From positions 1 through 64,000 of the forward strand of contig NZ_FQUY01000015.1 of NCBI RefSeq assembly GCF_900129195.1: a stretch of DNA of 64,000 nucleotides, read 5' to 3'. Source of the stretch: Desulforamulus putei DSM 12395 (GTDB lineage: Bacteria; Bacillota; Desulfotomaculia; Desulfotomaculales; Desulfotomaculaceae). Under the pieces are notes generated by a model. The model ran no database searches. It was not told where the DNA came from and saw nothing but the letters and a program-made list of their open reading frames with translations. The position numbers and the translations under genes were made by a program. Below are positions 1 through 64,000 of this stretch, piece after piece; position 1 is the stretch's first letter, and every line of letters begins with the position of its first letter.

Positions 1-2
1 TC

Positions 3-641
3 TGGCCCCAGATGCAGACAAAGATCATGAACGAAGGTTGGGCCACTTACTGGCATTTAAGAATCATGCGGGAAATGGAGTTAACAGAAGCAGAGGCCAT
101 TGAGTTTGCCAAAATGCATGCGGGGGTCGTCTTGCCTTCCCGCAACAGTATCAACCCCTATTTTTTGGGTTTAAAAATGTTTGAGGATATCGAGAAACGC
201 TGGGATAAAGAATTTGGTGAAGGGGCCGGTCGGGAAAAAATGTTTGAAGTCAGGGAAATGGATAACGACATTTCTTTCCTGCGCAACTACCTGACAAAGG
301 AATTGGTGGAAGAACTGGATCTATATTTGTACCGTAAAATCGGCCACGACTGGAAAATCGTCGAGAAAAACTGGAAAAAGGTACGGGACCACCTGGTTAG
401 CAGCATGACCAATTGCGGTTATCCGGTGATTGTTGTGGAAGACGGGGATTACGGAAAACGGGGTGAACTGTATCTACGCCATGTCTTTGAGGATAGGGAA
501 CTGGACATCAAATATTTGGAGAAGACGCTGGTCCATGTGCATAAACTTTGGAACAGGCCGGTCCATCTGGAAACCAGGATTGACAACAAACCTGCCCTGT
601 TCACCTTTGACGGAGAAAAGGGAAGCAGGAAGTTTCTTTAG
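3..641 (+). CDS. spoVR: SpoVR family protein, 3' part only
   Basis: The reading frame is already open at the window edge (W-P-Q precede the first ATG at 12), so this is the C-terminal part of a longer gene. The segment [16 protein letters not shown] followed by a long helical region is typical of the SpoVR family, which in Bacillus is linked to spore cortex formation and is usually about 450-500 residues long. Roughly 210 residues are visible. The exact biochemical role of the family is not settled. The gene ends about 230 bases before ku. The identification is firm from sequence resemblance; a sporulation role here is inferred. Confidence 0.9.
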
Positions 642-671
642 TTCAATGGTGTTTGACTGCCCTATAACCAT

Positions 672-711
672 AGGCTTAAGCTTTGACCTCTTAGGTTATA
701 AGCTTAAGCCT
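672..711. promoter_or_regulatory. Inverted repeat AGGCTTAAGCT, possible operator or hairpin
   Basis: AGGCTTAAGCT at 672-682 is answered by its exact reverse complement AGCTTAAGCCT at 701-711, with an 18-base loop. A third copy in the first orientation lies at 783-793, close to ku. The pair could form a weak spoVR terminator (no T-tract follows) or act as DNA operators. Confidence 0.45.
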
Positions 712-782
712 TCCCGCGTTGCAGAATGAGCGCCGGGGAATCTTCTTATTTTTGATCCACTGCGGGGGTGTATTTGACGGCA

Positions 783-841
783 AGGCTTAAGCTATATAAC
801 AAAATTGTTATAAATTTGATAAACAAACCAGGGGTATACTA
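783..841 (+). promoter_or_regulatory. Probable ku promoter/operator region
   Basis: This stretch holds the third AGGCTTAAGCT copy (783-793) and an 18-base palindrome TATAACAAAATTGTTATA (795-812; perfect 8-base arms). It ends with GGGTATACTA (832-841), which resembles the -10 element of forespore sigma factors F/G. No convincing -35 stands at the right distance. Bacillus ku-ligD is a sigma-G gene set, so a sporulation promoter is plausible but unproven. Confidence 0.35.
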
Positions 842-868
842 CAACAAAAACATTGGAGTGAAGGTAAC

Positions 869-1705
869 ATGAGACCCCTGTGGAAAGGTGCGGTAAGTTT
901 CGGATTGGTGTATGTGCCGGTGAAAATGTATGCCGCCACGGAAAGGAAGAATGTTAAATTTAATTATCTGCACGAGAAATGCAAGACTCCCATTCAGTAC
1001 CGTCGTTATTGCCCCTATTGCGATACTGAGGTGGCCATTGAAGAAATTGTAAGGGGCTACGAGTATGAGAAGGGCAAATACGTGGTGATGAAGGAAGAGG
1101 ATTTCGAGCATTTGCCCGGAGAGAATACCCGGAGTATCAACATTGTGGATTTTGTCAACTTGCAAGACATCGATCCACTTTATTATGACAAGGGCTATTA
1201 CCTGGCGCCCGGTGAGGGTGGGCAAAAGGTTTACGAGCTCCTTAAAAAATCCATGCAGGAAACCGGCAAGGTGGCAGTGGCCAGGGTGGTCATTCGGAAC
1301 AAAGAATCCCTGGCAGTATTAAGGGTGGCAAACGGAGTCTTGACCATGAGCACCATGTTTTATCCCGATGAGGTGAGAAAACCGTTAGCCATACCGGAAC
1401 TGGATTATCATGTGGATGTCAACGACAACGAACTGAAAATGGCGGTAAACTTAATCAATAACCTTTCTGCGGAATTTCAGCCGGAGAAGTATACCGACCA
1501 TTACCGGGAGCAACTAATGGAAGTCATTCAGGCCAGGGTGGCGGGTGAAGGGGTAGAGGTGGCCCCTGTACCGCAAATCGACAAAGTGGTTGACCTGATG
1601 TCTGCCCTCAAGGCCAGCATTGACCTGGCGAAACAGGAGAGAGAGGGTAAGAAGAAGGCGGGCGCCAAAAAAACAACCAGGTCCAGGAAGGCAACGGCGT
1701 CTTAA
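869..1705 (+). CDS. ku: Ku protein, non-homologous end joining
   Basis: Ku homodimers encircle broken DNA ends and recruit the LigD ligase/polymerase in bacterial NHEJ. The start MRPLWKGAVSFGLVYVPVK is the classic bacterial Ku N terminus, and the 278-residue length fits the family. The core beta-barrel region runs to about residue 230. The C terminus is a Lys/Arg-rich tail (about 255-278) of the kind that contacts DNA in other bacterial Ku proteins. The ligase-domain gene follows 60 bases downstream in the same reading frame, suggesting one transcript. The matching polymerase-domain gene lies at 19.4 kb, not next door. Confidence 0.96.
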   Translation: MRPLWKGAVSFGLVYVPVKMYAATERKNVKFNYLHEKCKTPIQYRRYCPYCDTEVAIEEIVRGYEYEKGKYVVMKEEDFEHLPGENTRSINIVDFVNLQDIDPLYYDKGYYLAPGEGGQKVYELLKKSMQETGKVAVARVVIRNKESLAVLRVANGVLTMSTMFYPDEVRKPLAIPELDYHVDVNDNELKMAVNLINNLSAEFQPEKYTDHYREQLMEVIQARVAGEGVEVAPVPQIDKVVDLMSALKASIDLAKQEREGKKKAGAKKTTRSRKATAS

Positions 1706-1765
1706 AAACAGCCGGCGGGGAAGGGAGCGGTCAATATAAACGGAAAACTGCCTAAACTAAAACCC

Positions 1766-2686
1766 ATGCTGGCAGTGCAAGCCCGGCCCTTTGATCATGC
1801 TGATTATCTGTACGAAATAAAATGGGACGGTTACCGGGGACTGGCTTACCTGGATGATCAAACAACGCTGCTTTCCCGCAATCAGCTGGATTTAACCCCG
1901 AGATTTCCCGAGTTGCAAGGGTTGCATTTAAGGGTGAAGGAGAAGCCCGCCGTTTTGGATGGTGAAATTGTCATCCTCCGGGACGGCAAGCCATCCTTTA
2001 GCGCCTTACAGGCCAGGGGTAAAACTTCCGATATCCTCAAGGTTAATAGACTGTCACGGCAAATTCCCGCCACATTTGTCGCCTTTGATGTTCTGTACAG
2101 GGCAGGGGAAAACGTGATGGGGATGGCCATCCGGGAAAGAAAACAAATATTAGAGCAGATCATCGAACAGGGCCCGGATTTAATCATTTCCCAGTATGTG
2201 ATCGGTTCCGGTATTGACTTTTACCGGGCAGTGACTGCCGCCGGCCTGGAAGGCGTGGTGGCCAAACGTCTGGATAGTCCTTACCTGCCGGGTAAAAGAT
2301 CCGCAGCCTGGAAAAAGGTCCGTATGGTCCGGTCGGCGGAATTGGTTATTTGCGGTTGGGAGAAAGGGGAAGGTGTAAGGAGCCTGGGCGCCCTTATCCT
2401 GGCAGGGTACCGTGACAGGGAATGGATTTACATGGGTAAAGTGGGCACCGGCTTTACCAGAGATGAAGAAGTAAGGCTGTTGGAACTGCTGGCGCCGTTA
2501 AAAATCCCTTCCCCTGTTTTTTCACCGCCCAGGGGGGAACTCAGGCAACCCACCTGGGTAAAACCGGAACTGGTCTGCGAGGTTACCTTTAGCGAGATCA
2601 GCCCCGACGGCAGGTTGCGACATCCCAGCTACAAAGGAATCAGGCCGGATAAACTGCCCCAGGAGTGTACCATACAGGTGGATTAA
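1766..2686 (+). CDS. ligD: ATP-dependent DNA ligase (LigD ligase domain)
   Basis: Seals nicks during NHEJ. The nucleotidyltransferase motif EIKWDGYRG places the catalytic lysine at residue 19 counted from this ATG. Further ligase motifs (LDGEIV, VAFDVL, EGVVAKR, AWKKVR) follow, then an OB-fold domain from about residue 200. It is a stand-alone ligase without fused polymerase or phosphoesterase domains. The ATG at 1766 has no SD site nearby. An SD-like AAGGGAG (1721-1727) instead sits 8 bases before an in-frame ATA (1736), and the extra residues read ..GKLPKLKP before M, matching the usual K-P-M-L start of this family. The true start may therefore be non-canonical. Confidence 0.93.
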   Translation: MLAVQARPFDHADYLYEIKWDGYRGLAYLDDQTTLLSRNQLDLTPRFPELQGLHLRVKEKPAVLDGEIVILRDGKPSFSALQARGKTSDILKVNRLSRQIPATFVAFDVLYRAGENVMGMAIRERKQILEQIIEQGPDLIISQYVIGSGIDFYRAVTAAGLEGVVAKRLDSPYLPGKRSAAWKKVRMVRSAELVICGWEKGEGVRSLGALILAGYRDREWIYMGKVGTGFTRDEEVRLLELLAPLKIPSPVFSPPRGELRQPTWVKPELVCEVTFSEISPDGRLRHPSYKGIRPDKLPQECTIQVD

Positions 2687-2716
2687 AAAACACAACCATA
2701 ACCGGTTGTGTTTTTT
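2685..2716. terminator. Bidirectional terminator between ligD and the response regulator
   Basis: AAAAAACACAACC (2685-2697) pairs with GGTTGTGTTTTTT (2704-2716). Flanking A- and T-tracts let it serve both convergent genes. Confidence 0.85.
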
Positions 2717-2720
2717 AATC

Positions 2721-4076
2721 TTACAGTTTAATTTGATATTTTTGGGCTCTGTAAAGTAACGCCGAACGGGTGATACCCAGCAACTGGGCTGCCCGGGTTT
2801 GATTGCCGTTGCTTTTCTCCAACGCCTTGATAATCAGTTCCTTTTCCACTTCTTCAAAGGAGATACCCTCGTCGGGAAAGTTGATAATCAAGCCCTGACC
2901 GGCCTCCCCCTTGCCGGTGTCAGTCTTTTGAATCTCCTTGGGTAAATGGTGGGGTTTAATCTCTTGCCCCTGGGACAGGATAACAGCCCTTTCAATAACA
3001 TTTTGCAGTTCACGGATGTTACCGGGCCAGTGGTAGGATGTAAGAAGTCCCATAGCTTCCGGAGATATGAGCTGCTCCTGGGAAGGATTAAATTTCTGCA
3101 AAAAATGCATGACTAACAGAGGAATGTCCTCGGTCCTTTCCCGCAGGGGAGGAAGGTGAATCGGTAACACATTCAGACGGTAATATAAGTCCTCCCTGAA
3201 GGTACCTTTTCGGATGCATTCTATGGGGTCCCGGTTGGTGGCGGCGATCACTCTTACATCCACCTTAATGCTTTCGGTTCCTCCCACCCGCTCAAATTGC
3301 TTTTCCTGTAACACCCGAAGCAGTTTTACCTGCATGGAAAGGGGCATCTCGGTAATCTCATCCAGAAACAAAGTCCCGTGGTTGGCCAGCTCAAAGCGTC
3401 CCAACTTGCGGGCCACGGCGCCGGTAAAGGCTCCCTTTTCATGCCCGAATAACTCGCTTTCCAATAAAGACTCGGGCAAAGCTGCACAGTTAATGGGCAC
3501 AAAGGGTTTGTCCCGGCGGGAACTGAGCTGGTGAATGGACAGGGCGGTCACTTCCTTGCCGGTACCGCTTTCACCGGTGATTAGGACAGTGGCATTGCTG
3601 TCTGCCACCTTTTCCACCAGTGTACATACATCCTGGATGGCCTGGCTGTTACCAATAATACGACCGTATTTTTTACTTAATTCAGAGCGTAAAAATGTCA
3701 CTTCCTCCTGCAGTTGACTTACCATTAATGCCTGTTTGACCACCAATTTCAGCTCGTCCAAATCAAAGGGCTTGGTGATGTAGTCGGTGGCTCCCAGTTT
3801 CATAGCTTCAATGGCTGTGTCAATGGTGCCGTGGGCGGTGATCATGATAACCGGGAGCTTTGGCAGCAAGTCCTTTGCCCTCACCAGTACTTCCAAACCA
3901 TCCATTTCCGGCATTTTTAAATCAAGGATCACCAGGGAAGGCGTTTCTTTGCGGATCAGTTCCAGCCCTTCCTTGCCTCTGGTGGCTGTCAGCACCTGGT
4001 AGCCCTCCTGGCGCAACCCCCTTTCCAAGGCCCAACACATATGCTCTTCATCATCAATGACTAGTATTTTGTTCAA
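2721..4076 (-). CDS. Sigma-54-dependent response regulator (NtrC/AtoC type)
   Basis: This 451-residue protein has the full NtrC architecture. The receiver domain (1-120) has the phosphoacceptor D52 in VILDLKMPE. The AAA+ domain carries Walker A GESGTGKE, the sigma-54 contact loop GAFTGA and Walker B LFLDEI. The C terminus is a Fis-type helix-turn-helix (NQTRAAQLLGITRSALLYR). It should activate RNA polymerase with sigma-54 when phosphorylated. It overlaps the upstream kinase gene by 23 bases, so the two are one operon. A strong sigma-54-type promoter lies just beyond the kinase on the opposite strand and is its obvious candidate target. Confidence 0.95.
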   Translation of the reverse strand: MNKILVIDDEEHMCWALERGLRQEGYQVLTATRGKEGLELIRKETPSLVILDLKMPEMDGLEVLVRAKDLLPKLPVIMITAHGTIDTAIEAMKLGATDYITKPFDLDELKLVVKQALMVSQLQEEVTFLRSELSKKYGRIIGNSQAIQDVCTLVEKVADSNATVLITGESGTGKEVTALSIHQLSSRRDKPFVPINCAALPESLLESELFGHEKGAFTGAVARKLGRFELANHGTLFLDEITEMPLSMQVKLLRVLQEKQFERVGGTESIKVDVRVIAATNRDPIECIRKGTFREDLYYRLNVLPIHLPPLRERTEDIPLLVMHFLQKFNPSQEQLISPEAMGLLTSYHWPGNIRELQNVIERAVILSQGQEIKPHHLPKEIQKTDTGKGEAGQGLIINFPDEGISFEEVEKELIIKALEKSNGNQTRAAQLLGITRSALLYRAQKYQIKL

Positions 4077-5601
4077 TTAAAACACTTCCTTCCTTCGGGT
4101 TGGATTGGGGTAAGCTTACGGTAAAAGTAGTACCGGACGGCGAGGTTTCAGCCACCCATATTTTGCCCCCGTGCATGTGAACAATCTGGTGACTGATGGA
4201 CAGGCCCAGCCCGGCGCCGTCTTCCTTTGTGCTGTAAAAGGGATCGAATATACGAGGCAGGTTCCGGGGGTCAATTCCTTTGCCGGTGTCCGTAAAGTGA
4301 ACCTGTATGGTGTCCTTTTCAGCCCTGGTTTGTATTGTCAGTTTGCCGCCCCCGGGCATGGCTTGTATGGCATTTAAGATTAAGTTAACAAAAACCTGCT
4401 TTATTCTGTCCCCATCGATGGCGGCCGGAGGCAGATCTGAGGCAAAGTCTTTAGCCAGCTGAATTTTATTTTGTCTCAGCATAGGATAGGTGAAGGTTAA
4501 AACCGACTCCAGAAGTGCATTTAAATCCGTGGGGCTGACGATGGGTTTGCTGGGGCGTCCAAAATCCAATAATTCTTGAATCACTTTATTGCCCCGGTCG
4601 ATTTGTTCGCAAATAACCCTGGTATATTCTTTTATTTCCGGTAATGATTTAAATTCACCCTCCATGACCTGGACCGTTGCTTTGACAATCCCCAGGGGAT
4701 TTCTCAGTTCATGGGCAACACCTGTCACCAGACGGCCCAGGGCTACCAGCCTCTCGGAACGCATCAATTCCTCCTGCAATCTTTTCTTTTCCTTTAAAGA
4801 ATCCGCCATGTTATTGATGGCCTGCACCACTTCACCGATTTCTCCCGGCATGGCAGGCAATCTTTTATCAATGTCTTCCTCCATGCTGAGCAGGCCCTTT
4901 TTAATAACTTGCACTTCAGATGCCAAATTGTGAATGACGTAGAGAGCAGCCCCCAGACCAAAGATCAGGCCAAAAAGCGTTAGGTAGCGGGCGATCAGGC
5001 TGAATTGCCTGCTCTGAGCAAATACCGGGTGAACTTGCTCGTCCGCCCAGGCAATGGCGATCAGTTGGCCCTTATGCATTACCGGCATTAGATATTCAAA
5101 GGTTTGATCCCCCAGGGAGCCGGTGATGCGAGAAAGTGGCTCCTTGGTAGCGGTAACCGCAGTGATGCCGGAAGAAGCTTCATTTAAGATTCGCTGCTCC
5201 CTGGCTTTTTTCTCCGCCGGCGTTTGGGGGCGGTACTGGTGTAAGAAGCCATAAACGTAAAGGTCCTTCGTTGCAGGAATATATAGACCCAGGCGAACCC
5301 CCGGGTTGGCATCGGACAACGGTTTGGCGGCCATCTTAAAGGCATTTGCCAGTCCCTCGAGGTTCCCAGCTGAAGTTTCATGCCCGTCTTGCTGCGCCTG
5401 GTCGAGATAATGATTTAATTCCCGGACAGTGGCTTTTACCATCGTTCCCAGTCGTTCTTCTTTGGTTTTTAATAGCATTTCATCCTTGGCCCCGGAAAAA
5501 AAGATGTCATAGACCATGACCAGGATGGGAATTAATAGAATGGCTGAAACTGTAACCATGATTTGTGTGGCAAAGGACGTATTTTTTAAAATCCGCAACA
5601 A
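4054..5601 (-). CDS. Membrane sensor histidine kinase (NtrB-like partner)
   Basis: The 515 residues run as follows: transmembrane helix (about 12-32), extracytoplasmic sensor region (about 33-203), second helix (about 204-226), HAMP linker (about 230-285), dimerisation domain with phospho-His 297 in GVAHELRNPLG, and an ATPase domain with N-box NLILNAIQAM and G-boxes DTGKGI and GAGLGLS. The start is TTG, chosen because AGGAGGTGA lies about 10 bases upstream; a second TTG follows directly. It should phosphorylate the overlapping response regulator. The ligand is unknown. The neighbourhood of sulfate-type transporters suggests an anion or energy-status signal, which is inference. Confidence 0.93.
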   Translation of the reverse strand: MLRILKNTSFATQIMVTVSAILLIPILVMVYDIFFSGAKDEMLLKTKEERLGTMVKATVRELNHYLDQAQQDGHETSAGNLEGLANAFKMAAKPLSDANPGVRLGLYIPATKDLYVYGFLHQYRPQTPAEKKAREQRILNEASSGITAVTATKEPLSRITGSLGDQTFEYLMPVMHKGQLIAIAWADEQVHPVFAQSRQFSLIARYLTLFGLIFGLGAALYVIHNLASEVQVIKKGLLSMEEDIDKRLPAMPGEIGEVVQAINNMADSLKEKKRLQEELMRSERLVALGRLVTGVAHELRNPLGIVKATVQVMEGEFKSLPEIKEYTRVICEQIDRGNKVIQELLDFGRPSKPIVSPTDLNALLESVLTFTYPMLRQNKIQLAKDFASDLPPAAIDGDRIKQVFVNLILNAIQAMPGGGKLTIQTRAEKDTIQVHFTDTGKGIDPRNLPRIFDPFYSTKEDGAGLGLSISHQIVHMHGGKIWVAETSPSGTTFTVSLPQSNPKEGSVLIEQNTSH

Positions 5602-5636
5602 AAAATCTTCACCTCCTGGTGCATGATAACAAACAG

Positions 5637-5689
5637 ATGCAAAAGCAATTGCATAAAAACATACAAAACAGCCGGCTTTGTTATAACAA
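5637..5689. promoter_or_regulatory. Paired palindromes, candidate enhancer sites
   Basis: This lies within the 449-base divergent region (5602-6050). ATGCAA (5637-5642) is mirrored by TTGCAT (5649-5654), and TTGTTATAACAA (5678-5689) is a perfect 12-base palindrome. Both sit about 130-180 bases upstream of the sigma-54 promoter at 5816, the usual distance for NtrC-type activator sites. They also lie in front of the kinase gene, where they could mediate autoregulation. Confidence 0.4.
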
Positions 5690-5815
5690 GCACAAATACT
5701 TGCAAAATAAAGCCTCAGTTAAAGAGGACAGTGTATCGTCGAGTCTTCCGGGAAAATAGTGTTTGAAAACGTACAGTTGGTTTGCTGGTTAGCCGGAGAA
5801 AGCTCGCCAAAATAT

Positions 5816-5830
5816 TGGCATGGTTTTTGC
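5816..5830 (+). promoter_or_regulatory. Sigma-54 promoter (-24/-12)
   Basis: TGGCATGGTTTTTGC matches the -24 TGGCAYG and -12 TTGC elements, with the diagnostic GG (5817-5818) and GC (5829-5830) separated by exactly 10 bases. It points toward the CBS/regulator cluster. The 5831-6050 stretch beyond it is an AT-rich leader with no convincing gene. Confidence 0.8.
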
Positions 5831-6050
5831 GTGAGTATAAGACAAAAAGAATAGCCCAAGGTTTTTCTTAATGGAAATTCAATTAATTATACCATAATGG
5901 CTAAAAAAGTTTAAAGGAGAATGACTGATTTTATACATATATCAGCAAAAATTTTATTCTAAGACCTTTTGCTTGTCTGAAAACAAACAGAATACCTTTG
6001 GTTGAGGTGTGGAATGATGATTCTGGCCATTCACATGGGAGGTAATATTG

Positions 6051-6194
6051 ATGACCGGCGCTCAGTTTGCGGAATGGGTTCAAGAGAAGTTTGACTCCTG
6101 CAACATTCATGATGAAATTGAGACCAGTAAGGTGATCGTGGAAGTGATGAAAAAATTCTTTTCCCTGGGGAAAGAAGAGGAACAGAAAAATTAA
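6051..6194 (+). CDS. Small hypothetical protein, 47 residues
   Basis: First reading frame downstream of the sigma-54 promoter. The ATG at 6051 follows GGGAGG (6037-6042) with good spacing. The product begins MTGAQFAEWVQEKFDSC and is acidic and helical, ending in KEEEQKN. It has no signal peptide or membrane segment. I do not recognise a family. Its strong ribosome site and first place in the transcript argue that it is a real gene, perhaps a small regulatory or adaptor protein. Confidence 0.55.
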   Translation: MTGAQFAEWVQEKFDSCNIHDEIETSKVIVEVMKKFFSLGKEEEQKN

Positions 6195-6253
6195 TTGTGT
6201 TAACCGTTAACCCGGGTTTGCGTGGTGGTTTCAATAAGGGGTGTGACGACTGG

Positions 6254-6751
6254 ATGCCCGAGCAGGTAGAAAAAAAAGTAAAACACATTATGGTACCCAT
6301 CCAGGATTATGCAACGGTTTTTTTAGAAAACTCCTTACGAGATGCCATGTTTGTTCTGAAAAACACTTTCTTTGCCAGTTGTACAGCCGGGTCGCAGGCT
6401 CACCGGTCGGTGTTGGTGTTTGATCATCATAAAAGGTTGGTTGGAACCCTCAGTTTCCGGGACATTATCAGTTCATTAAAGACACAGGGCGAAGGGCCCA
6501 AACATTGGGAAGGCGCCTTTACACGCCTGTGTCTTTCCCAGGCTGCCAAGAAGGTAAAAGAGGTTATGAGACCGGTTGGGGAAATCAGGGTAAATGCTGA
6601 GGACAGCATTCTGGATGCCATTTACCTGCTGATGAATGAGGATCTGGAGCTGATCCCGGTTGAGGAAAAAGGTCATATCGTGGGGATGGTCAGGGCAGTT
6701 GAAATCTTTAAAGAGGTCAGCGAACTGGTTGAGGCTAATGCCTTTTCATAA
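6254..6751 (+). CDS. CBS-domain-pair protein 1
   Basis: Two CBS motifs make up almost the whole protein. The first (about 10-80, VKHIMVPIQDYATVF...LVGTLSFRDIISSL) and second (about 100-165, KVKEVMRPVGEIRVNAEDSILDAIYLL...IVGMVRAVEIF) would form one Bateman module, a fold that binds adenine nucleotides or similar ligands. ATG 6254 is preferred because AAGGGG (6236-6241) precedes it; a GTG at 6197 would add 19 residues. It lies behind the sigma-54 promoter and is related to the second CBS protein at 7978. A role in sensing cell energy for nearby transport is inferred. Confidence 0.85.
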   Translation: MPEQVEKKVKHIMVPIQDYATVFLENSLRDAMFVLKNTFFASCTAGSQAHRSVLVFDHHKRLVGTLSFRDIISSLKTQGEGPKHWEGAFTRLCLSQAAKKVKEVMRPVGEIRVNAEDSILDAIYLLMNEDLELIPVEEKGHIVGMVRAVEIFKEVSELVEANAFS

Positions 6752-6765
6752 TGGGGGTATAGGAA

Positions 6766-7146
6766 ATGAGTTCTTTATCTTACCCGGAGAGAACAGAAGC
6801 AAGGGTGGCTGGTAACAAACTGTTAGACCAATTGATAAACCGGTTGGAAAACGGTGCCGGCATTAAAATTTCAACAGAATACAAAGGGGTTTTGGAAAGG
6901 ACGGTTACAGCCGGAGATTTTTGTGCCGCCTATCCTCACCTTAACAGGGATGTAGTCATGGCAAGCATGCTATTATTCCCCCTTGTTAAAGAAGGACGCT
7001 TGCCTGCCGGGCTGCAGGGGGTTATGGAAGTTCTAGAGGACATGGACATTGAGGAAAAATTTAACATCCTGAATGTTCTTGTGGCGGCACAAACGGATTT
7101 TGCCCGGGGTGAGGCAAAGATTGTCCAATATTTCTGCCATTCATAA
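6766..7146 (+). CDS. Hypothetical protein, 126 residues
   Basis: Begins MSSLSYPERTEARVAGNKLL and is soluble and mainly helical, with two Cys. No family is recognised. It sits 14 bases after the CBS protein and about 10 bases before the wHTH regulator, so co-transcription from the sigma-54 promoter is likely. It may work with the CBS proteins, but nothing in the sequence shows a reaction. Confidence 0.7.
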   Translation: MSSLSYPERTEARVAGNKLLDQLINRLENGAGIKISTEYKGVLERTVTAGDFCAAYPHLNRDVVMASMLLFPLVKEGRLPAGLQGVMEVLEDMDIEEKFNILNVLVAAQTDFARGEAKIVQYFCHS

Positions 7147-7156
7147 CAATGGGGTG

Positions 7157-7951
7157 ATGGTATTGGATAAAAAGCGTTTTAAAAAAGTAAAACACAACCA
7201 TACCCGCAACTTGGAAATTGTACTAAAGGAATTAAGACAGCACAGTGAACAGGGGGGTGTAACGCTGGAATACCTGGCCCTTCAGTGTGGGGTCAGCACC
7301 AGGCAGATTTATCGTTACTTGAACGAACTGCAAAGTTTAGGGTACGAAATTTTAAAGACGGTTCCTCGGGATTCCGAATGCTCCGGCGGGTATACCTTGA
7401 AGGAAATGGAGCTGGATCAACACAGGGAATTGCCGTTGCTCAATATGTTGGATGATTTGGAAAGATTAAAGAGCCAGATCACCCTGGCAAAAATGTTCAT
7501 CAAAGAATTGTTAGTTCGATTATGGATGAACAAACTGGGAATGGTTTTACCGTTAACCATTCCGATCCTGGCCTTTGATCACGATGATGCTGTCACCTTG
7601 AGCAGGCAAACACTGGTTTTTTCTAATACAACGGAAGGTGTCTGCGAAGATATCAAGATCAGAGTATCCGCTAAGGTGATCAGCAGTGTCACCCAGAGTT
7701 TGGCTGCGGAGATTATTTCCAAACAAAAACAAAAGGACGGCTGGTTTAACGTCCAGATAAAGACCGGCAGGGTCAGGGAAATGGCGGGTTTGTTGACCCA
7801 ATGGGGCGGTGAAATAGAGGTTATTGAACCCGGGTGGCTCAGGCACAGGATGTTGGAAAACTGCAAATCCATTCTTCATGCGAACCGGCTGAGAAAAATA
7901 GATAAAACCAATCTTTATTCTCCGGCTGGCAAATATTTGGTTAGTTATTAA
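7157..7951 (+). CDS. wHTH transcriptional regulator (HTH_11/DeoR-like)
   Basis: Residues about 15-65 form a winged helix-turn-helix (GGVTLEYLALQCGVSTRQIYRYLNELQSLGY). About 200 further residues contain a region with beta-rich character (about 150-245) recalling WYL-type effector domains, without a clear WYL motif. ATG 7157 is close to its SD; a TTG at 7163, 6 bases after GGGGTG, is an equally good start. A shortened relative lies at 14927-15421, aligning from the KHNH motif onward. As the only one-component DNA-binding protein in the cluster, it is a candidate to bind the repeated operators found further downstream; this is inference. Confidence 0.82.
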   Translation: MVLDKKRFKKVKHNHTRNLEIVLKELRQHSEQGGVTLEYLALQCGVSTRQIYRYLNELQSLGYEILKTVPRDSECSGGYTLKEMELDQHRELPLLNMLDDLERLKSQITLAKMFIKELLVRLWMNKLGMVLPLTIPILAFDHDDAVTLSRQTLVFSNTTEGVCEDIKIRVSAKVISSVTQSLAAEIISKQKQKDGWFNVQIKTGRVREMAGLLTQWGGEIEVIEPGWLRHRMLENCKSILHANRLRKIDKTNLYSPAGKYLVSY

Positions 7952-7977
7952 GGAAAAACAAGAGAGGAGAGAGGGGT

Positions 7978-8514
7978 GTGGGCGAAAGACGAGTTAAAGA
8001 TATTATGTACCCTTTACAGACGGATTTAACCATCGGCGTGGAGGACAGTCTCGCTTCCGCCGTCAAAGCATTAACCGGAGGCTTTTCGGAAAGCGGAACT
8101 GCCGGTGTACTGGTGGTTGGCGCCGGGCATAAACCGGTGGGGCTCTTTACCTTTCAGGAAATTTTTAAGGCCATAAGTCCCAAAACACTCTCCCCCGAAA
8201 AACATTATGGAGGGTGGAATATTTCAGGTTTTGTTGTTAAACCGCTGATGTGGGAGGGGTTGTTTACCCGGCGGTGCAAGGAGGAAATGAAATCCCCGGT
8301 TTATCAATGGATGAGGGACTTAAAAGAGGTAAGCATTGCGGATGACGAAACCCTGATGAGCGCTGCAGAAAAGTTTGCACGAAGCGGTTCCGCGGTTTTG
8401 GTTGTCTTTTGCAGGGATTGCCCGGTGGGCTTGCTGTCAGCAGATGCTGTGATGAATGAAATTTGCCTGCTGATGGAGTCACTGGACAATGATTCTTACA
8501 AGTTAACCAGCTAA
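7978..8514 (+). CDS. CBS-domain-pair protein 2
   Basis: GTG start after GAGAGGGG. Two CBS-like repeats are present: about 3-60 (VKDIMYPLQTDLTIGVEDSL...PVGLFTFQEIFKAI) and about 105-165 (VYQWMRDLKEVSIADDETLMSAAEKFARSG...PVGLLSADAVM). The architecture matches the CBS protein at 6254, with an extra insert between the repeats. It is the last gene before the sulP gene, separated from it by about 130 bases. CBS pairs bind AMP, ATP, SAM or cyclic dinucleotides in other systems; the ligand here is unknown. Confidence 0.83.
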   Translation: MGERRVKDIMYPLQTDLTIGVEDSLASAVKALTGGFSESGTAGVLVVGAGHKPVGLFTFQEIFKAISPKTLSPEKHYGGWNISGFVVKPLMWEGLFTRRCKEEMKSPVYQWMRDLKEVSIADDETLMSAAEKFARSGSAVLVVFCRDCPVGLLSADAVMNEICLLMESLDNDSYKLTS

Positions 8515-8645
8515 TGATCAATTAATTGTGTAAGCTCCTTTCATATAGTTTAACCTTGGAAGTACTTTGTTTCACAAACACTTAAATTGACAGTATTTTT
8601 AGAGCACCTTTCTCTTTAACTAAACTGATTTTGGAGGCTATTACT

Positions 8646-10367
8646 ATGAATATTTTAAAGTACGTGCCAATTTTGGAGACCTTAAAAAACTATGACAAAC
8701 GAGACTTTCGATTTGATTTAATTGCCGCACTCACTGTAGCTGTGGTCGCCTTACCCCAAACCATGGCCTATGCCATGATTGCCGGTGTCCACCCGGCCTA
8801 CGGCCTGTATTCGGGTATTGTCCTTACCATTATTGCATCTTCCTTTGGTAGTTCTCACCAACTGGCCACCGGTCCCACCAATGCCATTTCCTTATTAATT
8901 GCGGCTTATATGGTGCCCTTTGCGGGGCAGGACAATTTCTTTGCCAACCTGTTCTTGCTAACCTTTCTGGTGGGCGCCATCCAATTTTTAATGGGTGTCT
9001 TTCGACTGGGTTCTCTTGTTAACTATGTATCTCACGCGGTCATTGTTGGTTTTACCGCCGGCGCCGGTATTATCATTGCCATGGGACAGCTCAATAACCT
9101 GTTGGGAATCAAATTACCCAAAGGGCATCTTTCCAGCATTGATAAGGTGGTTATTTGTTTCCAAAACATCGATAAAATGAATTATGTTGCCTTTGGTATT
9201 GGTCTCTTTACTATTGCGGTTATCTTAATTTGTAAAAGGATTAATAAGAATCTACCCGGCGCATTATTGGGTGTTATTTTTTCAGTGATTTTAGTGATGA
9301 CCTTGGGGCTGGAGAAATACGGTGTAAAAGTCGTCGGTAAGATTCCCCAGGCCATTCCTCCCTTCAGCATGCCCAACTTTAGTCCCTCGGCCATTGCTGA
9401 TTTAAGTGCCGGCGCATTGGTGATCGCCATTATCGGTCTGGTGGAAGCGGTCTCCATCTCCAAGGCCATTGCTTCCAAAACCCTGCAGAAAATCGACCCC
9501 AACCAGGAATTTATCGGTCAGGGTATGGCCAACATGGTTGGCGCCTTCCTGAGCTGCATCGCGGGTTCCGGTTCCTTCACCCGTTCCGCCATTACCTATC
9601 AGAACGGGGGGAGAACCAGGTTGGCCGGCGTACTGGTCGGTATCATCATGTTGGCGGTGCTGATTTTCTTCGCGCCCTATGCCAGGTATATCCCCAATGC
9701 CAGCCTAGCGGGTGTTATCATGGTTGTGGCCTATTCCATGATTGACAAAAAGGCGCTGATTAAAGTCTTAAAGACCAACCGTAATGATGCCATCGTTTTG
9801 CTGGTTACCATGCTGACCACCATTTTTGCTCCTGAACTTGAACAGGCCATTTACGCCGGGGTGGCCATTTCCCTGATCCTCTATCTAAAAGACTCCGGTG
9901 TGGCCAGTGTGAAAACCCTGGCTCCCGTCAGGGCCAGTGATGGAAGATTTGTGGAGCAGACCATTAACGGCGAGAATCCTTCCATCTCCATTTTCCAACT
10001 GGAAGGCAACCTCTATTTTGGTTCCGCCTCAGATTTGGAAAAGAAATTAGCAGACGGTTATTCCGACGCCAAGGTGTTTTTAATCCGTTTTAAGGGCGTT
10101 TCGGTCATTGACATCACCGCTTTGGAGGTGATCGAGGCCTTTATTAACAGAGCCCTAGGAGATGGCAAGAGAGTGATGTTATCCGGCGTCACGCCAAAGA
10201 TTTATAAGATGCTGGATAAAATGCATATCATTGAGCATGTCGGCAAAGATAACGTCTTTATGGAGGACGATGAAGTATTTGCCACCTCCGGGAAAGCCCT
10301 TGACGAAGCCAGCTCCTTTGTTCGGAATATCAGTTACAGCACGCAGGAAAGAACCGTCCAGGCATAA
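8646..10367 (+). CDS. SulP family anion transporter with STAS domain
   Basis: An integral membrane carrier of the SLC26/SulP family (sulfate, bicarbonate or other anions). The N-terminal half shows family motifs ALPQTMAYAMIAGVHPAYGLYS and ATGPTNAIS, and about 10-12 membrane helices run to residue ~410. The cytoplasmic STAS domain follows (about 440-550; SISIFQLEGNLYFGSASDLEKKL). ATG 8646 follows GGAGG (8633-8637) with 8-base spacing; an earlier TTG at 8631 overlaps that site. A TTGACA at 8587 could be a -35, but the -10 is poor. In a sulfate reducer, sulfate/proton symport is the likely role; BicA-like bicarbonate uptake cannot be excluded. Confidence 0.93.
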   Translation: MNILKYVPILETLKNYDKRDFRFDLIAALTVAVVALPQTMAYAMIAGVHPAYGLYSGIVLTIIASSFGSSHQLATGPTNAISLLIAAYMVPFAGQDNFFANLFLLTFLVGAIQFLMGVFRLGSLVNYVSHAVIVGFTAGAGIIIAMGQLNNLLGIKLPKGHLSSIDKVVICFQNIDKMNYVAFGIGLFTIAVILICKRINKNLPGALLGVIFSVILVMTLGLEKYGVKVVGKIPQAIPPFSMPNFSPSAIADLSAGALVIAIIGLVEAVSISKAIASKTLQKIDPNQEFIGQGMANMVGAFLSCIAGSGSFTRSAITYQNGGRTRLAGVLVGIIMLAVLIFFAPYARYIPNASLAGVIMVVAYSMIDKKALIKVLKTNRNDAIVLLVTMLTTIFAPELEQAIYAGVAISLILYLKDSGVASVKTLAPVRASDGRFVEQTINGENPSISIFQLEGNLYFGSASDLEKKLADGYSDAKVFLIRFKGVSVIDITALEVIEAFINRALGDGKRVMLSGVTPKIYKMLDKMHIIEHVGKDNVFMEDDEVFATSGKALDEASSFVRNISYSTQERTVQA

Positions 10368-10377
10368 TTTGAGACTT

Positions 10378-10410
10378 GGGCAATTACAGGTTTTTAACCT
10401 GTAGTTGCCC
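10378..10410 (+). terminator. Hairpin after sulP
   Basis: GGGCAATTACAGGT (10378-10391) pairs with ACCTGTAGTTGCCC (10397-10410), with one G-U pair. There is no real T-tract, so it may be an RNA-stabilising end rather than an efficient terminator. Confidence 0.6.
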
Positions 10411-10546
10411 TGCATAGTACATTGCTGCGATACAAAACAATATTATACATTTTTTAATTAATTATAACAATCAAAAAGAAAAAATCCTTTTAAATTATTT
10501 TTTGTTATTATGTTCAGGGTAAAAAAATAAGTGAAGAATTCTTAAC

Positions 10547-10576
10547 AAAAAAGCGGTTCACCGGGCCGCTTTTTTT
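10547..10576 (+). terminator. Intrinsic terminator in the sulP downstream gap
   Basis: AAAAAAGCGG (10547-10556) pairs with CCGCTTTTTTT (10566-10576). It lies in the AT-rich 10411-10686 gap, which shows no gene. It may end sulP read-through or an unseen small RNA. Confidence 0.75.
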
Positions 10577-10686
10577 AATGCTTTGTAAATTCAAGATAAA
10601 GGAATGTATAAATAGATACTGGGAGATAAATATAAATATTTAGCTTGAATAGGGCTGTACAAAAATTCACTAAACAGTTATTTTAA

Positions 10687-10703
10687 GACAAAGCAAAATG
10701 TCA
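10687..10703. promoter_or_regulatory. GACA-N8-TGTCA operator-like site 1
   Basis: GACAAAGCAAAATGTCA shares the half-site spacing of the sites at 11372, 15564 and 15587. It lies about 40 bases before leader A. Confidence 0.4.
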
Positions 10704-10741
10704 CTCTTAACTTTATTTCTAAAAACAGTTGGGCAGACAAA

Positions 10742-10818
10742 GTGCGAAGGATGACTTGGCATTGGGTAGGCCGGCACAGTGTGACGGAAAGTTTTCCGTG
10801 GCTTGTGCTGGCCTTTTC
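10742..10818 (+). ncRNA. Leader A, attenuator-like RNA
   Basis: The 5' half contains GTGCGAAG and CTTGGCATTGGGTAGGCC, which align with leader B at 11872-11901. The 3' half is a long hairpin: GGCCGGCACA (10769-10778) with TGTGCTGGCC (10804-10813), and inside it ACGGAAA with TTTCCGT, followed by TTTT. It precedes the Cys-rich 91-residue gene. The conserved part abuts and overlaps the 5' arm of the hairpin, as in transcription attenuators. Confidence 0.5.
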
Positions 10819-10854
10819 AGTTCGGCCATACTATAGGTTAAGGGGGTAGAAGCG

Positions 10855-11130
10855 ATGTACGGGACCTCAAAGTGCGGAAAATGTGCCAATAAGGAGACCT
10901 GTGAAATCCGGATGAATCTTAGCAAGATTATTAAAGAAGCCATCAAGAATGCTGAAACGGAAGTAAAAAGACTGGCGCCTAGGGAGATTGACTATATGAT
11001 ACTAACGGACATTTCGGTCATCCCTACCCGGTGTCAGAATTATGTAAGTCTGGACGGAGTAAAAGAAGAACAAAGTGAAAGAGAAAGCTTGTTTTTCCTG
11101 GGGAGAACCCTAGCCCCTACGGCCATATAA
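10855..11130 (+). CDS. Small Cys-rich protein, 91 residues
   Basis: The N terminus carries CGKCANKETC, a C-x2-C-x5-C cluster suited to metal or Fe-S binding, and a fourth Cys lies in PTRCQNY near residue 60. The middle is a charged helix (LSKIIKEAIKNAETEVKRL). There is no signal peptide. ATG 10855 follows AAGGGGG. It is a single-gene unit between leader A and its own terminator. I recognise no family. Its leader and operator resemble those of the carrier modules, so I infer that it belongs to the same regulon, possibly as a redox or metal-responsive partner. Confidence 0.7.
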   Translation: MYGTSKCGKCANKETCEIRMNLSKIIKEAIKNAETEVKRLAPREIDYMILTDISVIPTRCQNYVSLDGVKEEQSERESLFFLGRTLAPTAI

Positions 11131-11155
11131 TCGTTTATAAATGAATGACTTTACC

Positions 11156-11182
11156 GCTCCTGACAAATCAGGAGCATTTTTT
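11156..11182 (+). terminator. Terminator of the Cys-rich gene
   Basis: GCTCCTGA (11156-11163) and TCAGGAGC (11168-11175) with loop CAAA and a following T-tract. The rest of the 11183-11434 gap holds an operator-like site (11372) and a TTGACA (11184) without a matching -10; I see no gene there. Confidence 0.9.
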
Positions 11183-11371
11183 GTTGACAAAGCGTAGTCA
11201 TGAACCGCCAATTTCTAAGCTATTAGAGGCTGTCGGTAGTGACAAAAAATTTATTCCGGCGGTAAAGTGAGCGGTAGGGCAATTGAGAGAGTGCAAGTGT
11301 AGAAAATCACAAAAACAGGGAATTTTGGCCCTGTACAATAATTCCCCGTTTTATTACGCTAATAGCACAAT

Positions 11372-11388
11372 GACAGAACGATTTGTCA
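11372..11388. promoter_or_regulatory. GACA-N8-TGTCA operator-like site 2
   Basis: GACAGAACGATTTGTCA, 47 bases before the first MpsC/DUF2294 gene. It has the same geometry as the sites at 10687, 15564 and 15587. Confidence 0.45.
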
Positions 11389-11434
11389 ATCAAGAAGTTT
11401 AATGGATTGTCATCCAAGTTAGGGGGCTGCGTAT

Positions 11435-11809
11435 ATGTCACAGTCCGCCATGGAAAAGAGAATATGCGATGAATTTATCAAATTCCAGAGAGAACTGGTT
11501 GGACGGGGACCAGAGTGCACCAGGGTCATAATCTGCCGGGATATGGTGATTATCAGGTCAACCGGCGTCCTGACCAAGGAGGAAAAACACGTCAGCGGAA
11601 CCCGTAAGGGGAGAGCGCTGGTAAAACAATTAAGAATGGAGCTTAGAGAAACGTACATTGAACAAATTGAAAACATCATCAGTGATATTACCCGGTGCCA
11701 GGTGAAAAGCAGCCACGGGGATATCAGTATGCGAACCGGTGAACATATCGAAGTCTTTATTCTGGACGCAGATTTAGAGAAAAAGTTAAAAAAATCACTG
11801 GCAGGGTGA
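11435..11809 (+). CDS. MpsC/DUF2294 family protein, copy 1
   Basis: This 124-residue soluble protein has the family features ICDEFIKFQRELVGRGPECTRVIICRDMVIIRSTGVLTKEEK and a C-terminal SSHGDISMRTGEHIEVFIL. The family was named from mpsC, the third gene of a staphylococcal membrane-potential/bicarbonate locus; its own function is unknown. ATG 11435 follows an AGGGGG site. A close relative, copy 2, lies at 15743. Both copies precede an attenuator-like leader and an SLC13 carrier, which suggests a sensor or accessory role for the carriers. Confidence 0.85.
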   Translation: MSQSAMEKRICDEFIKFQRELVGRGPECTRVIICRDMVIIRSTGVLTKEEKHVSGTRKGRALVKQLRMELRETYIEQIENIISDITRCQVKSSHGDISMRTGEHIEVFILDADLEKKLKKSLAG

Positions 11810-11860
11810 GTCTTTGTATCTAAAGATACACGGGTTCAACTTGTCAGTTTTCTTGAAGGT

Positions 11861-11947
11861 TGGTAGGCTTTGCACGAAGTGGATCTTGGTGTTGGTAGAC
11901 CAGCGTTATCAAAAGGCAGGCATGCTTTATTGGTCGCTGGTCTTTTT
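11861..11947 (+). ncRNA. Leader B, attenuator-like RNA
   Basis: GCACGAAG (11872-11879) and CTTGGTGTTGGTAGACCAGC (11885-11904) align with leader A. The 12-mer TGTTGGTAGACC (11890-11901) is identical in leader C. AGACCAGCG (11897-11905) pairs with CGCTGGTCT (11935-11943), followed by TTTTT: an intrinsic terminator whose 5' arm overlaps the conserved motif. A small hairpin GTATCT/AGATAC lies upstream at 11816-11829. It stands between mpsC copy 1 and the SLC13 gene. Confidence 0.55.
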
Positions 11948-12028
11948 ATGTTCTAAAAAGGGGGTGGATTTGCCAAAAATTTTCAATTTCACAAGAACAT
12001 GCACATTATATGCAGCAAGATAAACCAT

Positions 12029-12045
12029 AAATAAGCGCTTTAGTG
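12029..12045. promoter_or_regulatory. TAAGCGCTTTA element before SLC13 copy 1
   Basis: AATAAGCGCTTTAGTG resembles ATAAAGCGCCTTATTA (15684) and ATAAAGCGCCTTTATTA (16367), near-palindromic elements before copy 2 genes. It could be an operator or part of a promoter. Confidence 0.3.
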
Positions 12046-12073
12046 AAAAAACTAAGAGAGAGGAGTGGCTAAA

Positions 12074-13525
12074 ATGAATACAAACATTAAGCGCATTTTC
12101 TTTATATTGCTGGGATTGGCTGCCTTTTTCGCCTTTTATTATGCTCCCCAATTCGGTCCGGCCATTGATCCGTCCGGCAAATCCTTTGAGTTAACGCAGC
12201 AAGGTAAAGCTGCCATCGGTTTGTTCCTGCTGGCAGGTATCTGGTGGGTCTTTGAGGTAACCCCCATTGGTGTTACCAGTATCGCCATCGGTGTTTTTCA
12301 GGCCTTATTCCTAATTCGTCCCGCCAAAGAGGCTTTCCGGGATTTTATGGATCCCACCGTTATGTTTATTTTGGGCTCCTTACTTATTGGTTTGGCCTTT
12401 ACCAAGGCAGGAATTACCAAAAGAATCGCGTATAAGATGTTAGATGTGGTGGGTGAAGACACCAGAAAGATCTTATTAGGAGTATTCACTATCACAGCTT
12501 TATTAACCCATATTATGGCCCACACCGCTGTGGCCGCCACCATGTTCCCGATTTTGGTCGCCATTCTGGCACTGTACGGTGAGAACGCGGACGGCAGACC
12601 CACCAAATTTGGCAAGGCTTTGTTCATAGGAATGGCCTATACAGCAGGCGCCGGCAGTATCTGCACCCTGCTGGGCGGCGCCCGCAACCCTGCGGCTGTA
12701 GGCTTTTATAAGGAATTTACCGGTATAGATGTTTCATTTATTGATTTTTCAGTTCACCTGGCTCCCTTCGGTTGGTTAACCGTATTCTTAATCTGGGCAT
12801 TGTTGCTGGTTATCTACAAACCGGAAAAAACCAAGATTCCTGGTTTAAGGGAAAAGGCCCGTGCAGAGTATGCGAAGCTGGGACCGGTTAGCAAACAGGA
12901 AATCTTTGTGGGTATTGTGGTTTTCTGTGCCCTGACCATGCTGGTACTGCAGGCCATCGTTCCGGCTCTGAAGACTATGGATCGTTCTGTGCCCCTGCTG
13001 GCTGCCGGTTTGCTGTTCTTCCTGTCTAATATCTTAACCGTGGAAGATCTGGAGAAGAAAATTCCCTGGAACATCGTGCTGCTGTTCTCCGGTGCCATGA
13101 GTATTGGTTTCTGCCTGTGGAAAACCGGTGCCGCTCAATGGATTGCCGTTAAGTGGCTGGCAATGCTGGTAGATGCCCACTGGCTGGTATTTGTGCTGGG
13201 GATTTGCTTCCTGGTGCTAATCATGACCAACTTTATCATGAATGTGGCGGCCATTGCCATTACCCTGCCTGTAGCCCTGGTCATTGCCAAATACCTGGGT
13301 GTCAACCCTGAATTAATTCTATACGGCGCTACCGCCATGGCCGGTATGCCCTTCCTACTGCTGATCGGCGCCGCCCCCAATGCCATGGCCTATGAATCCA
13401 AACAATTTACCACCGGAGAATTCTTTATGACCGGTATTCCCGCCAGTGCCATGATCTTATGTCTCTTGGTATTGATGACCTTTACTTACTGGCCTTTAAT
13501 CGGTATGTCAGCACTGATTAAATAG
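12074..13525 (+). CDS. SLC13/DASS family anion:sodium symporter, copy 1
   Basis: A membrane carrier of about 483 residues with 11-12 predicted helices. DASS family signs include LLAGIWWVFEVTPIGVTS, DPTVMFILGS, the TALLTHIMAHTAVAATMFPI segment, and near the C terminus NFIMNVAAIAITLPVALVI and GMPFLLLIGAAPNAMAYES. ATG 12074 is 8 bases after AGGAG; a GTG at 12065 overlaps that site. Likely substrates are sulfate or di/tricarboxylates. The sulfate-reducer setting favours sulfate, but the sequence alone cannot decide. A full-length paralogue lies at 16404. Confidence 0.92.
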   Translation: MNTNIKRIFFILLGLAAFFAFYYAPQFGPAIDPSGKSFELTQQGKAAIGLFLLAGIWWVFEVTPIGVTSIAIGVFQALFLIRPAKEAFRDFMDPTVMFILGSLLIGLAFTKAGITKRIAYKMLDVVGEDTRKILLGVFTITALLTHIMAHTAVAATMFPILVAILALYGENADGRPTKFGKALFIGMAYTAGAGSICTLLGGARNPAAVGFYKEFTGIDVSFIDFSVHLAPFGWLTVFLIWALLLVIYKPEKTKIPGLREKARAEYAKLGPVSKQEIFVGIVVFCALTMLVLQAIVPALKTMDRSVPLLAAGLLFFLSNILTVEDLEKKIPWNIVLLFSGAMSIGFCLWKTGAAQWIAVKWLAMLVDAHWLVFVLGICFLVLIMTNFIMNVAAIAITLPVALVIAKYLGVNPELILYGATAMAGMPFLLLIGAAPNAMAYESKQFTTGEFFMTGIPASAMILCLLVLMTFTYWPLIGMSALIK

Positions 13526-13536
13526 TATCTGATTGT

Positions 13537-13567
13537 CTGATACACCCGGGGAGACCGGGTGTATCAG
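13537..13567 (+). terminator. Hairpin between SLC13 and ArsB-type genes, copy 1
   Basis: CTGATACACCCGG (13537-13549) pairs with CCGGGTGTATCAG (13555-13567). The lack of a T-tract suggests a processing or mRNA-stability element within an operon. Confidence 0.6.
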
Positions 13568-13604
13568 AAATTTATACTCCTATTGACAAGAGAGGGGATC
13601 GGTT

Positions 13605-14888
13605 TTGGAAGCAAACAGCCAGGTCATATTTGCCACTGCAGTCTTTCTACTATCCTATGCCATTATTATTTCGGAAAAAATTCATCGTACAGTGGTTGCC
13701 CTGTTTGGGGCCATGCTGGTTATTATCGGTGGCATTCTCCACCAGGAAAAGGCCGTTGAGTCCATCGACTTTAATACCATCGGTCTGTTGGTTGGTATGA
13801 TGATTATTGTTGGTATCGCCAGAAACTCAGGTCTTTTTGAATACCTGGCGGTCCGGGCGGCCAAGCAAAGTAAGGGAGACCCCGTTAAGATTATGGTCTC
13901 CCTCTCGGTTATAACGGCAGTTTTGTCTGCATTCCTTGATAATGTAACAACGGTGCTGCTGATTGTACCGATCACTTTCTCCATCGCCAAGGCCCTGGAA
14001 GTCAACCCTATGCCCATTTTACTGGGGGAAGTTTTATCGTCCAATATCGGTGGTACGGCAACCTTAATTGGCGACCCTCCCAACATCATGATCGGTTCTG
14101 CCACCGGTCTTGGTTTTATGGACTTTGTGATAAATCTTACCCCGGTAATTATTGTTATTATGCTGGTGACCGTCTTTCTGCTTAAAATCATTTACCGCAA
14201 GCAACTGGTGACCCGCGAGGAATTAAAGAAGAACATCATGAATATGAATCCCAACGACGAAATCCGCGATGCCGTTCTTTTAAAGAAGTCCTTATTCGTG
14301 ATAGCGCTGACCATCGGCGGGTTCCTGGTTCACCAGTATGTTCACCTGGAGTCCGCCACCATTGCCCTGGGCGGTGCGGCGCTGCTTCTGTTGCTCACCC
14401 GGGATGAGCCGGAACATGCCTTGGCCGCGGTGGAATGGCCGGTGATTTTCTTCTTTGTTGGCCTGTTCATCCTGGTAGGCGCCCTGGAGCATGTAGGGGT
14501 CATTGAATGGGTTGCCAAGGAATCCCTAAAACTCACTGGGGGAGCAATTCTACCCACCGGCATGTTGATCCTGTGGCTGTCTGCCATTGCTTCTGCCTTC
14601 ATTGACAATATTCCTTTTGTGGCTACCATGATTCCTTTAATTCAGGACATGGGCAGACTGGGCGGCATCTCCGACTTGAATCCCCTGTGGTGGTCCTTAT
14701 CCCTGGGGGCCTGTCTTGGCGGCAACGGCACCATCATTGGGGCTTCTGCCAACGTAGTGGTTGCGGGTATGGCTGAAAAGCGCGGTTTTAAATGGACCTT
14801 TGTGGGCTTTATGAAAGTGGCCTTCCCCTTAATGCTTGTTTCCATTGTGATCTCTACCGTCTACCTGTATTTCTTTTATTTAACCTAA
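13605..14888 (+). CDS. ArsB/NhaD-type ion transporter, copy 1
   Basis: A 427-residue member of the ion transporter superfamily with about 11-12 membrane helices. Family signs are LDNVTTVLLIVPITFSIA, IGGTATLIGDPPNIMIGSA, and the repeated half with IDNIPFVATMIPL and GGNGTIIGASANVVVAGMAE. The mirrored D-N motifs in the two halves are typical of these inverted-repeat carriers. Start TTG 13605 follows GAGGGG. Its substrate is unknown; relatives include arsenite exporters, Na+/H+ antiporters and SLC13-like permeases. Coupling a sodium or proton cycle to the neighbouring SLC13 carrier is an attractive but untested idea. Confidence 0.9.
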   Translation: MEANSQVIFATAVFLLSYAIIISEKIHRTVVALFGAMLVIIGGILHQEKAVESIDFNTIGLLVGMMIIVGIARNSGLFEYLAVRAAKQSKGDPVKIMVSLSVITAVLSAFLDNVTTVLLIVPITFSIAKALEVNPMPILLGEVLSSNIGGTATLIGDPPNIMIGSATGLGFMDFVINLTPVIIVIMLVTVFLLKIIYRKQLVTREELKKNIMNMNPNDEIRDAVLLKKSLFVIALTIGGFLVHQYVHLESATIALGGAALLLLLTRDEPEHALAAVEWPVIFFFVGLFILVGALEHVGVIEWVAKESLKLTGGAILPTGMLILWLSAIASAFIDNIPFVATMIPLIQDMGRLGGISDLNPLWWSLSLGACLGGNGTIIGASANVVVAGMAEKRGFKWTFVGFMKVAFPLMLVSIVISTVYLYFFYLT

Positions 14889-14926
14889 TCATCCGGGGAT
14901 TTCAGGTATTGGGGGAGTGATGTCCT

Positions 14927-15421
14927 CTGGAAGTACCGGATACTCTCAAATCCACACAAAGGCGGGGCAAGCATAACCATGAGACAAACTTGGGGATCGT
15001 TTTAAAGGAACTGAGGGACAGCTCCCAGGCCGGAGGGGTAACTCTGCAGCACCTGGTAAATGTTTGTGGGGTAAGCAAACGCCATATTTACCGGTATTTA
15101 AGGGAATTAGAGGAGATGGGAGTACCCATAGAAAGGCCGCAGATTATCCAACCGGGCAAGCCCGGTGGGGGACGCTATAAATTGAGGGACCATCAGTCCG
15201 GTGAAGCTATGGGTGAAACCATGTTAATAGTGGCTTTAAATCAAATGCTGGCATGGTGCTGTCTCTATCGTCATCAGATGATGTTTTTAAAGGAATTAAT
15301 TATCTATAGTATGGCGGTCCGTTACGGGTTTAAGCTTCCGCTGAACTTTATGACGAAAAATACAGCGATTAAATTATCAAATCTAACTTATTGTGAAATC
15401 GAGTCTTTTCTCGCTCCTTGA
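14927..15421 (+). CDS. Shortened wHTH regulator paralogue
   Basis: The wHTH (GGVTLQHLVNVCGVSKRHIYRYLRELEEMG) closely matches the regulator at 7157. Homology extends upstream to KHNHETNLGIVLKEL, before the first standard start (TTG 14990). The frame is closed by a stop at 14918, and no ATG, GTG or TTG lies between. A CTG at 14927, 9 bases after GGGGGAG (14911-14917), is the likely initiator. About 165 residues remain; the large C-terminal effector region of the relative is missing, and the last codons lie inside a terminator. It may be a truncated duplicate that still binds DNA. Confidence 0.7.
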   Translation: MEVPDTLKSTQRRGKHNHETNLGIVLKELRDSSQAGGVTLQHLVNVCGVSKRHIYRYLRELEEMGVPIERPQIIQPGKPGGGRYKLRDHQSGEAMGETMLIVALNQMLAWCCLYRHQMMFLKELIIYSMAVRYGFKLPLNFMTKNTAIKLSNLTYCEIESFLAP

Positions 15422-15438
15422 GAAAAGACTCATTTTTT
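15401..15438 (+). terminator. Terminator overlapping the regulator's 3' end
   Basis: GAGTCTTTTCT (15401-15411) pairs with AGAAAAGACTC (15421-15431), followed by ATTTTTTAT. The 5' arm lies within the last codons of the shortened regulator. Confidence 0.85.
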
Positions 15439-15563
15439 ATTAAGAAAATTTAAAAGATGTGAAATAAATATCAATGCAAAGGGAAAAAGAGATAGTTTAT
15501 AAAAATTAGAGTACAAGCAAATATATCAAGCTGTACATAATTATTTTAAATCTGTACGTTAGA

Positions 15564-15603
15564 GACACAAAAGTTTGTCATCACAAGACACAAAATTTTG
15601 TCA
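15564..15603. promoter_or_regulatory. Two tandem GACA-N8-TGTCA operator-like sites
   Basis: GACACAAAAGTTTGTCA (15564-15580) and GACACAAAATTTTGTCA (15587-15603) are spaced 23 bases apart, about two helical turns, so bound dimers would face the same side. They lie in the 320-base gap before mpsC copy 2, which otherwise shows an AT-rich stretch, a TAAAGCGCCTTA element (15685) and no gene. Confidence 0.55.
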
Positions 15604-15742
15604 TTAAGAATTAACAATGAATTGGCCCGAAGTTTTGTGTTTATTGTAACAAAGCCGCACTGAATAATTTAATCACTTTTAAGATAAAGCGCCTTATTAT
15701 AAACATATGTTTCGGAATATACAGTGTAAAGGGGGAGGGTAC

Positions 15743-16111
15743 TTGAGCCAACAGATATTGTTAGAAAAACAAATATGTGAGGCCTTTATAAAATTCCAAC
15801 GGGAACTGGTGGGACGGGGACCGGAAACCGCAAAGGCGATGATTTGCCGTGATATGGTAATTGTTCGTTCCAAAGGAGTCCTTACCAAAGAAGAAAAACA
15901 TGTGAGCAATACCCGGAAAGGTAGAGCCCTGGTTAAACAGCTAAGAATGGAACTTCGAGAGTCTTACCTGGAACAAATTGAAAAAATGGTGGCTGATTTA
16001 ACCAAATGCCAGGTGGTGAGCAGTCACGGTGACATCAGTATCCGAACAGGGGAACAAATTGAAGTTTTTATTTTAAATACAGATTTAGAAAAAAAGTTAA
16101 AGACGAACTGA
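15743..16111 (+). CDS. MpsC/DUF2294 family protein, copy 2
   Basis: Paralogue of the protein at 11435, matching throughout (ICEAFIKFQRELVGRGPE, KGVLTKEEKHVSNTRKGRALVKQLRMELRE as separate blocks, SSHGDISIRTGEQIEVFIL). Start TTG 15743 directly follows GGGGGAGGG and aligns with the ATG of copy 1; an upstream ATG at 15707 would add 12 unrelated residues. It heads the second carrier module and is preceded by two operator-like sites. Its molecular role is unknown. Confidence 0.85.
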   Translation: MSQQILLEKQICEAFIKFQRELVGRGPETAKAMICRDMVIVRSKGVLTKEEKHVSNTRKGRALVKQLRMELRESYLEQIEKMVADLTKCQVVSSHGDISIRTGEQIEVFILNTDLEKKLKTN

Positions 16112-16140
16112 CTGGCCTGAAACTTGGATAAGGTGGCAGG

Positions 16141-16255
16141 CGAGTTTACAGGTGGAATGTTGGTAGACCGATGCGAAGCCGCAAGGCTTGGTATAAAGTA
16201 AACCAACGTTATCTTGGTTCTTTATGGGCCAAATAACGTTGGTTTTAATTTTTAA
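16141..16255 (+). ncRNA. Leader C, attenuator with mutually exclusive hairpins
   Basis: TGTTGGTAGACC (16158-16169) is identical to leader B. GTTGGT (16159-16164) can pair with ACCAAC (16202-16207), enclosing a GNRA-capped hairpin AAGCC-GCAA-GGCTT (16176-16189). The same ACCAAC is also the core of a terminator: AAACCAACGTTAT (16200-16212) with ATAACGTTGGTTT (16233-16245) and following T-rich tract. Pairing one excludes the other, the signature of attenuation. It lies between mpsC copy 2 and SLC13 copy 2. Confidence 0.6.
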
Positions 16256-16366
16256 GGAAGGGAGGGCTATACCTTAAGTTCAGTGGCAAGCCAAATTAAC
16301 AGCAGCCTTACGATACAGACATTTTACCGGAACAAAAGTTGGAGTAGTAAATAAATCATTGCAACA

Positions 16367-16384
16367 ATAAAGCGCCTTTATTAT
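16367..16384. promoter_or_regulatory. TAAAGCGCCTTTA near-palindrome before SLC13 copy 2
   Basis: AATAAAGCGCCTTTATTAT, also seen with small changes at 15684-15700 upstream of mpsC copy 2. TTGCAA (16359-16364) lies just upstream, but spacing to TATTAT is only 14 bases, so promoter assignment is doubtful. Confidence 0.3.
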
Positions 16385-16403
16385 TTTTATCGAGGTGATT
16401 GCT

Positions 16404-17852
16404 ATGACCAGTGAAATGAAACGGTATTTCTTTGTATTTCTTGGGTTTGCGGTACTGTTGTTGTTTTACTTTATGCCTCCCCTGAATCCCGCCGTGGACC
16501 CCATGGGCAAAACTTTTGAATTGTCGCAGGCAGGAAAAGCAGGATTGGGGCTGTTTCTGTTAGCCGGCATCTGGTGGGTCTTTGAAGTGATCCCCATTGG
16601 CGTGACCAGTATTGCCATTGGTATTTTACAACCTGTATTTGGTATTCGCCCGGCGAAAGATGCTTTTCGGGATTTTATGGATCCCACCGTGATGTTTATT
16701 TTAGGCTCTCTGCTGGTGGGCGTTGCCTTTACCCAGTGTGGTATCACCAAGCGAATCGCCTATAAGATGCTGGTTATTGTTGGCGAAGATACCCGCAAGA
16801 TCCTGTTGGGAGTCTTTGTTTTAACGGCCCTGTTAACTCACGTCATGGCCCATACCGCGGTGGCCGGCACCATGTTTCCCATCTTGATGTCCATTTTAGC
16901 CCTGTACGGCGGTGACGTGGAGAAGCCCAGTAAATTTGGCAAAGCGTTGTTTATCGGCATGGCCTTTGCCGCCGGTGCAGGCAGTATTTGCACCTTAATG
17001 GGTGGGGCCCGGAACCCTGCCGCCGTCGGCTTTTTTAAAGAATTCACCGGCCAGGACGTCAGCTTTTTGGAATTTTCCGCGGCTCTGGCCCCCTTTGGCT
17101 GGGCCACCGTTTTCCTGATCTTTTTCTTAATGATAACCATCTTTAAGCCCGAGAAATTAAAGGTACCCGGTCTCCGCCAGCGTGCCCAAAACGAATTAGA
17201 AAAGTTAGGTCCCATTACCAAGCAGGAGATTTTTGTGCTAACCGTTGTAACCATTGCCCTGTGCACCTTAATCTTCCAAAAATTCATTCCTGCTTTGAAG
17301 GGGATGGACCGCTCCGTACCTTTGCTGGCAGCAGGCCTGATTTTCTTTATTACGAAAGTACTTACTGTAAAAGATCTGGAAAAATCCATACCCTGGAACA
17401 TTGTGCTGCTATTCTCCGGGGCCATGAGTATCGGTTTTGCCCTGTGGCAGACCGGTGCAGCCGAATGGATGGCTGTCAGCTGGCTGTCCCTCATCAAGGA
17501 TGCTCCCTGGTTGGTGTTCCTGCTGGGCATTTCTTTCCTGGTACTTATTTTAACCAATTTTATTATGAACGTGGCAGCCATTTCCATTTGCTTGCCCGTA
17601 GCCCTGGTTATTGCTAAATATTTGGGTGTCAACCCGGAAATCGTTTTGTACTCATCCGTAGCCATGGCCGGTATGCCTTTTCTGCTGCTGATCGGCGCCG
17701 CCCCCAACGCCATTGCCTACGAATCCAAGCAGTTTAGCACCGGGGAATTCTTTGTAACCGGGATCCCAGCCAGTTTGGCCATCCTGGCCATGGTGGCCAT
17801 CTTCTCCTTAACCTTCTGGCCCATGATCGGCATTCCCGCTGTTCTTCATTAA
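16404..17852 (+). CDS. SLC13/DASS family anion:sodium symporter, copy 2
   Basis: Full-length paralogue of the carrier at 12074. Matching blocks include LFLLAGIWWVFEVIPIGVTS, DPTVMFILGSLL, ICTLMGGARNPAAVGF and GMPFLLLIGAAPNAIAYES. About 482 residues and 11-12 membrane helices. ATG 16404 follows GAGGTG (16392-16397). Similarity to copy 1 is high across the whole length, including conserved signature segments, so both copies probably remain functional. Differences are concentrated in the first two helices and the central loop. Likely sulfate or carboxylate uptake driven by sodium. Confidence 0.92.
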   Translation: MTSEMKRYFFVFLGFAVLLLFYFMPPLNPAVDPMGKTFELSQAGKAGLGLFLLAGIWWVFEVIPIGVTSIAIGILQPVFGIRPAKDAFRDFMDPTVMFILGSLLVGVAFTQCGITKRIAYKMLVIVGEDTRKILLGVFVLTALLTHVMAHTAVAGTMFPILMSILALYGGDVEKPSKFGKALFIGMAFAAGAGSICTLMGGARNPAAVGFFKEFTGQDVSFLEFSAALAPFGWATVFLIFFLMITIFKPEKLKVPGLRQRAQNELEKLGPITKQEIFVLTVVTIALCTLIFQKFIPALKGMDRSVPLLAAGLIFFITKVLTVKDLEKSIPWNIVLLFSGAMSIGFALWQTGAAEWMAVSWLSLIKDAPWLVFLLGISFLVLILTNFIMNVAAISICLPVALVIAKYLGVNPEIVLYSSVAMAGMPFLLLIGAAPNAIAYESKQFSTGEFFVTGIPASLAILAMVAIFSLTFWPMIGIPAVLH

Positions 17853-17862
17853 GGATTAAGGT

Positions 17863-17896
17863 AAGAAACCCTGGTTTACAAAACCAGGGTTTCTTT
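17863..17896 (+). terminator. Terminator after SLC13 copy 2
   Basis: AAGAAACCCTGGTTT (17863-17877) pairs perfectly with AAACCAGGGTTTCTT (17881-17895) around an ACA loop, then T. Confidence 0.9.
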
Positions 17897-17921
17897 AAAT
17901 AAAATGTTTACCATAAATACA

Positions 17922-17950
17922 TTGTAATGACATTGCAATAAGATTATAAT
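17922..17950 (+). promoter_or_regulatory. Sigma-A promoter of ArsB-type copy 2
   Basis: TTGTAA (17922-17927) and TATAAT (17945-17950) are separated by 17 bases. Together with the preceding terminator, it makes this carrier a separate transcription unit, unlike copy 1. Confidence 0.7.
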
Positions 17951-18005
17951 ACTGTGTGGTGACGGTGGTAATACCAATAAAGACTTTAGTGTAGAGGTGA
18001 TGCAT

Positions 18006-19289
18006 GTGGAGGGAAACAGCCAGGTCATTTTAGCGACCGCCGTGTTTTTAATTTCTTATGCTATAATTATTTCTGAAAAGATTCACCGTACCGTTGTGGC
18101 CCTTTTTGGCGCCATGATCCTGATTATCGCCGGCGTGCTGCACCAGGAAGAAGCCATTAAGGCCATTGATTTCAATACCATTGGCCTGTTGGTGGGAATG
18201 ATGATTATTGTAGGTATTACCAGGCGATCCGGGGTGTTTGAGTATCTGGCCGTAAAGGCTGCCAAGCAAAGCAAGGGTGAACCTTTAGCCATTATGGTGG
18301 CCTTATCTGTGATTACTGCAGTTTTGTCCGCCCTGCTTGACAACGTAACCACCGTTTTGTTGATCGTACCCGTCACTTTCTCCATCGCCAGGGCGCTGGA
18401 GATCAACCCGATGCCCATTTTGCTTGCCGAAGTGCTGGCATCCAACATCGGCGGCACCGCCACCCTGATCGGTGACCCGCCCAATATTATGATCGGTTCC
18501 GCCGTCGGCCTCGGGTTTATGGACTTTGTAATCAACTTAACCCCCATTGTTATCGTCATTATGGTTGTCACCATTTACTTGTTGAAATGGATTTACCGCA
18601 AGCAATTTGTAGTTCGAGAAGAACTAAAGCAAAACATAATGACCATGAATGAAAACGACGAAATTAAAGATGCCAAACTGCTGAAGCAATCCTTATTTGT
18701 TCTGGCCGTTACCATAGGCGGGTTCTTGCTGCACCAGTATGTGCACCTGGAGTCCGCTACCATCGCCCTAGCCGGTGCGGCCCTGCTGCTGCTGCTTACC
18801 AGGGAAGAACCGGAGCATGCTTTAGAGGCGGTGGAATGGCCTGTGATCTTCTTCTTTGTCGGCCTGTTTATCCTGGTGGGTGGCCTGGAAGAAGTGGGTG
18901 TCATTGAATGGATTGCCCAAAAAGCCCTTGAATTAACCGGTGGGGAAATGCTGACCACAGGCATGTTAATCCTCTGGTTGTCCGCCATTGCATCAGCCTT
19001 TGTTGACAATATTCCCTTTGTGGCCACCATGATTCCCCTTATTCAGGATATGGGACGCCTCGGCGGCATCACCAATCTGGATCCCCTCTGGTGGTCCCTG
19101 TCCCTGGGCGCCTGCCTAGGCGGCAATGGCACCATCATCGGCGCCTCGGCTAACGTGGTGGTGGCCGGTATGGCTGAAAAGCAAGGTATACGTTTCACCT
19201 TCCTCGGCTTTATGAAGGTGGCCTTCCCGCTGATGCTGGTATCCATTGTTCTGTCTTCCGTGTACCTGTACTTCTTCTATTTAACTTAA
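18006..19289 (+). CDS. ArsB/NhaD-type ion transporter, copy 2
   Basis: Paralogue of the carrier at 13605 along its full length (IHRTVVALFGAMI, LLDNVTTVLLIVPVTFSIA, TLIGDPPNIMIGSAVGLGF, FVDNIPFVATMIPLIQDMG). GTG 18006 is chosen because it aligns with the TTG of copy 1 (L/V-E-x-N-S-Q-V-I) and lies 8 bases after AGAGG; GTG 17997 and ATG 18000 overlap the SD. About 428 residues and 11-12 helices. Both D-N signature pairs are kept, so it should be active. The substrate is unknown. A dedicated promoter and terminator separate it from its SLC13 neighbour. Confidence 0.9.
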   Translation: MEGNSQVILATAVFLISYAIIISEKIHRTVVALFGAMILIIAGVLHQEEAIKAIDFNTIGLLVGMMIIVGITRRSGVFEYLAVKAAKQSKGEPLAIMVALSVITAVLSALLDNVTTVLLIVPVTFSIARALEINPMPILLAEVLASNIGGTATLIGDPPNIMIGSAVGLGFMDFVINLTPIVIVIMVVTIYLLKWIYRKQFVVREELKQNIMTMNENDEIKDAKLLKQSLFVLAVTIGGFLLHQYVHLESATIALAGAALLLLLTREEPEHALEAVEWPVIFFFVGLFILVGGLEEVGVIEWIAQKALELTGGEMLTTGMLILWLSAIASAFVDNIPFVATMIPLIQDMGRLGGITNLDPLWWSLSLGACLGGNGTIIGASANVVVAGMAEKQGIRFTFLGFMKVAFPLMLVSIVLSSVYLYFFYLT

Positions 19290-19303
19290 TTTGTATACTA
19301 ACA

Positions 19304-19338
19304 AGCCCGGCCGGTTGAATACTGGCCGGGCTATTATA
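19304..19338 (+). terminator. Terminator after ArsB-type copy 2
   Basis: AGCCCGGCCGG (19304-19314) pairs with CTGGCCGGGCT (19322-19332) with one G-U pair, followed by ATTATATTT. Confidence 0.8.
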
Positions 19339-19390
19339 TTTCTCACGGTCCGGGGGACAAATAGTAGCAGACATGAAGGGGGGAAATAAG

Positions 19391-20302
19391 TTGGCAACGG
19401 CAACCGCTACGGAAGTAACCCTGGAAGGAAAAAATATCAAACTTACCAATTTAAACAAGTTAATGTGGCCGGAGGGCTTGACCAAAGCCCATTTGGTAAA
19501 GTATTATACGGACATTGCGCCCTATTTGCTTCCCTACATTAAAGGTCGTCCCCTGGTGATGAAGCGATACCCCCATGGCATTGAGGGAGAATATTTTTAC
19601 CAGAAGGAGTGCCCGGACTATGCTCCTGAATGGATCCAAACCGTCAGCATTCCGCACACAGAGAAAAGGGTCAATTATATTGTCTGTGAAGATGTACCCA
19701 CGCTGGTTTGGCTGGCCAATCAGGGCTGTATTGAAATTCATGCCTGGTTATCGCAGAAATCCAATGTGGAATGTCCCGATATTGCCATCATCGACCTGGA
19801 TCCCGGGGATCAGGCCGGTTTTCAAGATGTCATGGAAGTGGCACTGGTAGTACGCCAGGCATTACATCATCTTCATTTAAAAGGCTACCCCAAAACCTCC
19901 GGCGCCAGCGGTATTCATATATTAATTCCGTTAAAACCGGTCCATACTTTCCGGGAGGTCACCAGAGCCATGGGTTTGGTGGCCGGATTGGTGGCAGAAG
20001 TCTTTCCGAACAAGGCGACCATCGAAAGATCACTGGAAAAGCGAGAGAAGAATAAGGTATATGTAGATTACTTGCAAAATACCAGAGGTAAAAGCATGGC
20101 CTGGATCTACAGTTTAAGGCCGTTGCCCGGGGCGCCTGTTTCAACCCCTGTTCTATGGGAGGAAATTGAACGCATGGGAATCACGCCGGCAGATTTTACT
20201 ATGAACACCATCTTTCGGCGCCTTCGGTTGTTTGGGGATTTACACCGGGATATAGCAAAGCACCCCCAGGATTTATCTCATATTCTGGCCATACATAAAT
20301 AG
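19391..20302 (+). CDS. ligD: LigD polymerase (primase-like) domain protein
   Basis: NHEJ polymerase/primase (AEP superfamily) that fills gaps at joined ends. Family motifs include LTNLNKLMWPEGLTKAHLV at the start, the catalytic metal ligands in AIIDLDPGD, KTSGASGIHILIPL, and the late YVDYLQNTRGKSMAWIYSLRP block. TTG 19391 is preferred because AAGGGGGGA precedes it; ATG 19373 lies upstream of that site. About 303 residues, a stand-alone polymerase domain. Its ligase counterpart and ku lie 16.7 kb upstream, on the far side of the transport island. Confidence 0.93.
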   Translation: MATATATEVTLEGKNIKLTNLNKLMWPEGLTKAHLVKYYTDIAPYLLPYIKGRPLVMKRYPHGIEGEYFYQKECPDYAPEWIQTVSIPHTEKRVNYIVCEDVPTLVWLANQGCIEIHAWLSQKSNVECPDIAIIDLDPGDQAGFQDVMEVALVVRQALHHLHLKGYPKTSGASGIHILIPLKPVHTFREVTRAMGLVAGLVAEVFPNKATIERSLEKREKNKVYVDYLQNTRGKSMAWIYSLRPLPGAPVSTPVLWEEIERMGITPADFTMNTIFRRLRLFGDLHRDIAKHPQDLSHILAIHK

Positions 20303-20383
20303 TTCGTAAAAATTTAACATCTTGGAAGGAAAAACCAATTACCATCCCGAAAGTGGTAGAAATCCTACTGCAGGGGTGGTCGC

Positions 20384-21478
20384 TTGCAAAACCGTGAATA
20401 TTGGATCTACTGGCAACTGCTCATGCCCGGCGCCGGTCGCCGGGTCTGGGATTTGGTAAATTATTTTGGTTCCCCCAAACAGGCCTGGCAGGCCACAGAG
20501 TCCGAACTGTCTGAAGTCCCTTTTGTAGGAAGGGATGGTGCCCAAAAATTAGTTAAGCGGCGGGAAAGTTTACGATACGACCGGCTGATTCAATATCTCA
20601 ATAAGTTAAATTGTGCCATCATCACCATCGAAGATGACACGTACCCGTCATTGCTGAAAACCATTTATGACCCGCCGCCGGCCATTTTTGTCAGGGGTGT
20701 GTTACCAACCGGTGAAAAGGCTGCTCTGGCCATGGTGGGCTCCAGGCAGCCGACTCCCTACGGTTTGGCTGCCGCCGAGTCCTTTGCCGGTGAATTGGCC
20801 GGGGCCGGACTTACCATCATCAGCGGTATGGCCAGGGGGATTGACAGTGCGGCGCACCGGGGAGCTTTAAATGTCAATGGCAGCACCGTTGCTGTTTTGG
20901 GTTGTGGCCCGGATGTTGTCTATCCCAGGGAAAATGAGAGATTGATGAAACAGATTCTGGAAAAAGGAGCGGTGCTCACGGAATTTCCGCCGGGTACGGC
21001 GCCCAGACCGTGGCATTTTCCCAGCCGTAATCGAATTATCAGCGGCTTGAGCGATGGGGTGCTGGTGGTGGAAGCAGCGGAAAAAAGCGGCGCTCTGATT
21101 ACGGCCGATTTTGCCCTTGAGCAGGGCCGGGAGGTTATGGCTGTTCCGGGGAATATAAGCAGCGCCAAAAGTGCAGGCACCAATAAACTGATCCGGCAGG
21201 GAGCCAGACTTGTAACAAGACCGGCGGATGTTTTGGAGGAGTTGGGTCTTGGGGAACTGTCCGTCCGCCAGAGCGGGAAGGGTTTGGATTCCTTCGGTTT
21301 AACCGGCGTTGAAAAGAACGTGCTGAATGTTTTAACCCACCTGCCCATGTCATTGGAGCAGGTTATTGAGGTATGCCGGTTAGAGCCCAGAGAGGTTGCG
21401 GCAGCTCTCACCATCCTGGAGCTTAAGGGTTTAGCCAGGGTCCTGCCGGGCAAGATGTATGTGACGGCCGGGCTGTAA
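20384..21478 (+). CDS. dprA: DNA processing protein DprA
   Basis: DprA/Smf loads RecA on single-stranded DNA during transformation. The Rossmann-like core carries MVGSRQPTPYG, ISGMARGIDSAAHRGAL and FPSRNRIISGLSDGVLVVEA, all diagnostic. An N-terminal helix-hairpin region (about 1-80) and a C-terminal winged-helix region (about 300-364, DprA_WH) complete a 364-residue protein of normal size. TTG 20384 follows AGGGGTGG. It is the usual neighbour of topA in Firmicutes. Confidence 0.95.
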   Translation: MQNREYWIYWQLLMPGAGRRVWDLVNYFGSPKQAWQATESELSEVPFVGRDGAQKLVKRRESLRYDRLIQYLNKLNCAIITIEDDTYPSLLKTIYDPPPAIFVRGVLPTGEKAALAMVGSRQPTPYGLAAAESFAGELAGAGLTIISGMARGIDSAAHRGALNVNGSTVAVLGCGPDVVYPRENERLMKQILEKGAVLTEFPPGTAPRPWHFPSRNRIISGLSDGVLVVEAAEKSGALITADFALEQGREVMAVPGNISSAKSAGTNKLIRQGARLVTRPADVLEELGLGELSVRQSGKGLDSFGLTGVEKNVLNVLTHLPMSLEQVIEVCRLEPREVAAALTILELKGLARVLPGKMYVTAGL

Positions 21479-21525
21479 CGATCATTGTTCTAAAAGGTTA
21501 TAAATTTTGATACATTGTAAAAGAA

Positions 21526-21573
21526 GTAAGGGACGGTAATAATAGTTCCTGTAGAGGAACGAAAAACCCTTAC
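21526..21573 (+). other. Structured topA leader
   Basis: Nested hairpins: outer GTAAGGG (21526-21532) with CCCTTAC (21567-21573), and inner GTTCCT (21545-21550) with AGGAAC (21555-21560) around a GTAG loop. No T-tract follows, so this is a leader structure rather than a terminator. Confidence 0.4.
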
Positions 21574-21620
21574 ACAATGAGAGCACGAAAAGTAGGCTTT
21601 CGTAAAATGGGGTGTACCGA

Positions 21621-23750
21621 TTGAGTAAAACACTGGTAATTGTAGAATCACCTGCCAAAGCGAAAAGTATCGGCAAATATCTGGGTAGAAACTATACCGT
21701 AAAGGCTTCTATGGGGCATGTGCGGGATCTGCCCAAAAGTCAATTCGGTGTAGATGTAGAAAATGACTTTTCCCCCAAGTACATTGCCATCCGGGGCAAA
21801 GGGGATATTATCAAAGAACTTCGCGCCGCTGTTAAGAAGGCGGACCGGGTCCTGCTGGCCTCCGACCCTGACCGGGAAGGAGAAGCCATTGCCTGGCACT
21901 TGACCAAGTTGCTGGATATTGATGAAAACAGCCCTTGCCGCATAGAGTTCAACGAGATTACGCCCAGGGCCATTGAACAGGCGGTACAACACCCGCGTCC
22001 CATTGACCTGGACAGAGTCAATGCACAGCAGGCCAGAAGGATTTTGGACCGGTTGGTGGGATACAATTTAAGCCCGCTGCTCTGGCGCAAGGTAAAGAAA
22101 GGACTGTCCGCGGGCAGGGTACAATCTGTTGCCGTCCGGTTGATTTGTGACCGGGAAGAGGAAATTCAGTCCTTTATTCCGGAGGAATACTGGAGTCTTA
22201 CAGCCAAATTTATAAAGTCGGGAAAATCTCCCTTTGAGGCGAAGCTCCATAAATATCAGAACCAAAAAATAGAAATCCCCAACCAGGAGACCATGGATAA
22301 AATTCTGGCCGATCTCAAGGGAGCTTCCTACGTCGTTGACAATGTGACAAGAAAGGAGAAGCTGCGCAACCCGGCGGCTCCCTTTACCACCAGTTCCCTG
22401 CAGCAGGAAGCTTCCAGAAAGCTGAACTTTACCTCCCGGAAAACCATGGTGGTGGCCCAGCAGCTCTACGAAGGTCTCGATCTGGGCAGGGAAGGCCCGG
22501 TGGGCCTGGTAACCTATATTCGTACTGATTCCACCCGGGTATCAGAGACTGCTGTGGAAGAGGCCAGAGAATTCATCAAGGAAAGATTTGGGCCGGCCTA
22601 TGTCCCTCAACAGCCAAGGCACACTACAAGCAAAGGTAAGGTACAGGATGCCCACGAGGCCATTCGCCCTACATCGGTATACCGCGATCCGGAATCCGTT
22701 AAAGAATTTTTAACCAATGATCAATACAAACTTTATAAATTGATCTGGTCGAGATTTCTGGCCAGCCAAATGGCACCGGCGGTGATTGATACCACCAGCA
22801 TGGATATTGTGGCAGGGGATTATGTATTCCGGGCCACCGGTTCCATTGTTAAGTTTCCCGGATTTATGCAGGTTTATATTGAAGGCAATGATGACGGGAT
22901 CAAGGAGGAAGAAAAACTACTGCCGGAACTGGCAGAAGGGGATAAAGTCCAGGTCAAGTCTTTAATGCCCAAGCAGCACTTTACCCAGCCACCGCCCCGC
23001 TATACCGACGCCACACTGGTTAAGGTATTGGAAGAAAAGGGGATCGGGCGCCCCAGCACCTATGCGCCCATTGTGGAAACCATTCAAAAGCGCGGTTATG
23101 TGGTAAGGGAAAATAAGCAGTTCTATCCAACCGAGTTGGGTATGATTGTGGTGGATCTGCTTAAACAATATTTTCCTGAGATTATTAATGTGGAATTTAC
23201 CGCAGAAATGGAAGAAAAGCTGGACCGGATTGCCGAAGGTGAACAACAGTGGTCAGGCGTCCTGAAAGAATTTTATGTCCCCTTTTCCAAAACCCTGGCA
23301 ACAGCAGAGGAGAAGATCGGCAAAGTTGAGGTTGCCGATGAAGTGACGGATGAGATCTGTGAACAATGCGGTAGAAATATGGTCATAAAACTGGGGCGGT
23401 ATGGGAAGTTTCTGGCCTGTCCCGGCTTTCCTGAATGCCGCAATACCAGGCCGCTGCTGGAACCAACGGGAGTGAAATGTCCCAAATGTGAAGGCGAAAT
23501 GGTATTAAGACGCAGCAAAAAGGGACGCAAATTTTACGGTTGCAGCAGGTACCCGGAATGTGAATTTGTTACCTGGGACACACCTACCAATGAAAAGTGT
23601 CCCCACTGCGGTGAAATGATGGTAGAAAAAATGAACCGCAGCAGGGAAAAACTGCTGCAGTGTGTGAACGAACATTGTCCAACCAGAGGAGAAACCGGCG
23701 CTTCTGAAAAGAAGGCAGCCGCCGGTAAGAAGAAAACTACTGCTAAATAA
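21621..23750 (+). CDS. topA: DNA topoisomerase I (type IA)
   Basis: Relaxes negative supercoils by single-strand passage. The Toprim domain begins SKTLVIVESPAKAKSIGKYLG and has the acidic DPDREGEAIAWHL motif. The active-site tyrosine lies in VGLVTYIRTDSTR. Three C-terminal four-Cys zinc modules are visible (CEQCG..CPGFPEC, CPKCE..CSRYPEC, CPHCG..CVNEHC), then a Lys-rich tail. TTG 21621 matches the universal start and follows GGGGTG; GTG 21612 would add three residues. About 709 residues, typical size. Confidence 0.97.
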   Translation: MSKTLVIVESPAKAKSIGKYLGRNYTVKASMGHVRDLPKSQFGVDVENDFSPKYIAIRGKGDIIKELRAAVKKADRVLLASDPDREGEAIAWHLTKLLDIDENSPCRIEFNEITPRAIEQAVQHPRPIDLDRVNAQQARRILDRLVGYNLSPLLWRKVKKGLSAGRVQSVAVRLICDREEEIQSFIPEEYWSLTAKFIKSGKSPFEAKLHKYQNQKIEIPNQETMDKILADLKGASYVVDNVTRKEKLRNPAAPFTTSSLQQEASRKLNFTSRKTMVVAQQLYEGLDLGREGPVGLVTYIRTDSTRVSETAVEEAREFIKERFGPAYVPQQPRHTTSKGKVQDAHEAIRPTSVYRDPESVKEFLTNDQYKLYKLIWSRFLASQMAPAVIDTTSMDIVAGDYVFRATGSIVKFPGFMQVYIEGNDDGIKEEEKLLPELAEGDKVQVKSLMPKQHFTQPPPRYTDATLVKVLEEKGIGRPSTYAPIVETIQKRGYVVRENKQFYPTELGMIVVDLLKQYFPEIINVEFTAEMEEKLDRIAEGEQQWSGVLKEFYVPFSKTLATAEEKIGKVEVADEVTDEICEQCGRNMVIKLGRYGKFLACPGFPECRNTRPLLEPTGVKCPKCEGEMVLRRSKKGRKFYGCSRYPECEFVTWDTPTNEKCPHCGEMMVEKMNRSREKLLQCVNEHCPTRGETGASEKKAAAGKKKTTAK

Positions 23751-23751
23751 G

Positions 23752-23862
23752 TAATCAGATGTGGAAAGTCGGAGGTGAGAGGATTGAGGGATGAATTAGA
23801 TTCCTGATTATCTCACTTCCAACCTTCTCATTTCTCACATCCCAACCAGGAGGCTAATCAGA
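23752..23862. repeat. Intergenic repeat with flanking TAATCAGA copies
   Basis: The purine-rich spacer between topA and trmFO contains GGAGGTGAGA (23771-23780) pairing with TCTCACTTCC (23811-23820). It is bracketed by TAATCAGA at 23752-23759 and again at 23855-23862, like an 8-base target duplication. The right end abuts the trmFO AGGAGG site. Confidence 0.4.
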
Positions 23863-23863
23863 A

Positions 23864-25189
23864 ATGTCAGAAAACAGGGTTATGGTTATCGGCGCCGGCT
23901 TGGCAGGCTCCGAGGCGGCCTGGCAGTTGGCCCGCAGGGGAGTGGCAGTGGATCTTTATGAAATGAGGCCCCGCAAGTACCCGCCGGCCCACCACACCCC
24001 GTACTTTTCAGAACTGGTTTGCAGTAATTCCCTGAGAGCCGCTGCCATAGAAAACGCCGTAGGTTTGCTGAAGGAAGAAATGCGGCAGCTGGGCTCTTTA
24101 ATTATTTCCGCCGCAGATACCCACCGGGTACCGGCCGGTGGGGCACTGGCAGTGGACCGGGAAGGATTTGCCAAGTCCGTTACCGAGACGCTGGAGCAAC
24201 ACCCGCTGGTCCGTGTCCACCGGGAGGAAGTAACAAAATTGCCCGGGCGGGGGGTTGTTATCATTGCCTCCGGCCCCCTCACTTCAGAGGCGTTGTCACA
24301 GGAAATATCCAGGCTGACGGGGGAACAGTACCTCTACTTTTACGATGCAGCTGCCCCCATCGTAACCCTGGAGTCTCTGGATATGACGAAGGTCTTTCGG
24401 GCGTCCCGGTACGGCAAAGGGGAAGAGGCCTACTTAAACTGCCCCATGAACCGGGAAGAATATGAAATCTTTTACCAAGCATTAATTGAGGCCGAAAGGG
24501 CCCCTTTGAAAGAATTTGAGAAACAAATCCATTTTGAAGGTTGCATGCCGGTCGAAGTCCTGGCTTCCCGGGGGAAGGACACACTGCTTTACGGGCCCTT
24601 AAAGCCGGTGGGTCTGACTGACCCGCGCACGGGGAAAAGGCCCTATGCGGTTGTTCAGTTAAGGCAGGATAATGCGGAGGGGACTCTTTACAACCTGGTT
24701 GGTTTTCAAACAAATCTCAAGTGGGGAGAGCAGAAGAGAGTTTTTAGTTTGATCCCCGGACTGGAAAATGCAGAATTTGTACGCTATGGGGTCATGCACC
24801 GGAACACCTATATCAACTCCCCGGCCCTATTAAAGCCTACCCTGCAAATGAAAGAACATGAAACAATCTTTTTTGCAGGTCAGATTACCGGCGTAGAAGG
24901 CTATGTGGAATCTGCCACTGCCGGTTTGATAGCGGGGCTTAATGCCGCCAGGCTGGTAACAGGGCAGAAATTACTGGAATTTCCTGTGGAGACGGCCCAT
25001 GGAGCCCTTGTTCACTATATTACCACTGCTTCCAGCGGTAACTTCCAACCGATGAACGTTAACTTTGGGTTGTTTCCCGATCTTCCCGTACGAATCAAAG
25101 GGAAGAAAGAAAGGGGCCAGGCCCATGCAGCAAGGGCTTTAAAGAAGCTCAAAGAATGGTCGGAAATGGAAAAGGTAAATGAACTGTGA
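23864..25189 (+). CDS. trmFO: tRNA (uracil-5-)-methyltransferase TrmFO
   Basis: Folate- and FAD-dependent enzyme that makes ribothymidine at tRNA position 54. The FAD-binding start [18 protein letters not shown] and the family-typical [27 protein letters not shown] (given here as one domain region, about residues 43-68) are clear, as are [11 protein letters not shown] and [11 protein letters not shown] toward the C terminus. ATG 23864, 441 residues, normal length. Conserved gene order with topA and xerC/hslVU/codY. Confidence 0.96.
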
Positions 25190-25305
25190 AATTTTCAAAA
25201 TGTGACAACAATTTCCTTTTAAATTGTCAAAAGGTAGTTGCAATTTAAAGTTCGCTTATGATATATTTTATTAAGCGCCACATTTCGACACGCCGATGGT
25301 TTGTG

Positions 25306-26202
25306 ATGTATATAATAATAGATCATTTTATTGATTATTTAAAATTTCAGAAAAATTTTTCAGACCGCACGGTGGAAGCCTACCAGAAGGATTTATTTGA
25401 CGGGTTGGACTTTTTTTCTTCCGCCCTTGCCCTTCCGGTGGAACAGATCCAGCCCTCTGCCCTTGACAGTAAGCTGATGCGAAGCTATCTGGCCCATTTG
25501 CAGCAAAGAAAACTTAGCAGGGCCACTGTGGCCAGGAGACTGGCCTCATGGCGGTCTTTTTTCAAGTTTTTATACAATGACAGGTTGATTAAAGCCAATC
25601 CCATGGTAAAGATGTCCAATCCCAAGCGGGAAAAACGGCTGCCCAAATTCTTATACCAGGAAGAGGCGAAACAACTTGTGGAGGCCCCGGATGCTACCCC
25701 CCTAGGTTGCCGGGACAGGGCCTTGCTGGAGTTCCTCTATGCCACAGGAATCCGGGTATCTGAGCTGGTTTCACTGGATTTGCATGACCTTGAATTGAGC
25801 CGTGGTTACGTGAGGGTGCTGGGCAAGGGGGCCAAAGAACGAATGGTACCGCTGCATGACCGGGCGGTGGCGGCGCTGGACTATTATTTACGACACGTAA
25901 GACCCGGCCTGGTGAAACAGGATTGCCCCGCGGTATTCGTCAATTATAAGGGTACCCGACTCAGTGACCGGGGCGTTCGCAAAATTATCGATAAATATTG
26001 CCATATAGCGGGGCTGAAAAATAACATCAGTCCCCACGCCATCCGGCATTCTTTTGCCACACACCTGCTGGATAACGGTGCGGACTTGCGCAGCGTCCAG
26101 GAATTGTTGGGCCATGTTTCATTATCCACCACCCAGATTTATACACACGTTACCAAGCAAAAGCTAAAGAGGGTTTATAAGATGAACCACCCGAGGGCGT
26201 AG
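25306..26202 (+). CDS. xerC: Tyrosine recombinase XerC
   Basis: Resolves chromosome dimers at dif with a partner recombinase. N-terminal SAM-like core-binding domain (about 1-90), then the catalytic domain with ATGIRVSELVSL (Arg), HAIRHSFATHLL (His-x-x-Arg), LGHVSLSTTQIYTHV (His and the nucleophilic Tyr). The order topA-trmFO-xerC-hslVU-codY supports XerC (CodV in Bacillus) rather than a mobile integrase. ATG 25306 gives the usual ~298 residues; no strong SD is visible. AT-rich sequence before it contains a weak TTGCAA/TATATT promoter. Confidence 0.93.
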   Translation: MYIIIDHFIDYLKFQKNFSDRTVEAYQKDLFDGLDFFSSALALPVEQIQPSALDSKLMRSYLAHLQQRKLSRATVARRLASWRSFFKFLYNDRLIKANPMVKMSNPKREKRLPKFLYQEEAKQLVEAPDATPLGCRDRALLEFLYATGIRVSELVSLDLHDLELSRGYVRVLGKGAKERMVPLHDRAVAALDYYLRHVRPGLVKQDCPAVFVNYKGTRLSDRGVRKIIDKYCHIAGLKNNISPHAIRHSFATHLLDNGADLRSVQELLGHVSLSTTQIYTHVTKQKLKRVYKMNHPRA

Positions 26203-26225
26203 TTTAGTTAGAGGAAGGGATGTTT

Positions 26226-26756
26226 ATGTTCCATGCGACAACCATTGTTGCGGTGAAAAAAGGAACCAAAGTGGCCGTTGCCGGTGACGGGCAGGTAACC
26301 TTTGGTCAGAATACAATTATGAAACACACTGCCCGTAAGGTCAGGCGGCTGCACCAGGGTCAAGTGGTGGCCGGGTTTGCCGGTTCCGTGGCAGATGCAT
26401 TTACCTTGTTTGAAAAATTTGAAGGCAAGCTGGAAGAATATCACGGCAATCTAATGAGGGCTGCTGTGGAATTGGCCAAAGATTGGCGAACTGACAAGTA
26501 CCTGCGGACCCTGGAAGCCATGCTGATTGTAGCAAACAAAGAACACTTGCTGGTTTTGTCCGGCAACGGCGAAGTTATTGAACCCGATGAAGGAGTCACA
26601 GCCATCGGTTCCGGAGGTCCCTATGCGCTGGCGGCTGCCAGGGCTTTGCTCAAACACACCGACCTGTCGCCCAAAGAGGTAGCCCGGGAAGCCCTTAGTT
26701 TAGCGGCAGATATTTGTGTTTACACTAATAAAAATATTCTGGTGGAGGAAATTTGA
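26226..26756 (+). CDS. hslV: ATP-dependent protease subunit HslV (ClpQ)
   Basis: Proteasome-beta-like peptidase that forms dodecamers with HslU. The N terminus [10 protein letters not shown] places the catalytic N-terminal Thr after processing. The core motif [19 protein letters not shown] and [16 protein letters not shown]-like segment are typical. ATG 26226 is preferred, 7 bases after GAGGAAGG; an in-frame ATG at 26220 is too close to it. About 176 residues. Confidence 0.96.
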
Positions 26757-26782
26757 AATTAAGATTTAAAGGAGTGGAGCCG

Positions 26783-28183
26783 ATGGAGGCCCTGACACCC
26801 CGGGAAATTGTAGCCGAACTGGATAAATATATTGTTGGACAAGAAAAGGCCAAAAAAGCAGTGGCTGTTGCTTTGCGAAACAGGTACCGCCGCAGCAAGC
26901 TGCCGGAAGATTTGATTGACGAAGTGGTTCCTAAAAATATATTAATGATTGGTCCCACCGGTGTAGGGAAGACGGAAATTGCACGCCGGTTGGCCAAACT
27001 GGTCAAGGCGCCTTTTGTTAAGGTTGAGGCAACCAAGTTTACCGAAGTGGGTTATGTGGGACGCGATGTTGAGTCCATGGTGAGGGACTTGGTGGAAACC
27101 TCCATCCGTATGATGAAACAGGAAAAGATGGAGGAGGTTGAGGAAAGGGCCAGGCGTATGGCCGATGAGCGAATTGTGGAACTTCTGGCCCCTCTGCCCG
27201 GCCGGCCGGTACAAACCAAAAATCCCTTTGAAATGTTGTTTGGCGGGATGCAAGACAACCAGGAAGACAACAAGGCCTGGGAGCAGCAACATAGCAGGAT
27301 TAAATTCGAAAGGGAAACCTTAAGGGAAAAGCTGGCCCGGGGTGAGTTGGAAAACGAGTTGCTGGAAATCGAGGTAGAAGATCATCACCTGCCCATGCTG
27401 GAGGTCTTCAGCAACAGCGGTGTGGAAGAAATGGGCGTCAACATGCAAGACGTTTTGGGAAGCATCTTCCCAAGAAAAAAACGCAAACGCAAAGTCACGG
27501 TCAAGGAAGCCCGCAAGATCCTTACCCAGCAGGAAGCCCAGAAACTAATCGATATGGATGAATTGACCACCCAGGCAGTGAAACGGGCTGAGGAACACGG
27601 GATCATTTTCCTGGACGAAATCGATAAGATTGCCACCCGGGAGGGCACACATGCAGGCGCTGACGTTTCCCGGGGCGGGGTGCAAAGGGATATTTTGCCC
27701 ATCGTGGAAGGTTCTACGGTGATGACAAAATATGGCCCGGTCAAGACCGACCACATACTTTTTATTGCCGCCGGCGCTTTTCATATTGCTAAACCTTCTG
27801 ATTTAATTCCCGAACTACAGGGGCGTTTTCCCATCCGTGTGGAGCTGGAAAGCCTGAGCAGAAGCGATTTTGAACAAATATTAACAGAACCCCGGAATTC
27901 TCTTATTAAACAGTATACGGAACTATTGTTAACCGAAGGTGTTAAGATAGAATTTTCAAAAAATTCACTTGTAGAAATTGCAGATATTGCTTATACTGTA
28001 AATGAACAAAACGAAAACATTGGTGCAAGGCGTCTGCACACCATCCTGGAGAAGTTACTGGAAGACATTTCTTTTGAGGCTCCCGAACTCAAAGGACAGT
28101 CCCTCACTATTGACAGTGAATATGTTCGTGAGAAGTTAAAGGACGTCGTAGCAAACCGTGATCTCAGTCGTTATATTCTTTAA
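26783..28183 (+). CDS. hslU: ATPase subunit HslU (ClpY)
   Basis: AAA+ unfoldase partner of HslV. Walker [16 protein letters not shown], the I-domain insertion (about 110-245), Walker [12 protein letters not shown] and the C-terminal sensor region ending RDLSRYIL that docks in HslV are all present. ATG 26783 follows AAAGGAG with 8-base spacing; the frame is open from 26753, overlapping the hslV stop. About 466 residues. Confidence 0.97.
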
Positions 28184-28207
28184 TCAAAGCAGGGGAGAGT
28201 GACAGAA

Positions 28208-28993
28208 TTGAGAAGCCTATTGGAAAGAACTCGCACAATTAATAAGCTATTGCAGAAATCTGCAGGATACCCGGTTGACTTTGGTGAGATCGCAGAAGTG
28301 CTGTCCGATAATATCGAATGCAACTGCTACATCATCGATCGCCGTGGACGTGCCCTGGGTTACAAATTTATGCCGCATTTTTCCTGCGACATCATGAAAG
28401 ACATTGTGGAGGGTTCCAAGCGTTTCCCGGAAGAGTACAATGAAAGTCTGTTAAACATTAACGAGACCCACGCCAACTTCTGCCAGACCTATGATGCATG
28501 CGTTTTCTTTGATGAAGAGAAATGCAAGGGGCAAAACAAAGTAACCACGGTGGTTCCCATTGTGGGCGCCGGTTCTCGTCTGGGTACCCTGGTTCTGGCC
28601 AAGTTTAACCAGAGCTTTACCGACGAAGATTTGATCCTGGCCGAGTATGGTGCCACCGTTGTGGCCATGGAAATCCTCCGGGCCAGGGCAGGCCGTATGG
28701 AAGAAGAAGCCCGTAAAAAAGCGGCTGTACAGATCGCCCTGGGAACCTTGTCCTACTCTGAACTGGATGCCGTGCAGCACATATTCGAGCAGCTGGAAGG
28801 GGACGAAGGCGTTCTGGTGGCCAGTAAAATCGCTGACCGTGTCGGCATTACCCGCTCCGTTATCGTAAACGCCCTGCGCAAGTTTGAGAGCGCCGGCGTC
28901 ATCGAATCCAAGTCCCTGGGTATGAAAGGCACCTACATCAGGGTGCTGAATGACAGACTTTTGGAAGAACTGCAAAGACTCAAGCACAACTAG
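28208..28993 (+). CDS. codY: GTP-sensing global repressor CodY
   Basis: Responds to GTP and branched-chain amino acids to repress starvation genes in Firmicutes. N-terminal GAF domain (about 1-155) with [13 protein letters not shown], and C-terminal winged helix [24 protein letters not shown] recognising DNA. TTG 28208 gives the standard start; GTG 28199 would add three residues. About 261 residues. It ends the hslVU operon at a strong terminator. Confidence 0.96.
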
Positions 28994-29001
28994 GAAAGCC
29001 G

Positions 29002-29032
29002 AAAAACCTACAGCGCAAGCTGTAGGTTTTTT
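29002..29032 (+). terminator. Terminator of the hslVU-codY operon
   Basis: AAAAACCTACAGC (29002-29014), loop GCAA, GCTGTAGGTTTTT (29019-29031) and a further T. Confidence 0.92.
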
Positions 29033-29045
29033 AATGAATAACTCA

Positions 29046-29194
29046 GGTACCAGGCACTTAACATATTATCATATTATGAAAATTGGTTGTTGACTAAATC
29101 AATATTTGAAAGGCCGTTGGCTATTGGCCATTAGCCTTTGGCCCAAAAGCAAAACAAAAGAAAAAGCCAATAGCCCACAAGGGTACCTGGTACC
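29046..29194. repeat. Intergenic element bounded by GGTACCAGG / CCTGGTACC
   Basis: GGTACCAGG (29046-29054) is mirrored by CCTGGTACC (29186-29194). Between them lies a near-palindrome GGCTATTGGCCATTAGCC (29119-29136) and AGCCAATAGCC (29165-29175), related to the repeat at 38861. A further G/C-rich GGCCGATGGC/GGCCGACGGC duplication follows at about 29217-29242. No coding potential is seen in 29033-29276. Confidence 0.5.
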
Positions 29195-29276
29195 GTTTTG
29201 TTAGCTTATTGTAATAGGCCGATGGCTGACGGCCGACGGCCTGACATAAAAGAAATGCAGAATAAGCATCTAGCAC

Positions 29277-29305
29277 TTGCGCCACATGATGTATTGTGCT
29301 AAAAT
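29277..29305 (+). promoter_or_regulatory. rpsB promoter
   Basis: TTGCGC (29277-29282) and TAAAAT (29300-29305) with a 17-base spacer. The resulting leader of about 115 bases before rpsB is long enough for ribosomal protein feedback control, though no known S2 site is recognised. Confidence 0.65.
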
Positions 29306-29428
29306 ATCCCTTGGTGTTAATTACACACGTTGTCGGATTCGTGCAAGGTTGCCTTATCTTTAAAGGTCTTGCCGGAGATGAGGGTAACGGAGGACTAAAA
29401 ACATGGTAGGGAGGAGGTGTAACTAGCT

Positions 29429-30127
29429 ATGGCAGTTATCTCCATGAAACAGTTACTGGAAGCAGGCGTTCATTTTGGACACCAGACCCGTCGCTGGAAC
29501 CCCAAAATGGCTCCCTATATCTTCACTGATCGCAACGGTATCTATATTATTGACCTTCAGAAAACCGTTAAGAAAGTGGAAGAGGCCTATGAGTTTGTAA
29601 AGCAGCTGGCTGCTGAAGGCGGTACCCTTTTGTTTGTCGGTACCAAAAAGCAAGCTCAGGAAGCCGTTAAGGAAGAAGCCGAACGTTGTGGGATGTTTTA
29701 TGTAAATCAGCGCTGGCTGGGTGGTATGTTAACCAACTTCCAAACCATCCGTCATCGTATTGATAGATTACATGAACTGGAGCGCATGGAAGAGGACGGC
29801 ACCTTTGAAGTTCTGCCTAAGAAGGAAGTTGCCCGGCTTCTGCATGAAAAAGAGAAACTGGATAAATTCCTTGGTGGAATTAAGAATATGCGCCGTCTGC
29901 CCGGGGCTCTGTTCGTAATTGATCCCCGGAAGGAACGCATCGCAGTGGCAGAAGCTCGCAAGCTCGGCATTCCCATTGTAGCCATTGTTGATACAAACTG
30001 CGATCCTGATGAGGTTGATTACGTAATTCCCGGTAACGATGACGCTATTCGGGCAGTAAAACTGCTTACCGCCAAGATTGCTGATGCTGTTTTGGAAGGT
30101 AAACAGGGTGAACAAGTCGCAGAGTAG
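29429..30127 (+). CDS. rpsB: 30S ribosomal protein S2
   Basis: Small-subunit protein needed for S1 and mRNA recruitment. The start [27 protein letters not shown] and the [30 protein letters not shown] region (split here for reading: [15 protein letters not shown]) are universal S2 features. ATG 29429 is preceded by AGGGAGGAGGTG. 232 residues. It begins the conserved rpsB-tsf-pyrH-frr set. Confidence 0.98.
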
Positions 30128-30133
30128 AGTGTT

Positions 30134-30177
30134 AGGTAGAGGGCGTCTGCAAACACGGGGGGCCCCTACCTTTTTTT
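30134..30177 (+). terminator. Terminator or attenuator between rpsB and tsf
   Basis: AGGTAGAGGGC (30134-30144) pairs with GCCCCTACCT (30162-30171) with one bulged base, then a run of T. It would limit tsf read-through. Confidence 0.75.
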
Positions 30178-30228
30178 ATACTTTCATTTAAGATTAACAT
30201 TTTATGGATGAAAGTATAAGCAAATAAA

Positions 30229-30292
30229 GGCTTGTGCCATGCGCAAGCCAAGTTTTTCCAAATGATTGTCAGGCAAAGATTATGGTTATAAT
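30229..30292 (+). promoter_or_regulatory. Second hairpin and candidate tsf promoter
   Basis: GGCTTGTGC (30229-30237) pairs with GCGCAAGCC (30241-30249), followed by AAGTTTTT, another terminator-like hairpin. It is followed by TTGTCA (30266-30271) and TATAAT (30287-30292), 15 bases apart: short but with perfect -10. This suggests tsf has its own promoter. Confidence 0.5.
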
Positions 30293-30373
30293 ACCACAAG
30301 GTTAATGGGTGCCTTATGCTGTCTTCCATATAATTTATCTAATCTGAGCGTAGAATAAAGGAGGATTTTGATC

Positions 30374-31027
30374 ATGGCAGAGATTTCTGCAAGCATGGTT
30401 AAAGAGTTAAGAGAGCGTACCGGGGCCGGTATGATGGACTGCAAAAAAGCCCTGGCTGAAGTGGGCGGTGATATGGAAAAAGCCATTGAGTTCCTGCGTG
30501 AAAAGGGACTGGCAGCTGCCGCCAAGAAAGCCGGCAGAATTGCTGCTGAAGGTATTGTAGAAGCTTACATACATGGTGGCGGCCGTATCGGTGTTTTGGT
30601 AGAAATTAACTGTGAGACCGACTTCGTAGCCAAAAACGAAGATTTCCGCGCGTTGGCCAAGGATATCGCCATGCAGATTGCCGCTGCCAAACCAGAGTAT
30701 GTGCGCCGTGAGGAAGTTCCGGCCGAAGTTATTGAAAAAGAACGTGAAATTTTACGGGCTCAGGCATTAAATGAAGGCAAACCCGAAAAAATTGTTGAAA
30801 AAATGGTTGAAGGGCGCATTGAGAAGTACTACAAAGAAGTATGCCTGCTTGAACAACCCTTTATTAAGGACAGCGATAAGACCGTACAGCAGGTTGTTAA
30901 CGAAGCCATTGCCAAGATCGGCGAAAAGATTGATGTTCGTCGTTTTACCCGTTATGAAATGGGCGAGGGTCTGCAAAAGCGCCAGGATGACTTTGCCGCT
31001 GAAGTAGCAGCACAAATTAAGGGCTAA
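30374..31027 (+). CDS. tsf: Elongation factor Ts
   Basis: Guanine nucleotide exchange factor for EF-Tu. The N-terminal UBA-like domain [19 protein letters not shown] and signature [18 protein letters not shown] are textbook, and the core has [14 protein letters not shown] 30374, nine bases after AGGAGG, is chosen over TTG 30368. About 217 residues, a short EF-Ts with one full core repeat, as in several Firmicutes. Confidence 0.97.
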
Positions 31028-31071
31028 ACACTTTTCATCCGAGACTTAAAGGATTTTTTAAAAGATTGTAG

Positions 31072-32380
<1,309 letters not shown>

Positions 32381-32596
32381 ATGATACCTGATGTACTGGG
32401 TTACAGGCTAAACGATGCAGTTTCCCTGCTGAAAAATTCGGGCTATAAGGTAACAGTTGTCATCACCGATCCGCCCGGGGGAAGCCCCGGCGGACCTGAG
32501 CGAGTGGTGAGATTGGAAGCAAAGGGCTCTGATGAAGTGGTGTTAACGGTGGCATGTGAGGAGAAGGGGAAAGGAGGTATACACAATGGCCTATAA
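32381..32596 (+). CDS. Free-standing single PASTA-domain protein
   Basis: The 71-residue product starts directly after the frr stop codon. Its body, MIPDVLGYRLNDAVSLLKN then GYKVTVVITDPP and RVVRLEAKGSDEVVLTVA, has the PDVxGx..A...L...G pattern of PASTA domains, which usually bind peptidoglycan outside the cell as repeats on kinases or penicillin-binding proteins. Here there is no signal peptide or membrane helix, so it should be cytoplasmic. The start has no clear SD and would rely on coupling to frr. It overlaps the ferredoxin start by 11 bases. Function unknown. Confidence 0.75.
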   Translation: MIPDVLGYRLNDAVSLLKNSGYKVTVVITDPPGGSPGGPERVVRLEAKGSDEVVLTVACEEKGKGGIHNGL

Positions 32597-32750
32597 AATC
32601 ACTGACGAGTGTATGGCCTGCGGCACCTGCTTGGAATCTTGTCCCAACAATGCCATTGAGGAGGGCGACATCTTTAAAATCACCATGGCATGCGAGAATT
32701 GCGGGACATGCGTGGATATCTGCCCTACCGGAGCCATTATTGAAGAGTAA
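32586..32750 (+). CDS. 2[4Fe-4S] ferredoxin
   Basis: A 54-residue clostridial-type ferredoxin for low-potential electron transfer. Two binding motifs, CMACGTCLESCP and CENCGTCVDICP, give eight Cys for two cubane clusters. ATG 32586 follows AAAGGAGGT. It is embedded between frr and uppS, an uncommon place, and overlaps the PASTA mini-gene. Possible partners nearby are IspG (a [4Fe-4S] enzyme needing ferredoxin-level electrons) downstream in the same run; that link is inference. Confidence 0.93.
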   Translation: MAYKITDECMACGTCLESCPNNAIEEGDIFKITMACENCGTCVDICPTGAIIEE

Positions 32751-32757
32751 TGCGGTA

Positions 32758-32784
32758 AACCCCCTTCAGATCCGGAAGGGGGTT
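32758..32784 (+). terminator. Hairpin after ferredoxin
   Basis: AACCCCCTTC (32758-32767) pairs with GAAGGGGGTT (32775-32784). No T-tract, so partial terminator or processing site at best. Confidence 0.55.
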
Positions 32785-32807
32785 GCTTATATTGGAGGCT
32801 TATTGTG

Positions 32808-33596
32808 ATGTTAAAAAGGATAACCGGTCTGTTCAACAGACAAAAGGTTACGGAGGACGAGAACAAACTTCTGCAATCCATAGACCGGAACAGGCTTCCT
32901 AATCATATTGCCATCATCATGGACGGGAACGGTCGCTGGGCCCAGCGGAGGGGAATGCCCAGGTCCCTGGGGCACCGGGCCGGGGTGGAATCTTTGCGCA
33001 GCATTGTTCAATTATGTTCCGAGTTAGGCATTAAAGTGTTAACCTGTTATGCCTTTTCCACCGAGAATTGGAAACGCCCACAGGAAGAAGTATCTTTTTT
33101 AATGAATTTACTGGTGGAGTACCTGGATAAAGAATTAGAGGAACTGCACAGCAACGGTGTAAAAATAAATGCCATCGGCCGCCTGGCAGAACTGCCTCAA
33201 CCGGCCCGGGAGGCGCTGGACAGGGCCTTTCGTAAGACTGAAAACAACTCAGGATTGCTTTTGAACCTGGCGCTCAATTACGGAGGCCGCAGGGAAATTA
33301 CTGACGCTGTTGTTAAGATCGCCCGACTGGTAAAAGATAACAGGCTTGAAATAAACGAAATCAACGAAAGCCTTATCAAAGAGCATCTTTATACGGCGGG
33401 AATGCCGGACCCCGACTTGCTGGTGAGACCTTCCGGTGATTTCAGGATCAGCAATTTTCTCCTGTGGCAACTTGCCTATACAGAATTTTGGCTATCTGAT
33501 GTGATGTGGCCTGATTTTAAAAGAATTCATCTGTTACAAGCCATTCTGGAGTTTCAATGTCGAGAACGACGCTTTGGAGGATTAATCAAAAAGTAG
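32808..33596 (+). CDS. uppS: Undecaprenyl diphosphate synthase
   Basis: Cis-prenyltransferase making the C55 lipid carrier for peptidoglycan. The catalytic region HIAIIMDGNGRWAQRRG contains the metal-binding Asp. CYAFSTENWKRP and LLVRPSGDFRISNFLLWQLAYTE (shown as RPSGDFRISNF) are also diagnostic. ATG 32808 is nine bases after TTGGAGG; GTG 32805 is a close alternative. About 262 residues. Confidence 0.97.
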   Translation: MLKRITGLFNRQKVTEDENKLLQSIDRNRLPNHIAIIMDGNGRWAQRRGMPRSLGHRAGVESLRSIVQLCSELGIKVLTCYAFSTENWKRPQEEVSFLMNLLVEYLDKELEELHSNGVKINAIGRLAELPQPAREALDRAFRKTENNSGLLLNLALNYGGRREITDAVVKIARLVKDNRLEINEINESLIKEHLYTAGMPDPDLLVRPSGDFRISNFLLWQLAYTEFWLSDVMWPDFKRIHLLQAILEFQCRERRFGGLIKK

Positions 33597-33600
33597 GTTG

Positions 33601-34395
33601 GTGGACAAATTGCTGCACTTGCGAGTGCTTAGCGCGATTGTAGGAATACCGGTAGCCATTCTTGCCGCATGGCATGGTGGCTGGGTACTCTGGCTTTTAA
33701 CCTTTGTCATATTTATTTTTGCCTCATTGGAGATAACTGCCATTCTCAAAGGTTTGGGGCTGCAACCTGCCGGTTGGATGATCCAAATCGGTGGGTTAAT
33801 CACCTTTGCCTGCGCATACCTATATAATGATGAAATCATCGGCCCTGTGGTTGTCTTTTTAGTGATTGCCAATCTTTTAATGTTGGCCTTTCTATATCCA
33901 AGTACCACGCCGGTGGATATGTTCGGTAATTTGGGTGCTGTCTTATATTTAAGCAACCTGGTTTTCCTTTGCCTGACCCGGGAGTTAACAACCGGTTTTA
34001 TATGGTTGATTCTGTTACTAACGACCACCTGGGCCAGCGATACCTTTGCCTATTTTGTGGGGCGGGCCTTCGGCAGGCATAAACTGGCGCCGGTTCTCAG
34101 CCCGAAGAAAACCGTTGAAGGGGCAGCGGGAGGGCTCCTCAGTTCTGCACTGGTCTCCTATATTTTTGTTCAGTTTGTTCCTTCCCTGCCGCTACTGCCG
34201 GTTTTACTATTGGGAGTGCTGATCGGAATTGCCTCTTTACTGGGGGACCTGGTTGAATCGGCATTAAAAAGGCAGGCCGGCATTAAGGATTCCGGACATA
34301 TTATACCCGGCCACGGGGGTGTGCTGGACCGGTTTGACAGCCTGCTGTTTACGGCCCCTGTGGTATACTACTCTGTTAAACTGTTTATAATTTGA
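33601..34395 (+). CDS. cdsA: Phosphatidate cytidylyltransferase
   Basis: Integral membrane enzyme making CDP-diacylglycerol for phospholipid synthesis. The CDS signature SALKRQAGIKDSGHIIPGHG with GGVLDRFDS is intact near the C terminus, after about seven to eight membrane helices. The start is uncertain: GTG 33601 or TTG 33598, both within a TAGGTTGGTGG context. About 264 residues. Confidence 0.95.
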   Translation: MDKLLHLRVLSAIVGIPVAILAAWHGGWVLWLLTFVIFIFASLEITAILKGLGLQPAGWMIQIGGLITFACAYLYNDEIIGPVVVFLVIANLLMLAFLYPSTTPVDMFGNLGAVLYLSNLVFLCLTRELTTGFIWLILLLTTTWASDTFAYFVGRAFGRHKLAPVLSPKKTVEGAAGGLLSSALVSYIFVQFVPSLPLLPVLLLGVLIGIASLLGDLVESALKRQAGIKDSGHIIPGHGGVLDRFDSLLFTAPVVYYSVKLFII

Positions 34396-34421
34396 GTATA
34401 AATGGCATAGAGGTGAGAAGT

Positions 34422-35510
34422 TTGCCATCTTGGCTAAAGACCGCCCTGAATTATGTGTTGGCGGGTCTACTTCTTTTAGTAGCTTTCTTTATCATTGATA
34501 AAATTTCACAGTACGTTATCAGAGGTTTTTCCTTTGTTGTGCCGCTGATTACTCCTTTTATTATTGCCGTTTTCATCAGCTTTTTGCTGGAACCAATGGT
34601 AAGTGTTCTGCAGAATAAAGCCCGCCTGTCCAGAGGACCGGCAGTGGCGCTATCCATGCTGTCCTTATTTTCTTTTTTGGGGACCATTATTACCCTTTTG
34701 CTGCTGAGGTTAATTACGGAACTCATTCATTTATCCAAAACGATTCCTTACATAATGCTTGACATCCAAAACTGGGTTGAAATATCTTTACCTAAATTTC
34801 ACCGACTTTATGGTGAACTGCCGCCGGGCATTACGGATTACATCCAACAGTCTTTCGGGTCCGTTGCACAAACCCTGCAGAATTTCTTAAGCATTACGTT
34901 AAACTCTCTGTTAAATACATTTTCAGCCGTTCCAGGTATTATTACTTTAATCATTGTCAGTTTCCTGGCCACCTATTTTATCAGCAAAGACAGGCGGCGG
35001 TTAGCAAGGCAATGGATCCGGACCCTGCCGGCCCCCTATGGCGAACAGAGCCTGCATGTTATAAAAGAGGTTGTTGGGGCCTTTATTTCCTACTTAAAGG
35101 CCCAGGGAATTCTGGTAAGCATCAGCACGCTCATCAGTATTACCGGGTTATACATTATTGGCGCGGAATATGCCCTGACCATGGGCCTTCTGATCGGTTT
35201 TTTTGACATTATTCCCGTCCTGGGGCCGGGCACAGTCATTTTGCCCTGGGTAGGCTGGTCCTTTGTCTCCGGAGATACTGCCTTCGGTATAAAACTCCTT
35301 GTTTTATACCTGGTGGTTCTGGTGTCCAGGCAGCTATTGGAAACCAAGGTGGTTGCCACCAACCTGGGACTTCATCCTCTGGCCACGCTGGTTGCTTTGT
35401 TTGTTGGCTTCAAAGTACTGGGCTTTGTTGGCATGATTGCGGGTCCTATTTTGTTAATTGCAGTTCAAGCAGTGATCAAAGCAGGAATTCCCACTCCAAG
35501 GGTGAAATAA
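34422..35510 (+). CDS. AI-2E family membrane protein
   Basis: Member of the AI-2 exporter/YtvI superfamily: about seven to eight membrane helices, with the N-terminal FVVPLITPFIIAVFISFLLEP and the C-terminal GFFDIIPVLGPGTVILPWV signature, then GLHPLATLVALFVGFKVLG. Roles in the family range from signal export to Na+/H+ antiport. TTG 34422 follows AGAGGTGA; an in-frame TTG at 34392 overlaps the cdsA stop without its own SD. It interrupts the usual cdsA-dxr adjacency. Confidence 0.85.
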   Translation: MPSWLKTALNYVLAGLLLLVAFFIIDKISQYVIRGFSFVVPLITPFIIAVFISFLLEPMVSVLQNKARLSRGPAVALSMLSLFSFLGTIITLLLLRLITELIHLSKTIPYIMLDIQNWVEISLPKFHRLYGELPPGITDYIQQSFGSVAQTLQNFLSITLNSLLNTFSAVPGIITLIIVSFLATYFISKDRRRLARQWIRTLPAPYGEQSLHVIKEVVGAFISYLKAQGILVSISTLISITGLYIIGAEYALTMGLLIGFFDIIPVLGPGTVILPWVGWSFVSGDTAFGIKLLVLYLVVLVSRQLLETKVVATNLGLHPLATLVALFVGFKVLGFVGMIAGPILLIAVQAVIKAGIPTPRVK

Positions 35511-35530
35511 AATAACTGAGGTGCCAAACA

Positions 35531-36691
35531 ATGAAGCAAATTGCCATTTTAGGAAGTACAGGCTCTATTGGCAGACAGACCCTGGAGATTGTAGAGTTTT
35601 TTCCACATAACCTGAAAGTGGTTGCACTGGCGGCAGGCAGAAACCGCCAGACATTTTTGCAGCAATGCATGCGACACAAGCCTCTGGTGGTGTCCCTGGA
35701 ACTGGAGGAAGATGCAAAATGGTTGAAAGAACAATTGGCCGGTGAGGATTACCTGCCGGAAATTCACTACGGGTTAAATGGCTTGTTGGCGGTGGCCACT
35801 TGTCATGAGGCATCCGTGGTGGTAACCGCTTTGAGCGGAGCCATTGGTTTAATCCCCACCTGTGCCGCCATTAAGGCAAAGAAACAAATTGCCCTGGCCA
35901 ATAAAGAGACCCTGGTGGCAGCAGGAGATTATGTGACCAAACTGGCGGAACAATATAAGGTGCAAATCCTCCCGGTGGACAGCGAACATTCCGCCATTTG
36001 GCAGTGTTTACACGGCGAGGCCCGACATTCCGTAAAAAGAATCCTGCTAACCGCTTCCGGTGGACCCTTCCGTCAATTGGACCGTGGCGCTTTGGAACAG
36101 GTCACGCCCCGAATGGCCCTGCAACACCCCAACTGGTTCATGGGGCAAAAGATCACCATCGATTCCGCCACCTTGATGAACAAAGGCCTGGAGGTCATCG
36201 AAGCCAAGTGGCTGTTTAATCTTGACTATAACGATATTGATGTGGTGATTCACCCCCAGAGTATCATTCATTCCATGGTGGAATATAGCGACGGTTCCAT
36301 CCTGGCTCACCTGGGAATGCCGGATATGCGGATACCCATTCAATATGCTCTCAGTTATCCGGATCGCTGGTTTAATCAATTGCCGCGGCTGAATGTAACC
36401 GAACTCAAGGGGTTGACCTTTGAGGAACCGGATACCGAGCGCTTTCCCTCTCTGGCCCTGGCCTACCAGGCCGGACGACAGGGGGGAACAGCGCCGGCGG
36501 TATTGAATGCCGCCAATGAAATTGCTGTGCACGCGTTCCTGGCAGGAGAAATCAATTTTTTAGAAATTCCTGCCGTGGTGGCAAGGACCCTTGACAGACA
36601 CAAAGTAATAACCCCTTCCAGCCTGGAGGAAATTATTGAAATCGACGGCTGGGCCAGGTCAGAAGCCCTTAAAATCATCAGGAAACAGTAG
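35531..36691 (+). CDS. dxr: 1-deoxy-D-xylulose 5-phosphate reductoisomerase
   Basis: Second step of the MEP isoprenoid pathway. NADPH-binding GSTGSIGRQTLEIV at the N terminus, the substrate/metal region LPVDSEHSAIWQCL, and the TASGGPFR plus ITIDSATLMNKGLEVIEA segments are typical. ATG 35531 after GAGGTG. 386 residues, normal. The pathway continues with ispG below and feeds uppS above. Confidence 0.98.
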   Translation: MKQIAILGSTGSIGRQTLEIVEFFPHNLKVVALAAGRNRQTFLQQCMRHKPLVVSLELEEDAKWLKEQLAGEDYLPEIHYGLNGLLAVATCHEASVVVTALSGAIGLIPTCAAIKAKKQIALANKETLVAAGDYVTKLAEQYKVQILPVDSEHSAIWQCLHGEARHSVKRILLTASGGPFRQLDRGALEQVTPRMALQHPNWFMGQKITIDSATLMNKGLEVIEAKWLFNLDYNDIDVVIHPQSIIHSMVEYSDGSILAHLGMPDMRIPIQYALSYPDRWFNQLPRLNVTELKGLTFEEPDTERFPSLALAYQAGRQGGTAPAVLNAANEIAVHAFLAGEINFLEIPAVVARTLDRHKVITPSSLEEIIEIDGWARSEALKIIRKQ

Positions 36692-36701
36692 AGGTGAAGT
36701 T

Positions 36702-37739
36702 ATGCAAACATTTATCGCTTCGGTGGTTGTCTTTGGTTTACTGATTTTTTTTCATGAATTAGGCCATTTCCTGGTTGCTAAAAGAGTAGGGATTATGGTA
36801 CATGAATTTTCACTGGGGTTTGGGCCTAAAATATTCGGCATCCACCGGGGCGAAACCAGGTATAACCTTCGCCTGTTACCTCTGGGTGGTTTTGTCCGCA
36901 TGGCCGGCATGGACCCCAATGAAGAAGAAGATAAGGGAATTCCCGTGGAAAAAACCTTCAATCATAAAACCGCCATGCAAAGGGCAGCGGTCATTATTTC
37001 CGGTCCCCTGATGAACTTTGTTCTGGCCGCAGTTCTCTTTGCCCTTATTTTAATGCTACAGGGGGTTCCTGACCCCTCCACCACCAAAGTGGGGGAAATT
37101 CTCGATAACTCCCCTGCCCAAAGGGCCGGCCTGAAAGTAGGGGACGTCATCACTGCTGTCAATAACCACCCTGTTAAAACTTGGGATCAGCTGGTTGCGG
37201 AAACCAACAAAACCCCGGGTCAGCCTTTGCATATCAAAGTATTAAGGGACACGCAGGAGCTTAGCCTGACGGTCACCACCGTTAAAGACAAATCGGGCCA
37301 GTACAAAATGGGGATCAAGCCCGCCTTGAAGAAACTGGATCCTTTCTCTGCGCTGGCTAAAGGTACAGCCTTTACAATTCAGATTTCCGGTTTAATCCTG
37401 GCTTTCCTCGGGCAAATGTTTACCCAACAGGCCCCGCTGGATTTGGGCGGTCCGGTCAGAGTGGTCAGTGAAATCGGTAAGGCCGCAGAGTTCGGGATCT
37501 TTCAAGTGATGCAGCTGGCCGCCTTTTTAAGCATTAACCTGGGCCTGTTCAACCTGCTGCCCATCCCTGCCCTGGACGGCAGCAGAGTGTTGTTCCTGCT
37601 ATGGGAAAAGATCACCGGCAGGCCGGTGGAACCCTCCAAGGAAAGCTTTATCCACCTGGTGGGCTTTGGTTTATTGCTGCTTCTTATGGTTGTAATCACC
37701 TATAACGATATTGTTTCTCTCATGTTTGGCAACCGGTGA
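36702..37739 (+). CDS. rseP: Site-2 protease RseP/RasP
   Basis: Intramembrane zinc metalloprotease that releases membrane-tethered regulators. Zinc motif HELGH in the first helix ([13 protein letters not shown]), a PDZ domain (about 110-190, [14 protein letters not shown]), and the C-terminal [12 protein letters not shown] that supplies the third zinc ligand. ATG 36702 follows GAGGTGAAG. 345 residues, four membrane helices. Confidence 0.96.
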
Positions 37740-37750
37740 CGGAGGTTAAA

Positions 37751-38800
37751 ATGGAATTTAAGAAAACACGCCCGGTGATGGTGGGTCCTGTACAGATCGG
37801 CGGGGGCGCTCCCATCGCGGTCCAGTCCATGACCAACACCGATACCCGGGATGCTTTGGCTACCATCAGTCAGATCAATGAACTGGCTCAGGCGGGATGT
37901 GAAGTGATCCGGGTCGCCGTGCCGGATCAGGAAGCGGCGGCTGCTTTGCCTGCCATTAAAGCAGGCATTACCATTCCCCTTATTGCGGACATTCATTTTG
38001 ATTACCGGTTGGCCCTAGCTGCTTTACAGGCCGGTGTTGACGGGCTAAGAATCAATCCCGGCAATATTGGCGGCAAAGCCAGGGTGCGGGAAGTTGTGGC
38101 CGCTGCCCGTGAGCGCAGGGTACCCATTCGCATCGGGGTAAACGCCGGCTCCCTGGAAAAGGAATTGTTAAAAAAATATGGCGGGGTCACCGCCGATGCC
38201 ATGGTGGAAAGCGCCTTAAACCATATTCAACTGCTGGAGGAACTCAACTACCCGGAAATCAAGGTCTCCCTCAAGGCCTCCCATATACCTCTGATGCTGG
38301 AGGCATACAGGAAGCTTTCTGCCCGGGTGGACTACCCGCTGCACGTGGGAGTCACCGAAGCCGGCACAGTAAAAAGCGGTACCATCAAATCAGCCGTGGG
38401 TATCGGCGTCCTGCTGGCCGAGGGAATCGGGGATACCATTCGGGTCTCTCTGACAGGCCACCCGAAACATGAGGTTTACGTGGCATGGGAGATCCTGAAG
38501 GCGCTGGGTTTACGGCGGCGAGGCGTGGAATTGATTTCCTGCCCCACCTGCGGCAGAACGCAGATAAACCTGATAAAAATTGCCGAGCAGGTGGAAGAAA
38601 AGTTAGCCCCTGTGGACAAGCCCATTAAAGTGGCTGTTATGGGATGCGCCGTCAACGGCCCCGGCGAAGCCCGGGAGGCCGACGTCGGCATCGCCGGCGG
38701 CAGGGGTGTCGGTTTGCTTTTCCGCAAAGGCGAAATCATCCGCCAGGTCCCCGAGGAAAAACTATTGGAAGAATTGATGAAAGAAATAGAGAAGTTATAA
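37751..38800 (+). CDS. ispG: 4-hydroxy-3-methylbut-2-enyl diphosphate synthase
   Basis: [4Fe-4S] enzyme of the MEP pathway. N-terminal TIM-barrel ([34 protein letters not shown]) and the Cys ligands in SCPTCGRTQ and the [12 protein letters not shown] segment. ATG 37751 is just after GGAGGT, with GTG 37736 overlapping the rseP stop as the alternative. About 349 residues. Confidence 0.97.
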
Positions 38801-38860
38801 ACCAGTGAAAAAGAAGTCTATAATTAAGATAAGGTAACCCGTATAATTACGATAACTAAA

Positions 38861-38889
38861 AGCCAAAGGCCAATAGCCAAAAGCCAATA
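38861..38889. repeat. AGCCAA-type degenerate tandem repeat
   Basis: Three imperfect units AGCCAAAGGCCA / ATAGCCAAA / AGCCAATA run up to the proS SD site CCAGGAGG. The core GGCCAATAGCC is shared, inverted, with the element at 29112-29142. Confidence 0.5.
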
Positions 38890-38905
38890 CCAGGAGGATC
38901 ACCAT

Positions 38906-40615
38906 ATGCGCGTTAGTCAAATGTTACTGCCAACACTACGAGAGGTACCGGCTGAAGCAGAAGTGGTCAGTCACCAGCTATTACTGCGGGCCGGTTTTAT
39001 TCGGAAGACAGCTTCCGGCATTTATACATATTTACCCCTGGCCCAGCGGGTACTCAAGAAAATCATGCAAATTATCAGAGAAGAGATGGACAGGCAGGGT
39101 GGGCAGGAAATGTTAATGCCCATTATCCAACCGGCTGAATTATGGCTGGAATCCGGTCGCTGGCATGTTTATGGACCGGAGTTGTTCCGTTTAAAAGATC
39201 GCCATCACCGGGATTTTTGCCTGGCGCCAACCCATGAAGAGGTTATTACAGTTACCGTACGAAATGAGGTTCGTTCTTACAAACAATTACCCTTACTGCT
39301 GTACCATATCACCAATAAATACCGGGACGAGCGACGTCCCCGGTTTGGTCTCATGCGGGGCAGGGAATTTATTATGAAGGACCTCTACTCCTTTGACCAG
39401 GATGAGGCGGGTTTGGATATCAGTTATCGCAAAATGCACGAGGCTTACACCAATGTCTTTAGGCGCTGCGGGCTGACATGCCGCCCGGTGGAAGCCGACT
39501 CCGGGGCCATTGGCGGCAGCACCACCCATGAATTTATGGTGCTGGCGGAATCCGGAGAAGCAGCCATTCTTTATTGTACCGCTTGTGATTACGCAGCCAA
39601 CGTGGAAAAGGCCATAACCCTCCCGGCAGCCGGGCTTGACCCCGGTATGCAGCCCTTGGAACTGCAGGAAGTCAGTACTCCCGGCAAAAAATCTGCCGAG
39701 GAAGCGGCGGCCTTTTTGCAGATGGAACCCTGTCACATCATTAAAACCATGATTTATAAAACCGATCAGGAAATTGTGGCAGCGCTGGTGCGCGGCGATC
39801 GGGATGTCAACGAAGTGAAACTGCTGAATGCCCTTAATGCAATCAACCTTGAACTGGCCGACGAAGAAACCGTCCGGCAAGCCACCGGCGCGCCCACCGG
39901 TTATGTGGGTCCTGTTGGTTTAAAGAACATACGCATTGTGGCGGACCCGGAGGTCATGGCCCTTGCCAATGCGGTAGCCGGGGCCAACAAACAAGATGCT
40001 CACCTGATGAATGTTCATCCGGGTCGGGACTTTAAGCCGGACATGGTGGAAGATATCCGCATCGTTAAGGCTGGAGAACCTTGTCCCAAGTGCGGCGCCC
40101 GGCTGCAGGAGGCCCGGGGAATCGAAGTGGGTCAGATCTTCAAGTTAGGAACCAAGTATAGTAAAGTCCTGGGAGCAACCTTCCTGGATGAAAACGGTAA
40201 GGAACAGCCCATTGTGATGGGTTGCTACGGTATCGGGGTCACCCGAACCATGGCTGCGGCCATTGAACAGAACCACGATCAAGACGGCATTATTTGGCCT
40301 GCCAGCATTGCCCCCTACCATGTGGTGGTGATTCCGGTGTCCGCCAAGGATGAAGCCCAGATGAATCTGGCTGAAACCCTGTACCGGGAGCTTAACCAGG
40401 CAGGGGTGGAAGCTGTACTGGATGACCGTCCCGAGCGACCCGGTGTTAAATTTAAGGATGCTGATTTAGTGGGTTACCCCCTTAGAGTTGTGGTGGGGAA
40501 TAAGGCCGTGCAGGAAGGCTTGGTGGAGGTTCGCCGGCGCCGTTCCGGTCAAACGGATTTGATCCCCCTTTCCGAAGCGGTGGCAAAGGTGCGAGAAATA
40601 TTACCAACCCTGTAG
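38906..40615 (+). CDS. proS: Prolyl-tRNA synthetase (bacterial type)
   Basis: Class II aminoacyl-tRNA synthetase. Motif 1 to 3 regions are visible ([38 protein letters not shown] as the motif 2 block, [17 protein letters not shown]). The editing (INS/YbaK) domain lies at about 225-380, and an anticodon-binding domain at about 470-569. ATG 38906 after AGGAGG. 569 residues, usual for the bacterial form. Confidence 0.97.
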
Positions 40616-40623
40616 GAGTTCTT

Positions 40624-41790
40624 ATGATATTAAAGAAAGTTCTGGTATTGTCGGTCTCCGCCGGAGACGGCCATATGAGGGCAGCGGCGGCCATCAAGGA
40701 AGAAATTCTGCAGCGAAACCCTGATGCCGAGGTGATTATTCTTGATACCTTCCGCTACGCCAGTCCTCTCATTGAAAAAGTGGTACTGGGAACCTATATG
40801 GAAATTATCAAGATGTCCCCGGTCATTTACGGGTATTTGTACAGGCAGGCGGAAAAGGAAAAACCCTTTTCCGGCTTTGCCAAGCAGGAATTTAACCGCA
40901 TTCTCAACCGGCTGGCAGCGCCAAAGCTAATTTCTTTCATTGAGCAGATGCAGCCCCAGGCCATCGTCTGCACCCATCCCTTTCCCTTGGGCATCTTAAC
41001 CCATTTGCGGGCCAAGGGAAAATGCCCGATGCCCATGATTGCGGCCATTACCGACTTTACGGTGCATCCCTTCTGGTTGTTTCATGATGTGGATTGTTAT
41101 TTGGTGGCTGCCGAACCGCTGGTAAAGTCCTTTGTGGACCATGGTATAGAAGCGGTCAGAATCAAGGCCACCGGCATACCCATTGATCCCCGCTTTGCTG
41201 TTCCCAAAGACCGGCATTTGCTGCGCCAACAATGGAACCTGGCTTCCGAACTGCCGGCCATCCTGATTATGGGGGGCGGCTTAGGCATGGGGCCCCTGGG
41301 TGAAGTGGTAAAAGAACTGGCTTCTGCCGGGCTGCCCTGTCAATTGGTGGTTGTCTGCGGGCGCAACGAGGCCTTAAGGACCAAATTGCTTAAAATGTTG
41401 CCCGGTTTGCCCGGCAGGGTCAAGGTATGGGGGTATATTCACAACATTCACGATCTGATGGCTGCCTGCGATCTGATGGTGGGCAAGGCCGGCGGGCTCA
41501 CTTCTTCGGAAGCCATGGCCAGCGGCCTCCCCATGTTTATCACCGATCCCATTCCCGGACAGGAGGAACGAAACGCAGAGTTCCTGGAAGGCATGGGGGC
41601 GGCCAGGCTGGTAAGGGGTTACAAGGATCTTATTCAGCAAGTAAAAAACTATCTGAACAACCCGTCTCTGCAAAAATCTATGACCGAAGCGGCCAGAGCC
41701 ATCGGACGCCCCAAATCCGCCGCCGCCGCAGTTTCGGCAATTGAAGAGCTGGTTAAGAAGAACAGCCAATCGTTGCATTCTATCAATTAA
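40624..41790 (+). CDS. GT28 glycosyltransferase, MGDG synthase/UgtP-like
   Basis: Likely transfers a sugar from a UDP donor to diacylglycerol or a related lipid. The N-terminal MGDG-synthase domain starts VLVLSVSAGDGHMRAAAAIKEE. The C-terminal donor-binding region has GGGLGMGPLGEVV and GKAGGLTSSEAMASGLP. 388 residues, no membrane helix, so a peripheral membrane enzyme. It follows proS by 8 bases, probably co-transcribed. The specific sugar and acceptor cannot be read from sequence. Confidence 0.88.
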   Translation: MILKKVLVLSVSAGDGHMRAAAAIKEEILQRNPDAEVIILDTFRYASPLIEKVVLGTYMEIIKMSPVIYGYLYRQAEKEKPFSGFAKQEFNRILNRLAAPKLISFIEQMQPQAIVCTHPFPLGILTHLRAKGKCPMPMIAAITDFTVHPFWLFHDVDCYLVAAEPLVKSFVDHGIEAVRIKATGIPIDPRFAVPKDRHLLRQQWNLASELPAILIMGGGLGMGPLGEVVKELASAGLPCQLVVVCGRNEALRTKLLKMLPGLPGRVKVWGYIHNIHDLMAACDLMVGKAGGLTSSEAMASGLPMFITDPIPGQEERNAEFLEGMGAARLVRGYKDLIQQVKNYLNNPSLQKSMTEAARAIGRPKSAAAAVSAIEELVKKNSQSLHSIN

Positions 41791-41904
41791 ACATTTTCAC
41801 CCCATCTCCGGAACTGCGGGATATTGCAACTCGTAACCTGTTTTTTGCAGGCGACCTGGGTTGTCGCGATTTGGCGCCAGGCCTTTACTTTGGAGGGTTT
41901 AAAC

Positions 41905-44900
41905 TTGGCGGTTTCGTTAATCAATGTGCTGGATAAACAGAAATACAATAATGATTTGCAAGAAATATTCAAACATGCCCAGGTGGTTCGCGTTGTTGTT
42001 AATGTAGCCAGAAGGCAGTGGAAATTACAATTAAAACTTGATCAACAACTAACCAGTGAGGAAATCATAAAACTCAAGTCGGCCCTGGCTGCCCTGACAC
42101 CGGGGCCGGTTTTATTAGAGATTGCCGTTCAACCGCCGGAGACCTCCTTTGGGCAGCCGGATGTGGAATTTCTTAAGGCGGAGCTGATGCACAGGTTTCC
42201 GGTGGTGCGGGGTTGGTTAAACAATACCCGGTGGGTTTGTGAAGAGGACTGTTTGACCCTTTACCTGCCGGACGAAGTGAGTTTGGAACTGTTAAAGGGC
42301 AGGGATTGCGATTTGTTTTTACAGAACTGCATCAAATCCAATTTCGGCCTTGACTATAACATCAATTTAAAGGTGCAGCAGGAGGCTGACCCGGGACCCT
42401 CCTGGTGTGAAATGCAAGATCAACTGGAGCGGGCCCTGTGGGAAAAACTGGCTGTTGAACAGGCTCCGGTACAGAGAGAAAAGAACGCGGGTTCCTCCAA
42501 TACCTCCGGCGATGAGAATATTATTATCGGGAGGTTGATCAAAGGAGATCCCAAGCCCATTAAAGAAGTTCAGGAAGAAGAACGGACGGTTGTACTTAGG
42601 GGCAAGGTCTTTGATCTGGATATAAAACAGTTGAAATCAGGCAGACAAATCTTAACCTTTAACATAACCGACTATACGGATTCCATTGAAGTAAAAAAAT
42701 TCCTGGACGAAGATGATACGGCCACCCCCCAGCGCTTGAAAGACGGGCAATGGGTGATGGTTCGGGGGCCGGTCCAGTATGATAAATTTTCCCAAGAACT
42801 GACTGTGATGGCCAATGATATCAACCTGGCCAGGGCGACTGCCCGGGAAGACATGGCCCAGGAAAAAAGGGTAGAGCTTCATTTACACACCAAAATGAGC
42901 GCCATGGACAGCGTGTGCAGCGCTGCGGATGTAATAAAACTAGCGGCGGCCTGGGGTCACCCGGCCGTGGCCATTACCGACCACGGGGTTGTGCAGGCCT
43001 TTCCGGAAGCCTATGCGGCGGCCAAAAAAGCGGGCATCAATTTGATCTACGGCGTTGAAGGTTACCTCATTGATGATGGAGTTGCCACCGTATTAAATTT
43101 CAAAGATAACGGTTTGTTAAGGGATTTAGAATACGTTGTGCTGGACTTTGAAACCACCGGTTTTTCCCCCCGAACCGATGAGATTATCGAAATTGGCGCT
43201 GTGAAGTACAGAAACGGGGAAGAGATTGATCGTTACGGGACCCTGGTAAAGCCCGAGAAAGAGATTCCTTTTGAAGTTACCAAGTTGACTGGAATTACGC
43301 CTGAGATGGTCAGGGAAGCCCCGGCAGGTCAACAAGCCCTGGCTGCTTTGCGGGATTTTATCGGGGACGCCGTGCTGGTGGCGCATAATGCGTCCTTTGA
43401 TGTGGGATTTCTCAAAATGGGTTTTCGCAAGCACTTGCAGCAAGAGATAAAAAACCAGGTTATCGATACCCTAGGCGTAGCCCGGGTGATACTGCCGCAC
43501 CTTAAAAACCACAAGCTGGATACCCTGGTTAAGGAATTTAAAATTGAACTGGCCAATCACCACCGGGCGGTGGATGATGCGGCGGCCACCGGCAAACTAT
43601 GGCAGGTCTTGCTGAAAAAAGTCCTTGAACAAGGGATCGAAGACTTAAAGGGCCTCAGTGAGATGGGCAAGGGTGTCAATCAAGATAAGCTCAAATCCAA
43701 GCACGTGACCATCCTGGTCAAAGATGAGGTGGGTTTGCAGAATCTATACCGGCTCATCACTTTGTCTCACCTGGAATATTTCCATCGCCAGCCGAGAATC
43801 CCCAGGCAGGAACTGATCAAACACAGGGAAGGACTGCTGGTTGGTTCCGCCTGCGAGGCCGGGGAACTTTACCAGGCCCTGCTGGCCGGGGCTTCACAGG
43901 AGGAATTGGAAGAGATTGCTTCCTTTTATGACTATCTGGAAATACAGCCCCTTGGTAATAATGAATTTATGGTACGCTCCGGTCAGGTCAATTCTCTGGA
44001 GGATTTAAAAGAACTCAACCGTAAAATCGTCAATCTGGGTGACAGGCTGGGCATTCCGGTGGTGGCCACCGGAGACGTGCACTTCCTGAACCCGGAGGAT
44101 GAAATTTACCGCAGAATCCTCATGGCCGGTAAAGGCTTTGAGGATGCCGACAACCAGGCTCCCCTATACTTTAAAACAACTGACGAAATGCTGGCAGAGT
44201 TTTCCTACCTGGGAGAAGAAACCGCTTACCGGGTTGTTATTAAAAATCCCCGGCAGATCGCTTCCCTGGTTAAATCCTTTAAACCCATCCCGGATACTCT
44301 GCATCCCCCCCATATCGAAGGGGCGGAACAGCAAATTACCGATATGACTTTACAGAGGGCCAGGGAACTGTACGGGGACCCGCTACCAGAAGTGGTACAG
44401 CAAAGGGTGGATAAGGAGCTAAAGTCTATTATCGGCAACGGCTTTGCGGTGCTATATCTAATTGCCCATAAACTGGTGAAAAAGTCTCTGGACGACGGGT
44501 ACCTGGTGGGCTCCCGGGGTTCGGTGGGTTCCTCCCTGGTGGCAACCCTTACTAACATCACAGAAGTAAATCCGCTGCCGCCCCATTACCGGTGCCCCAA
44601 CTGCCGCTACAGCGAATTTATCACCGACGGTTCCGCCGGCTGCGGTGCGGACATGCCGGACAAAACATGCCCTCGCTGCGGGACTGCCTATCTGAAGGAT
44701 GGCCATGATATTCCCTTTGAGGTGTTTCTAGGTTTTGACGGGGACAAGGTTCCGGATATTGATTTGAATTTCTCCGGGGAATACCAACCCCGGGCCCATA
44801 AATACACCGAAGAACTGTTTGGCAAGGATTTCGTGTTTCGGGCCGGTACCATCGGCACCATTGCGGAAAAAACGGCCTTTGGTTTTGTGAAAAATTATTT

Positions 44901-46173
44901 TGAGGAAAGAAATATCAAAAAGCGAAATGCCGAATTAAAGAGGTTGGTTTTGGGCTGTGCCGGTGTGAAAAGAACCACCGGTCAGCACCCCGGCGGATTG
45001 ATGGTAGTACCCAACAACCTGGACGTGCACATGTTTACCCCGGTACAGCGGCCGGCCGATGATGTTAATTCCGATATCACTACCACCCACTTTGATTACC
45101 ATTCCATTCACGACAGTCTGGTGAAACTGGATATTCTGGGACACGACGACCCTACGGTCATCCGTATGCTGGAGGATTTAACCGGGGTCAATGCCAGGGA
45201 AATTTCCCTGGATGATCCAAAAACCATGAGTTTGTTTTCTTCCACCGAAGCTCTGGGGGTGACGCCGGAAGAGATCCGCTCCCAGGTGGGGACCTATGCC
45301 ATTCCGGAATTTGGCACCAAATTTGTGCGCCAGATGCTGGTGGATACCAAGCCCAGGACTTTCTCCGAACTGGTCCGCATATCCGGCTTTTCGCACGGTA
45401 CCGATGTTTGGTTAAACAACGCCCAGGACTTAATCCGGGCCGGCACCTGCAAACTGTCAGAAGCCATTTCGGCCCGGGATGATATCATGGTTTACTTAAT
45501 TTATAAAGGGCTGCCGCCCAAACAGGCCTTTAAAATCATGGAGGGCGTGCGTAAAGGAAAGGGCGTTAAGGAGGAAGACGCCGAGGCCATGCGGGCCCAC
45601 GGGGTGCCGGAATGGTATATTGAGTCATGCCGAAAAATTAAATACATGTTCCCCAAGGCCCATGCCACGGCCTATGTCATGATGGCCTTCCGCATCGCCT
45701 GGTTTAAGGTTTACCACCCGGAGGCCTTCTACGCCGCATACTTTACGGTGCGGGCCGATGACTTTGATGCGGAACTGATGGTCCAGGGCCCCAAGAAAAT
45801 CCGGCAGGTGATTGAAGAAATTGAAGAGAAGGGAAACGGTGCCTCCCAGAAAGAAAAGAACATGCTCACCATTTTGGAAGTGGTCCTGGAGGCCAACTGC
45901 CGGGGGATTAAATTGCTGCCTGTAAATTTGGAAAAATCCGATGCCACTAAATTTATCATTACCCCCGAAGGACTGCTTTCCCCCTTTGCCGGACTGCAGG
46001 GCGTAGGCGCCGCCGCAGCCCAAAACATCGTGGCCGCCAGGGAGGAAGCCCCCTTTACTTCTATCGATGACCTGCGGAACCGGGCTAAAGTCTCGAAAAC
46101 CGTCATTGAGGTGTTACAAAACCATGGCTGCCTGGCCAATCTGCAGGCATCCGATCAAATGGCCCTGTTTTAA
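41905..46173 (+). CDS. polC: DNA polymerase III alpha subunit, PolC type
   Basis: Main replicative polymerase of Firmicutes. About 1422 residues, in order: N-terminal and OB domains (1-~330), PHP domain (HLHTKMSAMDS onwards), inserted DEDD 3'-5' exonuclease (YVVLDFETTGFSPRTDEIIEI and HRAVDDAAATGKLW), then the polymerase palm/fingers with PDIDLNFSGEYQ metal ligands and a zinc site (CPNCRYSE..CPRCG). TTG 41905 is eight bases after GGAGGG; the frame is open from 41824. The usual Firmicute exonuclease-within-PHP order is intact. Confidence 0.97.
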   Translation: MAVSLINVLDKQKYNNDLQEIFKHAQVVRVVVNVARRQWKLQLKLDQQLTSEEIIKLKSALAALTPGPVLLEIAVQPPETSFGQPDVEFLKAELMHRFPVVRGWLNNTRWVCEEDCLTLYLPDEVSLELLKGRDCDLFLQNCIKSNFGLDYNINLKVQQEADPGPSWCEMQDQLERALWEKLAVEQAPVQREKNAGSSNTSGDENIIIGRLIKGDPKPIKEVQEEERTVVLRGKVFDLDIKQLKSGRQILTFNITDYTDSIEVKKFLDEDDTATPQRLKDGQWVMVRGPVQYDKFSQELTVMANDINLARATAREDMAQEKRVELHLHTKMSAMDSVCSAADVIKLAAAWGHPAVAITDHGVVQAFPEAYAAAKKAGINLIYGVEGYLIDDGVATVLNFKDNGLLRDLEYVVLDFETTGFSPRTDEIIEIGAVKYRNGEEIDRYGTLVKPEKEIPFEVTKLTGITPEMVREAPAGQQALAALRDFIGDAVLVAHNASFDVGFLKMGFRKHLQQEIKNQVIDTLGVARVILPHLKNHKLDTLVKEFKIELANHHRAVDDAAATGKLWQVLLKKVLEQGIEDLKGLSEMGKGVNQDKLKSKHVTILVKDEVGLQNLYRLITLSHLEYFHRQPRIPRQELIKHREGLLVGSACEAGELYQALLAGASQEELEEIASFYDYLEIQPLGNNEFMVRSGQVNSLEDLKELNRKIVNLGDRLGIPVVATGDVHFLNPEDEIYRRILMAGKGFEDADNQAPLYFKTTDEMLAEFSYLGEETAYRVVIKNPRQIASLVKSFKPIPDTLHPPHIEGAEQQITDMTLQRARELYGDPLPEVVQQRVDKELKSIIGNGFAVLYLIAHKLVKKSLDDGYLVGSRGSVGSSLVATLTNITEVNPLPPHYRCPNCRYSEFITDGSAGCGADMPDKTCPRCGTAYLKDGHDIPFEVFLGFDGDKVPDIDLNFSGEYQPRAHKYTEELFGKDFVFRAGTIGTIAEKTAFGFVKNYFEERNIKKRNAELKRLVLGCAGVKRTTGQHPGGLMVVPNNLDVHMFTPVQRPADDVNSDITTTHFDYHSIHDSLVKLDILGHDDPTVIRMLEDLTGVNAREISLDDPKTMSLFSSTEALGVTPEEIRSQVGTYAIPEFGTKFVRQMLVDTKPRTFSELVRISGFSHGTDVWLNNAQDLIRAGTCKLSEAISARDDIMVYLIYKGLPPKQAFKIMEGVRKGKGVKEEDAEAMRAHGVPEWYIESCRKIKYMFPKAHATAYVMMAFRIAWFKVYHPEAFYAAYFTVRADDFDAELMVQGPKKIRQVIEEIEEKGNGASQKEKNMLTILEVVLEANCRGIKLLPVNLEKSDATKFIITPEGLLSPFAGLQGVGAAAAQNIVAAREEAPFTSIDDLRNRAKVSKTVIEVLQNHGCLANLQASDQMALF

Positions 46174-46188
46174 TCTCCAAAGTAAAAG

Positions 46189-46222
46189 GACCCTGCTGTT
46201 TGCAGATGCAGGGTCTCTTTTT
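46189..46222 (+). terminator. polC terminator
   Basis: GACCCTGC (46189-46196) pairs with GCAGGGTC (46208-46215), followed by TCTTTTT. It also lies at the 3' end of the convergent gene. Confidence 0.85.
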
Positions 46223-46231
46223 GTACCTTCA

Positions 46232-47521
46232 CTAATGGCATATTAGCATAAATCCCTGGGGAAGCGTGTTTATAAGCAGTTCCAGGTCCTCTTCCTTAAG
46301 GTAAACGCAACTGTAGGTTTTCGGGAGGCCCAGGGCCTGGTGATTATCGGACATGCTTTCCGGCAGGCTGTGCAGCAGGATATCGGCATTGAGCCGCATC
46401 CAGCCCGGTGTTCCCCTTTGACGGCTTTGCTCGTAGAGGGTTCCTACCGGAAGTTGATCGGACTTTAAAGCGATCTCCATCTTTTTAACGGTTTTATTCC
46501 CTTCCAACAGCCACAGGGTGGGCGAGGGGCCTAATTTTAATTCCAGCCATTTGCTGTTCCCCAGGTTGGTGGTGGTAAAGGAATACTCATAGTCCAGGGT
46601 TTCATTACTGGTGGAAATAAGATGTACCTTCACTTTGTAGGTCTTTCCGGGCATTAGCACCCGGTGGGAAATAAATCTGATCTGGTTGTTTTTAATCTCG
46701 CCCCGGCCGGGTAACCCATTAATTGAAAGAGTACCGGACTTTAGCTGTTGATTGGTCTCAATCAGGATGTCCCGGGTTAACCATACACTGTCCGAACCGG
46801 GTTTGGGAAAAACCTGCTGAATTAAAAACTCCGGTGTGGTTTTAAAATTTGCCTTGACGGATTCCTCCAGCACAGTACCGCTTTCGCCGGGCAGGCCATT
46901 TTTAATCTCTATAGAATACCGGTGCAGGTTTCTTAACTTTTTGCCGGGCCAGTACAGCCAGCGGCTGTAATCAAAGACAGAACCTTTTCCCTCTATATGG
47001 GTCTTTACAGGCTCCAGTTTCCCCGGTACCGGTCCCTTTACATAATTATGTATTTCCCGGGGGCTGACATTGGTGTTAAACTGTAATATAACCGGCCCCC
47101 GGGAGGGGACGGTGTTGCTGGCTTCGATCCCTACAAATCTTAGTTTTACCCGGGATTGAAATTCTCCGGAGGCCCAAACATAAAAGGGCCATATCATGGC
47201 CGGGGCAGACTTAAATTTGTAATGGTATCGCTGTCCCCGGGGATAGCTTTTTTCCGGGATTTTAACCTGCAGGGTACTGGCGGTGATCCAATGGTAGGTA
47301 AAGGGGGCCGGCCGACCGTTGTCCGCCCGTTCTATAACAAGGTCCCGGGCAGCCAAAGGTTTCATAGGCGCCAGAAATTTAAAGGTAACGATCACTTCCC
47401 CTTCAACACTGTCCTCAATACGCTGGGTGACAAAAAATCCGATGGCGATCCAGAGGGCCAGTGTAATGAAGAAAATGATTGCGTATTGAATGATACGGGT
47501 CCGACTGATTTGGACAATCAT
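46232..47521 (-). CDS. Membrane-anchored protein with degenerate L,D-transpeptidase-like tail
   Basis: 429 residues. One N-terminal membrane helix (about 12-31), then two or three Ig-like/SbsA-type beta regions (about 40-330). The last 70 residues look like a YkuD fold: ILLHSLPES, then ALGLPKTYSCVYLKEEDLELLINTLPQG (quoted as two blocks, ALGLPKTYSC and YLKEEDLELLI). In active L,D-transpeptidases the motif is SHGC(I/V)R; here it reads TYSCVY, so the Cys remains but His, Gly and Arg are lost. It may bind rather than crosslink peptidoglycan. It is divergent from the PdaA-type gene. Confidence 0.6.
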   Translation of the reverse strand: MIVQISRTRIIQYAIIFFITLALWIAIGFFVTQRIEDSVEGEVIVTFKFLAPMKPLAARDLVIERADNGRPAPFTYHWITASTLQVKIPEKSYPRGQRYHYKFKSAPAMIWPFYVWASGEFQSRVKLRFVGIEASNTVPSRGPVILQFNTNVSPREIHNYVKGPVPGKLEPVKTHIEGKGSVFDYSRWLYWPGKKLRNLHRYSIEIKNGLPGESGTVLEESVKANFKTTPEFLIQQVFPKPGSDSVWLTRDILIETNQQLKSGTLSINGLPGRGEIKNNQIRFISHRVLMPGKTYKVKVHLISTSNETLDYEYSFTTTNLGNSKWLELKLGPSPTLWLLEGNKTVKKMEIALKSDQLPVGTLYEQSRQRGTPGWMRLNADILLHSLPESMSDNHQALGLPKTYSCVYLKEEDLELLINTLPQGFMLICH

Positions 47522-47627
47522 GCAAAGGTTCCCCCAAATGTTTTAGTTTTGTCCACCAGGTTAAGGATCAACCTGTTTTAAGTAAATGATTAATGGTTTC
47601 GTAAGTTATATATTTCCAATGATGGTC

Positions 47628-47643
47628 GAATATGACTATATTC
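47628..47643. promoter_or_regulatory. Palindrome before the deacetylase gene
   Basis: GAATATGACTATATTC has perfect 6-base arms and a 4-base centre. It lies in the 173-base divergent gap (47522-47694), possibly an operator. Confidence 0.35.
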
Positions 47644-47694
47644 CGAAAGAAAGGAAATAATAGAAGCAGGCAAAACTTTGGGAGGTTTATCCAT

Positions 47695-48648
47695 ATGAAA
47701 AAAGGCAAGATGGCCGCTGCTATCATTTTATCTGCCGCTTTGACCATCGGCACCGGGGCCCTGATGTACAGTAAAAATACTCAGGAACAGGCGGCCCGAA
47801 CGCCGTCCGTTACCACAGAGTCCATGCCATCACCGGCAGTACCGCCGATAACCCAAGAGAAAGTGGTCAAACAGGGGGCAGAAAAGGTAGAAAGTAATTC
47901 TCCGGCAAAAGAGCAGACCCAAAGTAATTCCCACAACCAGGCCGGTTCCGGTGCACAGACCACTGCTAACGAAAAAATGGGCTGGTATTACAAACCCAAC
48001 AAGCAGCATAAACTGCCCGAGGTAAACCCCAGGGGAAGGGCTTTGTTGGAAAAGTATAACGGCATTTATCACGGGGATACCAGTGGTAAGAATATCTACC
48101 TCACCTTTGATGAGGGGTATGAAAACGGATATACGCCAAAAATTCTGGATGCCTTAAAGGAAACCAATGTCAAGGCAGCTTTCTTCATTACCGGAGATTA
48201 CCTGCGCAGGCACCCGGACTTGGTAAAACGCATGGTCCATGAAGGGCATATTGTAGGGAACCATACCGATCACCATCCCAGCTTACCCCAGGTAAGTGAC
48301 GCTACGGTGCAAAAAGAAATTGAGTCCCTCAGTGAGGACTTCGAGAAATTAACCGGGGCTAAAATGAAGTACCTGCGCCCACCCATGGGAGAATACAGCG
48401 AACGGACCTTAAAATTAACCCATGAGATGGGATATCGCAATGTTTTTTGGAGTGTGGCCCTGGTGGACTGGCGCCCGGACGCCGGCAGCCCGGAGCAAAA
48501 TAAGAATACCGTCATGGAGCGGCTGCATAACGGGGCGGTGGTTTTACTACACGCCGTCAACAAGGCCAATGCAGATATGCTGGCGGATTTGATTAAAGAG
48601 TGCAAAGAAAAGGGGTATCAGTTTAAAAGTTTGGATGAAATTAGATAG
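47695..48648 (+). CDS. pdaA: PdaA-type polysaccharide deacetylase
   Basis: NodB-fold enzyme. The PdaA-type signature LTFDEGYENGYTPKILDAL, then AFFITGDYL and GHIVGNHTDHHPSLPQ with metal-binding His residues, and RPPMGEYSERTL. In Bacillus, PdaA removes acetyl groups from muramic acid to make spore cortex delta-lactam. A signal/anchor helix (about 5-22) precedes a low-complexity linker (23-90). ATG 47695 after GGGAGG; 317 residues. Note FDEGYEN in place of FDNGYEN of Bacillus, an Asp-Asn pair variation whose effect is unknown. Confidence 0.88.
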   Translation: MKKGKMAAAIILSAALTIGTGALMYSKNTQEQAARTPSVTTESMPSPAVPPITQEKVVKQGAEKVESNSPAKEQTQSNSHNQAGSGAQTTANEKMGWYYKPNKQHKLPEVNPRGRALLEKYNGIYHGDTSGKNIYLTFDEGYENGYTPKILDALKETNVKAAFFITGDYLRRHPDLVKRMVHEGHIVGNHTDHHPSLPQVSDATVQKEIESLSEDFEKLTGAKMKYLRPPMGEYSERTLKLTHEMGYRNVFWSVALVDWRPDAGSPEQNKNTVMERLHNGAVVLLHAVNKANADMLADLIKECKEKGYQFKSLDEIR

Positions 48649-48652
48649 CCAA

Positions 48653-48732
48653 AAAAGCCTGGCACAGTGCCAGGCTTTTCCGAGTAGGAACCAATCTTTC
48701 ACTTTACACCTGGCACTTTGCCAGGCTTTTTT
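48653..48732 (+). terminator. Two tandem terminators
   Basis: AAAAGCCTGGCA (48653-48664) pairs with TGCCAGGCTTTT (48668-48679). A second CCTGGCA/GCCAGGC hairpin (48709-48726) is followed by TTTTTT. The shared CCTGGCA core suggests duplication. Confidence 0.88.
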
Positions 48733-48827
48733 ATGCACAGATACAAGATATTACCTTTATACTTCTTCGCAAAATTCCTGTAAAATAATTGTGTTTCCTA
48801 CATAACTGACTGATTGAGGTATGTCCC

Positions 48828-49862
48828 ATGCTCTACAACTATTCCGGCGTTGTGCATATTCATACAAAATACTCCGACGGGTCGGCGGATTTAAAGGGCA
48901 TTGCCAGGGCAGCCTATAAATCCGGCGCTAATTTTGTTTTAATCAACGACCATGATACCCTCAAGGGCCTGTATCTTGAAGGGGAATGCTACATGCACGG
49001 CGTTCTGGTGCTGGTGGGGTCGGAGGTTACCCCCAGGCGCAATCATTTTTTATGTTACGATATTGAAACCGTGCCCAGCAGGCATTTAAGGCCGGAGGAA
49101 TACGTGGGGGAAGTGTACAGGCAGGGTGGTTTTGGTTTTCTGGCCCATCCCGACCAAAAGGAAAACCCCTTGTTTCCCGGCCGGATGCACTGGGAAAACT
49201 GGGATTTGGACATGCCCTTCGGGGTGGAGATATGGAACTTCTTTTCTCAGTGGATGGGAAGTTTTAAGACCGTAAAGGGACTCTTAAAGAGCATTTTCTT
49301 TCCCAAGGCCCTGCTGAAGCCTCCTCATCCGGAAACCCTGCTGCGGTGGGACCGGTTGGGAAGCGTGAGGCCGGTCCCCGCCATCGCCGGCGTGGATGCC
49401 CACGGGGGCAGGCAGTTTAACTGGCTGCCCACCATTGTCAGCAGTTATTTACACCAGTTTAAGACCCTGCGTACCCATGTATTGACACGGGAACCCCTGC
49501 AGGGCGATTTGCAGAAGGACCGCAGGATGATTTTATCTGCCATTAAAAAAGGACGCAGCTACCTGGTCAACCACTTTGCCGGTAAGGTGAAACAATTTTC
49601 TTTTTATCTTCAACATCAACACCGGTGCTGGCATATGGGAGAGGAAGCCCAGCACTGCCCGGGGATGGTTTTTAAAATTGAATTACCCGAGAAAGCCCAT
49701 GTAAGGATCATCAAAGACGGCAGGCTGTTTTCCCAGAGCACCACCCGCTTCGTGCGGCTGCCCAACCCGGGACCCGGTGTTTACAGGGTGGAGGTCTATA
49801 AAGGAACATTTTGGCCTCGTCCATGGATTTTTTCCAATCATATTTATGTAAGGGCTTCGTAA
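48828..49862 (+). CDS. PHP-domain metal-dependent phosphoesterase
   Basis: The N-terminal PHP domain has GVVHIHTKYSDGSADLKG (metal-binding H-x-H) and VLINDHDTLKG, then GFLAHPDQ and GVDAHGGRQF. The last 100 residues are a beta-sandwich typical of CehA/McbA-like PHP proteins. 344 residues, no membrane helix. Substrate unknown. It stands as its own unit between two terminator sets. Confidence 0.85.
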   Translation: MLYNYSGVVHIHTKYSDGSADLKGIARAAYKSGANFVLINDHDTLKGLYLEGECYMHGVLVLVGSEVTPRRNHFLCYDIETVPSRHLRPEEYVGEVYRQGGFGFLAHPDQKENPLFPGRMHWENWDLDMPFGVEIWNFFSQWMGSFKTVKGLLKSIFFPKALLKPPHPETLLRWDRLGSVRPVPAIAGVDAHGGRQFNWLPTIVSSYLHQFKTLRTHVLTREPLQGDLQKDRRMILSAIKKGRSYLVNHFAGKVKQFSFYLQHQHRCWHMGEEAQHCPGMVFKIELPEKAHVRIIKDGRLFSQSTTRFVRLPNPGPGVYRVEVYKGTFWPRPWIFSNHIYVRAS

Positions 49863-49863
49863 A

Positions 49864-49901
49864 TCCAGGGATCAGGGAAAATCCCTGGAATTGTTTTTTT
49901 T
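49864..49901 (+). terminator. Terminator after the PHP gene
   Basis: TCCAGGGAT (49864-49872) pairs with ATCCCTGGA (49881-49889), followed by TTGTTTTTTTT. Confidence 0.9.
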
Positions 49902-49950
49902 AGAGGGATTTGCTGTTTGTTATCGAATTAACCAACCGGAGGTGATGGAA

Positions 49951-50256
49951 ATGCAGTTCTATTTTGCCCTGGCCACCCTGTCGTCCCTGGCCGTTGCCGC
50001 CTTTGCCATTCAGAATTCCGAGTTGGTCACCATACGGTTCCTGTTCTGGCAACTTCCCGGCGTTCCCCAGGTGATGGTCATTTTAGGAGCCGCCCTGGGG
50101 GGAATGATTATTGCCTTTTTCTTTGGTTTTTCCCGTCGCTACCAATTATCCAAACAATTGAATGAACTGAAAGACTATGCCAGGCTGTTGGAACAGGAGT
50201 TGCTGAAATATAAACCCGGGAGCCACGGTAAGGAGAAAAATAACCAACCATCCTAA
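49951..50256 (+). CDS. LapA-domain membrane protein
   Basis: About 101 residues: two membrane helices (about 3-20 and 38-62) flanking the conserved AIQNSELVTIRFLFWQLPGVP loop (QNSELVTIRFLFW), followed by a charged coiled tail. This is the LapA (DUF1049) family of envelope proteins. ATG 49951 follows GGAGGTGA; longer forms starting upstream lack a ribosome site. Confidence 0.85.
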   Translation: MQFYFALATLSSLAVAAFAIQNSELVTIRFLFWQLPGVPQVMVILGAALGGMIIAFFFGFSRRYQLSKQLNELKDYARLLEQELLKYKPGSHGKEKNNQPS

Positions 50257-50355
50257 GGTTTTTTGTATTTTCCGTGCATAGATTTAATAGGAAAGAGATA
50301 CGATAGTAAAAAAGAATTGCCCCAAAAAAGCAGAAAAACCTTGAAACCAGAGGCC

Positions 50356-50384
50356 TTGTCAAGAAATAGTTTCCATGATATACT
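50356..50384 (+). promoter_or_regulatory. Promoter of the rimP-nusA-infB operon
   Basis: TTGTCA (50356-50361) and TATACT (50379-50384) with a 17-base spacer. The leader contains a hairpin GAGTGGG-TCATT-CCCACTC (about 50438-50456) before rimP. Confidence 0.75.
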
Positions 50385-50496
50385 TATTATGCTTTTTGAT
50401 TGTTATTGTACCTTTCAATCTTTTTTGCTAGGAGAGGAGTGGGTCATTCCCACTCTTTCGTATTACATTGGGCAAAAACGGTAAGGAGGATTTGCT

Positions 50497-50958
50497 TTGG
50501 CCAAAAGTACCATCGTAGAAAAAGTGACAGAAGCCATTAGACCCGCCATTGATGAAGCAAACTTAGAACTGGTTGACGTTGAATATGTCAAAGAAGGCGG
50601 TAACTGGTACCTGAGAGTCTTCATTGATAAGCCTGGGGGTGTAGATCTGGATGATTGCCAGGCTGTGTCGGAAAAGATTGACACAATTCTGGACGAATTG
50701 GATCCGATTCCCCAGGCCTATTTTTTAGAGGTATCTTCACCCGGGTTGGAACGACCGCTGAAAAAACCCGAAGACTTCCACCGTTTTAAAGGGCATCTGG
50801 TCCATATTACCACCTTTGCCCCCGTTGACGGAGCCAAATCCTTCACCGGCAAATTGTTGGACTACACCAATGAAGGGATTCGACTGGATGTGAAAGGAAA
50901 GCAGATACTTTTACCCCATCAGCAAGTTGCAGCTTCACGCCTGGCAGTGGAATTTTGA
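50497..50958 (+). CDS. rimP: Ribosome maturation factor RimP
   Basis: Needed for 30S subunit maturation. Conserved LELVDVEYVKEGGNWYLRVFID and YFLEVSSPGLERPLKKPEDF (as LEVSSPGLERPL) are diagnostic. TTG 50497 follows AAGGAGG. 153 residues. First gene of the nusA-infB operon. Confidence 0.96.
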   Translation: MAKSTIVEKVTEAIRPAIDEANLELVDVEYVKEGGNWYLRVFIDKPGGVDLDDCQAVSEKIDTILDELDPIPQAYFLEVSSPGLERPLKKPEDFHRFKGHLVHITTFAPVDGAKSFTGKLLDYTNEGIRLDVKGKQILLPHQQVAASRLAVEF

Positions 50959-50981
50959 TTTTTTAACGGGAGGAGCAAAAA

Positions 50982-52154
50982 GTGAATAGTGAGTTTTTAG
51001 AAGCATTAAAGGATCTGGAAAAAGAGAAGGGTATTTCGGTAGATGTGCTTCTGGAAGCCATCGAAGCGGCTTTGTTGTCTGCCTATAAGCGGAACTTCGG
51101 CTCTTTGCAAAATGCCAGGGTTCATATCGACAGGACTACCGGCGATTTTAAAGTATATTCCCAGCGCACGGTGGTGGAAGAGGTTCAAGACGACCGGTTA
51201 GAAATCTCTCTGGAGGAAGCAAGAAAACTTGATCCTCGTTATAATCTGGGAGATATGGTGGAAAACGAGGTTACGCCGCGGGACTTTGGACGGATCGCAG
51301 CCCAGACCGCCAAGCAAGTGGTGGTCCAGCGCATCCGTGAAGCGGAAAGAAACATTATATACGAAGAATTTTCCAACCGGGAAGGAGACATTCTTACCGG
51401 GGTTGTGCAGCGCATTGAAAATAAAAACGTATATATTGAATTGGGAAAAACCGAGGCCATCTTGACACCCTCCGAACAAATGCCCAATGAAGAATACCGT
51501 CAGGGTGACCGGTTAAAAACCTATATCGTTGAGGTGCGTAAAACCACCAAAGGTCCGCAAATTCTGGTTTCCCGTACTCACCCGGGGCTGCTGAAACGGC
51601 TGTTTGAAATGGAAGTTCCGGAATTGCAAGACGGCGTGGTTGAGTTAAAGTCCATCGCCCGGGAAGCGGGCTACCGCTCTAAAATCGCGGTTTACTCAAA
51701 GGATGAAAATGTTGACCCGGTGGGCGCCTGCGTCGGGCCCAAGGGGATGCGGGTACAAAATATTGTCAATGAGTTGAACGGAGAGAAGATTGATATTGTC
51801 AAATGGAATCAAGACCCCTCCAAATATGTAGCATCTTCCCTCAGCCCGGCAAAGGTTGTTGCCGTTGAAGTTTGGGAGGATGAAAAGGTGGCAAGGGTGA
51901 TTGTACCGGATTACCAACTCTCACTGGCCATTGGGAAAGAGGGGCAAAATGCCCGTTTGGCCGCCAAACTGACCGGCTGGAAAATTGACATTAAGAGTGA
52001 GTCCCAGATGGCTGAACTTTATCCGGAATACAATAATATGGAAGATATGGAAGACGGACCGAACAGCCCGGAAGGTTATTTGGAAGAAGACTATTTGGAT
52101 GATTACGGTCAATACCCTGCGGAAGGTGCTGTGTTTGAGGAAGATGAGAAGTAA
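50982..52154 (+). CDS. nusA: Transcription factor NusA
   Basis: Controls pausing, termination and antitermination. N-terminal RNA polymerase-binding domain (1-~125), S1 domain (~135-200), KH1 and KH2 (~200-345; [21 protein letters not shown] and [16 protein letters not shown]). The acidic C-terminal tail replaces the AR repeats of E. coli. GTG 50982 after GGAGGAGC. 390 residues. Confidence 0.97.
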
Positions 52155-52166
52155 GGAGGTTTTGCA

Positions 52167-52433
52167 GTGCCCAAGGTCAAAAAAGTTCCGCTCAGGATGT
52201 GTATCGGTTGTCAGGAAATGAAGCCCAAGCGGGAACTAATAAGGGTGGTGCGAACTCCCCAGGAAACGGTCGAAATTGATCCCACCGGAAAAAAGTCAGG
52301 CCGGGGAGCCTATATTTGTCCTAATCCTGACTGCCTGCAAAAGGCCATCAAAGGGAAAAGGTTGGAGCGGTCGTTGGAATGTTCCATCTCACCGGAAATT
52401 ATTGAGACGCTTAAGCAGGGAATGGTGAAATAG
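52167..52433 (+). CDS. ylxR: YlxR family RNA-binding protein
   Basis: 88 residues with the family signature RMCIGCQEMKPKRELIRVVR and GRGAYICPNPDCLQKAIK. Four Cys are present. YlxR binds RNA/RNase P in Bacillus. GTG 52167 follows AGGAGG. Confidence 0.94.
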   Translation: MPKVKKVPLRMCIGCQEMKPKRELIRVVRTPQETVEIDPTGKKSGRGAYICPNPDCLQKAIKGKRLERSLECSISPEIIETLKQGMVK

Positions 52434-52435
52434 GA

Positions 52436-52747
52436 GTGCATGGGCCTGTTTTTCATCTGTTGGGCTTAAGCCAGCGGGCTGGCAAGGCCGTATCGGGAGA
52501 TTTTGCTGTACGGCAACATATCGCCAGGGGCAACGTACAGCTGCTGGTGATTGCCACCAATACTTCCGAGAGAATTAAGCAGGACTATATCCGTATGGGT
52601 CAGTCAAAGAACATTCCTACGGTGCTGGCCTTTACCAAGGAAGAATTGGGGTCCGCCCTGGGTAAATCCCCCCGTGCCGCAGTGGCGATTTTGGATGCAA
52701 ATTTTGCCCGGGGCATAGGACGCCTGCTGGAGAAGGGAGAGGAATAA
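52436..52747 (+). CDS. ylxQ: L7Ae-family ribosomal protein YlxQ
   Basis: L7Ae/L30e/Gadd45 fold that binds kink-turn RNA. Family features are LLGLSQRAGKAVSGDFAV and LLVIATNTSERIKQDY. GTG 52436 lies 2 bases after ylxR, so tightly coupled. 103 residues. Confidence 0.9.
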   Translation: MHGPVFHLLGLSQRAGKAVSGDFAVRQHIARGNVQLLVIATNTSERIKQDYIRMGQSKNIPTVLAFTKEELGSALGKSPRAAVAILDANFARGIGRLLEKGEE

Positions 52748-52787
52748 AAGATTTGATTGCGGTTGCTGAATTTATGGAGGTGAATAT

Positions 52788-55514
52788 ATGGCAAAAAAAC
52801 GGGTCCATGAACTGGCCAAAGAGCTTAACATAGAAAATAAAGATCTTATCAATAAACTGGTTGAAATGGGAATTAATGTGAAGTCGCACATGAGTGCCTT
52901 AGAAGATAGTGATGTCCAAAAGATCTTAAAGGAATACGGCAAAAAGAAAAGTCCCAATATGGAAAATAAAACGGAGCCGGTAACCAAACAAAATCCGCAT
53001 GAACGGGGTAGGGGGCAAGGAATGGAAGGCAAAAAAGAAAGAGATCAATTTTTCAGACCTGACAACACCAAGGGACCGGGACTGGTAGACAGGGTTCCCA
53101 ACCGCCCACCCGATCGAAGATATGAGGATAAACCAAAGGCCCCTCCGCGTCCGCCAAAGGATGCCCGGGGAGTGAAAACCGCTCCCGGCAAGGATGCCGC
53201 CAAAACAGAAATAAAGGAACCGGCTCCTCATGCAGCCGGCGCCGGTAACCGGCCCCAGAGGCAGCAGGGGGGCGGCAGGTCTCCCCAGGGAGAACGCTCC
53301 CCGCAGGTTCACCAGGGAAGACCCGACCAGCGTGAACGCACCAACCAGCCCCAGGGTAAAAGCGCCCTTGGGGAACATAATGCCGGGGGACAAGGCAGGC
53401 CCCCCCATGGAGATCGTACCAATCAGGCAGAGCGTGCCGGCGGCACCGCCAGACCACCCCAGGGAGACCGACCTGCCGGCGCAGGCAGAGACCGCACCGG
53501 TGGCGGTAAGCCGTCCCAGGGAGGAAGATCAGGCGGCGCGCGCAATGTCAATCCTACCATTCCCAAACCGCCGGAACAGATTGCCCAGCCGAAACCAACC
53601 AAGGCGCCGGATAAAACCAAGGGCGACCGCCGTAAAAATTATGAAAAAGACGGTAAATGGGCTGACCAGAACATAGAAAACACCAAACTGAATAAACACC
53701 GCCAGCAAAAGGCCAAAAAGAAACAGGAACAGCCCGCTCCGCCGCCGATACCGGATAAGCGACCCATCCAAATCGGTGAAACCATTACAGTACAGGAATT
53801 GGCTGAGAAACTTAAGAAAACCGCGGCAGAGGTTATTAAGAAGCTGATGAACTTGGGAGTCCTGGCTACCATCAACCAGGAGATTGACTTTGATACCGCT
53901 GCCCTGATTGCCGGCGAATTTGGCGTGGAGGCTGAACTGAAAGTGGCGGTGGATAAAGAAGCTCTGATCATGGCTGAACCGGAGGATGATCCTGCTCAGC
54001 TGGTTCCCCGTCCGCCGGTGGTGACCATCATGGGTCACGTTGACCATGGTAAGACCTCCCTGCTGGATGCCATTCGGCAAACCAATGTGACTGCCGGTGA
54101 AGCCGGCGGGATTACCCAGCATATCGGCGCTTATCAGGTAGAGCACAACGGCAAGAAAATAACCTTTGTGGATACTCCGGGTCACGCCGCTTTTACAGCT
54201 ATGCGGGCCCGTGGCGCGCAAATTACCGATATTGCCATTCTGGTGGTGGCCGCCGATGACGGGGTCATGCCCCAAACGGTGGAAGCCATCAACCACGCCA
54301 AGGCCGCCAATGTTCCCATTATTGTGGCCATTAACAAAATGGATAAACCGGAAGCCAACCCCGACAAGGTAAAGCAGGAACTTACCCAGCATGAACTGGT
54401 GGTAGAGGACTGGGGTGGCGATGTTATTGCGGTTCCTGTATCAGCCAAAACACGCATGGGTCTGGATAACTTGCTGGAAATGATTTTGCTGGTGGCCGAG
54501 GTGAATGAGTTAAAAGCCAACCCCAACCGCCGTGCCCGAGGCACCGTTGTAGAGGCTGAACTGGATAAGGGCAGAGGACCCGTAGCCACCGTGCTGGTCC
54601 AGAATGGCACCTTGAATGTGGGAGATACTATTGTTGTGGGCCATGCCTACGGACGCGTCAGGGCTATGATCGATGATAAGGGACGCCGGGTGAAAAAAGC
54701 CGGTCCCAGTACACCGGTGGAAATCCTGGGGCTGTCCGATGTGCCGGAAGCCGGGGATATTCTGGTGGTTGTGGAGGATGAAAAACTGGCCAGAGAAGTG
54801 GCGGAAAAACGGCAAATGCGCAAGAGGGAAGAAATTCTCAAAGCAACTGCCAAAATCTCGCTGGATGATTTATTTAAACACATCCAGGAAGGTCAGATTA
54901 AAGAACTGCCGATTATCCTAAAAGCCGACGTGCAGGGTTCCATTGAGGCGCTGGCCCAGGCACTGGAAAAGCTGAGCACCGATGAGGTTAAAGTGAACTT
55001 GATTCACAGCGGTGTTGGCGCCATCAATGAAACTGATATTATGCTGGCCTCTGCCTCCAATGCCATTGTCATTGGATTTAACGTGCGCCCGGATGCCAAC
55101 GCCAGAAAAATAGCCGAGGCGGAAAAGATTGATATTCACCTCTACCGTGTCATTTATGAGGTCATTGATGACGTTAAGAAAGCCATGAGTGGTCTTTTGG
55201 ATCCTGAGTATAAGGAGGTCATTCTGGGGCACGTGGAGGTTAGAAAGATCTTCAAGGCCTCCAAAATCGGTACCATTGCCGGCTGCTATGTCACCGAAGG
55301 TAAGATTACCAGGGATTCAGGAATCCGGCTGATTCGTGACGGTATTGTCATTCATGAAGGGAAACTGGATTCCTTGAAACGATTCAAAGATGACGTCAAA
55401 GAAGTGGCACAGGGCTATGAGTGTGGTATCACCATTGAGAATTTTAACGACATCCAGGAAGGAGATATCATCGAAGCCTTTACGGTAGAGGCCGTTAAGA
55501 GAGAACTTGCATAA
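52788..55514 (+). CDS. infB: Translation initiation factor IF-2
   Basis: GTPase that delivers initiator tRNA. 908 residues: IF2N at the start ([20 protein letters not shown]), a long low-complexity Gly/Arg/Pro/Gln linker (about 60-310), a second IF2N (about 330-380), the G domain ([27 protein letters not shown]) and domains II-IV. ATG 52788 after GGAGGTG. The linker is unusually rich in QG, RP and GG and contains several near-repeats such as PPQGDR. Confidence 0.97.
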
Positions 55515-55550
55515 AATTATTAAGGACAAAAAATACAGGAGGTGTGTAGC

Positions 55551-55910
55551 ATGTCACACCGACCGGAACGTATTGCTGAAGCTATTAAAAAAGAGACAGC
55601 AGATATACTCAGAAATGACATCAAGGACCCCAGGGTAGGTTTTGTCACCATCACCGGGGTGGAAGTCACCAGAGACCTGTCATACGCAAAAGTTTTTATC
55701 AGTGTTATGGGTTCGGAAGACCAGCGAAAGGAAACCTTAAACGTACTTCAGAAGTGTGCTGGCTACATGCGTTCAGAAATCGGCCGCAGAATCAAAATCC
55801 GGCATGCACCGGAAATCATTTTTAAATTGGATACCTCTTTAGACCATGGGACTCGCATCATGGAGATTCTCCAAGAGATCAACCGTCAGGAGAACACGCC
55901 CCATGAATAA
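55551..55910 (+). CDS. rbfA: Ribosome-binding factor A
   Basis: Assists 16S rRNA 5'-end maturation and cold-shock assembly. KH-like fold with RIAEAIKKETADILRNDIKDPR and KVFISVMGSED. ATG 55551, seven bases after AGGAGGTG. 119 residues. The stop overlaps the nrnA start by 8 bases. Confidence 0.96.
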   Translation: MSHRPERIAEAIKKETADILRNDIKDPRVGFVTITGVEVTRDLSYAKVFISVMGSEDQRKETLNVLQKCAGYMRSEIGRRIKIRHAPEIIFKLDTSLDHGTRIMEILQEINRQENTPHE

Positions 55911-56892
55911 CCTGATGGCAGTGGCAGAGGCCATCAAAAAAGCCCGGCGGCCTCTGCTGTGCGGTCATGTTATGCCTGACGGTGACAGCCTGGGCTCGGT
56001 CCTAGCGTTGGGTTTGGGCCTGCGGTTGCTGGGTAAAGAGGTAACCATTGTCAGTTCGGATCCCATACCAGATCTTTATCACTTTCTGCCCGGTGTGGAA
56101 ACTGTGATTGTTGGAAAAGTGCCAGAAGGCCGTTATGATTTACTGGTTGCGGTGGACTGTTCGGTGCCTGAGCGTCTGGGTTCAGCCCTGGAAGCTTTCG
56201 TAAACAACGGGTTGCCCGTTGCGGTCATTGATCATCATGTCAATGACCAACCCTTCGGGCATTACAACTATGTACGGGCCGAAGCTGCCGCCACCGGGGA
56301 AATTATTATGGACCTCCTGGATTTATTACAGGTCCCTTTAAACCTGGATCTGGCCATCAATCTCTACACAGCCATTGTTACCGACACGGGGTCCTTTCGC
56401 TATGAAAATACAACTGCTGAAACCCATGCCAGGACGGCCAGGCTGTTGGCGTGCGGCATTCCGGTTTCCCGCCTGTCCAATCAAATCTTTGGCGAGCAGC
56501 CTCTGGTTTCATTAAGGTTGTTGGAAGTTGCCCTGGGGACCCTGGCGGTCAGCCACTGCGGTCAAATAGCCTGGATGAGTATTTCCAGGGAGCAGATAAA
56601 ATCCGTGGGAGCCGGTGACCAGCACATCGAGGGACTCATTAATTACCCCAGGAAAATTAAAGGGGTTGAGCTGGCCATTGTTTTCCGGGAATTGGATGAG
56701 CAGCGGGTTAAAGTGAGTTTTCGATCAAAATACCGGGTGGATGTCAATCTTTTAGCCAAAAAATTTGGGGGCGGGGGGCATGTACGGGCCTCGGGGTGTA
56801 CCATAGAGGGCCGGCTTGAACAGGTAAAGGAACTGGTCCTGAAGGAAGCAAAGGAACTTTTTCGGGGGGATTCCCATGGACGGCATTCTTAA
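55903..56892 (+). CDS. nrnA: Bifunctional oligoribonuclease/PAP phosphatase NrnA
   Basis: Degrades nanoRNA and hydrolyses pAp. DHH motifs: GHVMPDGDSLGS, VAVDCSVPERLG, VIDHHVND; DHHA1 C-terminal GGGGHVRASGC. ATG 55903 is within the end of rbfA and after AGGAG; a longer frame lacks support. 329 residues. In a sulfur-rich metabolism, pAp removal has added interest. Confidence 0.95.
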   Translation: MNNLMAVAEAIKKARRPLLCGHVMPDGDSLGSVLALGLGLRLLGKEVTIVSSDPIPDLYHFLPGVETVIVGKVPEGRYDLLVAVDCSVPERLGSALEAFVNNGLPVAVIDHHVNDQPFGHYNYVRAEAAATGEIIMDLLDLLQVPLNLDLAINLYTAIVTDTGSFRYENTTAETHARTARLLACGIPVSRLSNQIFGEQPLVSLRLLEVALGTLAVSHCGQIAWMSISREQIKSVGAGDQHIEGLINYPRKIKGVELAIVFRELDEQRVKVSFRSKYRVDVNLLAKKFGGGGHVRASGCTIEGRLEQVKELVLKEAKELFRGDSHGRHS

Positions 56893-57808
56893 TATATTAA
56901 AACCCCCTGGCATGACGTCCCATGATGTGGTTGCTTTTGTACGCAGGGTTACCGGCAGTAAAAAGTGTGGTCATACCGGCACCCTGGATCCCGGGGCCGC
57001 CGGGGTGCTGCCCATTTGCCTGGGTAAAGCCACAAAATTGGCCAGGTTCGTGACTGAGGGGGACAAGACCTACCGGGGCGAGATCACCCTGGGCATCACC
57101 ACGTCATCTCAGGATGCCTTTGGAGATATTCTGGCCTGTCAGGATGCTTCCCGCATTACCATTGAACGGTTTCGGGAAATTATTCCTTCCTTTTTGGGAA
57201 ATATTGAACAAACCCCCCCGATGGCTTCGGCCATTAAAGTACAGGGGCAGCGCCTGTATGAATTGGAGCGACGAGGTAAGAGCGTGGCAGTTCCCACCCG
57301 GGTGGTGACCATCTATCACCTGAAGATCATTGACAGCTGGCATTGGCAAACACCTCATCCCCGTATTTTGTTTGATGTCACTTGTTCAAAGGGGACATAT
57401 GTGCGTACCCTGTGCTCGGATATTGGCAAGGCATTGGGGTGTGGCGCCTATATGTCCTTTTTGCTGCGCTCCCGGGTGGGTCCCTTTGACCTGGACAGCG
57501 CTGTTACACTGGAACAGTTGACAATATTAGCCAGGGAAAAACGCTGTGCGGAAGCGGTCATACCCATGTCACAGGCGGTACAGCATTTACCGGTGGTGGA
57601 GATTCTTCCCAGCGCTCAGAAATCCGTAACCTCCGGCGCCACCCTTTATCCCTCGGGTGTTCGTTCCAGGTCCGGGGGAATTGCCCCCGGTGATTTGGTA
57701 CGGATACAGGTTAACCGGCAGCTTTTAGGGATTTACCAGGCGGTTCAGGACGAACAGCAGGGAGCCGGACGGCTGATTTATAAACCGGAGGTTGTGTTTG
57801 CTTCCTGA
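56876..57808 (+). CDS. truB: tRNA pseudouridine(55) synthase TruB
   Basis: Makes pseudouridine 55 in tRNA. Active-site Asp in CGHTGTLDPGAAGVLPICLGKATK (quoted core HTGTLDPGAAGVLP), followed by a C-terminal PUA-like domain. ATG 56876 lies in the end of nrnA (17-base overlap). 310 residues. Confidence 0.97.
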   Translation: MDGILNILKPPGMTSHDVVAFVRRVTGSKKCGHTGTLDPGAAGVLPICLGKATKLARFVTEGDKTYRGEITLGITTSSQDAFGDILACQDASRITIERFREIIPSFLGNIEQTPPMASAIKVQGQRLYELERRGKSVAVPTRVVTIYHLKIIDSWHWQTPHPRILFDVTCSKGTYVRTLCSDIGKALGCGAYMSFLLRSRVGPFDLDSAVTLEQLTILAREKRCAEAVIPMSQAVQHLPVVEILPSAQKSVTSGATLYPSGVRSRSGGIAPGDLVRIQVNRQLLGIYQAVQDEQQGAGRLIYKPEVVFAS

Positions 57809-57845
57809 TGTTTATATTTTAAAAATTCCATCATGGTTTTTTGGT

Positions 57846-57875
57846 TTGCCAAAATGTTGATAGGTATTATATTAT
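57846..57875 (+). promoter_or_regulatory. Candidate ribF promoter
   Basis: TTGCCA (57846-57851) and TATTAT (57870-57875) with an 18-base spacer in the truB-ribF gap. Confidence 0.5.
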
Positions 57876-57914
57876 AAAGGGCGGATTGTTGCGACTGGCA
57901 GGGGGTCATTGAAA

Positions 57915-58847
57915 TTGCGAGTATACGACAGCCTTACCGGGCTCAAAGACAGATATTCAAATATCATTGTCGCCTTAGGAAATTTTGATGGTCTGCATCT
58001 TGGCCATCAAAGGCTGATAGGGGAGGCAGTGGCACTTGCCCGCCGGTCCAATGGAACGGCAGCTGTATTAACCTTTTACCCCCATCCTTTAACGGTACTG
58101 AAACCTGAACTGGCGCCACCCATGCTGCTTGACCAGGATACAAAGCGGCGGATGATGGCGGAATTGGGTGTTGATGTCTTGATTTTACTGCCCTTTACCC
58201 TAGACTTCGCTCAACTGAGCCCGGAGGATTTTATTAAAGATATTCTTGTAAACCAATTAAATGTCAAGGGTATTGTAGTGGGCTACAATTATTCCTTCGG
58301 CCACAGGGGTCGTGGCAACCCGGAGACCCTTTGGAAATATGCGGAAGAATGCCGCTATACCCTGAGCGTTATTCCACCGGTCAAAGTTGGTAATCAGGTG
58401 GTCAGCAGCACCTTAATTCGGCACAAACTGGCAGAGGGAGATGTGGTTGCTGCCAGAAAACTGCTGGGCTACTATCCCTTTACCGAGGGGGCGGTTGTTT
58501 ATGGAGAACGCAGAGGGAATACCCTGGGTTTTCCCACGGCCAATATCGACTGCCCGGCGGGCATGATGGTGCCGGCTAAAGGGGTTTACAGTGTCCATGT
58601 GGATTTGGACGACGAAACTTACCTGGGCGTAGCCAATGTGGGTACCAAGCCCACCTTCCACGGCAATAATCAACGAATCAACATCGAGGTCCATTTGCTG
58701 GACTTCCATGGTGATATATACGGGAGGAAAATTAAGGTTAAATATATTCGCAGGCTGAGGGACGAAAGAAAGTTTTCTTCTGTCACTGATTTGGTCAATC
58801 AGATCCAGGCGGATGTGCAAAGTGCCAGATTTGACCACCCGGAGTAA
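57915..58847 (+). CDS. ribF: Riboflavin kinase / FAD synthetase
   Basis: Makes FMN and then FAD. N-terminal adenylyltransferase domain (ALGNFDGLHLGHQRLI, KGIVVGYNYSFGHRGRGN) and C-terminal kinase domain (GNTLGFPTANIDCP, KPTFHGNNQRINIEVHLLDF quoted as KPTFHGNNQRINIEVHLL). TTG 57915 is nine bases after GGGGG; TTG 57909 is a close alternative. About 310 residues. Confidence 0.96.
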   Translation: MRVYDSLTGLKDRYSNIIVALGNFDGLHLGHQRLIGEAVALARRSNGTAAVLTFYPHPLTVLKPELAPPMLLDQDTKRRMMAELGVDVLILLPFTLDFAQLSPEDFIKDILVNQLNVKGIVVGYNYSFGHRGRGNPETLWKYAEECRYTLSVIPPVKVGNQVVSSTLIRHKLAEGDVVAARKLLGYYPFTEGAVVYGERRGNTLGFPTANIDCPAGMMVPAKGVYSVHVDLDDETYLGVANVGTKPTFHGNNQRINIEVHLLDFHGDIYGRKIKVKYIRRLRDERKFSSVTDLVNQIQADVQSARFDHPE

Positions 58848-58895
58848 AATTGAATAATTGGCGGGTACCCCTAATATATTTAATATTACCTAACA

Positions 58896-58924
58896 TTTAC
58901 TTACGGCAGCAGTTATGCTACAAT
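58896..58924 (+). promoter_or_regulatory. Promoter before the 76-residue gene
   Basis: TTTACT (58896-58901) and TACAAT (58919-58924), 17 bases apart, with an extended TGC directly before the -10. It lies in the ribF-58971 gap. Confidence 0.65.
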
Positions 58925-58970
58925 AATTGCGGCATACGTCCCGAGATCTTGATGAAAGGAGACGTTGTCC

Positions 58971-59201
58971 GTGGGGTATCCAAAGTATGATACTCCTGAA
59001 GAGGAGGTTAAACGCTGGCTTAATCACATCGCATTAATTTGTGTGAGCGAAGAGTTTCAATCCCTCAAGCGTGAATTGGAATCTCTCTATATTAAGTCCA
59101 ATATGGATAATGTACGGATTACAGCCTTCCAGGATGCCCTTTATGCCTTTTTGGTCCAGGAAGAGGATGAATACCGGGTCAGTCAATTTCGTAGCTGCTA
59201 A
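58971..59201 (+). CDS. Conserved-looking hypothetical protein, 76 residues
   Basis: GTG 58971 lies nine bases after AAAGGAG; TTG 58965 is possible but too close. Product starts MGYPKYDTPEEEVKRWLNHI, helical and acidic, with two Cys. I do not recognise a family. It has its own promoter and is followed 12 bases later by another small gene. Confidence 0.65.
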   Translation: MGYPKYDTPEEEVKRWLNHIALICVSEEFQSLKRELESLYIKSNMDNVRITAFQDALYAFLVQEEDEYRVSQFRSC

Positions 59202-59213
59202 GCGGAGCGGTGT

Positions 59214-59435
59214 ATGCGGATCATCATCACCGAGCACGCCCGCAAAAGGCTAAGGGATCTGCGGCAGAATAAAATTACCACTGCGGATATCATCGCTGCA
59301 GCCAGAGGGATTCCGGGTCGCATACCAACAGCTACCAGATTTAGGGGGTTTTTCACCAAATCAGGCCGAATGTTCGATATCGTGGCCAAAGATATTGAAA
59401 ACGGTCGTTTGGTGATTACCATAATTGGGAAGTAA
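59214..59435 (+). CDS. Small protein resembling DUF4258
   Basis: 73 residues, [20 protein letters not shown], then a short beta region ending [14 protein letters not shown]. The H-A-x-x-R-L pattern recalls DUF4258/RelE-fold proteins, but no toxin partner is clear: the neighbouring 76-residue protein is not an obvious antitoxin. It lies 12 bases after it, so co-transcription is likely. Confidence 0.6.
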
Positions 59436-59440
59436 TATTC

Positions 59441-59523
59441 CCAGGAACTGTTATCTAGGGAATTCGTTCACTCCGACGGTTGTCTTGGATAACAGGGATT
59501 ATCGAAACAAGGAGGTGAACAAC
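59441..59523 (+). promoter_or_regulatory. rpsO leader with possible S15 autoregulation site
   Basis: TGTTATC (59448-59454) can pair with GATAACA (59487-59493) across the AT-rich gap before the GGAGGTG site. S15 leaders in other bacteria fold into comparable structures that bind S15, but no specific match is claimed. Confidence 0.4.
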
Positions 59524-59793
59524 GTGGCACTGTCTGCAGAAAAAAAGAATGAAATTATTCAAGCATTTAGAACCCATGAAACTGATACCGGTTCTCCTGA
59601 AGTGCAAATCGCTCTTCTGACCGAACGTATCAACCAATTAACCGAGCACCTGAAGTCCTTTAAAAAGGACCACCATTCTCGTCGTGGCCTGTTAAAAATG
59701 GTTGGCCAGCGTCGTGCCCTGCTCAATTACCTGCGGGACCGTGATTTTGACCGGTACCGTGCGATTTTGGAAAAACTGGGTCTGCGCAAGTAG
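59524..59793 (+). CDS. rpsO: 30S ribosomal protein S15
   Basis: Primary 16S rRNA binder of the platform. The signature [20 protein letters not shown] and [15 protein letters not shown] are universal. GTG 59524 follows GGAGGTG. 89 residues, exactly the usual length. Confidence 0.98.
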
Positions 59794-59794
59794 T

Positions 59795-59823
59795 AAAAGT
59801 GGGCTATTGGCCCACTTTTGTTT
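59795..59823 (+). terminator. rpsO terminator
   Basis: AAAAGTGGG (59795-59803) pairs with CCCACTTTT (59811-59819), then GTTTT. Confidence 0.92.
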
Positions 59824-59835
59824 TATATTTAGTTT

Positions 59836-59973
59836 CACTAGCGTTGCATAAATAACTTTCAAAAATGTCAACATCTGAAATCGTTTTCCGATATAGTCCA
59901 TCAGTTTGGTACTGAAATCGGTTTTAAATCAATAAGGCAGGAACCAGGTCGAAAGTTTTATGCAACGCTAGTG
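59836..59973. mobile_element. MITE-like element with 23-base inverted ends
   Basis: The left end CACTAGCGTTGCATAAA... ACTTTC (59836-59860) and right end GAAAGT..TTTATGCAACGCTAGTG (59951-59973) are inverted copies differing only by a 2-base insertion. The 138-base interior has no coding capacity but contains CTGAAATCG twice. No clear target duplication is visible. It is probably a non-autonomous remnant of an insertion sequence. Confidence 0.7.
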
Positions 59974-60070
59974 CGTTAATGTATAAAAGCAAGGACTGGA
60001 TCACCGTCATGAAAAGTGATTTCAGGAGGAAATTGCTGGGAAAATATTGAATTAAGGAGTGAGATCTTTC

Positions 60071-60238
60071 ATGGCCAGGAAGTTTGGCCAAAATTGACAG
60101 CAGCCCAGGAGACGGCATATCAACACTATATTTACGGCGGTCAACGACGCCCCCTTCGATGTGGTACTGCAGAAAACGGCAGAGATAATAAAAAAGTCCA
60201 ACAGGAATGTGGATAAATCAGCGAAGCTTACATTTTAA
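60071..60238 (+). pseudogene. Small ORF with in-frame TGA, remnant or recoded
   Basis: AAGGAG about 8-13 bases upstream leads to ATG 60071 (MARKFGQN), then TGA at 60095. The same frame continues without another stop for 46 codons (.. HINTIFTAVNDAPFDVVLQK and further charged residues ending KSAKLTF) to TAA 60236-60238, just before the next gene's SD. A nonsense-disrupted gene is the simplest reading; recoding is possible but no selenocysteine hairpin is convincing. The 59974-60070 gap shows nothing else. Confidence 0.4.
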
Positions 60239-60251
60239 GGAGGGCAGGCCG

Positions 60252-62429
60252 ATGAAAAAGGAACCAACGCACCTGGACTATAAGGAACTTTTGGAAGAAG
60301 CGGGATTGCAGCAGATACAGGAGCAAGTAAGTAAAGTTACGGGCCTTGCAGCTTTAGTTACAGACCCGAGCGGCAAGCCGATTACCAGGATAAGTAATCT
60401 TTGCCCTTTCTGCGCCATAATCAATAATACGGACCCGGGTCATGCTCGTTGTATGGGTTCCCGGATTGAAACGGCAAAGGCCGTTGCTAAATCCGGGCAA
60501 CCCGCGTTGCAGTTGTGCCATGCCGGTCTGGTACTTATTGCTCTCCCGATCAAAATAAAAAACGAGACTGTAGCCGTCGTGATAGGGGAGAACGTAAGCC
60601 TGGAACCACTGCGTCTGGAGATTGTGCCGGAACTGGCAAGAGAATTGAGCCTTAATGGAAAGGAACTTATGGAAGCTGCCCGGAGGGTACCGGTATGGAC
60701 GGAAGAGCGTCTCCGGGAGGCAGTCGAACCTTTTCATACCTTCACGGATACTCTTTCCCGGCTTTTGTATTCGAAGCAGGAGTTGCAGGAAAAGACTGAA
60801 AAGCTTGCGGCCTTGTTCGAGTTCAGCCAGGTTGTTACATCAAGCCTTCGTATATCAGAAGTAGCCAAGCAGGCCCTGGAACTCGTCTTCGGGCTGACCG
60901 GTGCCACCAGCGGGTCGGTGGTCATGCTTGCCGGGGAAACCTCCGAATCGATTGAAGTTGCTGCTACTGCAGAATCGAGCAAAGAGTTCCGGGTGGTTCC
61001 CGAAAAAGAGGTCATTGAAGCGGTAACGCGCGAAGGAAGTGAGTTGCGATTTGACAGCCACCCGGAAGGCAACACAGTGGAGGAGAAGCGGCCAGCCCTT
61101 TCCATGCCCCTCAAGGTCGGGGATAAAATAACAGGGGTGTTGACACTGTCCGGCAAACTTGAGGGCGCAGAGTTCGGCGAAGACGAGGCTCGCTTTTTAA
61201 GCGTCCTTGGTACAAGCCTTGCCCTGGCCCTGGAGAACGCTCGTCTTTTCCGTGATCTGGAGGAAAACGCGGCAATGCTCAAGCAACTTATTGAGGTCGG
61301 GCAGCTGGTATCTTCCAGTTTAGAAGCGGACGTGATCATGGGATATGTGCTGCAAAGCCTGAAGGAAGTCCTGGGTGCGAAGTGGTGTGTGCTGAGGCTG
61401 CTTGATGAGGAGACGGGCGAACTGGTGCTGAAAGCGAGCCTGGGCATGAGCAAGGACTTGCAGGCAGAGGTTGAGCGAGTGCGAGCAGAAGGCACAATTT
61501 TGGGTGAGGTGCTGAAAACGGCGCAGCCGCAGCTCGTGGAAGATTTGGCAAAGTGCGCTCCCTCTTTGCACCTGCCATATTACAGCAAAGAGATACGTTC
61601 GGTTGCCGTGGTTCCCGTACTGGCCAGGGGAAAGGTACTGGGTACACTGAAAGTATATTCGTCCTCCCCTCGTCGCTGGAAGGAAGAAGAAGTCGGTTAC
61701 CTGGCGACCATCGCAAGTCAGACCGGGCTGGCGCTGGAGAACGCCCGGCTTTACTCGTCGCTGCGGGATTATTATTTGAGTGCCGTGCAGGCGTTGGCGG
61801 CGGCATTGGAAGCCAAGGACGTTTACACGCGGGGTCATTCCGTGCGGGTGGCGAATTGGGCGCGGGCGTGTGCCCGCGTACTGGGGCTTGGCGCCGAAGA
61901 ACAGGAACAGGTCTACCTGGCCGGGCTTTTACACGATTTGGGCAAGATTGGCGTGCGGGAAGACATTCTTCTCAAGCCGGGACCTCTCACTGAGGAAGAA
62001 AGAAAGGAGATGCAGAGCCACCCTGTTGTGGGGGCCAGGATTCTGGAGCCGGCCAGATTTCCGGCGGCGGTCATTACAGCCGTACGGCACCACCACGAGG
62101 ACTATGGCGGCGGTGGTTATCCCGCCGGCCTGGTTGGGGAAGAGATTCCGCTGCTGGCGCGTATTATCCGCGTGGCCGATACTTACGATGCCATGACGTC
62201 CGCCAGGCCCTACCGGCAGGCGCTTACTCAACGGCAGGCGCGGGAGGAATTAAGGCGATGGGCGGGCCGGCAGTTTGACCCGCGTGTGGTGGAGGCTTTC
62301 CTCCAGATTCCGGAAGATCAAATGGAAGAAATTCCCGGGGGGAGGGGTGGATACCCTAATGGGACTTTTTGCAGAAGTGCTCTCGCAGATAATTCGTCCC
62401 CGTGGAAATTTTCAAACAGCAAGGTATAA
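60252..62429 (+). CDS. PocR-GAF-GAF-HD-GYP signalling protein
   Basis: 725 residues. PocR-type ligand domain (about 10-165, with CPFC and CMGSRIETAKAVAKSGQPALQLCHAG as its Cys-rich hallmark region, here quoted in pieces: LCPFCAIINNTDPGHARC), two GAF domains (about 195-345 and 365-510), and an HD-GYP phosphodiesterase domain (about 530-700). HD pair: GLLHDLGKIGV. The late motif reads HHHEDYGGGGYPAGL, with Gly where HD-GYP usually has Asp, so catalysis deserves testing. ATG 60252 after AAGGAGGG. It should cleave cyclic di-GMP or a related signal. Base usage looks richer in GC than nearby genes. Confidence 0.9.
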   Translation: MKKEPTHLDYKELLEEAGLQQIQEQVSKVTGLAALVTDPSGKPITRISNLCPFCAIINNTDPGHARCMGSRIETAKAVAKSGQPALQLCHAGLVLIALPIKIKNETVAVVIGENVSLEPLRLEIVPELARELSLNGKELMEAARRVPVWTEERLREAVEPFHTFTDTLSRLLYSKQELQEKTEKLAALFEFSQVVTSSLRISEVAKQALELVFGLTGATSGSVVMLAGETSESIEVAATAESSKEFRVVPEKEVIEAVTREGSELRFDSHPEGNTVEEKRPALSMPLKVGDKITGVLTLSGKLEGAEFGEDEARFLSVLGTSLALALENARLFRDLEENAAMLKQLIEVGQLVSSSLEADVIMGYVLQSLKEVLGAKWCVLRLLDEETGELVLKASLGMSKDLQAEVERVRAEGTILGEVLKTAQPQLVEDLAKCAPSLHLPYYSKEIRSVAVVPVLARGKVLGTLKVYSSSPRRWKEEEVGYLATIASQTGLALENARLYSSLRDYYLSAVQALAAALEAKDVYTRGHSVRVANWARACARVLGLGAEEQEQVYLAGLLHDLGKIGVREDILLKPGPLTEEERKEMQSHPVVGARILEPARFPAAVITAVRHHHEDYGGGGYPAGLVGEEIPLLARIIRVADTYDAMTSARPYRQALTQRQAREELRRWAGRQFDPRVVEAFLQIPEDQMEEIPGGRGGYPNGTFCRSALADNSSPWKFSNSKV

Positions 62430-62467
62430 CTAATTTGAATCTATGTTTTTATCTGAGGAGGATTGTT

Positions 62468-62839
62468 ATGAGCGGATTCAAAAAGGAGCGGATTGAGCAC
62501 TATGAAACTTTGCTGAGGGAGATATGGATTGCGTCGGCAAAGTACCTTGGAATGGTTTCTGTGAATCTTCTTCTAGAAAGGGTTGTGTGGGAAGTTTCGC
62601 TGGAGTATAAGGAAATAGAACTCCTGCAGTACGACCAGAATGGGATCTCATGCACAAGGATAGCAGCCAGTTTAGAGGAAAACCCGGACCTACCTGTCGA
62701 GGACATGTTCATGAAGTTTATCACCAGGTATGTAGCAATTTTGGCCAAACTTCTTGGCCATGAAAGAGCGGAGGAAATAAAAACCAAGCTAAAAGAAGAA
62801 GCTACCGGTATTTCTTTTTCTACCAGGGAGGAAGGATAG
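62468..62839 (+). CDS. Hypothetical protein, 123 residues
   Basis: ATG 62468 after GAGGAGG. Helical and soluble: KERIEHYETLLREIWIASAK, then LLQYDQNGISCTRIAASLEE. It resembles no family I can name. Its stop codon TAG is followed immediately by the KaiC-like ATG, so the two are translationally linked, and both follow the HD-GYP gene by 38 bases or less. Likely an accessory of the KaiC-like protein. Confidence 0.7.
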   Translation: MSGFKKERIEHYETLLREIWIASAKYLGMVSVNLLLERVVWEVSLEYKEIELLQYDQNGISCTRIAASLEENPDLPVEDMFMKFITRYVAILAKLLGHERAEEIKTKLKEEATGISFSTREEG

Positions 62840-64000
62840 ATGGATAAATTGATAACAGGTATTAAAAATTTTGACTCTATTCTTGGTGGCGGTATACCTG
62901 TTTATTCATTAAACATTGTTTCCGGCGCTCCGGGCAGCGGAAAAACGATATTTGTCCAAAACATCATATTTAACAGCGCCAGGAGCGGCCTTAAAAGTCT
63001 ATACCTGACCACTATATCGGAATCACAGTTCAAAATGGTAAGGCATCTGCAGGGGTTTGAGTTTTTCTCAGATGATTTGCTGGGTGACAAGGTTATTTAT
63101 GGTGATTTAGGACTTGTTCTGCGTAAACAGGGGACGGACAAGGCTTTGGAATACCTGACTGAAATGATCAAAAAACATCTGCCGAACATAGTTGTCATTG
63201 ATAGTTTCAAGGCCATAAGAGACCTTTTCCCGGACGAAAAAACTTTTAAGGCTTTTGTTTTTGACCTGGCTGCCGCTCTATCGATATGGGAAATTACCGT
63301 ATTTCTCGTCGGCGAGTACGAAGAACAGGAGCTGACGCTCTTAAGCGAGTTTGCCATAGCTGACGGGATTTTTCATCTTTACGGGCAGGAAGAAAAACGA
63401 TTTCAAAAAAGGTTCATCCGTATTCTGAAAATGAGGGGAACCAGTTTTGAACAGGGGGAACATTTATTTCAAATTAGCCCTGTGGGAATAGAAGTCTACC
63501 CCAGGATGAGGCCGGAGGGTAAAGAACTCCGGTACGATGTCAAGCAGGGGCGCAAGGGATTCGGGATACCGGATTTAGACGAAATGTTGTCTGACGGGTT
63601 ATTAGAAGGGACTATTACACTCATCTCCGGTGGCACAGGTGCGGGTAAGACGATCCTTGCCCTTAAGTTCCTTCTGGAAGGGGCTGAAAAAGGCGAAAAA
63701 GGAATATTCCTTTCTTTTGAAGAGCCTGCAGCTCAACTTCTGAATACTGCCCGTCATCTGGGGTGGGAGCTGGACAAATATCTGGCACAGGGTCTAGTGG
63801 ACATCGAATTCATTTCTCCTGTAGAACTGGATGTAGATAAACACGCTTTTGAGATACTGGACATGATCAGGAGAAAAAAGGTGGAGAGGTTTGTCATTGA
63901 CAGCATTTCTTCTTTTGAAAACAGCGTTTCTGATATACAAAAGTACAAGGATTATCTCTGGGCGCTGGGACACCAGCTCAAAAGACGGCATATTAACACC
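62840..64000 (+). CDS. KaiC-domain double ATPase, 3' end outside window
   Basis: 387 codons are visible and the frame stays open at the window end. Two RecA/KaiC domains: the first Walker A GAPGSGKT (about 32-39), Walker B-like NIVVIDSF (about 116-123); the second Walker A GGTGAGKT (about 263-270), with FLSFEEP (catalytic Glu pair) and a Walker B FVIDSISS. The first domain has TTISES where KaiC has a double Glu, so it may differ in activity. Non-cyanobacterial KaiC-like proteins often work with signalling proteins. ATG 62840 after GGGAGGAAGG. Confidence 0.9.
   Translation, partial: MDKLITGIKNFDSILGGGIPVYSLNIVSGAPGSGKTIFVQNIIFNSARSGLKSLYLTTISESQFKMVRHLQGFEFFSDDLLGDKVIYGDLGLVLRKQGTDKALEYLTEMIKKHLPNIVVIDSFKAIRDLFPDEKTFKAFVFDLAAALSIWEITVFLVGEYEEQELTLLSEFAIADGIFHLYGQEEKRFQKRFIRILKMRGTSFEQGEHLFQISPVGIEVYPRMRPEGKELRYDVKQGRKGFGIPDLDEMLSDGLLEGTITLISGGTGAGKTILALKFLLEGAEKGEKGIFLSFEEPAAQLLNTARHLGWELDKYLAQGLVDIEFISPVELDVDKHAFEILDMIRRKKVERFVIDSISSFENSVSDIQKYKDYLWALGHQLKRRHINT

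Follow-up and report, generated by a model that had tools for sequence, protein, structure and literature searches.

The right-hand end of the window (the 64,000 nucleotides of Desulforamulus putei DSM 12395 contig NZ_FQUY01000015.1 analysed here, for which window and contig coordinates are identical) contains the left part of an island of ten genes and 11.65 kb, which extends beyond the window end (Table 1). The first-pass annotation had described three tightly spaced genes at this point, for a PocR-HD-GYP protein, a small protein and a double KaiC ATPase, and all three are real and lie where it had placed them, with gaps of 38 nt between the HD-GYP gene and the small gene and 0 nt between the small gene and KaiC. 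The rest of the KaiC gene was supplied by locus L007 (contig 60,001-75,894). Further rightward, where it had suggested looking for kinases or receiver proteins, we found a set of stressosome genes and no receiver. The ten genes are all co-directional and all open in the window's contig, and their intergenic gaps are short or overlapping, with the exception of ∼120 nt ahead of the RsbR-like gene. On the 3′ side of the ten genes are integrase-core (rve_3, rve_2) remnants, followed by pnp. A scan for promoters and terminators returned counts near those of shuffled sequences (14 versus 10.4 and 12 versus 13.0).

Table 1. Features of the island and of its left edge; positions beyond 64000 are contig coordinates.
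Feature	Position	Strand	Remark
Island, left part	59830..64000; on contig to 71477	+	G003 continuous across 59829 / 71478
Insertion-sequence-like end (inverted repeat 59836-59860 / 59951-59973)	59836..59973	.	
Rearranged remains of a further trio copy (inverted small gene; KaiC; GGDEF gene)	60065..60215	.	
PocR-GAF-GAF-HD-GYP protein, predicted c-di-GMP phosphodiesterase	60252..62429	+	Pfam; metal ligands; reading frame opens at 60207
123-aa helical protein	62468..62839	+	Starts with ATG; no family; partner of this KaiC family only
Tandem KaiC ATPase, 467 aa	62840..64000, complete at contig 64243	+	
PocR-like/GAF-GGDEF, 471 aa	64255-65670	+	
RsbR-like STAS protein	65788-66570	+	
RsbS-like STAS protein	66542-66916	+	
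RsbT-like HATPase	66940-67392	+	
RsbX-like, SpoIIE-type phosphatase	67389-68015	+	
RsbU_N-like-GGDEF, 264 aa (94-residue N-domain + GGDEF)	68016-68810	+	
GGDEF-EAL, 574 aa	68817-70541	+	

The KaiC protein has two domains of the KaiC superfamily (PF06745; 163.2 and 115.8 bits, cut-off 26.6), and the HD-GYP protein matches the Pfam families HD_5 with 140 bits and PocR with 126 bits; matches with such scores are not due to chance. Walker A is intact in both KaiC domains. Domain 2 has the motif SFEE and domain 1 has TTISES, and in a profile alignment that is gapped at this spot Ser60-Glu61 of domain 1 face Glu294-Glu295 of domain 2. Since Ser60 faces Glu294, domain 1 appears to be one catalytic Glu short, in agreement with the earlier observation, again subject to the gap in the alignment.

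Clock KaiC chains were the best PDB sequence matches of the protein, and we considered whether it might act as a timer, that is, as an hourglass or clock driven by phosphorylation of domain 2, in which the small protein would stand in for KaiB or KaiA. Domain 2 retains both Glu residues as well as Ser408, which aligns with the first of what we take to be the clock KaiC phosphosites (Ser, Thr) and does not vary among the 11 KaiC proteins aligned. A precedent for such a role is the Rhodobacter KaiC, which acts as an hourglass without KaiA (PMC10076222). However, the window's KaiC has Leu after Ser408, at the second phosphosite, and with 467 residues it is about 50 shorter than clock KaiC, which has 519. 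It scored 179.2 bits with the clock KaiC model (TIGR02655) against an equivalog cut-off of 546.25, and KaiB (PF07689) had 0 matches in the host genome G000 (65 contigs, completeness 100). A timer is thus an improbable reading of this KaiC. The protein shares with the KaiC of the cyanobacterial and proteobacterial KaiABC and KaiBC systems its tandem RecA-type domains, but differs from it in falling under the clock cut-off, in the missing Glu of domain 1 and second phosphosite, and in having a private small partner in a genome that gave no KaiB match.

The 123-aa protein matched no Pfam or NCBIfam family, and 26 members of its family gave no consistent match to Pfam. A PDB sequence search likewise returned no match, either with the protein alone or with a profile of the 26. 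Its AlphaFold2 model is confident (pLDDT 84.5) and helical with one small hairpin. Foldseek found no match to this model at E < 1; VIA returned designed bundles as the best match (Z 6.3, rmsd 3.5, 79 aligned) and H-NOX at Z 5.9 (rmsd 3.8, 79 aligned), and we regard neither as a convincing known fold. The protein is a regular companion of this KaiC. Of the 113 genomes of the class, 19 have KaiC at E 1e-40 or better; the small gene was present in all 13 with KaiC of at least 60% identity and in five of the six others. In the phylum sample of 299 genomes it was present in 11/11 genomes with KaiC of at least 59% and in 0/5 with KaiC of 28-35%. A contig scan for the small gene with one short pattern gave 9 loci, and carriers of the gene include Desulfofundulus thermosubterraneus, Desulfovirgula thermocuniculi and Desulfotruncus alcoholivorax.

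In the window the TAG stop of the small gene immediately precedes the KaiC ATG, and the two share a frame across one stop there and in 12 relatives compared, as would be expected of a single protein made by stop-codon read-through. This reading is very improbable, since the stop in relatives may be TGA, TAA or TAG, with two in a row in L063, since KaiC has a GGAGG resembling a ribosome site ahead of its ATG, and since in L029, L082 and L083 the small gene and KaiC do not share a frame. The differing frames and the varying stop indicate two coupled proteins. A fusion of the two, hinted at by long open frames, was also discarded, as these frames span TGA stops and the junction sequences rule it out.

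We examined 32 loci, of which 23 carry, in that order and on one strand, the small gene, KaiC and a gene for a PocR-like/GAF-GGDEF protein (the trio). This count includes L087, in which the frames are broken and insertion-sequence genes lie inside. The other nine are L074, where the contig ends inside KaiC, the decayed L086 and L088, and six loci of a kinase type left out of the trio count (L030, L031, L032, L076, L077 and L078). In five of these six the small gene and KaiC are followed by a histidine kinase; in L032 the small gene is followed by a histidine kinase and there is an apparent KaiC remnant. The kinase, of PAS-HisKA architecture, was assigned by Pfam in four of the five; that of L077 was recognized from its sequence match with genes of the L076 type. 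The constant core is therefore the small protein, tandem KaiC and the PocR-like/GAF-GGDEF protein, and not the PocR-HD-GYP protein, small protein and KaiC.

The N-terminus of the window's PocR-like/GAF-GGDEF cyclase falls just below the cut-off for PocR (PF10114; 21.4 or 23.4 bits against 23.9), and it matches PocR in all of 13 orthologues, with E values no worse than 0.05 and as low as 3e-8. None of the N-termini of four kinases matched PocR, but they align with the cyclase N-terminus around a shared W-x-x-F motif. The presence of a kinase with an alignable N-terminus behind the same pair of genes suggests that this N-terminus is the likely input site. Both stand-alone cyclases of the island have GGEEF with RxxD, an I-site, five residues ahead.

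The HD-GYP protein is a less regular member of this neighborhood. A PocR-HD-GYP gene adjoins the trio in only 4 of the 23 trio loci (L007, L021, L063 and L079), and an HD-GYP gene of any kind directly adjoins it in 16, before or behind the trio and with differing sensors; an HD-GYP neighbor is common but interchangeable. The first-pass annotation had proposed a module linking a PocR ligand to KaiC, to be abandoned if either gene had unlinked neighbors in other genomes. Our survey bears out a recurrently linked KaiC signalling module and leaves the small gene and KaiC untouched by that objection, which applies in part to the HD-GYP genes, and it does not uphold PocR-HD-GYP as a constant partner. 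The replacement of the usual Asp by Gly in the HD-GYP motif, also pointed out earlier, is present (HHHEDYGGGGYP). As relatives have D, N or G at this position in the HD-GYP genes close to their trio, we dropped the idea of an unusual enzyme. The protein has the HD, His and HH ... D ligands of an HD-GYP phosphodiesterase together with the HHE..(D)GxGYP motif, and on alignment with the solved HD-GYP proteins 4mcw and 5z7c all ligands of the two-metal site are retained. The third-metal Glu of 4mcw is Tyr here, as it is in 5z7c. In domain order and metal site the enzyme is the same as other PocR-GAF-HD-GYP phosphodiesterases, from which nothing notable sets it apart, the D-to-G position being variable among relatives.

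The stressosome genes adjacent to the trio were recognized by STAS domains (62 and 48 bits; RsbR and RsbS) and HATPase_c_2 (49.5 bits; RsbT), and solved RsbS chains were the best PDB matches of the RsbS-like protein. All three genes were present in the fetched stretch at 9 of the 23 trio loci or more, this count being a lower bound because the fetched stretches differ in length. The 264-aa GGDEF protein begins with an N-domain that bears a weak sequence likeness to RsbU_N: RsbU_N (PF08673) had no match in the window's own copy and weak matches in 7 of its 11 orthologues (E 0.0028 at best), and a PDB profile search placed RsbU chains first at E 0.12-0.45. In Moorella, RsbT is reported to control a GGDEF protein with an RsbU N-domain (Quin et al. 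2012, as described in PMC12143880 and PMC4976288). As far as these sources describe it, the Moorella thermoacetica system encodes, next to RsbR, RsbS and RsbT, a GGDEF protein whose N-domain is RsbU-like, an arrangement that the island resembles to the extent that its own N-domain is weakly RsbU_N-like, but the Moorella cyclase is RsbU_N-GAF-GGDEF, whereas the island cyclase has no GAF between the two domains, and in the island a GGDEF-EAL gene follows and the KaiC trio and HD-GYP enzyme are attached. By analogy with Moorella, the RsbU_N-like-GGDEF protein is likely the target of the stressosome.

The N-domain of this second cyclase was found in 11 of the 113 class genomes, 8 with this KaiC and 3 without, and is absent from 5 of the 13 class genomes that have this KaiC. 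The KaiC and stressosome arms are thus separable, and the 8 co-occurrences compare with 1.3 expected by chance (13 x 11 / 113), a figure that serves as a guide only since the genomes are related. The GGDEF-EAL protein has GGNEF in place of GGDEF, and EVL, DDFG and the other EAL motifs are present, so that it looks like a phosphodiesterase. A globin-like N-domain considered for this protein had no support in our checks.

The island separates rpsO from pnp, and in all seven sister genomes fetched, of eight in the genus, these two genes are neighbors. The closest of these by PNPase (G003, 95%) is contiguous across window position 59829 and contig position 71478, indicating that ∼11.65 kb was inserted. 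A 68-bp stretch at 59884-59951, enclosed by the inverted repeat of the insertion-sequence-like end, recurs at contig 71294-71361 (98.5%), giving a direct repeat near both island ends. Identities to the window's KaiC and PNPase conflict: they are 95% and 64%, respectively, for L063 (genome G402), 88/65 for G010, 87/66 for G114, 84/61 for G113, 83/61 for G029, 82/71 for G051 and 82/64 for G170, as against 80/89 for G002 of the same genus. The trio is found in 2 of the 9 genomes of the genus. Given these conflicting identities and the insertion-sequence remnants, horizontal transfer of the island is the simplest reading. The edges of the island also carry insertion-sequence fragments and the remnants of another trio copy, which match the intact genes over stretches of 32 nt (97%), 61 nt (88.5%) and 59 nt (88%). 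These could mean that the island is decaying and non-functional, as could the state of some relatives: a transposase gene interrupts RsbT in L026, the GGDEF gene of L028 is spread over two frames, and the trio of L087 is frame-broken. However, with every one of the ten genes open in the window's contig and the catalytic motifs intact, we consider decay of this copy quite unlikely.

We propose that the locus was acquired horizontally and serves to control c-di-GMP through two input arms, KaiC and the stressosome, a reading to which we give an even chance of being right. The observations above establish the make-up of the island, the order and conservation of its genes, their active-site residues and the transfer; physical contacts, ligands and the direction of control belong to the proposal. 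In the first arm the tandem KaiC, with its degraded first and intact second catalytic site, and the 123-aa protein would together set the activity of the PocR-like/GAF-GGDEF cyclase, whose N-terminus would be the input site, and KaiC would report the nucleotide (energy) state. The PocR-GAF-GAF-HD-GYP enzyme would oppose this cyclase under control of its own ligand. In the second arm RsbR and RsbS would hold the RsbT kinase, which on stress would be released to activate the RsbU_N-like-GGDEF cyclase; RsbX would reset the complex, and the GGDEF-EAL protein would degrade c-di-GMP. That KaiC and its partner gate the PocR-like/GAF-GGDEF cyclase is suggested mainly by the swap of cyclase and kinase behind the same pair. 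Alternatively, the island may simply gather c-di-GMP and stress genes, with KaiC and the small protein not wired to the adjoining cyclase. The varying HD-GYP and stressosome neighbors and the separate occurrence of the two arms fit co-residence alone, and a joint structure model of the small protein and KaiC was too poor (pLDDT 49.6) to show a contact. Set against this are the KaiC-GGDEF order, kept in 23 trio loci despite differing surroundings, and the sensor kinase that fills the place of the absent GGDEF gene in five loci, and we think co-residence alone rather unlikely.

The individual parts of the island all belong to known kinds; their combination, and a small partner private to this KaiC, are new to the literature searched. 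In this set of open-licence publications, outside of which most subscription journals lie, we found no report that places KaiC together with a stressosome, a GGDEF partner gene or this small protein. In cyanobacteria, c-di-GMP is described as having no direct action on Kai proteins in vitro (PMC13001216), which counts against the two-arm reading, as do the weak RsbU_N matches and the separability of the arms. The proposed wiring would extend the Moorella link from stressosome to cyclase to a mobile form, and the gene combination suggests a new way of tying cell state to c-di-GMP. More tentatively, and with somewhat less than even confidence, we suggest that this KaiB-less KaiC family and its obligate small partner form a plug-in regulator of interchangeable outputs, cyclase or histidine kinase, acting through a shared N-terminal input domain and spreading among anaerobes on a mobile island in which a stressosome is tied to c-di-GMP as well.

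To our knowledge few KaiC proteins outside the cyanobacteria have a known output, and a KaiC whose gene consistently lies between those for a private small partner and a c-di-GMP cyclase offers a concrete and testable one. SasA of cyanobacteria has a KaiB-like N-terminus. It is a sensor histidine kinase coupled to KaiC (named in PMC13001216), and KaiC-kinase neighbors likewise occur in five of the related loci, but the island has a GGDEF cyclase as its read-out, and the kinase variant is PAS-HisKA with an N-terminus that is alignable to that of the cyclase and not KaiB-like. This histidine-kinase variant points to where the interface should be.

Scrambled fragments of a second copy of the trio (the genes for the 123-residue small protein, the tandem KaiC and the PocR-like/GAF-GGDEF cyclase) lie immediately upstream of the HD-GYP gene and share ∼88–97% identity with the intact genes. 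A GGDEF fragment occurs at the matching position in L063, the locus of the relative G402. In the relative G030, a histidine kinase gene is found directly behind the small gene; the initial residues of this kinase are similar to the start of a KaiC, an arrangement that looks as if KaiC had been deleted. The PocR/GAF-GGDEF gene of G002, from the same genus, is split over two frames, and RsbR, RsbS and RsbT were not seen in the stretch fetched from this genome.

The GGDEF-EAL protein encoded by the last gene of the island has a conserved, helical N-terminal domain of ∼150 residues, in which no family was recognised. Among the stressosome genes of relatives, SpoIIE is preceded in the G170 RsbX-like protein by an additional N-terminal HATPase_c-like stretch (23.3 bits, below the cut-off), and RsbT of G029 is interrupted by a transposase gene with DUF772 and DDE_Tnp_1 domains.

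Coordinates of the features, counted within each locus (L) or in the window
Feature	Source	Coordinates
Trio fragments	Window	60065-60215
Small gene–kinase arrangement	G030, L032	9752-12316
Split PocR/GAF-GGDEF gene	G002, L028	7659-9078
GGDEF-EAL N-terminal domain	Window's contig, L007	8817-9266
RsbX-like protein	G170, L081	12571-13551
Interrupted RsbT	G029, L026	14695-16428
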